This document shows, piece after piece, positions 1 to 64,000 of a stretch of 64,000 nt of DNA. Position numbers and translations under genes: made by a program. This stretch comes from Loxodes magnus (taxonomy: Eukaryota > Ciliophora > Karyorelictea > Loxodida > Loxodidae). Location: contig CAMPDV010000198.1 of assembly GCA_946699065.1 (NCBI GenBank), positions 186,001 to 250,000 of the forward strand. The letters are read 5' to 3'. Under the pieces are notes generated by a model. That model was not told the DNA's origin and made no database searches. It saw only the letters and a program-made list of their open reading frames with translations. Within the stretch, counting starts at the first letter, position 1. Each line of letters starts with the position of its first letter.

Positions 1-227
1 CCATCTCTATTTTAATCTAACTCATTCATTACTTCTTCAACCTAGGACTCGTTGGGAGCTTCACATCCTACGTCTGCTGCGACTTAGGCCATAACTTTCA
101 TCATTTCGGGTTTTTCTAGGTAGCCAGATCCATCTTCATCTACACTATCAAAAGCAGCTCTGCATAATTGGGTTAATTGCTCCTCGTTGCTAAGAACTTT
201 TTCAACTTCTGCTTTAGCTGAGGCCAT
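1..227 (-). CDS. EF-hand calcium-binding protein, 3' part missing
   Basis: The gene starts at an ATG at 225-227 and runs off the left window edge, so only about 75 N-terminal residues are visible. Residues ~30-42 form a canonical EF-hand loop (DSVDEDGSGYLEK: Asp/Glu ligands at 1, 3, 5, central Gly, Glu at 12). A second loop begins at the edge (LDQNRDG). Glutamines in the reading are encoded by TAA and TAG. By family knowledge this would be a calmodulin/centrin-like or calcium-sensor protein. The N-terminus (MASAKAEVEKVLSNEEQ) does not identify which. It follows the next gene on the same strand with only 73 bp between. Confidence 0.88.
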
Positions 228-300
228 GGTGATTATTATTTGATAAAAAATTTCCTTTAAATATGTTTTTATGCGTTTTTTATAACGTATAAATTAAACG

Positions 301-1441
301 TTAAAAAATAAAACATTTCTTCTCCTCGTCCTTCGCACTTGATTTTTCCTCTTCTTATTTCTTCTTTTCTTACTGTTTTATTTGTAAGCCAAATTTATTG
401 TCATAAACTAGAATTTCTATCGGCGTTATTAGTTCTTCAATGCTCTGTATCTATTTGGAAATAGTTCCTTGAACTGCTTTTAGTGCTTTCTAGCTTTCAA
501 TTTCTTTAGTTGAAATATAATAAGTCTTCGTAGTCATCGAGAAAGAAAGCTAAATAGTTATTTCTATTTTTCCTACAACTTATTTTAGCTTCTGCTATTC
601 AGGAGACAGTAAATCCAACCTGAATAGAGTCTTACATCAAATCCAGTTTTCTTGTTTTATTCCCTTCAAATTCTTCAATCTCCAATCTTTAGAAGAAAAG
701 CTACATATCCATGCTGGCAATTCCATAAATATTAGACTTCTTATCTCCCTTACTCTTCTCCCATAATCAGAACTAAAGGCTATGCACTTGCTCCTAAAAC
801 TCTCATATTAAGCTTTAAGGATTTTCAATTTTTATTACTTCGCTTTATCCTGCACCTTATATTTCATCTGTTGACTTTAATTCGATCTCGTCTAAAACTA
901 TTTAGCAGAAATAAATCCTATTTTGGGGTAGCATCTGAAATTATCTTACTATTACTTTAAGCAAGTTTTATTGATTAACTAAATCAAAGTCTTATTGTTG
1001 GTTTTATAAAGAAGACCCAAGCACGAAATCTTAATTTATCAAAGCTTTTTAGCTGTTGATTTAGAAAGCAATCTATTGTTTCATTCTTTGAGATTTCATT
1101 AATTATTCCATAATCTCAACTTTAAACTGCACAGCTTCTTCAATATCTTCCAGCTTTTCATTAATAATTCTCAAAAGTTCATTAATAAAATCATAAACCA
1201 ATATTTTGCTTTTCTCTGCTTATACTTTTATAAATATCTCTCCATATATCTCTTATACCTTCTCTCTATAACCCGATTTATAAATCCATAACTCATGAAA
1301 ATCAGTTTAACTAATTTCATCCGAAGCTTTGCATCCCTTAGTTTCGAAATATCTTTCGATAGTAGCGAAAACAAAATTGATATCCTCTTCTTTTTAAAAA
1401 TCTTAATCTCTCATCTCATTTTAATTCTATATTTCTTCCAT
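301..1441 (-). CDS. hypothetical protein with two mini-introns
   Basis: The reading starts at ATG 1439-1441 and ends at TAA 301-303. It needs two introns: 935-949 (GTAAGATAATTTCAG, 15 nt) and 620-635 (GTAAGACTCTATTCAG, 16 nt). Removing both leaves exactly 370 codons. The ~369-residue product is acidic and helical in its first half (INELLRIINEKLEDIEEAV), has a more beta-like middle (GKIEITIQLSFS), and ends in a K/E-rich tail (KQQEKKKQEEEKSSAKDEEKK). TGA is read as Trp (NWIWCK-type context and FWLWEK). I recognise no family. This gene is the cleanest local proof of the code and intron type, because TAA stops it 73 bp before the next gene while TAA and TAG are sense inside it. Confidence 0.75.
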
Positions 1442-1610
1442 TTTAACTAATTTATTTAGTTTTTATTCACTTATTTCAGTAGTCCTAATACTTAAAATTA
1501 TTATATCAGTTTACTGAATAAATTCAACTATTAGATTTATTTAAAATATGCCCAATACTGAATACCTTATACTCTATTAAGTTAATAGGTAAAGTCTTTA
1601 TTATCTCCTT

Positions 1611-2900
1611 ATGCTCTTTCGATGAAAGGGTATGAAAACCTTGACTTGATTTAACGTACTTATTGTGAAAAAATTCGTTAAGTTGCTATATTTTTTAGTT
1701 TGACTTATTTAACTAGTAGCTATTTTGAAGCTTTAAAGTAAATAAGTTTTAAATCACATTTCAACTGAATTTGCTATGAAGGATTAGTGAATTTCGGTAA
1801 TTAAAGGGTAGAAAGATAAGAATGTAAATCTTATTAGGAAGCTTAAAAAGGTTCAAGAAAAATGCAATATTAAAGAGCAAATTAAGAGAAAGTAAATCAA
1901 TAATCAAAGCTAGAAAAGCGTGCTTGGTGACTTAATGTACTGCTGCTTATTAACTAGCTTTGGATCTAAAACTAATGTTTTGATTACTTTTTATATTTAA
2001 TAAATTAATTCATCGAAAGAGAACCTTGAATAAGCTAATATTTTCTATAATATCCACTTGATATAATTTAAGTTAAAGACTAAATATATCAAATTGCTAA
2101 TATCTTTATCACTAGAGAACTATTTTCTTGTATATGCAAGATAAATTTATGATTAGAAGAGCTTCTGTCATTAGTTCTGTAGATAGTATTAAGTATACAA
2201 TAGTAAGAGATTATAGTGGATAATTATACAAGATACCTTTATAAACTTTTACAGCCTTCTAGCTTAAAAAACAGCTACATATTTTATTTCCTTTTCTACT
2301 CACTGTTATATAATTATTTCCGCCTTAGTATGGAGATTTATAAATAAGTGAATAAACATAGGATTATGGTTATCCAATAAAGTAAAGATGGACATATTAA
2401 GTAATTAAGATTACTATAGATGCTTCCCTCTGTTTTCTAAATTAATAACTAAGCTATTAAAAAAGATATCAATATATATCTTATAATAAACTGATGCTTC
2501 GATATCCATTCCCTATTTACTAAAATACTGATTTGGGGTCAAGAACTAATAGCTTAATTTAAATTAGAGTGACGAAAGTTATATTAATGTATCTTTAAAA
2601 GGAAACCCTTTGATCCTTTTTTTTGAGACTATTGCTCATTGTGCAAAGAGTAAATAATCTTTTAATGGGGGTAATTGCTTCAGCTGAGGTTTAAAATCTT
2701 TTGTCACTCAAAGACTAAATATATCAAAAAAACTTTTTTACTACAATAAACAACTAAAAAAGGAAAGAATCGAATACAATCAATGCCAATATTGGTAGTA
2801 TAGCTAAGTTTCGTTATGAAGTTAATAATCATAAGTTTTGCTTCGCGTTCTCAGAGCGAAGCATTTAAAATTATGAGTTATTACTTCTACCAAATTTCTT
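1611..2900 (+). CDS. degenerate histidine-kinase-like membrane protein (probable)
   Basis: One plus-strand frame from ATG 1611 reads as hydrophobic segments (LLYFLVWLIQLVAILKL) followed by motifs in the order of a hybrid histidine kinase. There is an H-box-like stretch near 1755-1772 (NHISTEF, with Thr where the phospho-His would be), an N-box-like KRLQWII near 2204-2224, and a G2-box-like GNCFSWGLKSF near 2670-2700. An F-box-like NNHKFCFAFSE occurs in another frame near 2828-2860, so a short intron or frame change is needed. The catalytic His, the N-box Asn and the Asp-Thr-Gly site are not conserved, so if real it is a pseudo-kinase. Composition is ~75-78% A+T, and the ends and intron positions are uncertain. 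Confidence 0.4.
2839..2863. other. short GC-rich hairpin
   Basis: An 8-bp perfect inverted repeat (TGCTTCGC at 2839-2846 and GCGAAGCA at 2856-2863) with a 9-nt loop stands out in an AT-rich tract. It falls in the putative F-box end of the kinase-like gene, so it may be coincidental coding sequence rather than a terminator. Confidence 0.4.
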
Positions 2901-5095
2901 TAACCTGCTGATTCTAAGGTAATTAAAAGTAATTTCATATTATTACACACTGAGATTTCTTATTATGAGTTTATTGGTAATAATTTTATATAAGCATGCA
3001 GATTATGTAAATTTTGAGTGCTTGAAAGCATATAAGATCTAACACAGAATTCTAATGATAAACCTTTAAAAAAAATGTCTTCAAGTCTTAAATAATAAAA
3101 ATGGAATTTCGCAAATTTTAAATTTAAGTATCAGGAACAAAAGAACAGTTTTAAGTACTTTAAGCAAGCTAAAAAAATTCAAAGCTAATAGAAGTTAAAC
3201 CATTAAGCAATAAATTAAGGTTCAACATAACTTAATTTTGAGCTAATTAAAAAGAATTTAATTTCATACAGGATTTTTACTTTATTTCTAGTCCATTACA
3301 ACTAACTTTTAAGCTTCTGGCTTAAAATTATAATAAACAGTAAAAATTAAACAAAAAAAGGGGGAAAATTTAGGAGTAAAAATAGTGTGGTAGCCATGAA
3401 AAATAATTTTAGACGATAGTAAAAATAAAATAACTAACTTACCTAATCTTTTCTTATAAATAATGGAGAGATAAGTAATTTTTTACCAATCATCAAAATA
3501 CTGAACATAATATAAAGATATTTGCCTAAAAGATTTAACTAAAATTCATAAATTAAATAATAAAAAATTGATTAATAGATAAATATTAAAATTCCAGCTA
3601 ATAATTAATAAGGAAAGTCAAGTTAGAAATTATATCTTATAAGAAATGGAATCCTATAGACTTAAAAGGAAGAATAAAATCATATCTTAAAGATATAATC
3701 CGAGATGTAAGCGAAACAGTTAAAAGATATTACAATAATTTGATATAAACATAAAAAATATCGCAAGATTTTATTAAAAATGAATAGGAAAATCTACAAA
3801 AATTGCAAATTTAATAAATAAAAAAATAAAAATGCATAATTTTATAAGGGTTATTAATTAAAAAATAGATGATATTTATAATAGTCTCTAGTCTATAAAG
3901 TTGAAAAAACCTAGATAGAAAATTATTAAATAATTTGAAGATTTGAAATTCGAATTTTAGTTCCTTCTTTCGTTTAATTAAGTGAATGATAATTTTTAAT
4001 TTATTTTGAGATAAATAAGTCTAATTTAATTGATAATTCAATTATAGTTTTTAGTCCAAAAGAAATAAAAACTTTGAAAAATTAATTTAAGATTATAATC
4101 AAAAAAATCCAAGATACAATATATTTCTGGTCCTTGCTTAAAGCGATCGCTCCAATTACATTTTCGTTTCCAGAGAATGTTCTCGTACAACTAAATTTAA
4201 AGAGGGCATTATAGAATCGAAAAAGATTATAGCCAAGAAATTTTCAGAATTGAAAGTATATTAGAGACAATTAAATAAACTTAATATTAAAATAAAACAT
4301 TAACAGTTATTATTAATTATCTAGTATCTTGATATCTAGAATATAAAATAAATTAGAAATTATAAGATAAGATAGTAGATTAACGTGACTTCAACATTAT
4401 TAGTTTTGCCGCAAATCAAAAGTTTTTTAAGTTTAATAAAATTCGCCTTCTACTTTAAATTTGTTCCGATCTTTGTTATCATGTCTCTTGACAAATCTGA
4501 ATCTTTTCTTTCTCAGTATCTCTTCTATGTCAATCCTAACCAACTTCTGTGAAAATTACTTATAGTTGCTTTATCTTAGGGTGCATTCTAAGTGATTTAA
4601 AATCCTTTTTTTTCAGAATATTCTACCATCTTGCGTGCATCACAACTTGTTTAAATTATACCATTACTTTTGCCTTTCATATTCTTGTTTTTAATAACTA
4701 CCAACAGTCTCTTATCTTGTGTCCCATTTTTTTTACAGTATCAACATGCGATTTTTCTTATCCTATAATAAAATATAAATATTATTAAGGATTAAGCAAA
4801 AATTATTTAACTTTAAAAAATTAGGAAAGATTTTAAATTAAAGAGCTACAAATATAAATTAAGAACATATCATATGATGCAAGTGTTAAAAAGAACGAAA
4901 TTTAATTGGATCCTAGTAATAAAAAAGTGTATTATAATAATTTAAAAACAGACACAAAAGTTAATTTATTGAATAAAAACTTTAATATTTATGGATATAG
5001 ATTTAAGATCACTGAACATCTACATTTTTATTATAGAAGCATGCGATTTTAATTATAATAATTAAAACTCAAAAATTGATGAAAAATAATGAAAC
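2900..5095 (+). other. AT-rich tract, probably coding a multi-pass membrane protein
   Basis: No frame can be closed here, but several plus-strand frames read like protein. One, from about 3470 to 5090, gives a basic helical part (GRIKSYLKDIIRDVSETVK near 3670-3730) and then several hydrophobic segments near 4400-4780 (FAFYFKFVPIFVIM, IIPLLLPFIFLFLI). Another frame is equally good near 3850-3960 (QKIDDIYNSLQSIKL). Mini-introns probably switch frames. I recognise no family. It could be the rest of the upstream kinase-like gene, a separate gene, or decayed coding sequence. Exact ends cannot be set by eye. Confidence 0.25.
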
Positions 5096-5610
5096 ATTTA
5101 GTTAGAATTTAAAGGAAAAAGATAATAAAAAATAAGTGGGAAATGAATTTAAAATTTAGTATGTACAAGATAAGCTTCTTGTTTTCATTAGTTTGTTTAA
5201 CTTTTATAGCAAAATTTATTAAAAGCATCTTATATAAAAAAAACCAAAAAATAGGGTTTATTGATCATTTAGTCTAAAGTTGAATATTTAAAATTATTAA
5301 GCGATTTTATTAATTATTATATAAATTTTTTAGTCTAAAATAGAAATAAAAAGACTGTACTTTATTTTAGATGATAAAGTAGTTATTTTCATTCCTTTTT
5401 AAGGGAATAGTTTATTATATTGATTTTATTTTTTGAATTTATTCTATTTTAAATTAATCTGATAAGTTTAAAAATTTAACGATTTACAAAAGCAGAGTAT
5501 AGTATTTTGAAAAATAATGTTTATAATGATTGATCAAGATTATAAACGCTTTTAAAGTGGATATAAAGCCATGGTTAAAAATTTATATCCTTCTAAGAGA
5601 AATTAATGCT

Positions 5611-6354
5611 TTAATTAAAATCTAAGGAATAATTAATTATATTGTAGGATATCATAGTTAAGGAATCCTTGAAGGCCATCTGACTCTCTTTGCCTTATAT
5701 CTAGTTTGCTCCTTGATGGGCTTATACTGGTTTTCCATCCAGAATTCAGTAGAATGCATATGAGAAGCAAATGTCTTCTATATAAGTATCCATTATTTCA
5801 ATATAATATTGATATTGTTCTTCATAATTCTTAATCTTTTTCCTCTTCCTTTCCAGAACAGCTTAAAATTCTTAACCAAATGATAGGTTAAATTGACTTA
5901 GTAAAATTTCTTTCGATGAACTCTTAATTTTTTAAATCCTGTTGCTTTTCTCTTAATTCAATAAGTTTTTTAGATTCAATTTACTGTTATCTTTCTGTTT
6001 CTTTTATATTCATTTTAATTATTATTTTCTATTCTACTTCTGTACTGGAATTTGATTTTTGCAATTATTCTGTTAACTTAATTTCTGAGATTCATTTACT
6101 TTTTTTACTAATTTCAGTTGGTTCTGGCATTCAATCTGATTACACCGTTAAACTTGAAGAACTCCTTCTTAGTTAAATTCGTATAAAATAGAGCTAATTC
6201 CCTAACTTTAATCTGTTCTTCAGTTTTCTATAATTCTTATTCTTTTTCCTAGGAACTCCTCGCTATCTTTAGAGAACAAGATGAGCTTTCATTTTGCTTT
6301 CCAGCTTTCAACGCTTTTTAATTTCTTCTTTTTAATTAAAATTTCCGTTTTCAT
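5611..6354 (-). CDS. small coiled-coil protein, exon structure partly resolved
   Basis: A minus-strand gene whose good reading jumps between frames, implying about two or three short introns. From high to low coordinates the convincing pieces are KTEEQIKVRELALFYTNLTK (near 6180-6235), a coiled coil (ETERQQQIESKKLIELREKQ, near 5930-6000), and a C-terminal part (NYEEQYQYYIEIMDTYIEDI then FSYAFYWILDGKPV, near 5700-5830) ending at TAA 5611-5613. ATG 6352-6354 is the best start candidate, but coding may extend upstream. No family is recognised. It sits convergent to and divergent from the two kinase-like tracts. Confidence 0.5.
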
Positions 6355-6841
6355 TTTTTATAGAGGCGAAATAATAAATCAAACTTTAATAAAATCTTAT
6401 TTTTATAAACTTATTTAGTCAAATAAAATATAGAAGGAAAATAAAATTTTTATTTGCTTACTTTACGATTTTTATCTAATAAACTAATGATAAAGTATTG
6501 ACACTTGGTAGATATTTTGCTCTTTTTTCTCATTTCATTTCTCTTATTTTTCCTATTTGTACTTTCACGAAAAGATTAAATTTTGAATTTTTTTTTTCAC
6601 CAGTCTTTATCTTTTAATGAGCTTTTCTTTTATTTATTCAACAACAACAAAAAAGTCTAATAGAATTGTAATTTAGCCTTCCATTTCATTAGGATTTATT
6701 ATCAGAAAGATTTCTCAAATATTTTCTTATAGGAAATTACTATTGTAAACTAACTCAATTAATAAGATTGAACAATTTTGATATTTTAAGGTATTTATTT
6801 CTGCTTTTCAAATTTTCCTAATTAACATAAAAATAAAAAAA

Positions 6842-9310
6842 ATGGAAATCGAACTAGAAGAGCTAGTTACAATAATTGTAACTGCAATATTATATCTTAA
6901 CTTTCTTTTTTACTACCAAGCTTAAAGTAATTTAGTAAAAAAGATATCAATTTTGTATCTTAAGAGGAACTATTAGCTTGAATTTTTATTATTCTAATCT
7001 GCTTATTTTCTATTTGCATAGTATAGCTTTTATGAAATCCATATTGCATTTTGCAATTTTCATTCTTGCTTTTTTAATTAAATCGTAGTTTCAAAAAAAT
7101 TATATTCAATTATGTATCGTTTTTTAGGAAAGTACTAAATCAATAATTATATAAGAAATTTGAAAAAATGCTAATTTTGTTATAATGACTATTTATAAAT
7201 AAATGTTGTAATCTGAAATTTGATTACTGTATTAGGAATTAAAATAATCATTATTCCAAAATTTATTTAGTTCTGTTTTTTTTAATTTAGATAGAAATGT
7301 ATTCAACTTTTCGAAGTTTCAGAGTTACTCAGCATATCTTAACCTACAATCGTAAACTGACTAAATTTCTTTATAGCTTTATCTACCAAAAAGTTCGCTT
7401 AAAATATCTAATCCTATTATTTAATCATCGATCTTTCTTTTTTTAACTTTTTAATTCATATCCTTGTTATTATAAGCATATGATTAATATCTATCTAAGT
7501 GGAATTTAAATTAGCTGCTATTTCCTAACTATTTTTTAGCTTACTTCCTTATCTATTTTAATATCAAGTATACCCATATCTTATCAACTTGAAATTTCCT
7601 ATTTTTTATACCCAAATGTCTTTTCTTGTTATCTAATAGCGTTTAGTACTTTAAATTTATAAAGCTATAAATTGCAATTTGAAATACTTTGCTACTTTTA
7701 AAATTAAAAAAGGTATACTCATAGGTTGAAAATTTTGATACCAAGGGATTAATAAATAATTATTAGATGATTATCAATTAAAACTATAGAAAGTAATTAG
7801 AATATTTGGATCTTTAGTCTAAAGATTTTCAAAGAAGGCTACTTTCTTTCAGAGTTTAATTCTTGGATATAGTTATGGGAATGAAAAAGTAAAAGTCAAG
7901 TTAAATAAACAGAAGAGAAAGTTTTGATTTTTTAAGACTTTAGAATATCTTAGATTGAAAGAAGCTACACTATTATTAAAGAAGCCCATAAATTCTTTAG
8001 GCTAAAACATAATAAAAAAGTAATTAATTAATTCTAAAATTAACGAAAAAGAAAGCTACTTATATAAATGATCTAATTACAGTTTAGTAAATACTATTTA
8101 AATAATTACCGTTTTAGAAAAAAGGTTGTAATGGATCATTGTTAAATAATTTATTTTTTCTATCTTTTTCGATTCTAAAAAAAGGGAAAAAGTTAAATAC
8201 ATTTATATAGGAATTTTGGATATTAAAGGATAAAAAATCAATTGTAGTATTTATTTAGAATTTTTGATTTATTTCTCAAGATGTAAAGCTTTTAAATTCT
8301 ATTAAGAAACTAAGGCTTTTGAAAGATGCTATTTCTATAATTAAGAAATTGCTTAAAAGTTTTAAGATTGACTATAATACTCTAATCTACTTATTTTTAG
8401 ATATGAAAATCATAGATTAATTATAATAGAAATAGTTTATCAGTTGCTTAATTAGATTTTATAGACATACAAAGCTAATATTTGGAAACAAGCAACAGTT
8501 ATGAAATTCCTTATAATACTTTGATTGCTATGCTTTTGTTAAATATAAAGCAATAATAAAGAATTAAGAGACATAGAGTGAGTTTTAATTCCTAGATAGC
8601 TATTTTTTAAGCTATTATAACAAATAGTTATAAAATTAGATTATTAGAAAATGGAGAAAATTTTAGCTATTTTTAGATAATTAAGCCTTTTTTTACTTTA
8701 TAATTCAAAAGTTTTAGATTTGGTAGTTATAAACTTTAGATTTATTACATTTATTCGTTTAATCAACTTTATCTCTCATAATGGTAAATTAAAGCACATT
8801 TATTAATCATTTAGAAATGTGAAAACTGCTAAATATCTGTATAAAATTTGCATAATTCCTTCCAATGTAAAAGAAGAGAAGCGATACTAGCTATCATAAA
8901 GAATGCAGAGAGCATACAAAATAATTGGAGGCAAGTTAAATTAAATAAAAGCATATTTCTGACTGAAGTAGAAGATGAAAAATTAACAAGTGTTAACAAG
9001 GAATGGAATACACAAGAATAGTTCAATCAAACACTCGTTTGAACCTTAAAAAATTAATCTAAATTTAATAAAAATGTGTTTTTTCATAATCAAGAGAGTA
9101 TTTAGAACAAGCATTACAAAGCAAGGTAAACCTCCAAAATTGACATAAAATGATAAGAAGGATGATACATAACTAAAAAATTTAATAGTACTAAGTGCAA
9201 GGCAAAAAATCAAATATTTGCAAACTGAATATAAAAAGAAAACTGAACCCCAAATCACTCTTGGAACTCATGAAATAAAAATGAATTATAGTAGCAAGTA
9301 AAATTAGGTT
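6842..9310 (+). CDS. second degenerate histidine-kinase-like membrane protein (probable)
   Basis: From ATG 6842 a single frame gives an acidic N-terminus (MEIELEELVTIIVTAILYL) and roughly six hydrophobic segments up to ~7640. It then has an N-box-like EKRLQWIIV near 8117-8143. This motif matches the one at 2204-2224 in the upstream tract with changes mainly at silent positions (AGA/AGG, TTA/TTG, TAG/TAA, ATA/ATC), which argues that both are, or were, protein coding and paralogous. Further on, a hydrophilic part (PPKLTQNDKKDDTQLKNLIV) reaches ~9290. Other frames are also protein-like around 8400-9040, so mini-introns are likely. Kinase catalytic residues are not seen. Confidence 0.35.
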
Positions 9311-10821
9311 TCATTATCTTATTTGTGGTGATCCTAATAATGGTAGTATCACGCTAATTTATATATATCTTCCAACTATAAGATAGAAATTACTAGATTT
9401 ATATCTAATTTTTTTCTATTTTTCCAACTTTTTATTAATAAGCATAAAAATTTCCGAAAAGATAAATAGTAAGCTGATAAAAATCATTAGAAAGGTTCAA
9501 AAATTTGTAAAAATTAACAAAAAGTATTACAAATTATGTTTACACAAGGACATAAAAGTCGGTAGTACTTATATGAAGCCATCATTATCATTTCAGAAAT
9601 TACTAGAAACATGAAATAATCAGTATAGAAAGAAATGAAAGTTAGAATACAAAATCACTAAAGCAAATCCGTATTTAAGTACCTATAATTCACCAAAAGT
9701 ACCTTTTTAGAAAAATAGTTAATTGCTTTAGAATTAAACAAGAAATCTTCATTTTTTTAAATTATGAACAACACACTGCTAGACAAGTCATGCTACTTTA
9801 AATTTTAGAAGTCACTGGAAGGAAATCTGTAAACCCATCGAAAAGCAGAAATAGGTATTAAAAGGTTCTTTAGCAAATGTCCTACTGTTAGATAATAAAT
9901 AAACATTTTTAAAATTCACTATTAGAATTAGAAAAAAGGTAAAATATTAAGTTATAAATCATTAAACTAAAAAATGAAAACAATTCTCTAAGTTCTTTAA
10001 ATAATAATTTAAGCAATCTATTTGTTTTTATCTTTTGATTGAAAATTAGATAATTAAAAAAGCCAATTAATAAGAATAAAAAGGAAGATAAATAAAATTA
10101 ATAAAGTTAAGAAAAGGAAAAAATAGAAAAGAGAAAAGAGAAAGGAAAAAATAGAAAAGAGAAAGGAAAAAAGGTTTCTTTTTAAAATTTGCACATTAAA
10201 ATAAAATAAAAACCATTTTTTGGCATTCAGTATTAAAATATTAATGAAAGAATAATAATTTACTAAATTAAGTTTAAAAATGAAAGAAAATTCGGATACG
10301 AAGTTAAGTATTTAATTCTTATATATTTAAATAGATGATAGTCAAATATGCAATAATGGTTTTAAATGATTATGGCACTGAAATATAAAAATTGAAATAA
10401 ATGAAAAATTTTGCGAAATTAATTAAAAAATCTAACTATAAAAATAACAAAAATAAATAGTTTAAAATTGTATCGATTTTTAAAGCTTTGATATCTTAAC
10501 CTTAATAGTAAAAAAAGAAACGAAAAATATAAAAAACGAGCAAAAAAATTTTGAATATGATTTACTATCAGAAATAAAAAATAAATTAATATATATTGAA
10601 ATTTTAACTGAAAGCTACCTAAACTGGATATAAAACTGAAAGTGAAAACTATTAAAAGCTACTATATAAACAATTTTCAAATCCTAAAGAGGTAATAAAG
10701 ATAAACAAATCTTTAAATAAAAGAAGAAAGAAAAGGCTTAAGATAAGTGTAATTTAATAAAACTGATATTTAGAAAAGTTAAATAAGAGTTAGGAATTTG
10801 ATATAATTTCTAAGCAAATAG
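9310..10821 (+). other. AT-rich tract, possibly the receiver end of the kinase-like gene
   Basis: Near 9864-9900 a plus-strand frame reads SLANVLLLDNKQTF, which resembles the start of a response-regulator receiver domain (consensus VLLVDDN). That would fit a hybrid kinase, but the second Asp is missing and no convincing phospho-Asp strand follows. Around 9990-10820 I see only A-rich DNA with no supportable gene. Confidence 0.2.
10111..10174 (+). repeat. homopurine-rich tract with ~21-nt repeated unit
   Basis: About 64 nt that are almost entirely purine on the plus strand (two T, no C). A block resembling GGAAAAAATAGAAAAGAGAAA is repeated twice, with a partial third copy. Such tracts can form triplex or other non-B DNA, but nothing here shows a function. 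Confidence 0.7.
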
Positions 10822-11420
10822 CTATTTATTTTTGAAAGGAATTTATTAAGTTTTTAAGGCTTTTCTTTCTACTGAATTTTTAATTCGCTAGAACTGTATT
10901 AATAAGTTTTTCTATAAAAAAATGAATAAGAGTCTAAGATTTTATTAGCAATCTTTAGAATCTTTTCAATTATAGTTAGCATTTACTTTAGATAGGAAAG
11001 CTGACAATCATAGTGTGCTATACCATTGTGCAATATTTTATCTTCCATATCAAGGTTTGCTTTTAAACTAAAAATCTTATTCTAGTTGAGGTAATTTTTC
11101 TTACCAGAATGCCATACCAAGACCAAAGCTTAAGTTCATTTCTCGGATTTTCTGATTAACAAACAATTTCATTAAATGATAGAATTGGATGCTCTTATTT
11201 AAAATTAGCTACTTTCAACTTTTATTGTAGACATCATTAGCATCGAATATTTATAGAAATAAAATACACAGATTGAAATTGCAAAGTTTATCTATATTCT
11301 GAAAAAACAATTCTTAATAAAGATCGATAAGCTCTAAAGGTAGCAAATTGTTAACTCTCAAATACTGGAATTTATAGATACCAATCTTTGAAAATTATAG
11401 ATAGGTATAACTTGAGATAG
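10822..11420 (-). CDS. unrecognised protein, N-terminal part unresolved
   Basis: A minus-strand frame reads clearly as protein from about 11400 down to a TAG at 10822-10824 (earlier in-frame TAA codons could also be the stop). It includes LRVNNLLPLELIDLYQELFF, then REMNLSFGLGMAFWQEKLPQ, then KSKPWYGRQNIAQWYSTLWL and a basic C-terminus. Trp and Gln codons include TGA, TAA and TAG. The start lies upstream, in a stretch (11.4-12.4 kb) where several frames look equally good. I do not recognise the family. The leucine-rich opening is reminiscent of, but not proof of, leucine-rich repeats. Confidence 0.45.
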
Positions 11421-13487
11421 CTTCTACTTAAAATTTAGCAGTCCAAAATAAAAAATTGTCTTTGAATAATCCTCAAATAAAAAAATTCTAAGTAAATAGC
11501 CAAAATGATGTATACTAACCTCAGTCATATAAAATATAAATTTCATAATTGAATCTAAACTTGATTTATATCTAAGGTTTTTAAGGAATTTCTTCATATA
11601 TAGAACTTTAAACTGATTATATACACTAAGTAAGTACTAAATAGTAAATAACTTATAATAGATTGATGATAAGTATCTAGCTATTAAACTGATAAAATTC
11701 AGATATTTAATTCTACAAATTTATCCCATTAAGTCTAACAATTTAGCATAGTAATCTACTTTATAATTAAAACCAAGAGAGTATGATGTTTATATATTGG
11801 TCATGCTTTAGATTATAGCTCTAAACTATTTCAATTTCGTTACTGAAAAAGTACCTTGTATACTGAATTGATAAGTAGACATTTTTTTAAGAACATTATT
11901 TTGATTTTTCATCATCAAAGAAATGCTATAGAACTGATTAGTAAAGCAGTTACAAAATGTAGAGTGGAAGCTTAATAAATTTTATATAACCAGTTTAAAT
12001 TTGAATAGTTGGATTATAACTAAGAGATAGGAAATTTATTAGATATTCAATCAGAAAAGTAAGACAATAAATGGTTACTCTGCCAATAAGTAATTTTACT
12101 ATGACTCAAGATTAAAAAAAATTCAGCATGAAACTTTTTATTTTTAGCCAAAGTTCTGCTTAGATTTTTAAATTCTAGAATGTGAAGAAGTATTTCTTAA
12201 TCAATTTAATAAGAAATCCCTTTCTGATAGTAAGGGATCTTTCCAAAAAAGGATATTTTTTACATTTTTCTGTTTCTACGAAATCTTTTAAACCGGTAAA
12301 TTTTATTATAATAAACTGAAACTTACTAAGCTTTAGATATATCAAAAGTTGATTTTTATGAATATTTTAGCTTATTAATTATAAATCTATATTAGTCATT
12401 TAAATTGACTAATTGTCTTATTAATCATGACTACATTATGCTTATTAGTCTATAGCTAATTTAGTAAATAGCTCTTCTTTAGATTTTAGATATTAGCACT
12501 TAAACAGTTAGTCATCTTGTTATTAAGTAATATTTTAAAAAGTTAAACTAGAGCAGAATAATCTTTTAAGCAGTAACTATCAAATCTTCTTTGTCTTTAA
12601 GTAATTCAAACAAATTTCCCATTTAAGCGTGATAAACAGTTCTGCTTTAGAAGTTTTAAAGGTAGCTTATAGTAAAATCATTTGATATAAATGAATCATT
12701 TTTCCTTTCTTACACTTGATTGTTATTAACTCCTTACCATATTTATCATTAGCTATGAAGTATATAGTGATTTGCATTCCCCTTTAGAGATAAAAATAGT
12801 GATATAATAGAATATAATACCCTTATTAGATCTGGTAATTGATTACTTACTTATAAAGGTTTGATTATCCTCTAAGTAATCCACTACTAGGTACAAAAAT
12901 GTAAGTTTTATACATTAAAATTATATTAAGAAAGAAATTGATAAATAAGTAAGGCTAATAAGTATCTATATAAGCTACTAGTTCATTTAAAGATAGAATA
13001 ATGGGATTCAAATTCATAACCTTTAAGATAAAAATACTAAAGGAAAGCTATTGTATTACCCTCTATTTTAAGTCAAGCTTCTCTAAATTGGTGATTGAGA
13101 AAATAAACTGGATTTGCATTCCTAAGTTAATATATACTTGCCTGTTATTTGTTTGCCTCTAATAAAACCATAATGCATATAGAGTAGAATTAAGCTTATC
13201 TTTAATAATATAAGTCTCTTCTTATATACTAGCAATGTATAATACTAGTAATCATTCGATGGATTATAATTCTATCAAATAAGAGAACTTATATTTAATG
13301 CTAGCATCATATCATAAAGCTAATAGTAATACCATAAAGGATAGTAAGAGAAGCCTTCTAGTTGTATTAAGCTACTTAATGATAAATAAAGTAGAGAGTA
13401 ATTTCTTAGAGGTATATAGTTAAGATCCGTTAAAGCAAATGAAATATTTTCAAAAGTTTTAGTAATATTTATTTAATAGTTAGCAAG
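11420..13487. other. gap with no supportable gene model
   Basis: The part to about 12.4 kb may hold the 5' end of the minus-strand gene at 10822-11420 (protein-like readings near 12150-12330 in more than one frame). From 12.7 kb to the CEP44 start the DNA has the repetitive TAG/CTA/AGC-rich texture seen in other gaps of this window, and I see nothing in it. Confidence 0.5.
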
Positions 13488-14647
13488 ATGTCTTAAACAG
13501 GAGATCTTCACAATAACACAGAAAAACTAAAATCTGAACTTAGAGGTATAAAATACAATTAACAATTAGATATTAAAGCAATTACTGAAGGCAACCCTAT
13601 GATTTTTTTACCTATAATACACTATACCTTGCTTGATTATAGCAAACATGTTGCTAAATTTACTTTCGATCTAGGGTATGAGTTTTATTCAAAGAATGAT
13701 CTGAGGTTCGTTGAATCTGTCTATAAACTACTGAGAAATAACTTTGATTATCGACCTCGCTTAAGTGTCTAGCAGTTTCTCTAATTAGGGTATTCTGAAT
13801 AAAAGATATTGTTTTGTCTTGATTTAATAGCCTTAATTAAAGGAAAAAACATAGAACTACAGAAAGGTTTTTTAGCTAAATAACAAAGTGCGTAGGTTAA
13901 GTAGTAGTTATAGCCTGGAGTTGGTAGTAATATTAGGTAGACTCCTAAGTAATAACAGTATGTCTAAGTTTAAGCTAAAGTGATTAAACATGAAATAACT
14001 CCAAGCAAGCAATAGTTTGAATAAGACCAGGAAGGTTAGGAAGACTATAATCCTTATAACTATGTAAGTCTTTATATAGGGACTTGAAGAAGAATAATAG
14101 CCAATTGCTTAAAAACTGTAATACAGTCCAGTTTAACCTTAATATAACCCAAATTAAGAGCAGGAATCGCCTAGAGAAAATAACTAGGATAACACAAATT
14201 AAAACTAAATAAACTCCTAAGTACTTTCAATGCTTTAAAACTTTAGCTCTACTTTGGAGTCTTTATAAGATAAATTGGAAACGATAGAAAATAATTTTTA
14301 GTCGTAACTCGATAAAATAAATGCAAGGGTTATATTACTAGAGGGTAAAGTAAAATTTATTGATAGTACTAATAAAATTTCTACAGAAGTGAACCGAAGT
14401 GAGTAAAAAGAAAGTTTCAGCAGATAGTAATATCAAATACCCACCTAAAATAACATAAAGAAAAGCTAGTAATATGTAGAAGAAGACTAATTGAAATAAG
14501 CTCCTCCTCAAGAAAAGGTTAACCTATCATAAGTAAGATCTAATTTAGTAATAATTAAGCACTGAAGAGTTCTTAGCAAGAGTGACGAAAAGATTCGAAG
14601 AGACAAAGCAACTTCTTTCAAATACAGGGCTCAGTGGAAATATTTAA
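13488..14647 (+). CDS. CEP44: CEP44-like centrosomal/basal-body protein
   Basis: ATG 13488 to TAA 14645-14647 with introns 14064-14079 (GTAAGTCTTTATATAG) and 14533-14548 (GTAAGATCTAATTTAG) leaves exactly 376 codons. Residues ~30-125 carry the CEP44 N-terminal domain: GNPMIFLPIIHYTLLDYSKHV, then KNDLRFVESVYKLLRNNFDY and a QFLQLGYSEQKI helix, close in spacing to animal CEP44 (IKGDPAASLPIISY ... KNDLRFIDAVYKLLRDQFNY). A Q/N/P-rich linker and a short coiled coil (LDKLETIENN..) follow. The end is TEEFLARVTKRFEETKQLLS. CEP44 binds microtubules at centrioles and supports centriole-to-centrosome conversion; in a ciliate this means basal bodies. The length is near that of the animal protein. Confidence 0.9.
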
Positions 14648-15351
14648 AGTACTTTATTTACTTTCAATTATTAAATTACAAAGTATGCCTTTTCCCCTCT
14701 TAGTCAATATTAATAGTATAATAAAGAATCTAGCATAATTTAAGATATACTAAGCGACAAACCTTTAAGAGAATCTAATACAAACTAATCAGTTAAAAAT
14801 ATTCGAAGCTAGTTAATAAGTAAAGCTATAGCCTTAAGTTTCTATAAATCTCCTTAAATTACCAATCATCCCCATATAAGCATTCCCTTTTCCTAAATCT
14901 ATTTCGTTAATCACTTTTTCAACAATTTTGAATAACTTAATAAGCATAAAACCTTGAAGATAAGATTAGGTAGCAACAAGTAGTATTAGCTTCGAATCTA
15001 GATTTTAAAAAGGAAAGTTCTAGAATTATTAAATTAATTTAATCTGGATTATATAGACAGCTAGTATCTATCACTTCTCTTATTATGCTGGAATCTTGCT
15101 AATCATTCTTCTAATCATTTTAATAGTCACTTAAATACTTATATTACCTTTATTTAATATCGTTTACTTTAATGGAATATAGCCTATCTTAATTTTAGCA
15201 CTGGCTATTGAATCATATATTTAGTCTATTATATACCAAGTTTTCAGAATTAAAGCAGAAAGAATTTACTTTTTTTTATTGTGGAAGAAGTAAAGGGAAA
15301 AGGAGAGGTAGTGAGTAAGGTAAAATATCATACTAAGGCTAAATAAAATAA
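14648..15351. other. intergenic gap
   Basis: About 700 bp of AT-rich DNA between two plus-strand genes. I see no gene or RNA in it. Promoter elements cannot be recognised for this lineage. Confidence 0.5.
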
Positions 15352-16557
15352 ATGTCATTAAATTTGAAAATGTCAGGATACTAGAATTAGTCACTTCACA
15401 CTAACGCATCTAGAAAACTTAAAAAGATATTCTTAAACTAAAACTCTACTAGAGAACTTCCTTGCTCCCTGAAAAATTCAGTCATTTTAGAAAATATTAA
15501 AGGAAGATCGGGATTTATGCCTTTTGTAAAAGAGCGAGATAACATGGGGAGACTTATTACGTAAATTAGACCTTTAAAATATGATTCTGGCTCTCATACT
15601 TTATTTTAGACTGATTGGGGAATTAAAGAAGTGAGTGCTAAAAGCACAGTATAAAAAGATATTTTTTACAGTCCTTAATCTTCCAGGTAATTTTCATAAG
15701 CAAAGATAGCTTTTGGAACTTCTTTGCATAAAACCAAGAAAAAGATAGAAAAGATTCAATATGCAATGCCCTCTGTTGGATATTATAAGCTGGACTCTAA
15801 CTATTTTTCAAAAGGAAGTACACCTTGATAATCAATTTCGCCTAAAGTCTTAAGTGAAACTTCTGAGAGAGCTGAAACTATACCTTGTATAAAATTACAT
15901 GTTTCTGAGATAATAGATACAGATCAAAAATGGAAGAGCATTGAGAAGAATATCTCAAGTCCTATTTTTTGTAAAAAGTACTCAAGAAATAAAAATAAAA
16001 GAACCTAGATTGAAGATATAGACAGCGCTCATTTTTTCAATAACTACTACAAATTCTAAAACGTAGACCACTTTAAAAACCTTAAGAAAATTAAGAGTAC
16101 TTAATTCAATGCTTTAGAGGAAATGAGACCTACCTTTTTAAGGGATTCATTCAAAAATAAATTAGATTAAGCTAAATATAAACTAGCGAAGCTTAAATTT
16201 TCTAGTGTAGCGCTCAAAGATTTCCAGATTCCAATGGAGGCAAGTAAATATAGGTATTGACAAGATAGTTTGATTACAAAGTCTTGCTTTAATTTAATAT
16301 GGCTTTAAGCTAGAATTCCGTATTTAAAATCAATCTAACTTAAAAACTCGTTACTCTTCAATTACTAAATCTAAACTTAAATTATCATCTCATAACAGCC
16401 AAAATTAGTTCATTATAAACCCCTCTCCTAAAACATATTCACACAAATCAAAACTTTTAATTGAAATTCTAAACTTTTGAAACCGAAAAAGTTTCTAATA
16501 AAAGCAAAAAAATCTCATATTTAAACTAAATTTCCATAGTTAAAAGGACAGAAATAA
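15352..16557 (+). CDS. hypothetical basic protein
   Basis: The frame from ATG 15352 is continuous and protein-like to the stop TAA 16555-16557 (a TAG at 16564 is a possible alternative). A 15-nt in-frame intron (GTATTGACAAGATAG, about 16256-16270) is possible but not required. The product is ~396-401 residues, basic, S/K/N-rich, with no hydrophobic segment and a conserved-looking core (GRSGFMPFVKERDNMGRLIT, then TLFQTDWGIKEV). It resembles cytoskeletal or phosphoregulated ciliate proteins in composition only, and no family is recognised. It lies downstream of CEP44 on the same strand. Confidence 0.7.
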
Positions 16558-17061
16558 TTAAGTTAGAGCTACTTTTATTTTTATGTACCTTATGTCAAAA
16601 TAATACCTTTCGTTCTAGTTTTTAGCTAATTTTTCTACTTACTGTATGAATATTTATGCCTTATTTTATATTAGTCCTAACTTTTGTTTCTTACTTCTAT
16701 TTGTGATTTGGAAATCTCATCTTTTTTTTAAACTTAAACTGTTTGTTAACTTACCTTTCTTTGCTAAGAGGAGAAAGAGTGTAAGTGAATTGTTACTTCT
16801 ACTTTTAGAGTGTTTTATATATGTATTTTAGATGGTAGAAAGAGAGTGGGTGTAAAATATGAAATCAGCTTTAAAAAGGACAGAAAAGTATACTTAGATG
16901 AAATAGACTGGTAGCTTATCCTTATTTTAGCTTAGAGGAGATATGAGGTTATGAAAGTAAAGTAGGAAAGGTAATGTAGTAAAGAAGTTAAGTTTAGACA
17001 TTTATTTGGAGGAAACTGTAAATTATTTCAATTTTTTATTTTATTCTAGCATTAATTAAAG
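16558..17061. other. intergenic gap
   Basis: T-rich then purine-rich DNA. A 61-codon reading without stops at 16646-16831 is hydrophobic and looks like chance in T-rich sequence. Nothing is supported. Confidence 0.5.
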
Positions 17062-17661
17062 ATGCAAAGCATTGCTCCTCTTAAAAAGCTTAACTTAGAT
17101 CACAGAAAAAGCGCTCGCAAGATCATCAACTGCGAGAAGCTTTTGCATTCTGATTAAATGACTACTCTCGCTTCTACTGCTGATGTATCAGAGCAAAGTA
17201 ATTAAGTTAAGAGAGAAGAAAGTTTATAACGCTTTAAAAAAGGAAAGCATGTTAGACATATCAGCGAAACAACTGAACTTGCTCGGTGTGAAATTGAAAA
17301 TATTGATAACTTAGAATAAGATGAAAACGACTCCCTTATTTAAGAATTAAACAACCTACTTTCTCCTAAATAGGTAGAAGTACCGACTAAAAGCAAAAAC
17401 ATACTTCATTCTATAAGGAGTGACTAAAGGCAGCCTTTAAACTTTTAGTTCATTAAGCAAATCCAACCAAATCTTCTTTAACCTGCTTTTATGACTTAGC
17501 TGAGTGCATTTTAGAAGATAAAATTTTCTTCGAGCAAAAAGTTTCAATCACCAAGACAGATATATGGGTAAGGTAAATAAAGCACTGGAAAGAAGAATTT
17601 TCTTAAGCTTAATTAGAATAACATACACATCAGGACGAGTCTGCAAGGACCTCTTCTTTGA
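17062..17661 (+). CDS. hypothetical basic protein, 199 residues
   Basis: ATG 17062 to TGA 17659-17661 is a single in-frame reading of 199 codons. The N-terminus is basic (PLKKLNLDHRKSARKIINCE), the middle acidic (CEIENIDNLEQDENDSLIQE), and the C-terminus basic with S/P sites (KFSSSKKFQSPRQIYGQGK), as in disordered regulatory proteins. No domain is recognised. TGA is taken as the stop because the reading turns hydrophobic directly after it, but a later TAA cannot be excluded. Confidence 0.65.
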
Positions 17662-18631
17662 ATTGATGAGATAGTTTTGTTATTTAATAAAATTATTTTC
17701 TCCTATATCTATCCTTTAATCTTGAAAACGACTATCAAACTATCTATAAATATAAGGAAAAAAATCTAAGCAAAAGCATTAATTAAAAAAAAGATTTCCT
17801 CTTTATTTCAAAAACATCAAACCCATTGGGTTAGAAATCTAGGTATCAGATAGTTTGACAGATTTATTGTCTAATCACTAGACATGAAATACTAATGAGA
17901 AAGATATAAAAAATAGCTCAAAAATTGAAAGCTTTTTCTAAGGTTAATAATATAAAAGCAAACTTTAGATTTAATTAATGATATTAAGGTATAAAAATAA
18001 TGACATAGTAATTAGGAAAATCTTTAGGGATTATAACTTGCCATCTTCTTGCAGCGTGTTAAGTTATTAGAGCTTTTACTTTCATTCCTATATCTTATTA
18101 TTTAAGGGAATTAAAGAAACAGCACTCGCTTTAGTTAGATTTACTTTATTTAAAGATGCTAAATATCATATTCTATTGGTCATTTGTTAGGTATAGATTC
18201 AGGATATCAAACTGATTTTTTCGAAATATTGCTATATGATCTATAATGGAAGCATTAGTTAATTCAAAAATAAGATAGGAATAATACTGTTAAAATACTA
18301 TCATAGATTACTAGTTCGCTTTCTATTATATAAATAAGCTTATTAAGTTAACTAATCTTGCAGCTTATTGCTCTATAAATATTTGTCTTAAGAATGTTAT
18401 AGTTAATCATAACTGCATAAGTCAAAAGCACAATCTTAGATATATTTAGCATTAATTAAGCTAGTTTAACTATTGACTTTGATCTTTCCTTTAGTAATAG
18501 AATTAACTTTAACTTTTCTTTTTATGAAGATTTTAATCATTTTTTAGTGTGTTTTACTCTTAAAAACTATAGATAGAAATGAGCTAAACTCTTATCAATA
18601 AATAAGCCTACAAACTAAAGTTTTCTTCTTA

Positions 18632-18686
18632 ATTAGAAAGTATTTCTTCCATAGTCGAGACCTATTAGTAGCATTGAAATGGTTTT
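18632..18686 (+). repeat. left outer direct repeat
   Basis: About 55 bp (ATTAGAAAGTATTTCTT ... CTATTAGTAGCATTGAAAT) recurs in the same orientation at 51658-51716 with a few substitutions and small gaps. Everything between the two copies is arranged as an inverted repeat, so these are direct repeats outside it. Confidence 0.6.
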
Positions 18687-18983
18687 AAAATACTTGAGTA
18701 ATAAAATGAATAACTTAGTTATCTTAAGAAAAAAGGAGCAATTCTCTAAGCTATTTGAGTTATTTCCTTTTTAACTTTTATAAAGTGTTTAGATTAGTAT
18801 CATGTAGTGTCTAGTTAAACCTAACAAGCAACTTTATATGTTTGATTTAAGTAATATTTGATATATTTTATTCTTAGACTACTTTTAATCTTAATGTAAG
18901 CTTATTTTTGCTATTTAAGTATTATCCCTTCTTTATACAGCCTTATACTTTTAATCTGCATCTAATCTACTTCTAACTTAATT

Positions 18984-19032
18984 AGGTAAGTTAGTTAGGT
19001 AAGTTAGTTAGGTAAGTTAATTAGGTAAGTTT
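18984..19032 (+). repeat. 13-bp tandem repeat, nearly four units
   Basis: The unit AGGTAAGTTAGTT occurs at 18984, 18997, 19010 and 19023 (the last partial, third unit with one change). Each period contains GTAAGTTAGTTAG, which starts and ends like this organism's 15-17 nt introns, though it is shorter. Confidence 0.85.
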
Positions 19033-20033
19033 AGTTATAAAAGCCAACATAATATTTTCGATTTAACATTTAGATATGCAAGAGTAGTATTGATTAAGTT
19101 TACTTATAATGAGTAATAGCTTTGTAATTAATTGATATCATTTATAGTCACTATTTTAATTTAGCCATAAATATAGACTTTTGATACTATAACTTCTACA
19201 TGTTAACTTGTACTATTCTTATTTTAAGTACTATTTGCATTATAATCTATAGAACTAATTTTAGCTTTAATATTATATTTGAATATGTAATAGACAATAT
19301 TGTCTGCTACTTTGCTTAAATCTACCTACTCTATCTTTATACCTTATTTATATAAGATCTCCTTATTTATGATGCTATATAAGTAGACAATAAACTAACT
19401 TTTTCATTATGAGAAGAATCATTTTTGTATTAGAACAAGAGCCTAAAATATGAACAGATAGAGTATAGAATCAAAACTATAATAGTCAGTCATCTAATAT
19501 AGTGTGATCCATATTAAGGTAATTATAATGCTATGGTCTTAGCATTATTTCTTGTATGATATAGCAAAATGTTAAAAGTGCTTATATATAGTATCATAAC
19601 ATGAGTCTATTGTATATTTAGAATTTACTATATTTCTCTTCAGTTTGAAAAGTAAGAATTCAAGACCTTTAGAAATCTAAGGCAAGTAAAAAGGTTATAG
19701 ATATCTTCTATTTAACATCTTAAGGCAATTACTCTATAATTAAGTGACAGTGATAAACAATATTAGATCCTTTTGAAACTGCTAAAGTAGTTATACTCTA
19801 TCTAATGTTTAGATACCTTCACTATCATGATAATTAGAACTAGTACTCTTATGCCTTTATCTAGTATCTTTATAGAGTGATAATTAAAAAGAAGCTTAAC
19901 TAGCACTTAATCATGAAAGTCTGCTAGTTATTGTTCTTAATAGAAGCTTAATGGTTATTGGATGACTTAAAGTTAAAAGCTATCTACTCCAAGTTAGTCT
20001 TCCTATATACCTTAAGCTATAGCACTTTGCATT

Positions 20034-23000
20034 ATGTCTACTAAAGACTTTATAAGTTTAAATAGCTTTGGTTCGACTAAATTCTAAGAGTAGCCAATTA
20101 ATGCAATAAAAGGAAAAGAGTGGCTTCTGTGTATGGTTGGTTCTTAGTACTTTCTTATAAAGGGATAATAGTCTTAAAGCAACTGGATTCTTAATATATT
20201 GACTTGATTCTAAACTTAGCGAATCCCTGCAATAGTATTACAGTTAGCAGAAGCTGATACTTGATATCTTACTCCTAAATGATAAATTAGTGTGGTAGAT
20301 AAATAGCTTTATATATCACTAAAACTAAGCTTTCTAGATCTTACTAAACCATAAGCATATTAGATCTTATCATCATGGATAGAAAGCATTTTCAAGCTTC
20401 TTAATAGACAGCATTGTTGCTACTTCAAGTGGATAAGGAGTTTCCTAGTTGGAGTTATAATGTCAACTTATTAAGACAAAATTAGTAAATTTGATTAAAT
20501 AAAACTGAAAGTAATAGTTTTGGGATTAGTTCAAGTAAATAGATTAAATTGAAACCCTTTTTAGAAAAAAGAGAAAGGTAAAGTAATTTAGGCTTTTACT
20601 CTCCACTTTATTTTGAACTTATGTTTCCTTAAGTTCTAAAGCTAGAAACGATATCAGTTTTGCTTTAAATAATTGTAGTAACTGACAAACTTCATAAGAA
20701 TCAGTATATCAAACTATCTTTAATTACAATGCTAGCAATCTCTTTATAGCTCTATCCTTTAAGCTACAGCTAGAGGATTTAAAATACCTATAATCTTAAA
20801 CTTTACTACATTCTATTTAAAGCAACATTTAAGACTAAGTAAGAATACAAAGAGCAGGAAAGGGATAAGCTACTAGGATAGTTCAAATGATATATTTAGC
20901 AATATAAAGCAACCAAGCTATAATAGATATATCCTTCAATTGGATAAAATACACAGCAAACTTTAATATATAAAGCTTCTTTGGTATAACCAGTGAAGAG
21001 CACATTTTAGTTAATCCCTTAATAATGTTGCTAGATCATCCAGTTATTAGAGCTGGTGAGATTTTAGTGTAGAACTTTCTTAGCTTTTAAGTAAACTAGA
21101 AATACTCAGATTAGATTCACAATTCGAGATTTACTTAAAGATATTGTAAGTTTGACTTATACAGACGAATAATGTGAGTATTAAGTGGAAAATAATGAAG
21201 CTAAGCTTTAGCTAACCATAAGAATATAGAAATGAGTAGTTTTAAAGAAGCATTATACTTATAGCGTAAGTTATTTAAGGAAAAAGTAATCCAGATAGTA
21301 ATTAGATGGAGCTAATATGATACTACATTTACCTATTATGCTAATGAGTGTCTTGCCTTTTAACTGAGCTACTTCTAAGTCATAAAAGCTTATTACAAAT
21401 ATACAAACTCATACGGTCTAAAATCTACTAATTCTATACTTCAACACTCAAAGATACTCCATTAAAAGCAGCAAGCTTATGCAGATAGCCTTTAAATGTG
21501 TCATTTAATAATAAAAACGTTTAAGCATTCTAATATCATAAGAGTGTCAATATTTACTGATATATATCTCAGCTATTTGGAAAATCACTAAATACTTACA
21601 AAGTCTATAAATGCTAATAGCAGTAGTTTTGCTTTTCATAATTAAAGATACTCAGCTATCTGAAAATCTGATTTTGCTATCATAAAATAGCCTGCTATAA
21701 GTATGATTCATACAAACAGATCATCTTGTATAAGGGATTTAGAAAAGAGCTTCATAAGTCTTAAGGACTGAGATAGAAGTTTGAAACTATTCAATATCTG
21801 CTTAAATAAGCTAATTAACCTGCTAAAAAACCTCAAATTTAAGACTTAATTAGATGAGTGCAGTCATTTTGAGTTAGTTCTTTAAAATTAAAGTATCAAT
21901 TTAAGCTTTTTGTTAGTATAGTTACATATAGCTATGTCTGAGATATTCACCATTTTTGAAAGGAGATTCCCCTAGAAAGCTTTAGCTAAAACTGTAGAAG
22001 ACTCGATTGACTACATCTAAGAAGCAGAAAATACAGAAAAGCCAGATCTATAGAAAGCTTAGTAGTACAAATGGCAACATACATTTGTAGATTTGGCTAA
22101 TAAGAACCCTAGATAATATCCTATCTTTTCTACTAAAATAGACGTTCTTAAAAAATAGGATTTGGGCTTATTTATGTACTTTGATTTCCTCAAATGACTA
22201 TCTATTTGTCTGGCAATAATAAGTGCTAATAGCTTTTTCTTGATAGTGAGCAACTGAAAGGGAGAATGGTTTAATAAAAATGAGGTTAATTTCCTAGACC
22301 GTATTTCTATTGGAAATTTGGATTCAGGCACAAGTGAAATAGTAATTGAGGGCGCACATTCGCAAAGTTACCAAACTCTGTCAAAGTCGAAAGAATTTTC
22401 GCTATAAGAATACGAAAGCTTGATATCTGAAGACTATTATAAGTAGGAAGATGAACTTCTAAATAAGACAAAGAAGTATCAAGTTGCTTACTGTATTGTA
22501 GACTTTGCTAATTCTTTGGTTTTAATTTCTTTTATTGTTCTCTACTAGATAAGAATCAATAGACTTTTAAGAGAATATTAAGAAAAGGATTTTTAAATCC
22601 ATCAATATGCAGTGGAAGTATGTGCACTGCCTTCTGAAGGTATAACTGAGTAATAAGTTAAAGAATTTTTCCAGTAAAAATTCGGAGAGATTCATGAAGT
22701 ATCATTTGGTAGAAATTTCAAAGGACTACTTAAACTTTACTCACGAAAAGCTAAAATATAGCATGATATTTCCAGGCTATAGAGCTAGATGAACCAATTA
22801 GTAAACTAAGAGCCTAGTAAAGGATTATAAAAGCACATGTAAAAGCTATAGTCTAAAAAAGAAGATGTAAGCAAGTAGATAGATGAGATAATATAGAGAC
22901 ATAAAGAACTTAATAACTTCAAGATAGAAAGGGTTTATATAATATTCTAGTTTAAAGAGTCAAAAGATAAATGTTTCTAGTCTTATAATGCAAACTTTAA

Positions 23001-26000
23001 AATGCTTTAGCCATAAAATTTAAGATGATAAGGTAAAATTCCTCTGCAAGTGAATCATGTTGAAGTACCTGAGAATATATGTTGAGACAATTTAGAAAGC
23101 AAACATAAGAAAATTAGAAAATTCTTTTCTTATACTTTAATGGCTCTGGTTCTAGCTTTGATGTTGATAGTGGTACAAATTATGAAATTTCAATAGACCA
23201 GGATTTAAACAAAGGAAGATTGCTATATTCGTTTCAAAAAAATTGAAGATAAAACTGGGTTTTAAATACAAGAGTTTTCTATCGAAGTAGCATCTAAAAC
23301 TTTTATTTATAATGATGAAACTTATTTCTGTTGGTGTTTGTTTCAAAGTGCAGATGAAATTTTTATCCAGCATACGAAAGTTTCAGACTTCTGTGATAAT
23401 TTTAAAAAAGCTATTTAGAATGACATTCTATGAAAGCTTACTATCTGTGGTAGTATTATAATATTAGGCTTCTTAACTAAGATAGTATTTCTATAATCCA
23501 CCAAACTTGAAAAAATCCACAATGTTGGGTAGCTAAATAGATCAATAATGGTTAAAATATTCATCATTTCCTTTATTAGTATGGCATTTATAACTCTCAT
23601 AGTTAATGCTAAGAAATATGGGGATTTTACGAGAAAATGATACCTAGAAGTCGGAAATCCTATTACCCTAACCATATTTTCGTGTATTATTTCACCTCCA
23701 CTAACCAATTTAATCGTCTGACCTTTCTAAGTTTTAATATAAAGGAGAAAAGCAAAGAGAGCTAAAACTTAATTAGATCTAAACAGAACTATGGTAGGAC
23801 CTATTTTTGATATAGCAGTAAATTACTCTTAGATACTAGCCATTCTCTCTACTTCTTTAGTGTATTCAGCTGCTATTCCTTCTTTAATAATTGCAGTCTT
23901 TATTGTCATAGTTTTTATCTACTGAGTAGACAAAATTTTACTTCTTAGGCTTTATGGAAAACCTAAAAAGGTTTCCATTTGAATTTAGAGTAGAATTCTA
24001 AGGGTTCTTTCTTTCATTGTCGTTATTCACGCAGTCTTTACTATACTTACATATGGCAGTTAAGACATTTTCCCCTTAAAATACGAGAGTTGCATAAAGG
24101 ATTTCCATAATCAGTACTTTTGATATGATCTTGATGCAGCATAAGAGTTGAACAAAGTTCAGACAGTGAAGCATTAATTGCTTCGATAAGATTGTGGATG
24201 TTCGTAACATTTGTTGGAAAATGGCGAATGTGAGGTCTAATGTAATACTGTAGCTTGCAATTTCGATAACGGAGACTGTTTATGTGGTGATTAGAATTGT
24301 AACTTGCAGTAAAAAGGGAATGGAATTTGCGAAGAAGCTTGTGATAATTTAGACTGCGAATATGATGGGGGAGATTGTGAATCAAATACGATTGAGGAGA
24401 AAGAAGATTATTGTAGTCCAGGCTGCCAGTGAAAGAATGTAAATGACGGAATTTGTTAACAAACTTGCTTCAATTGAAGTTGCCATTGAGACGGACTTGA
24501 TTGCTACTGTGATATCAATAAGAAATGCTTTGTCACTTAAGTCGGAGATAAATGATGTGATCCTGATTGTAATATTATAGAATGTTCATATGACAATGGA
24601 GATTGCATAGGCTTTTAACTAGAGTAAACTGAAGATTTAAAAAAAATATATAAAAAGCTAGCGATTCAGGATGCTTGTGACGTTGAATGCACTTATGAAA
24701 TGAGAAGCAATAATAAATGCGATCAGAAATGTGATAATTACGCTTGCTAATGGGATAATGGAAAATGTTGAGATAATTACTATGATTATTTTTGCTTCAA
24801 TAGATAAATTAAAAACGGTTGATGTGATTTAACTTGTAATAATCCTTAAAATAACTTTGATGGAGGTGACTGTAATTATTATAATCAGTACATTGAAGTC
24901 AACTCTACTCACTGTTAGCCACAATGCTACTGAGATTAAGTAGGTGATGGAATTTGTTAATGATCTTGCTTCAATATTTTTTGCTTGTATGATGGTTAAG
25001 ATTGTGAGTAGTCTCACTGTGATAGTGAATCAGAATGCATAGGTAAACTCATAGGGGATAACATTTGCTAGCAAGACTGTTTCACTGAGAAATGCTTTTA
25101 CGACTACTTTGATTGTGTATCTCATAATAAGAATATAAATCTAATGGGTGCAAAAGAGTGCAACTAGAAATGTAAGTGAAAGTAAGTAGGAGATGGAAAA
25201 TGTCAAAGTCACTGCAATCATCCTAATTGCAACTATGATAATAACGATTGCTAGACTTGCGATAAAGAATAGAAATGCTTAATTTATTTCATAAATGATA
25301 GCTTTTGTGATAGTTTTTGCAATAATCCTGAATGTTAGTTTGATGGATTGGATTGTGAAGCAGGAAATACTTAAATTTAAAATTAAAAAGTACATTGAGA
25401 TGAAAAAATTTGTAGAGAACATGGTTGCAAATTGTTTTGATTAAGTGACGAAGTATGTGACGAATAATGCAATATTGAGGAATGTTTCTTCGATAGATCA
25501 GATTGTTCATCGTGTCCTGATAACTGTCCATCTGCTTTTATTGGAGATGAGTTTTGTGATTTAAGTTGCTACAACTAAGAGTGTGAGTGAGATAGGGGAG
25601 ACTGCTAAAATTATTCCAATCTATATAACGAAACGTTATGTACATTAAACGACTGCAACTCTAAAAATTTAGATGATTTAATCTGCGACCCAGAGTGTAA
25701 TATCGAAGCTTGTAACTTTGATAACGGGGCCTGCAAGCTTTAAAAAGTAGATTAAGGAGTTAAATATTATTATGAAAATGTTCTAAGATGTGCAAAGGAA
25801 AACTCTATATGGGATAGGTTTAATAGCTATCCTGGATATTTCAATATGACGATAATTTTAACTATAATCATAGTATAGCTATGAATTGTATTCTTCTTAA
25901 ATAAAATCTAGCATAAGAGATCTTAAGTAATGCCTGAATAAGAAAAAAACTCTTTTGCTGCAAGTAAGATTTTAATTTAGGAAAGCACGAAATAAAAAAG

Positions 26001-27724
26001 TAAAGCTAAGTCTCTTATAATCTATATAACAACTCAAAATACGCTTAGTTTCTATAAGAGTGCTTTCCTTAGACATAGGAAGATTAAGAAGCTGCTTACA
26101 AATCTAATTCTGGCTTTACCTAAAGATAAAATTTATAATTACTTGATAAAATTTCTTATAGAGATACTAATAAGCCATAAAAGATCGATTTCTTCAATTA
26201 GCAAATAGGGAATAAGTAGATATAAAAACTAATAACAACTAGACAAAGCGAAGAGAGCTATGAAGTATTTGTGCAACCTAATTTAAATTATAAAAATTAG
26301 TAGCAAAATGATCAAACTACTGTGCTTGAAATAGAAGAATATATCTCAGAAAGATAAGATTATGAAATGAAGGATGAAAACTTAATCTCTTAGAAAGATT
26401 TTCTAAGGAAACAATGAAATCCAATTAACTACAAAAGTTTAGTTATTTCAATTTTACTTAAATCTTATCTATAAATAGATCTTAAGGGTGTATAATATGT
26501 ATTAGAGTAAAATTAATAATAGAAAGTAAAACAAATGTCTTTTCATAGTTTACTATAACTTACCATTTATAAGGCATTAGATTAATATAATATTATTTTT
26601 TACTATTTTAGTCTATTTTTACTTAATTTAACTTTGATGCTCCTTCATTTTACTGTTTGCTTGTTAAACTTTAAGGAAAATCCAAAATATCTTTGAGTAT
26701 CTTTTTAATGCTTAATTACTATTTAGTATATTTTTAATCTACTATATAAAGACACTTAAAGTTACTCACTAATACTAAAGATTTATTTGACCTCTAAAAC
26801 ATCAAAGTATGAATTCTATTAGAAGATTACCTTGTATGTTCAATCATCTTAAAATTAGGTTTAAATTAGTTTAAAATTAGGTTAAGTTAGATTATTATTA
26901 GCAGTATAAAAGTTTCAATAGCTGCTTTAAAGTAGCTCATATATATCTTAGTATACTCAATATACTAAAAGTATATCCATCTAGTTAATTTTACTTTGTT
27001 CCCTAGCATGCACTTAGCTTTATCTTGAAAAGGCAGCTTTACCTTATATTCCAGCATTTGATGTAACCTTATTTTCAGAACTATTTCTACACTACTTTAA
27101 TCAATTAAAATAGCATACTTTTAAGAATGGAAAGTTGATTGAGGCAATTCCATAAATAGGAAGAATCTTAGTCTGAAGCACACTCCATTAAATGTTAATT
27201 TAAGTCCTTAAAATATAATAATTTCTTTAATTCACTTATAAGCAAAATTATGGAGGCTAGTATCTATAAAGCATAGTAACTCTATTAAAGGAGAGTAATA
27301 GAAATGAGAGGAGTTCTAAAAGCTAGAGTTAGTACTCAATGAAGTATTTCTACTTAGCTAAATGGTATAAGAGTCGTTATTCTACAATAAGATGAAATGA
27401 GAATATAGCTTGGTATCTAAAAAGGTACTCTTAACTGGTTATTTTGAATCAGCTTAAAGAACACTTATGCCTTCTAGCAAGCAGATTAAAGTAAGAGTAA
27501 AGAAAATAAAGACATAGCATTCTAAAGTACTTTAATAATAATGAAATAAGCATAAATACTTTATTTCTTCTTTATGCAATTATACCTAAAGTTTAGATCT
27601 CTCAGAATTACATATGTAAAGACTTATCTGATAAACCTATTTAAGTTAAGTAAATATAGTGTGTCTGCATTAGGAATTCGAATAATCAGGAAACTTTAGC
27701 TAATTTCAACCAAATAAACTAAAG
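20034..27724 (+). repeat. left arm of a 7.7 kb inverted duplication
   Basis: This arm matches the reverse complement of 37082-46112 at roughly 97-99% by eye in the stretches I compared, apart from a 1.34 kb insert present only in the right arm (37684-39020). It carries about 1.9 kb upstream of the channel gene, the whole gene, and 1.3 kb downstream. The outer breakpoint lies in TATGTCTAC at 20034-20042. The inner one is at 27720-27724 (AACTAAA). Confidence 0.88.
21934..26417 (+). CDS. OSCA/TMEM63-like channel with LNR repeat array, copy 1
   Basis: ATG 21934 to TGA 26415-26417 with one 17-nt intron (25964-25980, GTAAGATTTTAATTTAG) gives exactly 1489 codons. Order: TM near residues 80-105, TM ~190-210, a cytosolic RRM-like region of the TMEM63/CSC1 type (VEVCALPSEGITEQQVKEFF ... 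RVYIIFQFKESKDKCF), then further membrane helices including ILSTSLVYSAAIPSLI and WVDKILLLRLYGKPKK, which resembles the YS..IP/VDKYLLL region of OSCA channels. A ~550-residue Cys-rich part follows with 13 LNR (Notch-type) repeats of the form CDPDCNIIECSYDNGDC, then a last TM (IILTIIIVQLWIVFFL) and an acidic tail. The LNRs should be extracellular and bind Ca2+. Family assignment of the membrane part is by motif only. Confidence 0.72.
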
Positions 27725-27978
27725 ATAAATAGAATTAAACTAGCAGCTTTGGCTGTAAAACCTTTATAAATTTGATATTGAATATTAGATTTTAACTCGC
27801 AAACTGGAAAAATAGTTTCCTAGTATTTATTAATTAAGTTAAATTTTTAGAAATTAAGTAGATATAAAAATATTTTCCATCTTTAAGCAGCAAACTTCTC
27901 ATTTAAGTTGAAAGAAGACTAACTGCTTAAGTAGCTTAAATTAAATTAAGTTAAGAAATTTTTATTTTAATGTTGAAA
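26418..27978. other. intergenic, mostly inside the left arm
   Basis: Downstream flank of channel copy 1 up to the ERAL1 stop. No gene is supported. The two copies diverge faster right after the TGA than before it, which supports TGA as the stop. Confidence 0.5.
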
Positions 27979-29487
27979 TCATTCACTTTCTGCTTCTAGT
28001 GAAGGAATCTCTTTAGTTTTCTCTAAGTTTAGCTATGCATATCCAAGTAAACTTTGCTATATTTTATTTTGATCAAGTACTTTTCTTCTATGTACAGGTT
28101 CTGATAAAGATTTGGGTAGTTCAGCTCCTCTTCTCACCTCTCTTTTGTAGTGTTTATTAAACTATTTTACTGAAATTTCTAGTTAAAAATTCTTCTAAAA
28201 GTGCTGAATTAAATCTTTCAATGCCATTTCCTTCATTTTTTTAAGATTTCTTCCTTCTTAGCCAACTACCATAGCTATCTAATGTTCATTTGTACAGTAC
28301 ATTTCCATATCAATCCTGATAATACCAGATAAGAGTGTGCATCATGATTTTGTTCTTAATAGAATCGTATAAGGTAACTCATCATGCAAGCGATCTAGCA
28401 TTGCTTCTTTAACAAACATTTCAGCTATTTCAACATTACTCATGCATGATTTTGTGTTAGGATGATATAACCACTCTCCTTTATCGCTATTGTCAATGAG
28501 TCACTTTTTTACTTAGCTTATATTATAATTTTCGATAGTTGAAACATAAAAGATATCCTAAAAACTAGCTACTTGAGTAAGTTCTTTTGCAAGTCACCTT
28601 GCACGTCTCCTATCTTTTACTAAGTCGCATTTATTAATAACTAAGGCAACTGGTATCTTTATTTTCTAAATATCCAGCTGCTCTTGTTCCATCTTCTAGA
28701 TTTCACTTCTGCCAACAATTTCTGCTTCCTGAATTTCATCTTTATCATCCTTAATGCCTTTTTGCTTCAGCATCTCTCTAACCTCTTTTGGAATTTTTTT
28801 ACTTTGAGAAAATTTTGAGTCAAGCTCATTCAGTAGCTTTTCCTCATTTTACTGAATTCTGACCATAATTTGCTAGAGTCTCTAGCATGCTACTTTAACT
28901 TATGGTGCTAGCACTTTTACAGCATCTACAACAAATAAGGCTTTACAGCTTAGTTTTTCAAGAAGATCTCATCCTTCCATTGAAATGGAGTCTGTTTTCT
29001 TACCGTGTGTAGATAAGACTCCAGGAGTGTCATGTAATACTACTTATGCATTCTATTCCAAATCAGTAAATACTGATGAAATAACTCCTTATGTAGAGTT
29101 TATTTTCCTAGACACTAGCGCAACATGCTAACCACAAAGACAATTAATCAAAGAAGACTTTCCTGAATTAGGAGGACCTAAAACTGCATATTCCTAGAAC
29201 TTAGCATTTTCAGGATTTTTGAAAGGAGCTTAAGTTCATTCAGGTTCCAAGCGTAGTTTGTCATCAACTTCACCATATGGAGTTATAGGTCTATCTGGAA
29301 TCCTATAGCTAACAATTTCAGAATTAGCAGAATCCATTTTAACAGGTCATCTTTTAGGTAAAGCTAATGTTTCCTTTGGGTTACTTTATTACTAATTGAC
29401 CTATTATATCTAAGTATCTCTATACCTCTTATAAGCAGCTATTTTGGAAAACTTTCTTTTCAATTAATTAAATAAAGCTATTGACAT
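27979..29487 (-). CDS. ERAL1: Era-like GTPase, probably mitochondrial (ERAL1)
   Basis: ATG 29485-29487 to TGA 27979-27981, 503 codons, no intron. The N-terminus (MSIALFNQLKRKFSKIAAYK) is basic and amphipathic, fitting a mitochondrial targeting peptide. The G domain follows from ~residue 98: P-loop GPPNSGKSS, switch region STQGVI, DTPG, and NKCD as the base-specificity motif. The C-terminal KH domain has VVGQEGRNLKKMKEMALKDL, preceded by the Era-type ELPYTILL. Between DTPG and NKCD there is a long charged insert. By family knowledge ERAL1 binds the 3' end of mitochondrial small-subunit rRNA and aids its assembly. Gln is encoded by TAA/TAG and several Trp by TGA, yet TGA is the stop. Confidence 0.93.
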
Positions 29488-30369
29488 CTTATTTTTATTA
29501 TGTCTCTAACTCCTTATTTACACTCCTTTTAAAATACCCTTATATATGCTCTATTTGTATTTTTTAAAAAAAGTTAAAACTTGGGATGAAGTAGAGGAGA
29601 TCAATATATAAGTAGAGAAGAGGAAATGCGGAGATGAGTGAATAATATATGAAAGATGGATTATAACTAACTTAAGCTTGATTGAAGTAACAATCGGAAG
29701 TCATATAATGGTTTTCAATATTACTTATACGAGGTTTAATAAGTAGCCTTATTATGTATTCATATCTTCAAGTTCAAATCAAAAAATCTTCATATCCCTA
29801 GCTTAAAGTGCTTATGATGTATTTATACTAATTTCCCTTTTTTAATACTATTGAGTTAAAGAAAAGAATGATTATTAAAGGAAAGTTATCCTACTTACTT
29901 TATATGCTATTGCTTTTTCATTGTTGATTAAATTTTTAAATTTATAATATATTCACTTTTTTATTATAATGTTGTGTATTTTTTGTCAATACTAAATATC
30001 TTTCTACAACTTACTTCTGTATCTATCTTTACTAGCGCTTATATCTTGATAGCTTCTTTTATTTTAGAAGGTCTTGATAAGCTTAATAGAGTAAATTATG
30101 CCTTTATTTACAGACCTTTTATGCTTATAAGGTTGTATTACATCTTATCAATTCGAAAGTCAGATAATAACCTTTGGTTTTATGGAAACAATTGCAGTTA
30201 AATTGAATATTCATATTTAGTTCGTAGATTGGTATAATTTTTGTAGGATAGAGGATTATTTACAAACTGTGGTGTATAAAAGAAATAATTAAGGTTGATA
30301 ATTTAGCACCTAACGCTGATATGGAGATTTATTAATTCTTAAATTAAGTTTCTTTAAAATTTAGCTGTT
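29488..30369. other. intergenic gap
   Basis: Between the starts/stops of two minus-strand genes. A 75-codon hydrophobic plus-strand reading at 29974-30201 is not convincing as a gene. Nothing else is seen. Confidence 0.5.
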
Positions 30370-30864
30370 TCAAGCCTTGAGAGTCTTTTGTACTAATTCT
30401 TCCTTCTCAATTGCAATAATTTCAACATGGCAATTTTAACTCAAATAGGGATTAATTCTACCATGCGCTCTATAAGTACGCCTTCTTCCTTTTTGTGCCC
30501 TATTTACTTGAACATGCCATATAATCAAGTTTTCAACATCAAGTCCTTTAACTTCTGCATTTGATTCTAAATTTTGTAGAAGATCTTGTAAAATTCTTGC
30601 TGATTTTTCAGGCCAAATACCTTAGGAAGATCCCCAGCCTTTAACTTAACCATGTCTTCCTATTCCTCCAGTGAACTTTCTTACTGGGACAATTTCTTTT
30701 TAATCAATCACATTCTGAACGTAGGATTTAGCTCTTTATAATGACATTCCTTTTAGTGCCTAAGCAGCCTCATGTGTGTTTTTGAAATGTACACGTAAAT
30801 CTGAGCCTCTTGTTCTGCAAGCTTTAGCTGGTACTTTAGGCTCGCGAGAATAGTTCTTTACCAT
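30370..30864 (-). CDS. RPL17: 60S ribosomal protein L17 (uL22)
   Basis: ATG 30862-30864 to TGA 30370-30372, 165 codons, no intron. The sequence is typical eukaryotic uL22: [20 protein letters not shown], then [60 protein letters not shown] and [19 protein letters not shown]. It lines the exit tunnel of the large subunit. The length (164) is slightly shorter than animal RPL17, mainly at the C-terminus. This well-conserved gene fixes the code: its Gln positions use TAA/TAG, its Trp codons are TGG, and TGA terminates it. Confidence 0.97.
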
Positions 30865-32497
30865 TTTTATATAATAGGCTTTATTAAAATCCCTTACTTA
30901 AACATATACATACTAAAATACTCAATTCCCTTTTAAATTAACTATCAAGAGCTTACTCTATCTCTTCCACTCGCAATGCTATTAATTTTAGCTTATTAGA
31001 CTTACTAATTATTTGATATGAGTTCATATTGATTTTAACCTTTAGTTGATGCAGTTACTCTATGTATCTATGTTTTAAGTAGTGAAGTAGATTCTTACTA
31101 TTTGACTAAAAGAGGGTTTTTTAGCTCTTACTTAATTGCTTTTCAGTTAGTAAATTCCATTAGACATCTAAATATTCCTCCAAGACTTCTCTTTACTGAT
31201 ATGTTATAATCTATCATTAGACAATAAGAAAGGTATTAATAGTAGAAAAGCTTATATTTTAGGCATTTAGCATTACTCCTATAAAATGCCTTTACTAATT
31301 AACTTTACTAGTTTTCTTTATTATAAACCATCAAGCTCACATCCCTTCAAGTTAGAACTATAAAGAGTAGACATCAAGCAAGCAGTAATTTAAAGTTTGA
31401 GTTATACATTCTAATACCTTCAGAAACTCTTAGAGATACTAGTGAAGCATTAAACAAAAAGGACAAAAAGGATTAAATGTATTTAATTAGCTTTCTTAAG
31501 TAGAAGGTTATATGAGACCTTTGCTTGAATGATTAGTATAAGTTAGAGTAAGATCACTAAGGCTAAATAAGTACTAAATAGGGTTTATCCAAGTGATGCT
31601 TTAATAAAAGAATGTATATCAAATTTTTATAGTGGATACTAAAGAAAATGAAAATACATTTATAAGGATGATATATAACAACTAATTATATGGATCTAAT
31701 TTATCTAACTATATATAAAGCTTATTAACATATAACTGAATAAAAATATCGATATTTATATAGTACTATAAAAACAAGAGTGTTTGATAACTATGAGTAA
31801 TGAAAAGTAAGATAAAGAAAATAGAAGCAGTCAAATAAAAAGAAAAGCAGGATCAAACAGGGAATAGTAAATCTAATAGATTTAATAATTACCTAGGAAA
31901 CTAAAAATAACTAAATTATATCACTTAATTAAATGGACTAATATAGAAACTTCTAAGATAAAGGATAAAAAGGGAATATAGTTAAAAGGAAGCAAGCTAC
32001 AGAAAATTTGATTGTAGTAGTGTAAGCTATAAACTGCTAAATGCTCTTTTTAATTTGATTAAATCGATAAATAAGCTCAGAGTGATTAAAGAATTGCAAT
32101 TCTTGTTTAATTAATATTTCAATAAGTCTTATGCAGTTATTCAAGAGTAGCAATTTAATCAAATATATCTAGTTAAACTAAGGGAAATTTATAAAGGTAT
32201 AGTAAAAAGTAAAGACATTGATTGAAAAATCTATGCATTAATCTTTTTTTCACCTATTTTAACTATAACTGGTTTAATAAAGGCTTTAGAAAGATCATAG
32301 TAGCTTATATGTAGAAAAGATCTATTCTGAAGAAGCAAATTAAGGTATCTTGGAAATTTAATTTACCATACATAAAAAAGATATAAGTCTATCAAAGAAG
32401 TCCGTATGAATACTATGATTAAATGACTAAGAAGAGAAAAAGCAAAATATTAATCTACCAATAATTAGTTTTTTAAAGATTACTTAGAATATTAAAA
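30865..32497. other. 1.6 kb gap
   Basis: Between divergently transcribed genes (uL22 on minus, Cache/VWA on plus). AT-rich repetitive-texture DNA, and I see no gene or structured RNA. Confidence 0.5.
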
Positions 32498-35392
32498 ATG
32501 CTAGTGGAAATAAAAACTGCATGTGGAGTTTTAATTCCTTTCATCGCTCTATTTATTTTAAGCATTTATTATCAGATAGATAAGGCAGTGTTTGGAGATT
32601 ACGATGAGTTTAGAGAAACTGCTTATTAGGTAGCTAATTTAAGAAGGATTATATAAATGGAAGCATTTATATAAAGTAGCTGTATTACTATCCAGCTGCA
32701 GGATTCCATCCAATTTTTGTTCCTCTTATAATAGCTCTATTAAATATCCTCTCACTCCTTTTTTAGATATAACTCGTCTTTTAAAGGATATGTTGATTGT
32801 GCCTTTATGCATAAAGCTTAGGAGATTGATTAGAATCTTGAATTTTGGTATATGGATAATAGAAAAAATTGTAGTCTAGTTGACGCAAAAGAAAGAGAGT
32901 TAATTAAGGCTAGAGAATATTTAGATGTGCTGATAAGACCTATTTATGATACCAAATGAAATTCAGTTTATACAGGTCATGAGAAGAGTGGTATTTATAT
33001 CCAATATCCCTTGAAATATCTTGATCTATTTGAAAATGAAACTTACAACTATGATACTGGACCTATACCTCTTTGTAGTTCAACTACTAACTATGAAGTT
33101 CGATGTAGTAACTGATTTTTAAAGGGATAGTAATTTAAAAATAATTCAGCTTATATAAGAGAAAATTACTAGTATATAAGTGAGGATAATTAATAAAATT
33201 AAATCTCTAATAAAAAAGCCTGAGGTCATTGTTTGCCTCATAATATTGATGGAGAATTTATGGCTGCTTCATGTGTTGATTTCCTATTGACTGATATAAA
33301 AAATAAAACTAAGTCTCTAGAATTCGAGAGTGTTTCTTTTTGATTGATAAACAATAAAGGCTTTGTAATATTTCATGAGAATTAAGATCCATATCTTAAC
33401 ACAAGCTATAGCTTAGATTATTATGAGTATGGATAAGAAGATTCTAAAGAGAAAAGGGATTTCAATTAGTCACTGGAGTAAATAATAGACTCTTAGAATA
33501 AAACAGGAGAGGTATTTTACTCCAAGAATGGAAAGCCTTACTTTCTATATGTCTTACCAGTGAATATTCAAACCTTAGCTAATGATTCTAAGTATAGAGA
33601 ACCTTGATATATTTATGGATTCGCTAAAGAAGAAGATAGTCTTCTAAAATGCTACGATAGAGTTGAAGACTACCTTATTTCTTCAACGCTTATTCAATGT
33701 TTATACTCGTTTATCATATTTTTCATAATGATCTTAATCATTAGGAAGTAAGTCAAAAACCTAATGCTGCCAATATCACACTTGGCTGAAACACTAAACT
33801 GAGTTATGGAGGAAAACTACGAAATTAATTTAGATCTGCCTTAGAATGTGAAAAGTAAGGATTTAACAGCTCTATATAAAGCCTTCAATAAGCTAATCAA
33901 AATAATAAAGTTCACTAGCAATGAATTTTTTAAGGGGGATATCAACATCTAGCTTTTTAAGTTCGCAGATGCTAAAGAATTATACCTTGAACTTAATAAC
34001 TTAAACAATGTAAGGTTTTGCAACTAGAACATGGGAGAAATCTACCTTCATTTTAAGAACTTCAACTAAGCTTTGTTTTGCTTCAAGGAGTTCTTACATA
34101 ATCTAAATACTATATAAGGCATATAAACTCAATCTCTATTTTATGTTCAATAGCCTGACTTTGTTAAAAGGATGTCAAGAGGTTTGAGTTTAGCTAATCA
34201 ATAAAGATAAATCTAAAAATAGCAAATTTCAAATGAAGACTTAGAGGACTAGTACTGGAATATAATCCTCTTACAAACTTAAGCCTTAATTCATAACTAC
34301 ACACACTAATAGAAGTCCCTTTAAAATAAATATCTAACCTTTTAAATAATCGACAGTCTTAAGGAACTTATTCTGATCTTTAGAAAATAGAAGAATTAGC
34401 TATGAACGACTAAGTGCTAAATAGACTTGATTATATTTCTAAACTTAACGAAATAAAAGCAATAGAATAGCGAGTATTTTAGTAAAGTCAAGAGAAGGAT
34501 ATAGAAGTATTGAAAAAAGGAAGAGCTTTCGTATAGTATTTTATGCTAGTACTTTTATATGGCTAAAGGAATTATACTCAAAAAGCTAAAATACTACCAT
34601 ACAGCCACACTGATGCTCACTAAATCACTATAAGTTGGAGTTATTTTTGATATGCATATGAGAAAGGCAGCTATTTCTAGTCTCAAAGATATCTTTCAAT
34701 CTTAAGGTTTTAACTAGAAGGAGCTGAACGATATTTTTAGGAAAATGAATCTAAATAGAAATGTAATGTTTATGATTGACACTACCTGCCATTTCTCAAT
34801 TCAAAAGTTCGAGAGCGTTTTATCCCAATTAGACAATTTTATTAATAACTTCTTAAATAAATAAGACTCAATAGGAGCTATCTCTTATAACACCTCAGTA
34901 GTTGAATTATTTCCCCTGCAGAAAATAGAATATAACTTGCCTTTCATTAGAAGAGAATTTCTAGAAATAAGGCGAGATGAAAAAATTAAGAAAGCTAAAT
35001 TACTCTCTGCTTTATAATAGTCAATCGAATAAATTAGATAGGTATAAAAGTAGATGGAAAACTGGATAATCATATTTTTTCAAGGAAAGATGAGTAAAAA
35101 AGATATGGTTACATGATAGTATTATAGAGCGAATATAACTAAAACTAAATCTTAATAGCCTATATAAGTAATTCTTATATCCGAACAAAGAAATTTAGAA
35201 AAATTCAAGCAACTAACCTCAGATATCTTCGAAAAGATATATTTCGTACATATTTCTCATATAAAAGACATGTTTCAAAACTAACTTCTAAACTACTTTG
35301 AAAAGGAACTTATTTTTGGAATTAAAGAACTTAATTTTGATGCGTTTAAGTCAGATCAGTTTTTAGCTAGGTTTGCTTATCCTAAAATTTGA
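32498..35392 (+). CDS. Cache-like / von Willebrand A membrane protein
   Basis: ATG 32498 to TGA 35390-35392. Residues ~5-22 are a signal anchor (GVLIPFIALFILSIYY). A ~400-residue ectodomain follows that resembles Cache sensor domains (GIYIQYPLKYLDLF, EFESVSFWLINNKGFVIFHE, GEVFYSKNGKPYFLYVLPVN). A second TM (LIQCLYSFIIFFIMILIIRK) leads into a HAMP-like segment (MLPISHLAETLNWVMEEN), a region reading like TPR helices (EIYLHFKNFNQALFCFKEFL; KLKYYHTATLMLTKS) and a VWA-like C-terminus whose first strand is VMFMIDTTCHFS, a weak version of the DxSxS metal site. The frame needs at least two short introns between ~34340 and 34560 that I could not place exactly. It is likely a surface sensor. The ectodomain fold is inferred. 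Confidence 0.65.
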
Positions 35393-36489
35393 ACGAACAT
35401 TAATTTAATTTTGTTAATTCCCTTCACTATATTTTCAATAAGCAGCTGCCATAAAACACCCTCTATTATTTCTAAACTTCAATTATCAAGAATAAAATTC
35501 AAAAGTTTGTATCTAAAGTTTGATGATCCTACTTTAATCACTTAAATCCAATTGTTATACCTTAAGCTTATTTCATCATTTAAAACTTGTTTCAATTTAA
35601 AATTTCTTTCGATTTCTTGAAGTTAATTAAAAGCTATTTCTTTTAATAGCTTCATAATTATATAAAGGCTTTCTTACTTTAATGACTATAAAGCTTATAA
35701 AACACTTATTCAAATTTCTATTATTAAAGCTTCTTTTATAGCAACTACTATCTTTAATGAACGTCTAACAGGAATACAGGGAAATACCTTAGTATAATTA
35801 GATACTACTTTAGCTTCTCATTCTATACCAAACTATTTAGTTTTATGCCACTTTAATAGTCAAAACTTTTGATATTCTTATAATAAAAATACCTTAATGT
35901 CAAACCTTCGTTATAGTTAGTCTATTCCTCTACTTTCTAGATAGAAAAAGTATCAAAACTATTGAAAAGGTAGCATTTAAAATGAAGAATAGATAAGACT
36001 TTTATAATCATACTTGCATTTCCATTTCTAAGTGTCATGAGATAATGAAATAAAGAGAATAAGGAAATTAACCTAGTTAAGATATTTTAATGGACGAAAA
36101 AGCAAATCTCCAAGAGCTTACTTCTCATATAATTAAGATAGAGCAAAGTTTAGACCTATTTGCTATTTTCTTTTTTGAGCTTTTACATATATAAGATATA
36201 TAACACTCAGATACAATATTAAGGATATAATATAGTCTGATAACTGTCATTGAGCTTTATAATGAGTAGATTATTTTAACTAGTCATATATAGCTTTAAG
36301 AAAATATTATTGAAGTCTAACTTTATCTAGTTGAACTATTTGATTATATAAATTAGTTAAATTTCAATTTATTATTGAAAGTAAAGATGCTCTGATAGTT
36401 TTATTTTTTGGTTCTGTGTTTGAATTTAAATCAGAAAAGTGGAAACAATTTTATCAAAAGTGAAAAGAAAGGGAAAAAAAGAACATAGA
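35393..36489. other. intergenic gap
   Basis: About 1.1 kb downstream of the Cache/VWA gene. No gene is supported. Confidence 0.5.
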
Positions 36490-37081
36490 GTGTTAAATCT
36501 TTTAATTAAAGTGCTTAGCAATATTGATGGTTTATTCTACTAAATTGTAAAATTATATAGAAGGAACTTAAGCATAAAAATAAGTTTATACTATTGATAA
36601 TTTAATGTGACTAGAACTATAATAAAGTTTAAAATAATTAAAAACAAAAAACTTTATTACAACTACCTCACCCCTTACAGTACCCTTTCTTAAACTTTAA
36701 TTTGCTTTCTTGCTACTCAAACATGCTTAAAGTATTGCAAACTTAAAAATGATATTTAATTGATCAAATTATCTTAAACTTATCTTAATTAACTTAATCT
36801 TATTTTATCTTAGTTTAGCTTTAATTTAAGTAGACTTTCAAATATCTTTGATGGTAACTTAAAAAGATATGCGAGCTTCTCTGTTTTAGTGAATTAGTCC
36901 AAGTTTTGATTTCTTATAGAATCCTGATTCTGCTTTTATAGTAATTTTATCCAAAGGCTTTGTTCTATATTTAGTTTCTAAATGAAAAGGTCTAGATTGT
37001 TAAATAAAAAGCATACATTTGTTAATTTCTTTCATTCTACTTTTAAACCTTAAAATACTAGAGTTAATCATTTAAACTCAT
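36490..37081 (+). repeat. ~600-bp repeat A, inner copy
   Basis: This block is the reverse complement of 50990-51655 at perhaps 85% identity (for example TTAATGTGACTAGAACTATAATAAAG near 36603, and the stretch around GGTCTAGATTGTTAAATAAA near 36990). The two copies sit at the two ends of the right-hand half of the structure, like terminal inverted repeats of a ~15 kb unit (36490-51655). Confidence 0.7.
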
Positions 37082-37683
37082 TTAGTTTATTTGGTTGAAA
37101 TTAGCTAAAGTTTCCTGATTATTCGAATTCCTAATGCAGACACACTATATTTACTTAACTTAAATAGGTTTATCAGATAAGTCTTTACATATGTAATTCT
37201 GAGAGATCTAAACTTTAGGTATAATTGCATAAAGAAGAAATAAAGTATTTATGCTTATTTCATTATTATTAAAGTACTTTAGAATGCTATGTCTTTATTT
37301 TCTTTACTCTTACTTTAATCTGCTTGCTAGAAGGCATAAGTGTTCTTTAAGCTGATTCAAAATAACCAGTTAAGAGTACCTTTTTAGATACCAAGCTATA
37401 TTCTCATTTCATCTTATTGTAGAATAACGACTCTTATACCATTTAGCTAAGTAGAAATACTTCATTGAGTACTAACTCTAGCTTTTAGAACTCCTCTCAT
37501 TTCTATTACTCTCCTTTAATAGAGTTACTATGCTTTATAGATACTAGCCTCCATAATTTTGCTTATAAGTGAATTAAAGAAATTATTATATTTTAAGGAC
37601 TTAAATTAACATTTAATGGAGTGTGCTTCAGACTAAGATTCTTCCTATTTATGGAATTGCCTCAATCAACTTTCCATTCATAA

Positions 37684-39020
37684 CCAAATTCTTCCTATAG
37701 CATCAGTGGGAGTTTTATTCCTCTTCATTTCTATTAGCAAGCGCAGAAAGAGTTGGAGGCTTAATAGTTCCAATTCTAGTGATTTTCTTCAAACTTAATA
37801 TCAAACTGGCAGTTCCCTTATCTAAGAGTGTAATGTTTGGATGTTGTAAGCAACTTTATTAACTGTTAGGAAAGACATCCTTAAGCTAATAAACCTTAAA
37901 TAGATTTTAATCCAATCAATCAGAAAGTGGCTAAAACTCATCTATCAAGCTTAAGGAAGACTCTAACTTCTAAAGTAAAGAACTAATTAAAGCAAAGGAA
38001 GATAATTAGGACAACAAGCAACTAATGGAGATTATCTAAAATTAAAAAATGCTTCCCTAGTAGAAAGTTTTCTGGCTGCTTATGAATTTAGTTCAAATAG
38101 AATCAAACTGAATGAAAGAAGGAGATTTAGTCTATTATAGGAATTTAATAATGTAGCACAGAATATTGGCTCATTTTTATATTGACTATAGTAATTTGCT
38201 TTGTACTGATGTTTTACAACTGTAAGCATCTTAATCATGAAAATAAGATAAAAAGAGATAACTTTTATTAGGTAAATTCTTAAAGAACTTAGTGAACTTT
38301 TTACACTGCTAGTAATCTTTTATTTTAGTTAAGTGAAATAGCGTAGCTTTATTGGCAGGTATCCTTGCAGGATTTCTAGGTATTGGAGAAAAAATGAAAA
38401 TAAGTTCTTCGCTACTAGAAATGAGCCTTCTCCCCAAAATAGCCTCTTCAACTTGAGCGTTTTTAGTTCTGCTCACAATTTCTTCAACTTCCATCTAATT
38501 CTTCATACCAAGAATGCTAGATTTTATAGTTTATTTTTGGTCCATTTAATTATAAAATCTTGCCTCATATGTGCTTATTCTTTTACAGCTAACTCTTCTG
38601 GAATCCTCTTTTTTATTTGCATTAATAGTGGATAAAATTGTAAGAAGACCTCGAACTTGATTTACCGAAGCATAATCTTGTTTATCTTAATGCATTAACT
38701 TCTAAGCCAGTCTGTCTTGATTGCTTTACTCTAGTTCAAAGCATTTAGTATAGTTTAAGTACTATCTTACTTATAGCTTCTGAAACAGTATATAAATAGC
38801 TTATAAGATTGATGTATTTATCCTCTTTACATTGATTTTTCTTTTTATATTTGCTTGCTATTTTAGCCCAAAAGGGAATTATAATCCAAGCTTATTTATC
38901 TTGGTAAATGAATAATCTACTTAATCTACTTATTATAAAAGATAGCTTTGGTCTCTTTCTTTATTCCTTTATATTAAACTTGGTTGGATTAAGATATTAA
39001 GTCTAGCTAACTAGTTACCT
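37684..39020. mobile_element. 1.34 kb insert in the right arm only (or deletion in the left arm)
   Basis: In the left arm CATACTTTTAAG runs straight into AATGGAAAG (27100-27130). In the right arm the same two flanks are separated by ~1.34 kb. I find no clear target-site duplication or terminal repeats, so the type of event is open: insertion, internally eliminated DNA, or loss from the left arm. It carries a complete-looking gene start. Confidence 0.5.
37690..38832 (-). CDS. unrecognised protein inside the right-arm insert, 3' part unresolved
   Basis: From ATG 38830-38832 a minus-strand frame reads MQRGQIHQSYKLFIYCFRSY, then NALNQSKAIKTDWLRSQCIK and KKRIPEELAVKEQAHMRQDF. A short intron near 38487-38500 (GTATGAAGAATTAG, 14 nt) would continue into MEVEEIVSRTKNAQVEEAIL and SPIPRNPARIPANKATLFHL. 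Another protein-like piece in the same strand lies near 37700-37800 (LKKITRIGTIKPPTLSALAN), so further introns are likely. I recognise no family. The gene has no counterpart in the left arm. Confidence 0.5.
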
Positions 39021-39727
39021 TAAAGGTATGCTATTTTAATTGATTAAAGTAGTGTAGAAATAGTTCTGAAAATAAGGTTACATCAAATGCTGGAATATAA
39101 GGTAAAGCTGCCTTTTCAAGATAAAGCTAAGTGCATGCTAGGGAACAAAGTAAAATTAACTAGATGGATATACTTTTAGTATATTGAGTATACTAAGATA
39201 TATATGAGCTACTTTAAAGCAGCTATTGAAACTTTTATACTGCTAATAATAATCTAACTTAACCTAATTTTAAACTAATTTAAACCTAATTTTAGGATGA
39301 TTGAACATGCAAAATAATCTTCTAATAGAACCTATACTTTGATGTTTTAGAGGGCAAATAAATCTTTAGTATTAGTGAGTAACTTTAAGTGTCTTTATAT
39401 AGTAGATTAGCACTATAACAAACAGTAATTAAGCATTAAAAAGATACTCAAAGATATTTTGGATTTTCCTTAAAGTTTAACAAGCAAACAGCAAAATGAA
39501 GGAGCATCAAAGTTAAATTAAGTAAAAATAGACTAAAATAGTTAAAAATAATATTATACTAATCTAATGTTTATATATAGTAAGCTATAGTAAACTTATG
39601 AAAAGACATTTGCTTTACTTTTTATAATTAATTTTACTCTAATACATACTATACACCATCAAGATCTATTTATAGATAAGATTTAAGTAAAATTGAACTA
39701 ACTAAACTTAGTGTAATTAATAGGGTT

Positions 39728-42700
39728 TCATTGCTTCCTTAGAAAATCTTTCTAAGAGATTAAGTTTTCATCCTTCATTTCATAATCTTATCTTTCTGAG
39801 ATATATTCTTCTATTTCAAGCACAGTAGTTTGATCATTTTGCTACTAATTTTTAAGATTGAAATTAGGTTTCATAAATACTTCAGAGCTCTCTTCGCTTT
39901 GTCTAGTTGTTATTAGTTTTTTGATCTACTTATTCCCTATTTGCTAATTGAAATTATCGTTCTTTAATAACTTATTAGTATCTCTATCAGAATTTATATC
40001 AAGTAATTATGAATTTTATCTTTAGGTAAACCCAGAATTAGATTCATAAGCTGCTTCTTAATCTTCCTATGTCTAAGGAAAGCACTCTTATAGAAACTAA
40101 GCGTATTTTGAGTTGTTATATAGATTATAAGAGACTTAGCTTTACTTTTTTATTTCGTGCTTTCCTAAATTAAAATCTTACTTGCAACAAAAGAGTTTTT
40201 TTCTTATTCAGGCATTACTTAAGATCTCTTATGCTAGATTTTATTTAAGAAGAATACAATTCATAGCTATACTATGATTATAGTTAAAATTATCGTCATA
40301 TTGAAATATCCAGGATAGCTATTAAACCTATCCCATATAGAGTTTTCCTTTGCACATCTTAGGACATCTTCATAATAATATTTAACTTCTTAATCTACTT
40401 TTTAAAGCTTGCAGGCCCCGTTATCAAAGTTACAAGCTTCGATATTACACTCTGGGTCGCAGATTAAATCATCTAAATTTTTAGAGTTGCAGTTGTTTAA
40501 TGTACATAACGTTTCGTTATATGGATTGGAATAATTTTAGCAGTCTCCACCATCTCACTTACACTCTCAGTTGTAGCAACTTAAATCACAAAACCCATCT
40601 CCAATAAAAGCAGATGGACAGTTATCAGGACACGATGAACAATCTGATCTATCGAAGGAACATTCCTCAATATTGCATTATTCGTCACATACTTCGTCAC
40701 TTAATCAAAAAAATTTGCAACCATGTTCTCTACAAATTTTTTCATCTCAATGCTCTTTCTGCTTTTTACTTTAAGTATTTCCTGCTTCACAATCCTATCC
40801 ATCAAACTAACATTCAGGATTATTGCAAAAACTATCACAAAAGCTATCATTTATGAAATGAACTAAGCATTTCTGTTCTTTATCGCAAGTCTAGCAATCG
40901 TTATTATCATAGTTGCAATTAGGATGATTGCAGTGACTTTGACATTTTCCATCTCCTACTTACTTTCACTTACATTTCTAGTTGCACTCTTTTGCATCCA
41001 TTAGACTTATATTCTTATTATGAGATACACAATCAAAGTAGTCGTAAAAACATTTCTCAGTGAAACAGTCTTGCTAGCAAATGTTATCCCCTATGAGTTT
41101 ACCTATGCATTCTGATTCACTATCACAGTGAGACTACTCACAATCTTAACCATCATACAAGCAAAAAATATTGAAGCAAGATCATTAACAAATTCCATCA
41201 CCTACTTAATCTCAGTAGCATTGTGGCTAACAGTGAGTAGAGTTGACTTCAATGTACTGATTATAATAATTACAGTCACCTCCATCAAAGTTATTTTAAG
41301 GATTATTACAAGTTAAATCACATCAACCGTTTTTAATTTATCTATTGAAGCAAAAATAATCATAGTAATTATCTCAACATTTTCCATTATCCCATTAGCA
41401 AGCGTAATTATCACATTTCTGATCGCATTTATTATTGCTTCTCATTTCATAAGTGCATTCAACGTCACAAGCATCCTGAATCGCTAGCTTTTTATATATT
41501 TCTCGTAAATCTTCAGTTTACTCTAGTTAAAAGCCTATGCAATCTCCATTGTCATATGAACATTCTATAATATTGCAATCAGGATCACATCATTTATCTC
41601 CGACTTAAGTGACAAAGCATTTCTTATTGATATCACAGTAGCAATCAAGTCCGTCTCAATGGCAACTTCAATTGAAGCAAGTTTGTTAACAAATTCCGTC
41701 ATTTACATTCTTTCACTGGCAGCCTGGACTACAATAATCTTCTTTCTCCTCAATCGTATTTGATTCACAATCTCCCCCATCATATTCGCAGTCTAAATTA
41801 TCACAAGCTTCTTCGCAAATTCCATTCCCTTTTTACTGCAAGTTACAATTCTAATCACCACATAAACAGTCTCCGTTATCGAAATTGCAAGCTACAGTAT
41901 TACATTAGACCTCACATTCGCCATTTTCCAACAAATGTTACGAACATCCACAATCTTATCGAAGCAATTAATGCTTCACTGTCTGAACTTTGTTCAACTC
42001 TTATGCTGCATCAAGATCATATCAAAAGTACTGATTATGGAAATCCTTTATGCAACTCTCGTATTTTAAGGGGAAAATGTCTTAACTGCCATATGTAAGT
42101 ATAGTAAAGACTGCGTGAATAACGACAATGAAAGAAAGAACCCTTAGAATTCTACTCTAAATTCAAATGGAAACCTTTTTAGGTTTTCCATAAAGCCTAA
42201 GAAGTAAAATTTTGTCTACTCAGTAGATAAAAACTATGACAATAAAGACTGCAATTATTAAAGAAGGAATAGCAGCTGAATACACTAAAGAAGTAGAGAG
42301 AATGGCTAGTATCTAAGAGTAATTTACTGCTATATCAAAAATAGGTCCTACCATAGTTCTGTTTAGATCTAATTAAGTTTTAGCTCTCTTTGCTTTTCTC
42401 CTTTATATTAAAACTTAGAAAGGTCAGACGATTAAATTGGTTAGTGGAGGTGAAATAATACACGAAAATATGGTTAGGGTAATAGGATTTCCGACTTCTA
42501 GGTATCATTTTCTCGTAAAATCCCCATATTTCTTAGCATTAACTATGAGAGTTATAAATGCCATACTAATAAAGGAAATGATGAATATTTTAACCATTAT
42601 TGATCTATTTAGCTACCCAACATTGTGGATTTTTTCAAGTTTGGTGGATTATAGAAATACTATCTTAGTTAAGAAGCCTAATATTATAATACTACCACAG

Positions 42701-44211
42701 ATAGTAAGCTTTCATAGAATGTCATTCTAAATAGCTTTTTTAAAATTATCACAGAAGTCTGAAACTTTCGTATGCTGGATAAAAATTTCATCTGCACTTT
42801 GAAACAAACACCAACAGAAATAAGTTTCATCATTATAAATAAAAGTTTTAGATGCTACTTCGATAGAAAACTCTTGTATTTAAAACCCAGTTTTATCTTC
42901 AACTTCTTTGAAATGAGCATAGCAATCTTCCTTTGTTTAAATCCTGGTCTATTGAGATTTTATAATTTGTACCACTATCAACATCAAAGCTAGAACCAGA
43001 GCCATTAAAGTATAAGAAAAGAATTTTCTAATTTTCTTATGTTTGCTTTCTAAATTGTCTCAACATATATTCTCAGGTACTTCAACATGATTCACTTGCA
43101 GAGGAATTTTACCTTATCATCTTAAATTTTATGGCTAAAGCATTTTAAAGTTTGCATTATAAGACTAGAAACATTTATCTTTTGACTCTTTAAACTAGAA
43201 TATTATATAAACCCTTTCTATCTTGAAGTTATTAAGTTCTTTATGTCTCTATATTATCTCATCTATCTACTTGCTTACATCTTCTTTTTTAGACTATAGC
43301 TTTTACATGTGCTTTTATAATCCTTTACTAGGCTCTTAGTTTACTAATTGGTTCATCTAGCTCTATAGCCTGGAAATATCATGCTATATTTTAGCTTTTC
43401 GTGAGTAAAGTTTAAGTAGTCCTTTGAAATTTCTACCAAATGATACTTCATGAATCTCTCCGAATTTTTACTGGAAAAATTCTTTAACTTATTACTCAGT
43501 TATACCTTCAGAAGGCAGTGCACATACTTCCACTGCATATTGATGGGTTTAAAAATCCTTTTCTTAATATTCTCTTAAAAGTCTATTGATTCTTATCTAG
43601 TAGAGAACAATAAAAGAAATTAAAACCAAAGAATTAGCAAAGTCTACAATACAGTAAGCAACTTGATACTTCTTTGTCTTATTTAGAAGTTCATCTTCCT
43701 ACTTATAATAGTCTTCAGATATCAAGCTTTCGTATTCTTATAGCGAAAATTCTTTCGACTTTGACAGAGTTTGGTAACTTTGCGAATGTGCGTCCTCAAT
43801 TTCTATTACACTTGTGCCTGAATCCAAATTTCCAAGAGAAATACGGTCTAGGAACGTTACCTCATCTTTATTAAACCATTCTCCCTTTCAGTTGCTCACT
43901 ACCAAGAAAAAGCTATTAGCGCTTATTATTGCCAGACAAATAGACAGTCATTTGAGGAAATCAAAGTACATAAATAAGCCCAAATCCTATTTTTTAAGAA
44001 CGTCTATTTTAGTAGAAAAGATAGGATATTATCTAGGGTTCTTATTAGCCAAATCTACAAATGTATGTTGCCATTTGTACTACTAAGCTTTCTATAGATC
44101 TGGCTTTTCTGTATTTTCTGCTTCTTAGATGTAGTCAATCGAGTCTTCTACAGTTTTAGCTAAAGCTTTCTAGGCGAATCTCCTTTCAAAAATGGTGAAT
44201 ATCTCAGACAT
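39728..44211 (-). CDS. OSCA/TMEM63-like channel with LNR repeat array, copy 2
   Basis: Mirror copy of the gene at 21934-26417: ATG 44209-44211, TGA 39728-39730, same 4484-nt span and same 17-nt intron (40165-40181). So it also gives 1488 residues and looks intact. A few substitutions change residues, for example in the second extracellular stretch (EVNFLDRISIG in copy 1, EVTFLDRISLG here) and around 40745-40780. Domain order is as in copy 1: membrane helices with an RRM-like cytosolic region, 13 LNR repeats, a final TM and an acidic tail. Both copies keep ~1.9 kb of shared upstream DNA, so both probably keep the same promoter. Confidence 0.72.
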
Positions 44212-46103
44212 AGCTATATGTAACTATACTAACAAAAAGCTTAAATTGATACTTTAATTTTAAAGAACTAACTCAAAATGACTGCACTCATCTAATTAAG
44301 TCTTAAATTTGAGGTTTTTTAGCAGGTTAATTAGCTTATTTAAGCAGATATTGAATAGTTTCAAACTTCTATCTCAGTCCTTAAGACTTATGAAGCTCTT
44401 TTCTAAATCCCTTATACAAGATGATCTGTTTGTATGAATCATACTTATAGCAGGCTATTTTATGATAGCAAAATCAGATTTTCAGATAGCTGAGTATCTT
44501 TAATTATGAAAAGCAAAACTACTGCTATTAGCATTTATAGACTTTGTAAGTATTTAGTGATTTTCCAAATAGCTGAGATATATATCAGTAAATATTGACA
44601 CTCTTATGATATTAGAATGCTTAAACGTTTTTATTATTAAATGACACATTTAAAGGCTATCTGCATAAGCTTGCTGCTTTTAATGGAGTATCTTTGAGTG
44701 TTGAAGTATAGAATTAGTAGATTTTAGACCGTATGAGTTTGTATATTTGTAATAAGCTTTTATGACTTAGAAGTAGCTCAGTTAAAAGGCAAGACACTCA
44801 TTAGCATAATAGGTAAATGTAGTATCATATTAGCTCCATCTAATTACTATCTGGATTACTTTTTCCTTAAATAACTTACGCTATAAGTATAATGCTTCTT
44901 TAAAACTACTCATTTCTATATTCTTATGGTTAGCTAAAGCTTAGCTTCATTATTTTCCACTTAATACTCACATTATTCGTCTGTATAAGTCAAACTTACA
45001 ATATCTTTAAGTAAATCTCGAATTGTGAATCTAATCTGAGTATTTCTAGTTTACTTAAAAGCTAAGAAAGTTCTACACTAAAATCTCACCAGCTCTAATA
45101 ACTGGATGATCTAGCAACATTATTAAGGGATTAACTAAAATGTGCTCTTCACTGGTTATACCAAAGAAGCTTTATATATTAAAGTTTGCTGTGTATTTTA
45201 TCCAATTGAAGGATATATCTATTATAGCTTGGTTGCTTTATATTGCTAAATATATCATTTGAACTATCCTAGTAGCTTATCCCTTTCCTGCTCTTTGTAT
45301 TCTTACTTAGTCTTAAATGTTGCTTTAAATAGAATGTAGTAAAGTTTAAGATTATAGGTATTTTAAATCCTCTAGCTGTAGCTTAAAGGATAGAGCTATA
45401 AAGAGATTGCTAGCATTGTAATTAAAGATAGTTTGATATACTGATTCTTATGAAGTTTGTCAGTTACTACAATTATTTAAAGCAAAACTGATATCGTTTC
45501 TAGCTTTAGAACTTAAGGAAACATAAGTTCAAAATAAAGTGGAGAGTAAAAGCCTAAATTACTTTACCTTTCTCTTTTTTCTAAAAAGGGTTTCAATTTA
45601 ATCTATTTACTTGAACTAATCCCAAAACTATTACTTTCAGTTTTATTTAATCAAATTTACTAATTTTGTCTTAATAAGTTGACATTATAACTCCAACTAG
45701 GAAACTCCTTATCCACTTGAAGTAGCAACAATGCTGTCTATTAAGAAGCTTGAAAATGCTTTCTATCCATGATGATAAGATCTAATATGCTTATGGTTTA
45801 GTAAGATCTAGAAAGCTTAGTTTTAGTGATATATAAAGCTATTTATCTACCACACTAATTTATCATTTAGGAGTAAGATATCAAGTATCAGCTTCTGCTA
45901 ACTGTAATACTATTGCAGGGATTCGCTAAGTTTAGAATCAAGTCAATATATTAAGAATCCAGTTGCTTTAAGACTATTATCCCTTTATAAGAAAGTACTA
46001 AGAACCAACCATACACAGAAGCCACTCTTTTCCTTTTATTGCATTAATTGGCTACTCTTAGAATTTAGTCGAACCAAAGCTATTTAAACTTATAAAGTCT
46101 TTA
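44212..46103. promoter_or_regulatory. shared upstream flank of channel copy 2
   Basis: About 1.9 kb duplicated together with the gene (partner 20034-21933). No gene is seen in it. Its retention in both arms is consistent with, but does not show, a regulatory role. Confidence 0.35.
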
Positions 46104-46796
46104 GTAGACATACTTCCACTGCATATTGATGGATTTAAAAATCCTTTTCTTAATATTCTCTTAAAAGTCTATTGATTCTTATCTAGTAGAGAACAATAAA
46201 AGAAATTAAAACCAAAGAATTAGCAAAGTCTACAATACAGTAAGCAACTTGATACTTCTTTGTCTTATTTAGAAGTTCATCTTCCTACTTATAATAGTCT
46301 TCAGATATCAAGCTTTCGTATTCTTATAGCGAAAATTCTTTCGACTTTGACAGAGTTTGGTAACTTTGCGAATGTGCGTCCTCAATTTCTACTACACTTG
46401 TGCCTGAATCCAAATTTCCAAGAGAAATACAGTCTAGGAAATTAACCTCATCTTTATTAAACCATTCTCCCTTTCAGTTACATACTACCAAGATAAAGCT
46501 ATTAGCGCTTATTATTGCCAGACAAATAGACAGTCATTTGAGGAAATCAAAGTACATAAATAAGCCCAAATCCTATTTTTTTAAAATTCTATTTTAGTAG
46601 AAAAGATAGGATATTATCTAGGGTTCTTATTAGCCAAATCTACAAATGTATGTTGCCATTTGTACTACTAAGCTTTCTGTAGATCTGGCTTTTCTGTATT
46701 TTCTGCTTCTTAGATGTAGTCAATCGAGTCTTCTACAGTTTTAGCTAAAGCTTTCTAGTCGGATCTCCTTTCAAAAATGTTTAATATCTCAGACAT
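46104..46796 (-). pseudogene. third, N-terminal fragment of the channel gene
   Basis: Starts with ATG 46794-46796 (MSEILNIFERRSDQKALAK, cf. MSEIFTIFERRFPQKALAK in copy 1) and follows the first ~230 codons. It stops abruptly where copy 1 reads GTGGAAGTATGT. A single-base deletion near 46582 relative to copies 1 and 2 shifts the frame after QYPIFSTKI. The 5' flank is unrelated to that of the full copies. It is therefore a truncated, frameshifted relic left by an earlier round of duplication. Confidence 0.85.
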
Positions 46797-46803
46797 CTTT
46801 ATT

Positions 46804-47569
46804 ATGGACTTTTTGCAATGATATCAATAAATAAAATTATTACTTCTATTTTAGCTTAAAGTGCAAACTACAAGATAATTGCTTATTTTCATTCATTTTG
46901 ACGTGAAATCTGGTAATTTTTTTAACAGGCTAAATACTTCTTTTTACACTGGATAGCTTTAACTAGTCACATTTTTCCTGATTTTACTTTTAAATCATAT
47001 TTCTAAATTACTTATAATAAGATACTTATTTGCATACATCAATCTTCACTTTGTCTTTTTAGGCTATAAAGAAAGATTTTAATTTATTACAGCAAAACCT
47101 ATTATTTAGATATTGGTGGCTAGACTTCAAACAGACAGCGAAACTAGATAAAAAAGCAAATCATTCTTATATTTTACCAAAATACAAGCATTTACACTCT
47201 ATCTTAAGAATACAGTCAGTTGGATTTTATAATTGAGATGGCTCTTTCAAGATGTATTAAGGTTTTAAAGCTAAGAGATTATGATACTAGATTTTAGGAA
47301 TGAAGCCTTATGAGTGTTTACCAAAAGGGTGTAACATCTTTCGCAGTCGATACTTCATATAGTATCTTGGAATAACTTTTGAAGTAAGTAGTTAATAGAT
47401 CTTCTTTATGTGAAATTTGGTAATTTTATTAAAGTTTTTATCTTTGAGCTTTATAATCTAGACAACTAAATCAGTTTTAAATACAAGATTATCCTTTAAT
47501 GGTACAAAGTATCATATTAGAAGAAGTCACTCCTACATAAATCCAAATTTCTTCTATAATCTATTTTAG
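46804..47569 (+). CDS. unrecognised protein, 249 residues, one 16-nt intron
   Basis: ATG 46804 to TAG 47567-47569 with one intron near 46913-46928 (GTAATTTTTTTAACAG) leaves exactly 250 codons. The product is rich in aromatic residues: LLIFIHFDVKSGQILLFTLD, then LFRYWWLDFKQTAKLDKKAN, GFYNWDGSFKMYQGFKAKRL, YECLPKGCNIFRSRYF. Trp (TGA and TGG) and Cys are common, unlike the surrounding non-coding DNA. I do not recognise it. Its ATG is only 7 bp from the start codon of the truncated channel fragment on the other strand. Confidence 0.55.
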
Positions 47570-50500
47570 CATTAACTTTTATAATCTATTTGCTTCATTT
47601 TTAATACAAAACCTCAACATTACTAAATAAATCTACCTAACCCCCTTTCAACTAGCGCCAATAAACTTCCACATTATATGTATGCAATAAAAAGCAGCAG
47701 TATCTTATTTCTATCGCTAGTAGGTTAAGTATACCTCTAATTAATTAGCTAGTACTTAAGAATTCCTTATACTTTATAAACTTTATTTATTTTACTAATA
47801 TGTAGATAACATATCTCCTAAAAAAACCTATCTAATCATATAACTATCTAATTTAGACTTGGCATATGATTTTCTACTTAGTTCTATATAAAGTTTGGTC
47901 AATCAACAAAATAAAGCCATTTAATTAAGCTAGTTAATAAAGAAATTTGTTATGCTAAAGTAATTTTATCAAACAGTCAACTATGTTTAATAGCATCTCC
48001 AGTTTAATGATATACTTACCTATGAACCTATTAATGTCTATTGTTTTATGTAAATATTAGACATTAAAGGATATACTAGATTAATATAAATTAGCTATAA
48101 AATCATCTATTAACAATACTCGCTTTATCTCCTTTTTATCCTACATTTTTAGTATCTATATAGTTTGATTTTTATTGATTGATATCATATACTTCATTAA
48201 GTCAAATGTATTTTATAAAACTTAAGCCTTCTAGGTATTTAAATTTTATCTGGGTTTAAGTGAAACCTTGATAAGTTTAGATAGTATATATTCTTTTAAT
48301 TTGAGAGTTTCTATGATACTTTTATACAAGGCATTTTGCATAAATGCTTATATAACCATTTATTAATGGACCTAACTATTTAAGAAAGAATATATTTGAA
48401 GCATTTTTATTTGAAGTCAAGATTTTCAGTGCTTAGAATAGACTGAACATTTAGTATCTAAACTTATTTTACCTTTCAACCTTATTTCATAGGCTTGCCA
48501 GAAGAGTCTCAATTTAAACTATTTGGTTGAACTATCTCCAAAACTAATACTTTTAGTTGTCTCTTTTCATACAAGTTTGTTGCCTTAAAATCAATAAAAT
48601 TGGCCCAAATGATGGCTATTAGATAGGCATTTAAGTCAAAAAATTAATTATAGCTTTAATTTAGCTCTCTAAACAAATAAAGATTGGCTAGCTATAATTT
48701 AAAGTAATAATCTAGAAATATAAAGGCTAAATTACAAGTTCATATCCTCTCTATAAGCATCAATATTCCTAAGAATTATTATATTTTAGCAAGGGATTAT
48801 TGCTTTACTTCTATTGGCTACTTCTACTTATATTTTCTTACTCTAAGATGCTTAAATCTAAGAGATAGAAAAGATATTTTAATTGTTAAGTCACTTTTTA
48901 TTCTTATGACAGTGGATGAAGATGTTACCATATTAGCCTTTGTTCTTCTTTTTGGATATAAGGAAAACTACTTAGACTCTAAGTCTCTTATTAGTCTTAA
49001 AAAATATAGCTGCTGTATTTGATTCTAAATTTATCAATCTGACAATAAACTAGAGGGATACAAATTTATGGGAAATATAAAACTTGGAGTAGATAACTTT
49101 TAGTCAGTCATTAGAATTTAATTTAACTATTAAGCCTTTTAGTCACATAAGATAATTCGGGAACATTAACTACAAGATATTTTATAGATTGAGCAATTAA
49201 GCTATTTTTATACTATTATTTGCTTTTTGATCCTTATGGATGCTTTAACTAATAAATAAGCCTCTAGAAAGACCATGATTAACAGTACTTGTTCTTATTA
49301 AATAATGAGCAGAGTATTACTATTTTACAGATCTAATATTGCTTATTATTGTCATAAGAACTATGAAATGAGAGTAATTGTCTTAAAATGTTAAATAGAA
49401 GATATCTGTAGCTATAGAACAATCTTTTTACTTGCCTTATATTTCTAAAATTCTTTAATTCTTACTTTTCAAACTGAAGAGAAATATCTTAATCTCTAAA
49501 TATATACTTGACTCATGTTTAATGGTTATTACTCTATGACTAATATAAGTTTTTAATATTTTACTACATCATACATACAAGAAATTATGCTAAGACCATT
49601 TATTACCATTAATAGATCAAAGCTAAGCTAATATAAACTACCTAAATATGGATCACACTATATTTAGTTTTAGATGACTGACTATTATAGTTTTCATTCT
49701 ATACTCTACTCTTAACCTAGCTTTATCCCTTCATCTTTTAGGTTATTTTCCTTATTAGTTTCTAATACGAAAATTATTTTTCTCATAGTAAAAAGGTTAG
49801 CTTATTACCTACTTATATAGCCTCAAAATAAAGAAGTAAGATCTTATATAAATAAGGTATAAAGATAGAGTAGTGAGATTTAAGCAAAATGTGATATAAT
49901 AGTAAAGACCAGCAATATTGGCTATTACATATCCAAATATATTCTTAAAGCTAAAATTAGTTTCCATAATTGTAAGCAGCAATACCTAAAACTAATAGTA
50001 CCATAAGAATAGATAAACCAATAGAATGTATGCTAATGGAACTATATAAAGAACTGTGGACATTAGAATAGATTATAGTATAAAAAGGGATAATTAAAAT
50101 TAAGTAATAATAGAATGAGAAATAGTAACTATTTAAGTATTAAATGATATCTATTATTACTTTTAAACCTTATATTACTTTTATCATTATAAGTAATAGT
50201 AAACCTTAATTAATACTATTCTGACATATCTCTCCAGCTTATCTGAATGTTAGATAGAAATTATTATGGAAATTAGGTTTTATAACTAAAGTTAAATAAT
50301 TAAGTTAGAAGTAGATTAGATGCAGATTAAAAATATAAGGTTAGTATAAGAAAATAAGGGATAATACTTAAATAGCATATAAGCAATAAACTAGGAATAA
50401 AAGTAGAGTAAGAATAAAATATATCAAATATTGCTTAAATCAATAGTATAAAGATGACTCGAATAGCTTAGAGCATTGCTCCTTTGTTTTTAAGATAACT

Positions 50501-50989
50501 AAGTTATTAATTTAATTACTCAAGTTCTTTAGAACAAAAATAAATAGTTAATGTATATTATAGGAGCAATTTTAGTCTTTAAAAGCATCTAAGTCCAAAT
50601 GTAGCTAATAACTAGATTTTATGTTATTTATAATGAAAAATTGTAATGAATTGAGTATAATAAGTACTTATACTATAGCTATAATAATAGTAGCTTAATA
50701 GATTTTACTTATCTAAGTAATTAACAAAAAGGGATAATAATTAGTAAGTTAATCGGGATTTTATGGTCTATAGAGATTTGATATTTCATGTTGTTTTATT
50801 TTAGATAAATATATGAGATATAAACTAAGAGTAATGCTTAAGAATAGGTATATATTTACAAAAGAAGATCATTTAAGAAATGGGCTGGTATGAAATAAGG
50901 CGAGTATTAGAATAATAATAGACAATAAATAAGAAATAAAGTGATAGCCATGAAAAGATTAGGGTAAAAGTAGTTTAAATGATTAGCTC

Positions 50990-51655
50990 TGGTATTTTAA
51001 GGTTTAAAAGTAGAATGAAGAAATTAATAAATGTATGCTTTTTATTTAACAATCTAGACCTTTTCATTTAGAAACTAAATATAGAACAAAGCCTTTGGAT
51101 AGAAATTACTATAAAAGCAGAATCTAAAAATCAATAGTAAAAAGAAGAATCAGTATTCTATAAGAAATCAAAAATTGGACTAATTCGTTAATATGGAAGC
51201 AGAGAAACTCGCATAGCATATCTTTTTAAAGTTACCATCAAAGATAATCAAAGATATTTGAAAGTCTACTTAAATTAAAGCTAAACTAAGATAAAATAAT
51301 ATTAAGTTAAAGTTAATTAAGATAAGTTTAAGATAATTTTAATAATTAATTATCATTTTTAAGTTTTCCAATACTTTAACCATGCTTGAGTAGCAAGAGA
51401 GCAAATTAAAGTTTAAGAAAATTCTTAGTGAGAAAGAGTAATGGAATAGGGTTAAGGCTTGAATGAATTGCGTAAGGGTGGAGGTAGTTGTTATAAGCTA
51501 TTTTGCTTTTAACTTTTTTTTTATTATTTTAAACTTTATTATAGTTTTAGTCACATTAAATTATCAACAATATAAGCTTATTTTTATTCTTAAGTTCCTT
51601 CTATTTTATTTTTACAATTTAGTATAAATTAATTAAACCATCAATATTGCTAAGC
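50990..51655 (-). repeat. ~650-bp repeat A, outer copy
   Basis: Reverse complement of 36490-37081, with more differences than the young arms show. Contains the same landmark words (AACAATCTAGACCTTTTCATT near 51050; CACATTAAATTATCAACAATA near 51552). Confidence 0.7.
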
Positions 51656-51657
51656 AT

Positions 51658-51716
51658 TTTAATTAGAAAGTATTTCTTTCAAGTTATCTAGACTTGAGAT
51701 CTATTAGTAGCATTTA
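51658..51716 (+). repeat. right outer direct repeat
   Basis: Same-orientation partner of 18632-18686, directly abutting the outer copy of repeat A. Confidence 0.6.
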
Positions 51717-52247
51717 AATTAACTCATTATAGTTATTGACTGCTAATGTTCTTATACTAAGGGTAATAAGGTTTTCTATTGAAGATTTTTTAATGTACAT
51801 ATAATATTTATATATTAAGCATTAGTTTTGTAACCTCTTAATGATACCTTGATGATAGAATTGAATAATATTACTTATGCTTCTAGATATATCCTTACAC
51901 TCAAATTATTAGCAGTTGCATAAAGTTACTAATATGGTGTAACTAAAGCCTTGCTATTGCCACCTTTCTATTATAAGCAACTAAATGCTGTCATGCTTTA
52001 TGCCTTTAGTATCTAATCTTTCCTCCTTTTATTTTACTCTATTTGATAGCTAGATTTTTGAATTAAAGTAAGTGTAAAATAATGATATTAGTATGAGAAT
52101 AAAGAAAAGAGATCACTTTATATCAAGTTAAAGGTTTTATAAAGGATCAATTTTATAAAGTTAAGTATAGGAAATAGAGACAGTATTAGATATAAGTGAT
52201 ATATTAATAACCATAAGCTAATCTTTTAGTTGAAGTTACAACTTTTG

Positions 52248-52885
52248 TTATGAGTACTTGACTTTGTCAACAAAATACTTAGATCTTTATCATGCTCTCT
52301 TGAATGAGATATGGTTGTATTATTAATACTTTGCAAATTCTAGTTTTGTATGTAATTGTTCCGAATTATCAGTCTGTTTATATGCTGACCTTTGAATTAG
52401 ATTTACTTTCTTTGGATTTAGGGAGATTTTCATTTGTCTAGCACACATTTTTAGAATGCAGAAATGTTACTATACCTTGTGATACTTTTGTATTTAATGC
52501 TTGATGTAGGAAATTTTTTTCAGTTTTGAGGAATTTGCTTGTAAGTTTAAAATCCCGATACAGTTTTCTTGCTAAAGCTCTCTTTAGTAAGGTCATTTTT
52601 TGTTTCAGTAGGAATTTTCAAAACAATGTTTTGCTTTTCTATCTTCTTAGTTTTCGTTAAAGTAGCTTTGAGATTAATTTTGCTTTAAGCTCCTATCAAA
52701 GCAAATCTTTTGTTCTCGCTCGGTAGTTTCCGATGACTCTTTATATTAATAAGCTTAAGATTACTTCATGACTAATGCTGTTAATTAATCTGTATCTCAA
52801 TCTGCTTTTTTCTAATATTCTACCTGGTGAAAGGTTTTTAAAAGGGAATATCATTTTAAGGAATGATGGGTGTTCATGGTCTCAT
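52248..52885 (-). CDS. hypothetical basic protein with two mini-introns
   Basis: ATG 52883-52885 to TAA 52248-52250. Two 16-nt introns (GTATCACAAGGTATAG and GTCAGCATATAAACAG, near 52470-52485 and 52368-52384) restore one frame of exactly 202 codons. The product is basic and probably disordered: KLPSENKRFALIGAQSKINL, LPKSKESKSNSK, then HISFKRAWQRSKYFVDKVKY near the end. Unknown family. Its start lies 26 bp after the stop of the next gene upstream on the same strand. Confidence 0.6.
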
Positions 52886-52910
52886 TTTATATGTAAAAAA
52901 TAAAAAATAA

Positions 52911-53510
52911 TTACGAAATACAAGTTGATTTTAGAGGAGGCAACTTAATTCCTGCTACATGTCCTTTTCTCTTACTTCTGCTTGCTTATTTACTTTCAAG
53001 TTGAGCTCTTTACAAAACCATTTAGATGTTAGATTAAGTTTTGATAGCATAATCTTCTTCATAAATTATATTATTAGTCTATTAATTATTTACATTGTTC
53101 TGCTAATTAAACATTTGGAATTCTCACCCTCCTATTAACTTGTTACTGTCTTGCCTTGTTACTGTTTCTCTCCCAAATTCTTTGGGTGACTTATTATTAT
53201 TAAATATTGTGGTTTTCTTTTATTGTCTAGATTGAAGTAAAGGAGGAGATTAGCTCTTTTTCTGCATTCTGGATTGAGTATTTCTTGATCATAACGCTTC
53301 TCTATTCTGTTAATTTAATTGATTATCCTTCACAAATCTTTGCTATTTTCTAGTAGCTGGTCTTTCTATCTCCTACTATTCTATTACTCGAATTTTGCTT
53401 TATTTCAAGTTCTGCTCTCGTGATTAAGGCTTCGATCAGTTAAATTCATTGGTAGTAGATATGAAAGGGCTTTTCTGTCTACTAACAAGCATAGTTTCTC
53501 TATTTTCCAT
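52911..53510 (-). CDS. hypothetical Q/N/K-rich protein, 199 residues
   Basis: ATG 53508-53510 to TAA 52911-52913 is one frame of 200 codons. The sequence is low-complexity and basic (RKSPFISTTNEFNWSKPQ-like opening, SREQNLKQSKIRVIEQQEIE, KSPKEFGRETVTRQDSNKLI, and a basic end HVAGIKLPPLKSTC). It looks like a disordered cytoskeletal or nucleic-acid-binding protein, but no family is recognised. It is followed closely by 52248-52885, which could even be a later exon. Confidence 0.6.
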
Positions 53511-53654
53511 TTTATCAAAGGAATAGATGAAGGAGATTTAATAAAGCTTTAAAAAGAGTTAATTATTCTATTTATAGCTTACTTTATATACTATCTTTAG
53601 CTTTTATTTCCTCATGCATTGTTATTATTTATCGTCTTTACTTATCACTATTTA

Positions 53655-54011
53655 CTACTGGTACACTCTCTTTCTTATGTTAGACACTTTAGTATCTAAT
53701 CCAACTTCAGGACCAACAATTATAAGATTTTCAGATCTCAGTCTTTTTAGGCCTTCAATTGTACCAAATTTCGATTGAAAGGGTTTTGGATGCTTCATTG
53801 ATCTGCCATTTCTCAATATCCTAAAAACAGTTCCATATAAAAAGCCTTCTCTAAGGCTTAGCTTAATTAGAAGCATGATTCTCTTATAATAAAAGGTTTC
53901 AAATGAAGCATAGTAGGGTGCATAGATGAATACGTTTGCCTGTTTTTTCAATTATATAGTTCTTATTTTAAACAAATGTAAGAATTTTGAAATTAAAAAT
54001 AAAGATAACAT
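53655..54011 (-). CDS. doubtful small basic protein
   Basis: A minus-strand reading from ATG 54009-54011 to TAG at 53652-53654 contains FLYGTVFRILRNGRSMKHPK and NLIIVGPEVGLDTKVSNIRK. It looks protein-like, but a second frame (from an ATG near 53909) is also good. The first ATG overlaps the HAUS7 start on the other strand (CATG 54009-54012), leaving no leader for either gene. A later start (Met at 53878) is possible. No family is recognised. Confidence 0.3.
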
Positions 54012-55133
54012 GAACACACTTTGGCTTTATAGAACCTTATGCAATCTGAAATGCCCTTTTGTTTAAAATTTGGAGAATGAAATAGTGAATGTTGAAGAAA
54101 TAGCTGATAAATACGGTAGTGAACTAGCTGCTCCAGGGGAACTGAGAGATAATATTATACGTTGATGTATCGAAGTTTATTTCTAAGGAACTAATGAATT
54201 AGATATTTTTAGTGATCCAGATGTAAATGGAGATAACTTCTATGAATGTAAGCTTATTTATATTAAGAGGTTTCGAGTATTTGCAAGCAGATAGGAATTC
54301 CTCATGATGGACCTAGACAAATATAAGGAATAACCGGCAAGGAAAACTCTATTAAATTCTTAGCTACCTTGCTCAATTTAACCCATCTATCACGGTCTAC
54401 TAATGACGTAGATCAGCCAGCTAATGCTATGGAACTGGCTAAAGAATTTGATAGATCTGTCATTTTAATAACTCATATAGCTGAGAACAGAGATAGGATA
54501 TTTGATCCAAAGGTTAGAATGTTCCCCTCAACATTTCCTAGGAAGTATGATTAAGATGTAAAAAACATACCGAGGGAACTTGAAAATGCGATTAAGAAAT
54601 GATAGGCTGAGATTGAGATCATTAATGAACGACTATTAACAGTTAATAAGGAATACTTGCAAAGCGAATAATTATTTCCTAAATAGGAGACACTTGACTA
54701 GTTTCAGTAAAGCTTAACGTAATTTAAAGATTTGATTCAAAACTTTAATGATATTTACGAAACTTAAATTGAACCTGAATTCAGAAAAAATTTTGGATTT
54801 TATTCTGGCTAAAATTAGCAATCCCCTAAACATTCTCCATCAACTTCAAGAAACTATGAACTTCCTTAGCCAGTACTATTGGGAATAGGACCTCTAGCTA
54901 GTAAGTGCAAAAAATACTATGAATAATTACTAGAACTAAGTGGAAATCTAGAGACAATATGAAGTGCAATGGCAACTATTTCAGACAATAGTGATCTAGA
55001 AGATTTAAAGACAATAAGTTTTTTCAAAGCTAACGATTTACAAAAGGAAATAGAGTAACTATAGTTAAGTTTAGAAGGGATGAAAGGATAGCAATCTATT
55101 TTTAAAAGCCCATTGAAATTTGCCAATGAGTAA
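54010..55133 (+). CDS. HAUS7: augmin subunit HAUS7/AUG7-like
   Basis: ATG 54010 to TAA 55131-55133 (in-frame TAA at 55143 also possible). One short intron of length 2 mod 3 is needed near 54245-54300. The two candidates are a 20-nt one starting GTAAGCTTATTT and the 14-nt GTATTTGCAAGCAG. The match is to AUG7/HAUS7: NLKCPFVQNLENEIV at the start of the CH-like domain, then SIKFLATLLNLTHLSRS, RDRIFDPKVRMFPSTF (plant AUG7: RQALIFSEECKLFPADV) and a coiled coil. The C-terminal block is LIQNFNDIYETQIEPEF followed by GIGPLASKCKKYYEQLLELS (AUG7: [33 protein letters not shown]). Augmin recruits gamma-tubulin complexes to existing microtubules for branching nucleation. Confidence 0.82.
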
Positions 55134-56061
55134 TTTAATATTTAATTTCTATTTTTAAATTTAATTTCTACAACTCTACTATAGAGCTCAATTATATTCT
55201 ACAGCTGTAAAACTATTCTTAGTAGAGTTATTTTTATTTATGTATATACTTTTAATATTCATCAAACTGATTAATAGGATGCATTATTTATTGGCTAACA
55301 GAACTTAAACTACTGCTTTTCGAAAAAAATTGTTCCATTTAATCGAAAGCGTAGATAGCAATTTAGTACCTTAAAGTTTTTCTTTCTTATTTGCTTGAAG
55401 GTAGTATAATCTTAATTGCTCTAATAATCTCATTATCTTATCTCAACTATACTATGCATTTAGATATCAAATTAGTATAAACTTTATTATTTTTCCTTAC
55501 CTTTTTATTACTTCTATTTTTACCTAGTTATAAATAATTTATTCTAATAATAAAATAGATGCATTGCAATCTCTAATAGCATCTTCCCCATTTAAACTAA
55601 ATGAAGCATTTAATACTCGAATAACGTGAATATTATAAAAGCAAAACGATGAGATAATATTTAGCTATACAAGCTTCATTGTATTAATGACTTATATTCT
55701 ATTATTTTACTCTTTGGATTCTTTACCTTTATAGATATCAACGAATAGTAAATATTAATACTCATTTCCAAAAAAGTCTATTATCATTATAATTCTTTAA
55801 TTAATCTATTAACCTTAAATTCAGTTTATCTAAGTATCTAAAACTATAAATAAGCTAGCAATATTTACTTCCTTAATTTTCATATAAAGGTAGCTAACTA
55901 ACTAGTCTTTTATAATGATCTCATTTCTTTTCCATTTTGGTTGTCACATTAAATAATAAAAGGTATAGTATGCAAATATATGCTAATAGTAGTTATATTT
56001 CTAACTAAGAAAAAAGGTATAAAAAATTGTTTAACTAAAGGTTATTTATTAAGGAAATAAA
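55134..56061. other. intergenic gap
   Basis: About 0.9 kb between the convergent ends of HAUS7 (plus) and the glycosyltransferase (minus). Nothing is recognised. Confidence 0.5.
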
Positions 56062-58419
56062 TTAAGAATTTATAGACTTTAAGTAAGGCAATTTGAATCT
56101 AGATTTATCTTTGTAGGCTTTTCTATTGAAGATGTTATGTTGTATATAATTCTCTATTTCAGTTTCTTGAGTCAGTAAGTTCACACATGCTTAGTAATCC
56201 AAAACTATTGTCGGAGTTATGGGTTTCCCATCTTTGAAAAATTCGTGCTGATAGTGCTCGCTTATGGTAACATATTTGTTTTATTTCACTTTCATATTAT
56301 AATATTCCATGATTTCCTCCTCTTCACTAAAGGTTTTATTTTGCATTTTCTTTCAATATTAAAACTCCTCTCACTCTACATTTCCATTCATTTCCATTCA
56401 AGATGGTTACATATATCCTAGATGGAAGACTCTTGGTATTGTTTAGCTTATTTAAGTCATTTTACTATATTCGATAAATAAATTCCTTAAAAATCAGTGA
56501 GGATCATTTCAGTAAAATTCCTCTAGTCAAGTTGGAAAAATATAACTTGGCATAAGAAACCCTCGAGATACTGCACAATGAGTGAATTCTCAATTTCAAG
56601 CTTATTAGGGATTTTTTAGCCTTCTGTGACATTTTTTATAATAATACAACTCGTTCAACGAAATATAAGCGATTTATTTCCCTAGAAAAGGTTTTTTTAT
56701 TCAAAATTCATAGTTTCACAGACAAAACTCGTAAATATCTGGACTTAAAACGAAATCACTTTCTAGATATATAGCAGCTTCATGCTTCAGAAAGCTATAC
56801 GTAAAGTTCATTACAAATATCAAATTTCGGCTTATTTTCGATTAAATTAAATAAGAATCTTTATCCTCTTTATCTTACAACTATGTAGGATCAGGTTCAT
56901 AAGGAAGGTAAATATGCAAGATATTTAACTTTTGCTTCCATTTCTTGATTAGATTATCCATATCCTAATTTTTGCTTGCTGATGAAATTATTATAAGAGT
57001 TTCGTTTATCTTAGTTACTTTGACTAACTACTTAAAGAAAACTTCAGTCATCAAAATTCTTTTATCGACTAAAGTATAAAATGGAATGAAAAACTTATTC
57101 AATCTTTTTTTTATCTTCATATAATCTTGTAAGTACTATTTATAAAATGGTGTAGGGTCACTATTTCAGAATTTTGTGACGTTTAATTATCATAATCTGA
57201 AGTTCCAATCATCATATATAAAATTCCCTTCGTCTCTCTCTGCTTCTGATAAATAGTTTGAATGTCCTATATCAAAAGTTAGTTTTTAACCCGGTTGCTT
57301 AGTTTTAAAATTACTCGTAGATAAGTTTCTTCCCATCTTTTGTGAATGAGACTGTAATACTTTAGAAGTATGCTGCCATCATCCTTTCGCTCTGAATCAC
57401 TTTTTGTAACTTCTTTCAAAATCAGCGAAAACATAACTTCCTATAGAGATTTCTTAACCCTTCAACAGTTCTTAATTCTGTTACTCACTTAGCAATAAAT
57501 CAGCTATTAGCAAATTATCAATCTATCCATCTAAAAGAAGATCAGTCATTTCATGGCCACCTTCATAGTATTTTTTTTTCTAAACAACTCAACTTCCTAG
57601 TCTAAGTATTGAGCCATGCTAAACTAACCGGTAATAATCGAACATCTCAAAAACCTTTCTTCCATTTAAAATTAAATACATCAATTAATCTTACCTATGA
57701 CTTCCACCTAACCCAGTGAAAGAGAAAGAAATATGATTTCAAATTCCGAATCTAAAATTTTAGAATATAAGAAAGTCAGTACATCCCAGGTCACTCCCAA
57801 ATTGACCATATAAGTCATTATTAATAAAGTAAAAAGAATAGCCCCAGTAGTAAATAAGTTGCCCACATCCAAACAAGTTATTGCTGATTATAGTCTAAAT
57901 GTTTCTATTTAAAAATTTATTGCTCTATGCTACTATTTCACTCTTAGTTGTGCTGTTTACCTTAATTCATAGATTTATTGTTACTTCTGGATAATCCAAA
58001 GCTTTAAACAAGTGACCTGATAGTCTTAATTATTTGTCAACTTTAGTTTGATAATATTTAGAGTCGTTATAGTACGTTTTCAGAAATTCCTAATGCTCTT
58101 CAGTATTTAAAGCTTAATCAGCATACATTCTTTCTTTTTTATTCAATTAGCTTTTCTTCGAAAAATCTTCTGTTACTTTTTGCTATTAGTTAGGCTTTAA
58201 GTGATCGATATCCTCTCCTTTGATCGTTTCATTCTAATTCTCTTATTTTTTATCTTAGTGTTCATTCTACCTTTAATAAGAGATTGTCTTGCTACCTTAT
58301 ATAATACTTTTTGACTGGAAGTAAGTATTAAAATCTCATGAGTTGTGATAGAAGAAGAAAATATAAATAAAGAAGATTTAAGCCAAAACAATAATTCAGA
58401 TTCTGTTAATTCAGGCCAT
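56062..58419 (-). CDS. type II membrane glycosyltransferase with LamG-like domain
   Basis: ATG 58417-58419 to TAA 56062-56064 is one uninterrupted frame of 786 codons. A short N-terminus (MAWINRIW) precedes a signal anchor (IIVLAQIFFIYIFFFY). After a Q/K-rich stem comes a concanavalin/LamG-like fold (residues ~200-330): GIWNHISFSFTGLG, YLILNGRKVFEMFD, GQIDNLLIADLLLSE. The C-terminal half is a GT-A-like domain with KINETLIIISSASKN, the metal-site-like EAAIYLESDFVLSPDIYEFC (GnT-I: VVVEDDLEVAPDFFEY), a catalytic-region-like EEFYWNDPHWFLRN (GnT-I: AFWDDWMR) and IPRVFHLGYMQ (PEVSRTYHFG). Best guess is GT13/MGAT1-POMGNT1-like N-acetylglucosaminyltransferase in the Golgi. The acidic triad is ESD rather than EDD. 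TGA is Trp at many sites. Confidence 0.72.
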
Positions 58420-59547
58420 TTTAACTTAAATACTTATTTATTTAAGTGTATCTGTATTTATACTTTAATGCTCTAGTCAATCACTAAATTTATCCTTTCA
58501 TTGCTAACTAGAATTATTACTAGTCACTTAGTTTTACTCTGTAGCAGTCTAATTAACTTTGCTAAACAAGAAATGGAAATTGATTTACCAGTCACTTTAT
58601 ATTTTAACATCCCTTTTATAAGAACTTTCGTCTTAATTCTTACTCCAAATTTAATTAATTTAAGATAGAAAATATCTCATGTAAGCCAACTAAAGTATTT
58701 TAGCTCTATTCAAAAATGAATACCCAAAAATCCTTTCTTTAATAGATAATGTTATGCAACTAAGTAGGAAAACTACTTAATCGAAAAAATTTTTATGCCC
58801 TTAACCTTTAAAACTTAGATCTTATTATTAATCATGACTATATAATTCCTTTTATATCGATCATATTACCATTAATTATAAACTAAAGGTCTTTTAGTTA
58901 CTTTTTACACTACTACTTGCATTAGATGAATGATCATATACGGTTGAAATATTCTTTATATGTATGAATCTGTAACTATGCTTTTAAAGTTAAATCCCTG
59001 GATTTTTAATCAAAGAATGCAGTTATTTTAATTACTGACTATCTACCATAGTTTTAATATCTATTTGCATTAAATTAAATCTTGCCATCTGTTATTACTT
59101 AATCTTATAATCAAATCTTTCTAAAATAAGTAATTAGCTTCTAAGGTCTTCTATAAACCTCTCTCTATGATTAAATCCTAGATTAACTAACTAAACTCTA
59201 TTTATCTCTTCTATTAAACAGGAGAATATGATGCCTTTATGAATTTAAGGGAAGTTAACTTAAGATAGTAGAAGGTTGAAATCTCATTATTTCATTGTCT
59301 TTAGTCTTTAACAACTTTCCGTTGAAAATTATAACTTAGAAAGCTCAGAAATTCCTACCGGTAAACTGATATTTAACAACCTTATTCTAATAGAACTGAG
59401 TATAATGATTTATGAGTCTAGAATAGACTTAGGAATAGCATATGGAATAAGCTATAAATGTGGAGCTATATAAGTATATTAAAATGATAATGCTATAATA
59501 AAGCTTAAATTAGATCAAAGTACATTAATAAGATATTATCTCTTTTC
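58420..59547. other. intergenic gap
   Basis: About 1.1 kb upstream of the glycosyltransferase. No gene is supported. Probably includes its promoter. Confidence 0.5.
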
Positions 59548-59865
59548 TCATTGCTTAGATATAGCCCATACATTAGCTGCTATTAGTAACCCGGTAAACA
59601 CTACATAAAGTAGAATAAAAGCTACCATAAAATATTTATAGTGCTTAGGCTTCTTACCATTATCTAAACTCTCATCTTAGTTCAAATCCCGATAATCCTA
59701 ATTAGACATTAAAGATGATGCTTCTTAAGACATATTTATCTGTTGGCTATTCTATCTATCTTGGTTCTATCCTTACTAGTCCTAAAAATTACTAAAATGC
59801 AAAGGTTAATCGTCTTTTAGCTTATCTGTAGCTTCTTTTCTTTATTTCTCTTATACTTAATCCAT
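59548..59865 (-). CDS. small tail-anchored membrane protein
   Basis: ATG 59863-59865 to TGA 59548-59550, 105 residues. A Q/N/D-rich cytosolic part (KLKDDQPLHFSNFQDQQGQN) leads to a basic motif (GKKPKHYKY) and one C-terminal membrane helix (FMVAFILLYVVFTGLLIAAN), then VWAISKQ and stop. In the same frame coding-like sequence extends ~27 nt upstream of this ATG, so an upstream exon is possible. No family is recognised. The layout fits a tail-anchored protein. Confidence 0.6.
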
Positions 59866-60635
59866 TTTCACCTTTAATTCTGCAACACTAATTTTGCCAT
59901 AGCACGTATATTAATAAATAAAATTACGTGGGATATTTATCTCTTTATTTCAATAAGGCAAGTACTTAGTTAATCATATAGAACCTTAAGTTAATACTAT
60001 TATGCTCATATAGTAACTATTAGCGTCCTGAGAAATAACTAAGCATTACTTTCTAATGCAGGGATTTATTTAAAACTAAGGCTAGTCTGCTTGTATGCTA
60101 ATAGTTTATTCCTGAAACTAAAATTCTTTCAGTTATTTATTTGGAAGATAGAAGTAAATGCAAGGAATATCTAAAATAGCTCTCAGTAGATAAAAAGTAA
60201 ACTCCATTAAGTAAATATCAACTTGTTTCTAATACAAACCCATGAGGAATAATTTCAATTTAGCTAGCTTATTTTATACTAGCTCTAAGCTTATAAAACA
60301 ACTAAGAATCACTTTCTTTAAATAACTTGAAGATATAAGAAGGAGATGAGACTAGAAAACGTATGCAATATCTAGTTAGTCTTCATTTAAACTTTATTTC
60401 ATATATGTGACTCATATATTAGCTCAGTATACTTTTAAATTATATTTCATGTTGGTTAAAGATAAGAAAAACGGGGAAAATTATGATGCAAACCGTATTA
60501 AGCTAAAAAATATTTTGAGACTCTTTATGTTAAAAGATTTACGCTTCATTTAAATCTTTTAGATACTCCTTGTTTATTTTTTAACGATTATTAAAAGCAA
60601 AAATACTAGCTAACTAGATATAAAATAAAAAGCGA
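59866..60635. other. intergenic gap
   Basis: About 0.8 kb, AT-rich. Nothing is recognised. Confidence 0.5.
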
Positions 60636-61124
60636 TTAAAACTTAACTTTAAAATTTCTGACTCATTCAATGGTTTAAGTACCCATATCTAAAAAGTGGT
60701 GACTATTATATAATATTAATGCTATTAGGTACTTATTTAAAGCTTAAATATCACTATTATTCTTAATCCAATAATCTAATTAAATGCCCATATTTCAATT
60801 TATTGCACTATTATTACGTTCCATTTTATTTATTTTATCCTACTAAATTTTATTTGTCTGCATTTTATTTTAGCAAGAGTTCTAATAAATTGAGAAGGCA
60901 ACTTGATTTATATTCTGCTATTTATCAATTACTTCTTTCGAGCTTCTTATTATTCTCTTAGTTCTGAGATTCTTTTTATCAGGATTTCATTTAAAAGGAT
61001 CATCAATTATAGAAAGCTGAAAGCTTTAGCACTTTATTTGTGATCTACCATTCTAGTATTCTTATAATCTCAACTTCAGCATTTTTCACCTTGTTAGGAG
61101 TTCCCTTTTAAAAGTATGAAGCAT
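60636..61124 (-). CDS. hypothetical basic protein, 162 residues
   Basis: ATG 61122-61124 to TAA 60636-60638 is one frame of 163 codons: FKRELLTRWKMLKLRLQEYQ, then LSIIDDPFKWNPDKKNLRTK, RIIRSSKEVIDKQQNINQVA, and a C-terminal YWIKNNSDIQALNKYLIALI helix. A second frame upstream (KVKNAEVEIIRILE) is also good, so an alternative spliced model with a 17-nt intron (GTAGATCACAAATAAAG) exists. I recognise no family. Confidence 0.45.
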
Positions 61125-61938
61125 TCTAAATAATCTAACTTAGTTTCTTTACTACATAAAGCTAGAGCAGTATTTAGCTATTATCCTGACTAAGCTGTAC
61201 TGGAAAGGAAAATTGCTGTAGATACTATAATATCTTAGTTAAGCAGAATAATAGTACCATTGCTTATTTATATATCCATTATGATTTAATTATATAGCTA
61301 GTAATTTAGCTAAAGATGTAGTATTAGCATTATAAGGAAAGAACTATTTAAAAGCATAAATTAGGAAACTAAAATTGTAATATCTGTGCTTTAATCAAAT
61401 CTACTTGCTTAACAATATTCCATACTAAACTCCTTAAGAACTTAAATTTCTTTCTATAAATAATTACGCAAGATATGCATTCTTGACTGATAGATCCTTT
61501 AGAAAGAAGGATACATTCATAGTATAGGTAAAGATGTCTGATAGTATCTTTAGAGTAAACAAGTCATATTATAATACTTAAACTAGCTTATCTTAGTGCT
61601 AATTAAACTAAAAAAGGAAAAACTAAATAAGACTTTGTTTGGTTTAATTCTACATTTTTACAAGTAAAGTAAAAATACTTTTAACAGAAAAGCGAAATAA
61701 GCTAAACTGCTTTGATAAGTCTAAGTTAACTTATTAGTATCTAACAATAGTAAGTCTTTTATAAATTAGGGTGATTAATAAGAGTATTAAAGCTAGACTT
61801 TAATTGAATGTCTAAAGATAAATCTTATTTTAAATATGGCAAAAGATAAGTTTAACTCTAAAGAGACTTAGCTAGTATAGCTTGGATTATTAAAGACATA
61901 ACTTAAAAGTAAATAAGCTTTACACAACAATAATAAAT
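61125..61938. other. intergenic gap
   Basis: About 0.8 kb without a supportable gene. Confidence 0.5.
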
Positions 61939-62439
61939 CTAATTTAAGTTCAGTTTTCAAAGTTTATCGCTTTTCTCTATACTTTCATACAGCTCCTTTG
62001 TTTATTATCCATGTCTCAAAGTAGTGTTGTAGACTACTACAAATATTAAAAAAAGGATTGCAACTCGAACGAAATTTTCTTTAATTTCTTTCTTAAACTC
62101 TTGCTGAATAGCTTGCTATTGTCTACGATTCTTATTCTGCTTCATTTTCAGCTTGTAATATCTCATGTCTTACTGAGTAAACGTTTCTTCGAATTTATTT
62201 TGCATAGGCCTTTATATATTAACTTGGATTTTAGGCTCTTATTCAGCTGTTAAACTCTTGTAAGCTTCCAAAATTTCTTTGAACTTCTGCGAATTTCCAT
62301 TAGTCTAATCAGGATGATATTACTTCGCTAAGGTATAGAATTTATCTTTTATTTCCTATTTACTAGCTGTTTAAGACAAGCCTAACGCTTGGAAAGGACC
62401 AACAGCAGAAAAGACTCTTTTAGACCACCTTGCCAGCAT
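61939..62439 (-). CDS. J-domain (DnaJ-like) membrane protein
   Basis: ATG 62437-62439 to TAG 61939-61941, 166 residues, no intron. A basic N-terminus (MLARWSKRVFSAVGPFQALG) resembles a mitochondrial presequence. The J domain follows at ~18-68: ALGLSQTASKQEIKDKFYTL, then AKQYHPDQTNG with the HPD tripeptide that stimulates Hsp70 ATPase, and KFKEILEAYKSL as helix IV. A charged linker leads to one TM near residues 126-140 (VAILFLIFVVVY). It is probably a short organellar DnaJ similar to small DNAJC proteins of the mitochondrion. The penultimate region uses TGA as Trp (KLWKLN) only 7 codons before the TAG stop. Confidence 0.88.
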
Positions 62440-64000
62440 GACTTTATAAATGAATTAAATGAATTTAAAAGAAGAAGTTTAGATTTACTATATTTAGCCA
62501 AGTATTTGCTTTATAAGCAACATACGACTTAACTACTAAGCTACTCCTACTTATTATTAACTCTATTATCAAAAATCCTTCTAATCTATATTTCTCAATG
62601 TGTATATAAATATATACCCTAACTATGACTTTTTCCTTATAATGAAAAAATCAATATTTTAGTGCAGCTCACTTTATTTTTATGTCATAAGACTATCTTT
62701 AGCATCATCAAACAGATAATCTAGAAATGATTTGCCTTATTATTAGATATCTTTATGAGATATTAATTAAGCAGATTCTTCTCTATATCTCTACTAATAT
62801 TTAACTAGGTTGTAGTAGTTCCTTATACCTTGCTCTTATGCCTAATCTTTTTAATTAGATTCAAGATTTGGTTACTTTAAAAGGCCTATAAGGAAGATAG
62901 AATAAGTAAGGTTATGAATAATATATTTGTGCACTTAGCCCTTTAACTTAGAGCTTAGCAGATATTACAGACTGTTGGTGACATTGGATTATAACTATTG
63001 CTTATGCATAGTTTTCATAAACAGTTCTAGTTTTGAAGTTTGCTATTGTCTATTTTCTTTTTGCTATATAATAAACTAATAGTACTTATATCTAAAAGCT
63101 TGAATCTGTATGATCTTTAGTAGTTCTCTGAGAGATTTTTTTAATGGGATATTAGATATAAAAAAGGATAAGATCTATAAGGGTAAAAGCTTATTTCTAA
63201 TATATAGAAAATAAGAATAATATGCTTCAGTGAGTGACTAGTTAAGCTCGGATTAATAACTGGCATTACAACACAGAAGCTATTTTAAATAGCTATCTCT
63301 TTAAATTTAGTTAAAAGACTCTATTATCAATCTTATAGTAGTCCGTTAAATAGTTAAACGAAGGTTAAAAATACCTTTCACTATATGAAAGAAAATATTT
63401 ATATATGTTAAGTCTTTGAACTAGCATTTGAAGATATCCTGGTAATTAATAATGGAATGATACAAACTCTACTACTTTGCTAAATGGATAAGTTTCACTC
63501 TAAGGATACAAAAGTTAAGGAAACAGGAGAGTAAATAATCAGCTGCTGAAGATTTGACAATGTAGTAGTTTATCTCTAACGTTACTTTTGCTGCTAATTA
63601 TTTAAATAATTAACTGAAAATTAACCTTAAGTTTCTATACAAAGCATAAGGAACAGACTTAGTTTATAATAGTCAAAATCTTATAATTAGTCTTCAAGCA
63701 CTCTAAGCATATTGCATGTGGTATATGCAAATCTTACTGTATACTAAAATCTAGACTCATTCAAATAAATTTAGTAAAGCGATACAAAGAAACTTATTAT
63801 ATCTAATTACAATCAAGTCTACTTGTCTTATAGATAGATATCTCTTTACCTAGAGTCAAGCATCTAATTACTCATAAGCTGATAATAAGATGCTACATAG
63901 CATAACTGATCTATTAACTAGAGTTCGAGGGGGCAAAAGCTGAAAGCTAAATTTCAAAGATCATCTCATTTTCTAAATTAGCTTCTCTAAGTCGTACAGA
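62440..64000. other. terminal gap
   Basis: About 1.6 kb of AT-rich, TAG/CTA-textured DNA to the window edge. No gene, RNA or telomeric repeat is seen. Confidence 0.5.

Follow-up and report, generated by a model that had tools for sequence, protein, structure and literature searches.

A gene of Loxodes magnus almost certainly encodes a protein with a TMEM63/OSCA-type membrane part and an array of LNR modules between transmembrane helices TM9 and TM10. It lies in the window, by which we mean the whole stretch of 64,000 nucleotides that was analysed, and in its 1494-residue product an RRM-like cytosolic domain and a run of 13 LNR modules accompany ten helices that are predicted to cross the membrane (Table 1). 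No description of an LNR–OSCA/TMEM63 fusion was found among the matches listed in searches of the open-licence PMC literature, in agreement with an earlier sequence-only reading, to which no such channel was known.

Table 1. Positions of the LNR-TMEM63-like gene, its parts and its further copies in the window
Feature	Coordinates	Strand	Remarks
Reading frame, LNR-TMEM63-like gene	21934..26415	+	1494 codons; stop putative; short tail introns possible
TM1 (residues 83-109)	22180..22260	+	hydropathy
IGNLD motif, TM1-TM2 loop	22309..22323	+	aligns with TIANL of TMEM63A
TM2 (residues 182-213)	22477..22572	+	
RRM-like cytosolic domain = PHM7_cyt / OSCA second intracellular linker (residues 225-386)	22606..23091	+	ends PENICWDN
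TM3 (residues 393-424)	23110..23205	+	
Extracellular TM3-TM4 insert, four Cys (C430, C466, C468, C487; YxCWC)	23221..23394	+	
TM4 (residues 496-526)	23419..23511	+	
TM5 (residues 533-562)	23530..23619	+	
TM6 (residues 576-603)	23659..23742	+	
TM7-TM8 hairpin (residues 619-676), RSN1_7TM signature region (..YSAAIPSLI..YWVDK..)	23788..23961	+	
TM9 (residues 679-713)	23968..24072	+	
13 LNR modules (residues 754-1267), predicted extracellular TM9-TM10 loop	24193..25734	+	alternating short and long linkers
TM10 (residues 1298-1327)	25825..25914	+	
Predicted cytosolic tail	25915..26415	+	most variable part among nine copies
Second full copy	39730..44211	-	inverted, 53 residue differences, equals L004
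Third, truncated copy	46103..46796	-	5' part only; two match pieces, 95-96% to + copy

Reading frame and genetic code

The start codon (ATG) at 21934 fits the paralogs, whose N-termini read MAQIF or MAQIYE at the corresponding position. Within 21934–26415, 111 codons need reassignment, and the frame is open only when TAA and TAG are read as glutamine and TGA as tryptophan (the karyorelict code). Because an open frame under a reassigned code is no proof alone, coding was tested separately. Between the window gene and paralog L010, synonymous differences were saturated (584 of 775 sites) and dN was 0.28, and wrong-frame controls against L010 gave dN/dS of 1.07 and 1.47 for the two frames. The frame is under purifying selection relative to this diverged paralog, and dN, dS and the wrong-frame controls rule out that it is merely open since every stop is a sense codon. 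Moreover, tryptophan made up 29% of the non-reassigned partner codons in TGA columns against a background of 0.9%, partner codons that were themselves reassigned being left out of the count, and this column test supports code 27 for the MAC genome of Loxodes magnus. In this species UGA is context-dependent and introns of ~17–25 bp occur (PMC11441545), so that the stop of the gene is only putative. The coordinates first proposed, 21934–26417, were kept at their start and corrected at their end, as 26417 is the last base of an out-of-frame TGA and the frame ends at 26415.

Kinship of the membrane part

TMEM63/OSCA is a branch of the TMEM16/TMC/OSCA superfamily, and its canonical members have eleven helices including TM0, with the N-terminus outside. 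Hydropathy found no hydrophobic segment in residues 1–75 of the Loxodes protein, the region of the missing TM0 of OSCA; ten helices with none in this region place it in a TM0-less branch of OSCA/TMEM63 and not with canonical OSCA. By eye, TM0 is apparently also absent from LNR-free relatives of the same branch. One further weak hydrophobic peak was seen at residues 1446–1464.

Profile comparisons show the membrane part to be genuinely related to TMEM63/OSCA, within the branch without TM0. The profile of alignment A3, which holds nine LNR-bearing family members, matched TMEM63A in the PDB at 2.9e-15, TMEM63B at 5.6e-10 and entry 8k0b at 1.6e-6, with weaker matches to anoctamin-6 (2.9e-4) and OSCA ERD4 (7.9e-4). 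The TMEM63A match mostly covers the stretch from PHM7_cyt to TM3, with weaker pieces at TM1 and TM7–TM8. In profile–profile comparisons, A3 matched five TM0-bearing Loxodes TMEM63 genes at E 3.5e-12 (390 columns, 15% identity) and six TM0-less LNR-free genes at E 9.4e-37 (524 columns), and the five TM0-bearing genes in turn matched TMEM63B at 4.5e-37 and solved OSCA1.2 (6oce) at 1.2e-12. The kinship with plant OSCA is thus one of superfamily by profile, with ERD4 directly and with OSCA1.2 via the TM0-bearing genes.

Pfam domains agree with this placement. PHM7_cyt was found in all nine paralogs scanned (best E 1.2e-12); on the window protein it scored 23.3 bits over the whole length and 24.7 bits on the membrane part alone, which is just below the Pfam cut-off of 27, and the assignment of this single protein is secure only together with its family. 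With matches accepted to an E of 1, RSN1_7TM was found in five of the nine paralogs (the strongest at 8.8e-5), the window protein itself being unmatched; paralog C61 reached 32.0 bits, over the cut-off of 28.7, and C75 (21.4 bits) and C971 (19.5 bits) were below it. In C61, PHM7_cyt, RSN1_7TM and LNR all lie over their Pfam cut-offs in one frame. An OSCA/TMEM63-like membrane part with an RRM-like loop, as the sequence-only reading had it, is borne out by PHM7_cyt, by RSN1_7TM in C61 and by the TMEM63A profile match; significant matches to TMEM63/CSC1, without which that reading would have withdrawn the assignment, were obtained by Pfam, PDB profile and profile–profile searches.

With TMEM63A/B/C of animals (CSC1-like proteins 1 and 2), its best PDB matches, the Loxodes protein has in common the PHM7_cyt/RRM-like second intracellular linker with its PE.I.W.NL end motif, the TIxNLxT motif of the TM1–TM2 loop and the TM7–TM8 signature. 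It differs from them in lacking TM0, in having a conserved Cys-containing TM3–TM4 loop and in carrying the 13 LNRs between TM9 and TM10. Both GNLD and the four cysteines of the TM3–TM4 insert are the same in every one of the nine A3 paralogs, and YxCWC also occurs in the LNR-free sisters L045, L027 and L028 and in none of 14 other TM0-less or five TM0-bearing relatives. Whereas OSCA1.2 has eleven helices with TM0, the Loxodes protein has ten and a large ectodomain; in OSCA1.2 a structured extracellular domain beyond short linkers was not observed, for which its authors blame flexibility (PMC6235563). AF2 models of the membrane part from two window copies (pLDDT 34.4) and of LNR array residues 994–1142 alone (pLDDT 33.5) were too low in confidence for use.

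The LNR array and its gene family

The Pfam LNR model (PF00066) matched 13 stretches with 226 bits against a cut-off of 21.2 (E 3.4e-68), and a regular expression recovered 12 LNRs and one variant without a cysteine. In 2000 residue shuffles the pattern occurred 0.26 times on average and at most three times, which rules out chance LNR patterns. Thus 13 modules before the last helix, as originally counted, were recovered by Pfam, and the block is 514 residues long instead of the ~550 first estimated. LNRs hold Ca2+ through ligands at a D/N and two D positions. In the 13 modules the D/N position was kept in 13, D30 in 13 and D33 in 11, and by these positions the array is predicted to be Ca2+-binding. 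Its best PDB matches were Notch3 (4.7e-10) and GNPTAB (1e-6). The LNRs of Notch, pappalysin and GNPTAB have the same Cys and D/N spacing, and the Loxodes protein differs from them in having 13 tandem modules within a loop of a polytopic protein. LNRs are very abundant genome-wide, with 10,515 first-look candidates, 150 of them scored.

At least 129 homologous loci were found in the Loxodes magnus genome. The family tallies of 129, 167 and 22 are lower bounds, for which each match was entered once and by one piece; they took 31 of 106 rows (TM-part match per locus), 57 of 58, 58 of 59, 38 of 68 and 10 of 58, together with 48 of the 150 scored LNR rows. In all 11 loci sampled, LNRs come directly after TM9 in the order of parts, and they were present wherever a member from the LNR-type searches was read. 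Array size across the family ranges from 6 to at least 37 modules, the upper figure coming from L065, whose array of 7 + 30 modules continues past the stretch read. The same architecture occurs at 23–58% identity on other contigs, and a chimeric assembly of two genes is ruled out by this.

In a tree of 26 rows, which omits the five TM0-bearing genes and is rooted at the midpoint, LNR bearers formed one clade (97/95) adjoining LNR-free relatives with a Cys-containing TM3–TM4 loop; in a first tree, from which L027 and L028 were missing, the support of this clade was 94/92. The LNR-free sisters (L045 of C10, L027 of C108 and L028 of C39) share the YxCWC TM3–TM4 loop and the TMEM63 domains with the LNR bearers, but their TM9–TM10 loop is short and holds no LNRs. 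Most simply, an LNR array would have been inserted once into the extracellular TM9–TM10 loop, followed by expansion of the family. Several independent LNR gains are disfavoured by the single clade, and under a midpoint root the single origin stays short of proof. Searches of viral and genome contig collections returned no relatives of the LNR-TMEM63-like query, as expected for a ciliate gene.

Possible roles of the LNR arm

According to the passages concerned in PMC6235560, mechanosensitivity is established for several OSCA/TMEM63 members, and mouse TMEM63C gave no stretch current. We infer that the Loxodes protein is best read as a tension-sensitive channel whose ectodomain would be either force-bearing or ligand-binding. 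It probably forms a channel, and coupling of force to this channel by the array is a tentative possibility; the best explanation overall, a tension-sensitive channel with a force-transmitting or force-tuning LNR rod, is in our judgement evenly poised. According to our model, the membrane part would form a tension-sensitive cation channel, and a Ca-rigidified LNR rod, here of 13 modules, would have its anchors in TM9 and TM10 and might rest on the conserved Cys loop between the pore helices TM3 and TM4. By engaging vesicle content, cortex, prey or extracellular matrix, the rod would transmit or tune force on the channel. As a handle through which force reaches the channel, the LNR arm is a good candidate, and stretch gating may use the array as an extracellular gating spring. 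On the other hand, a protein that lacks TM0 and whose membrane part has diverged so far (15% identity to the TM0-bearing genes) may no longer conduct or respond to tension. Moreover, the pore of OSCA1.2 is lined by TM3–TM7 (PMC6235563), and the array-bearing TM9 and TM10 are not among these helices, which counts against this model.

It is rather unlikely, and to be weighed first, that the array is mainly a ligand-binding or adhesive ectodomain of surface receptors, with the TMEM63-like part serving as an anchor or a binding-gated channel. A large family with tandem copies, array lengths that differ greatly among subfamilies and the commonness of LNRs in the genome fit such receptors, and for modules this abundant an adhesion role needs no gating. 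Furthermore, among the nine full copies the LNR part and tail carry 10.2 segregating nucleotides per 100 codons vs 3.1 in the membrane part. However, these copies have one segregating site in 1.5 kb upstream and 846 in 1682 aligned columns downstream, and variation rising toward the 3' flank is explained equally well by selection and by a recent homogenisation of the 5' part. In addition, the membrane part, including the RRM-like domain and the TM motifs, is conserved (dN 0.30, synonymous differences saturated) beyond the needs of an anchor.

That the membrane part is a lipid scramblase or another TMEM16/TMC-like transporter, and not a mechanosensitive channel, is improbable. Ten helices without TM0 are shared with TMEM16 and TMC, the profile reaches anoctamin-6, and the title and abstract of PMC11534332 speak of a shared potential of TMEM16 and OSCA/TMEM63 for ion and phospholipid permeation. 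Nevertheless, PHM7_cyt, the marker of the OSCA/TMEM63 branch, puts the Loxodes protein with OSCA/TMEM63, and the TMEM63A match lies eleven orders of magnitude above that of anoctamin-6, the TMEM63B match about six.

Slightly less probable still is that the window copies are decaying recent duplicates, or assembly artefacts of a repeat-rich genome, without function of their own. The nine full copies (eight on C198 and one on C7791, six in a tandem of ~10.95 kb) are 89–93% identical by the search's count, which scores stop codons as mismatches, the window holds a truncated and an inverted copy, and near-identical copies give dN/dS values not far below 1 (0.53–0.92 in 15 of 36 pairs). Yet the nine copies contain no indel in 4482 bases, and an architecture kept at 23–58% identity elsewhere is real, whether or not single copies are artefacts.

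In Notch, LNRs mask a protease site until force or a ligand brings about cleavage. A similar switch with release of the tail is very improbable here, although Notch3 LNR structures are the best PDB matches, as Pfam, searched to E 10 with HMMER filters that drop most matches above ~0.1, reported neither the Notch HD (NOD/NODP) nor an EGF repeat in the window protein, a mere 30 residues lie between the last LNR and TM10, and a membrane part with ten helices is that of a channel type. The Notch analogy of the sequence-only reading is weakened by the missing NOD/NODP match.

A tension-sensitive channel with an LNR rod may be considered in relation to gravity. The Mueller vesicle of Loxodes is gravity-sensing, its lumen is topologically outside, and it contains a mineral body with a stalk. 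The LNR-TMEM63 family might act as the tethered mechanotransducer of this vesicle, with lumenal rods coupling the mineral body or stalk to the channel and array length setting sensitivity, a proposal that we hold to be the least probable of all. If true, this would be, to our knowledge, the first OSCA/TMEM63-branch channel whose own chain supplies the extracellular tether that gates it, and the first candidate at the molecular level for the statocyst of a protist. The passages concerned in PMC10954788 describe the statocyst-like Mueller vesicle as unique to the family Loxodidae, and in their passages on Loxodes graviperception, reviews including this one name no channel protein for it. The Loxodes magnus paper (PMC11441545) makes no mention of Notch, LNR, mechanosensing or gravity terms. 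With rods that range from 6 to at least 37 modules and with the LNR-free sisters as controls, the family would be a natural set for asking whether a tension-gated fold can become a tether-gated one and whether sensitivity is tuned by arm length.

Coding status and TMEM63/OSCA membership

Loxodes magnus uses genetic code 27, where context decides whether UGA means Trp or stop, its introns have a mean length of 19.3 bp and its MAC assembly is reported as 706 Mbp (PMC11441545). The genome searched here comprised 705,730,643 bases in 7843 contigs, with the window lying on contig C198. If all three stop codons are translated, no frame is interrupted, and openness is therefore no evidence of coding. 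Coding is supported by four tests: indel-free copies, dN/dS, alignment of reassigned codons, and LNR spacing. The 4482-base frame was free of indels in all nine copies of full length, of which eight lie on C198 and one on C7791. Between the window gene and its diverged paralog on C170 (L010), synonymous change was saturated (584 of 775 sites), with a dN of 0.28 (membrane part 0.30, LNRs 0.24), whereas both alternative frames of the membrane part gave dN/dS ratios of 1.07 and 1.47. In alignments TGA stood opposite Trp codons at about 32 times the background rate, and TAA and TAG opposite Gln codons at about five to six times background. The LNR spacing pattern occurred 12 times, against a mean of 0.26 and a maximum of 3 in 2000 shuffles. 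Among near-identical copies dN/dS was weak (0.53–0.92 in the 15 of 36 pairs listed), and thus constraint on individual copies may be relaxed. The end at 26417 proposed by the sequence-only reading is the last base of a TGA that lies out of frame.

In the single window protein PHM7_cyt fell just below the Pfam cut-off and RSN1_7TM had no Pfam match. Across the nine paralogs PHM7_cyt was found in all nine (best 1.2e-12) and RSN1_7TM in five, and the C61 paralog exceeded all three curated cut-offs in one frame (PHM7_cyt 28.2, RSN1_7TM 32.0 and LNR 129.4 bits). The nine-member profile A3, which takes in three more distant subfamilies, matched TMEM63A at 2.9e-15, TMEM63B at 5.6e-10 and entry 8k0b at 1.6e-6 in the PDB, and more weakly anoctamin-6 (2.9e-4) and OSCA ERD4 (7.9e-4). 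Other rows were the designed protein 6m6z (5.1e-6), RRM proteins (TDP-43 at 8.4e-4 and weaker) and further weak matches. The PHM7_cyt and TMEM63A matches bear out the earlier assignment of OSCA/TMEM63 features to a membrane protein at 21934-26417. Profile–profile comparison gave E values of 3.5e-12 with five TM0-bearing Loxodes genes, which matched TMEM63B at 4.5e-37, and 9.4e-37 with six TM0-less LNR-free genes. Unlike OSCA1.2, whose plan includes the N-terminal helix TM0, the Loxodes LNR protein is missing this helix, hence the name TM0-less branch.

The LNR ectodomain and its possible role

The TMEM63-type membrane part is conserved, and the LNR ectodomain is anchored at both ends, on TM9 and TM10. 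About 13 LNR repeats before the last helix had been read from the sequence, and Pfam and hydropathy place 13 modules ahead of TM10 (Table).

Features of the window protein (residues) and of the window (nucleotides)
Feature	Position	Strand	Basis or remark
TM1	residues 83-109		hydropathy
TM2	residues 182-213		hydropathy
PHM7_cyt domain, RRM-like	residues 225-386		Pfam
TM3	residues 393-424		hydropathy
TM4	residues 496-526		hydropathy
TM5	residues 533-562		hydropathy
TM6	residues 576-603		hydropathy
TM7 + TM8	residues 619-676		one long hydropathy stretch, interpreted as two helices
TM9	residues 679-713		hydropathy
LNR array, 13 modules	residues 754-1267		Pfam
TM10	residues 1298-1327		hydropathy
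Weak extra hydropathy peak	residues 1446-1464		hydropathy
Inverted repeat, 6.4 kb, 99% identical	20033-26433 and 39712-46112		holds whole gene and ~1.9 kb upstream
Truncated third gene copy	46103-46796	-	two 5' pieces of gene
Ribosomal protein L22/L17e gene	30370-30864	-	PF00237, 2.1e-27
DnaJ-domain protein gene	61957-62523	-	PF00226, 2.4e-14
Short inverted repeat pairs, several	common to 36549-37031 and 51018-51612		64-99 nt, 89-98%

Linkers are short and long in turn (6, 15, 7, 27, 8, 17, 10, 18, 8, 23, 6 and 16 residues), as if the modules were paired. Module 954-980 is without one Cys, a gap identical in the five paralogs compared. Three positions, which bind Ca2+ in Notch LNRs, are kept as D/N in 13/13, D in 13/13 and D in 11/13 modules. 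The C-terminus of OSCA1.2 is inside (PMC6235563), and by homology the TM9-TM10 loop would face outside or a vesicle lumen.

The sequence-only reading had suggested a mechanosensor with the array as an extracellular gating spring. The ectodomain may form a stiff, Ca-dependent rod that would either relay pull from an outside partner or bind a ligand. A natural coupling point would be the Cys loop conserved between TM3 and TM4, next to the pore helices. The main rival is that membrane tension alone gates the channel and the array serves adhesion. A Notch-type protease switch is unlikely, as Pfam reported no HD domain. Loxodes perceives gravity by means of Mueller vesicles, which contain a barium sulfate body on a ciliary stick (PMC5460273, PMC10954788), and it is a guess that the LNR-TMEM63 family acts there.

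Family size and origin of the array

Searches with the window protein and the membrane parts of the C61, C805 and C75 members gave at least 129 distinct loci, and adding a search with the LNR-free sister gene L045 gave at least 167 on 83 contigs; both are lower bounds that include near-identical copies and fragments. Within 421 bases past TM9, all 11 loci sampled from the LNR-type searches (L066-L076) carried two to four LNRs in one frame. In five loci from the L045 search, LNRs were found in L079 and L080 and none in L077, L078 and L081. Among 37 loci retrieved by searching with the two TMEM63 Pfam models (L021-L057, some being the same gene), LNRs appeared inside the retrieved stretch in seven (L026, L030, L031, L037 and L051-L053). 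Array length varies, with Pfam stretches numbering 13 in the window, 10 in C170, 16 in C971, 6 in C61 and 15 in C75. On C805 (L065, 2446-6101) a TMEM63-type gene is followed by at least 37 modules by pattern count (7 in one frame, 30 in another). The frame changes once within the array, and both frames are assumed to belong to a single gene that an intron or assembly indel divides; the array extends past the end of the fetched sequence. Its modules apparently also stand in alternating pairs. LNR modules are extremely abundant genome-wide (10,515 first-look candidates, 150 scored), also on contigs without a listed TMEM63-type locus, such as C143, C155 and C1305.

In a 26-row tree, the nine LNR-bearing rows formed one clade (97/95), adjoined by LNR-free L028 (91/89) and then by the L045 and L027 pair (100/99); 14 other TM0-less genes stood apart from this inner group. 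A YxCWC motif in the TM3-TM4 loop was present in 12/12 inner-group rows, 0/14 other TM0-less genes and 0/5 TM0-bearing genes. Together, branching order and motif distribution indicate that the Cys loop is older than the array, which most simply would have been inserted once, into the TM9-TM10 loop. L045, L027 and L028, which have the same loop and no LNRs, are thus natural controls for the array.

Copies and repeats around the gene

Across the nine near-identical copies, the 1.5 kb upstream of the gene held a single segregating site and the last 94 codons held 33, which suggests homogenisation of the 5' part of the gene. Outside the window, C198:269633-328921 holds six direct tandem copies spaced by ~10.95 kb. 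Beyond the 6.4-kb inverted repeat, pieces within 26435-27723 match, inverted, pieces within 37081-39709. The short inverted pairs (Table) are perhaps a dispersed repeat.
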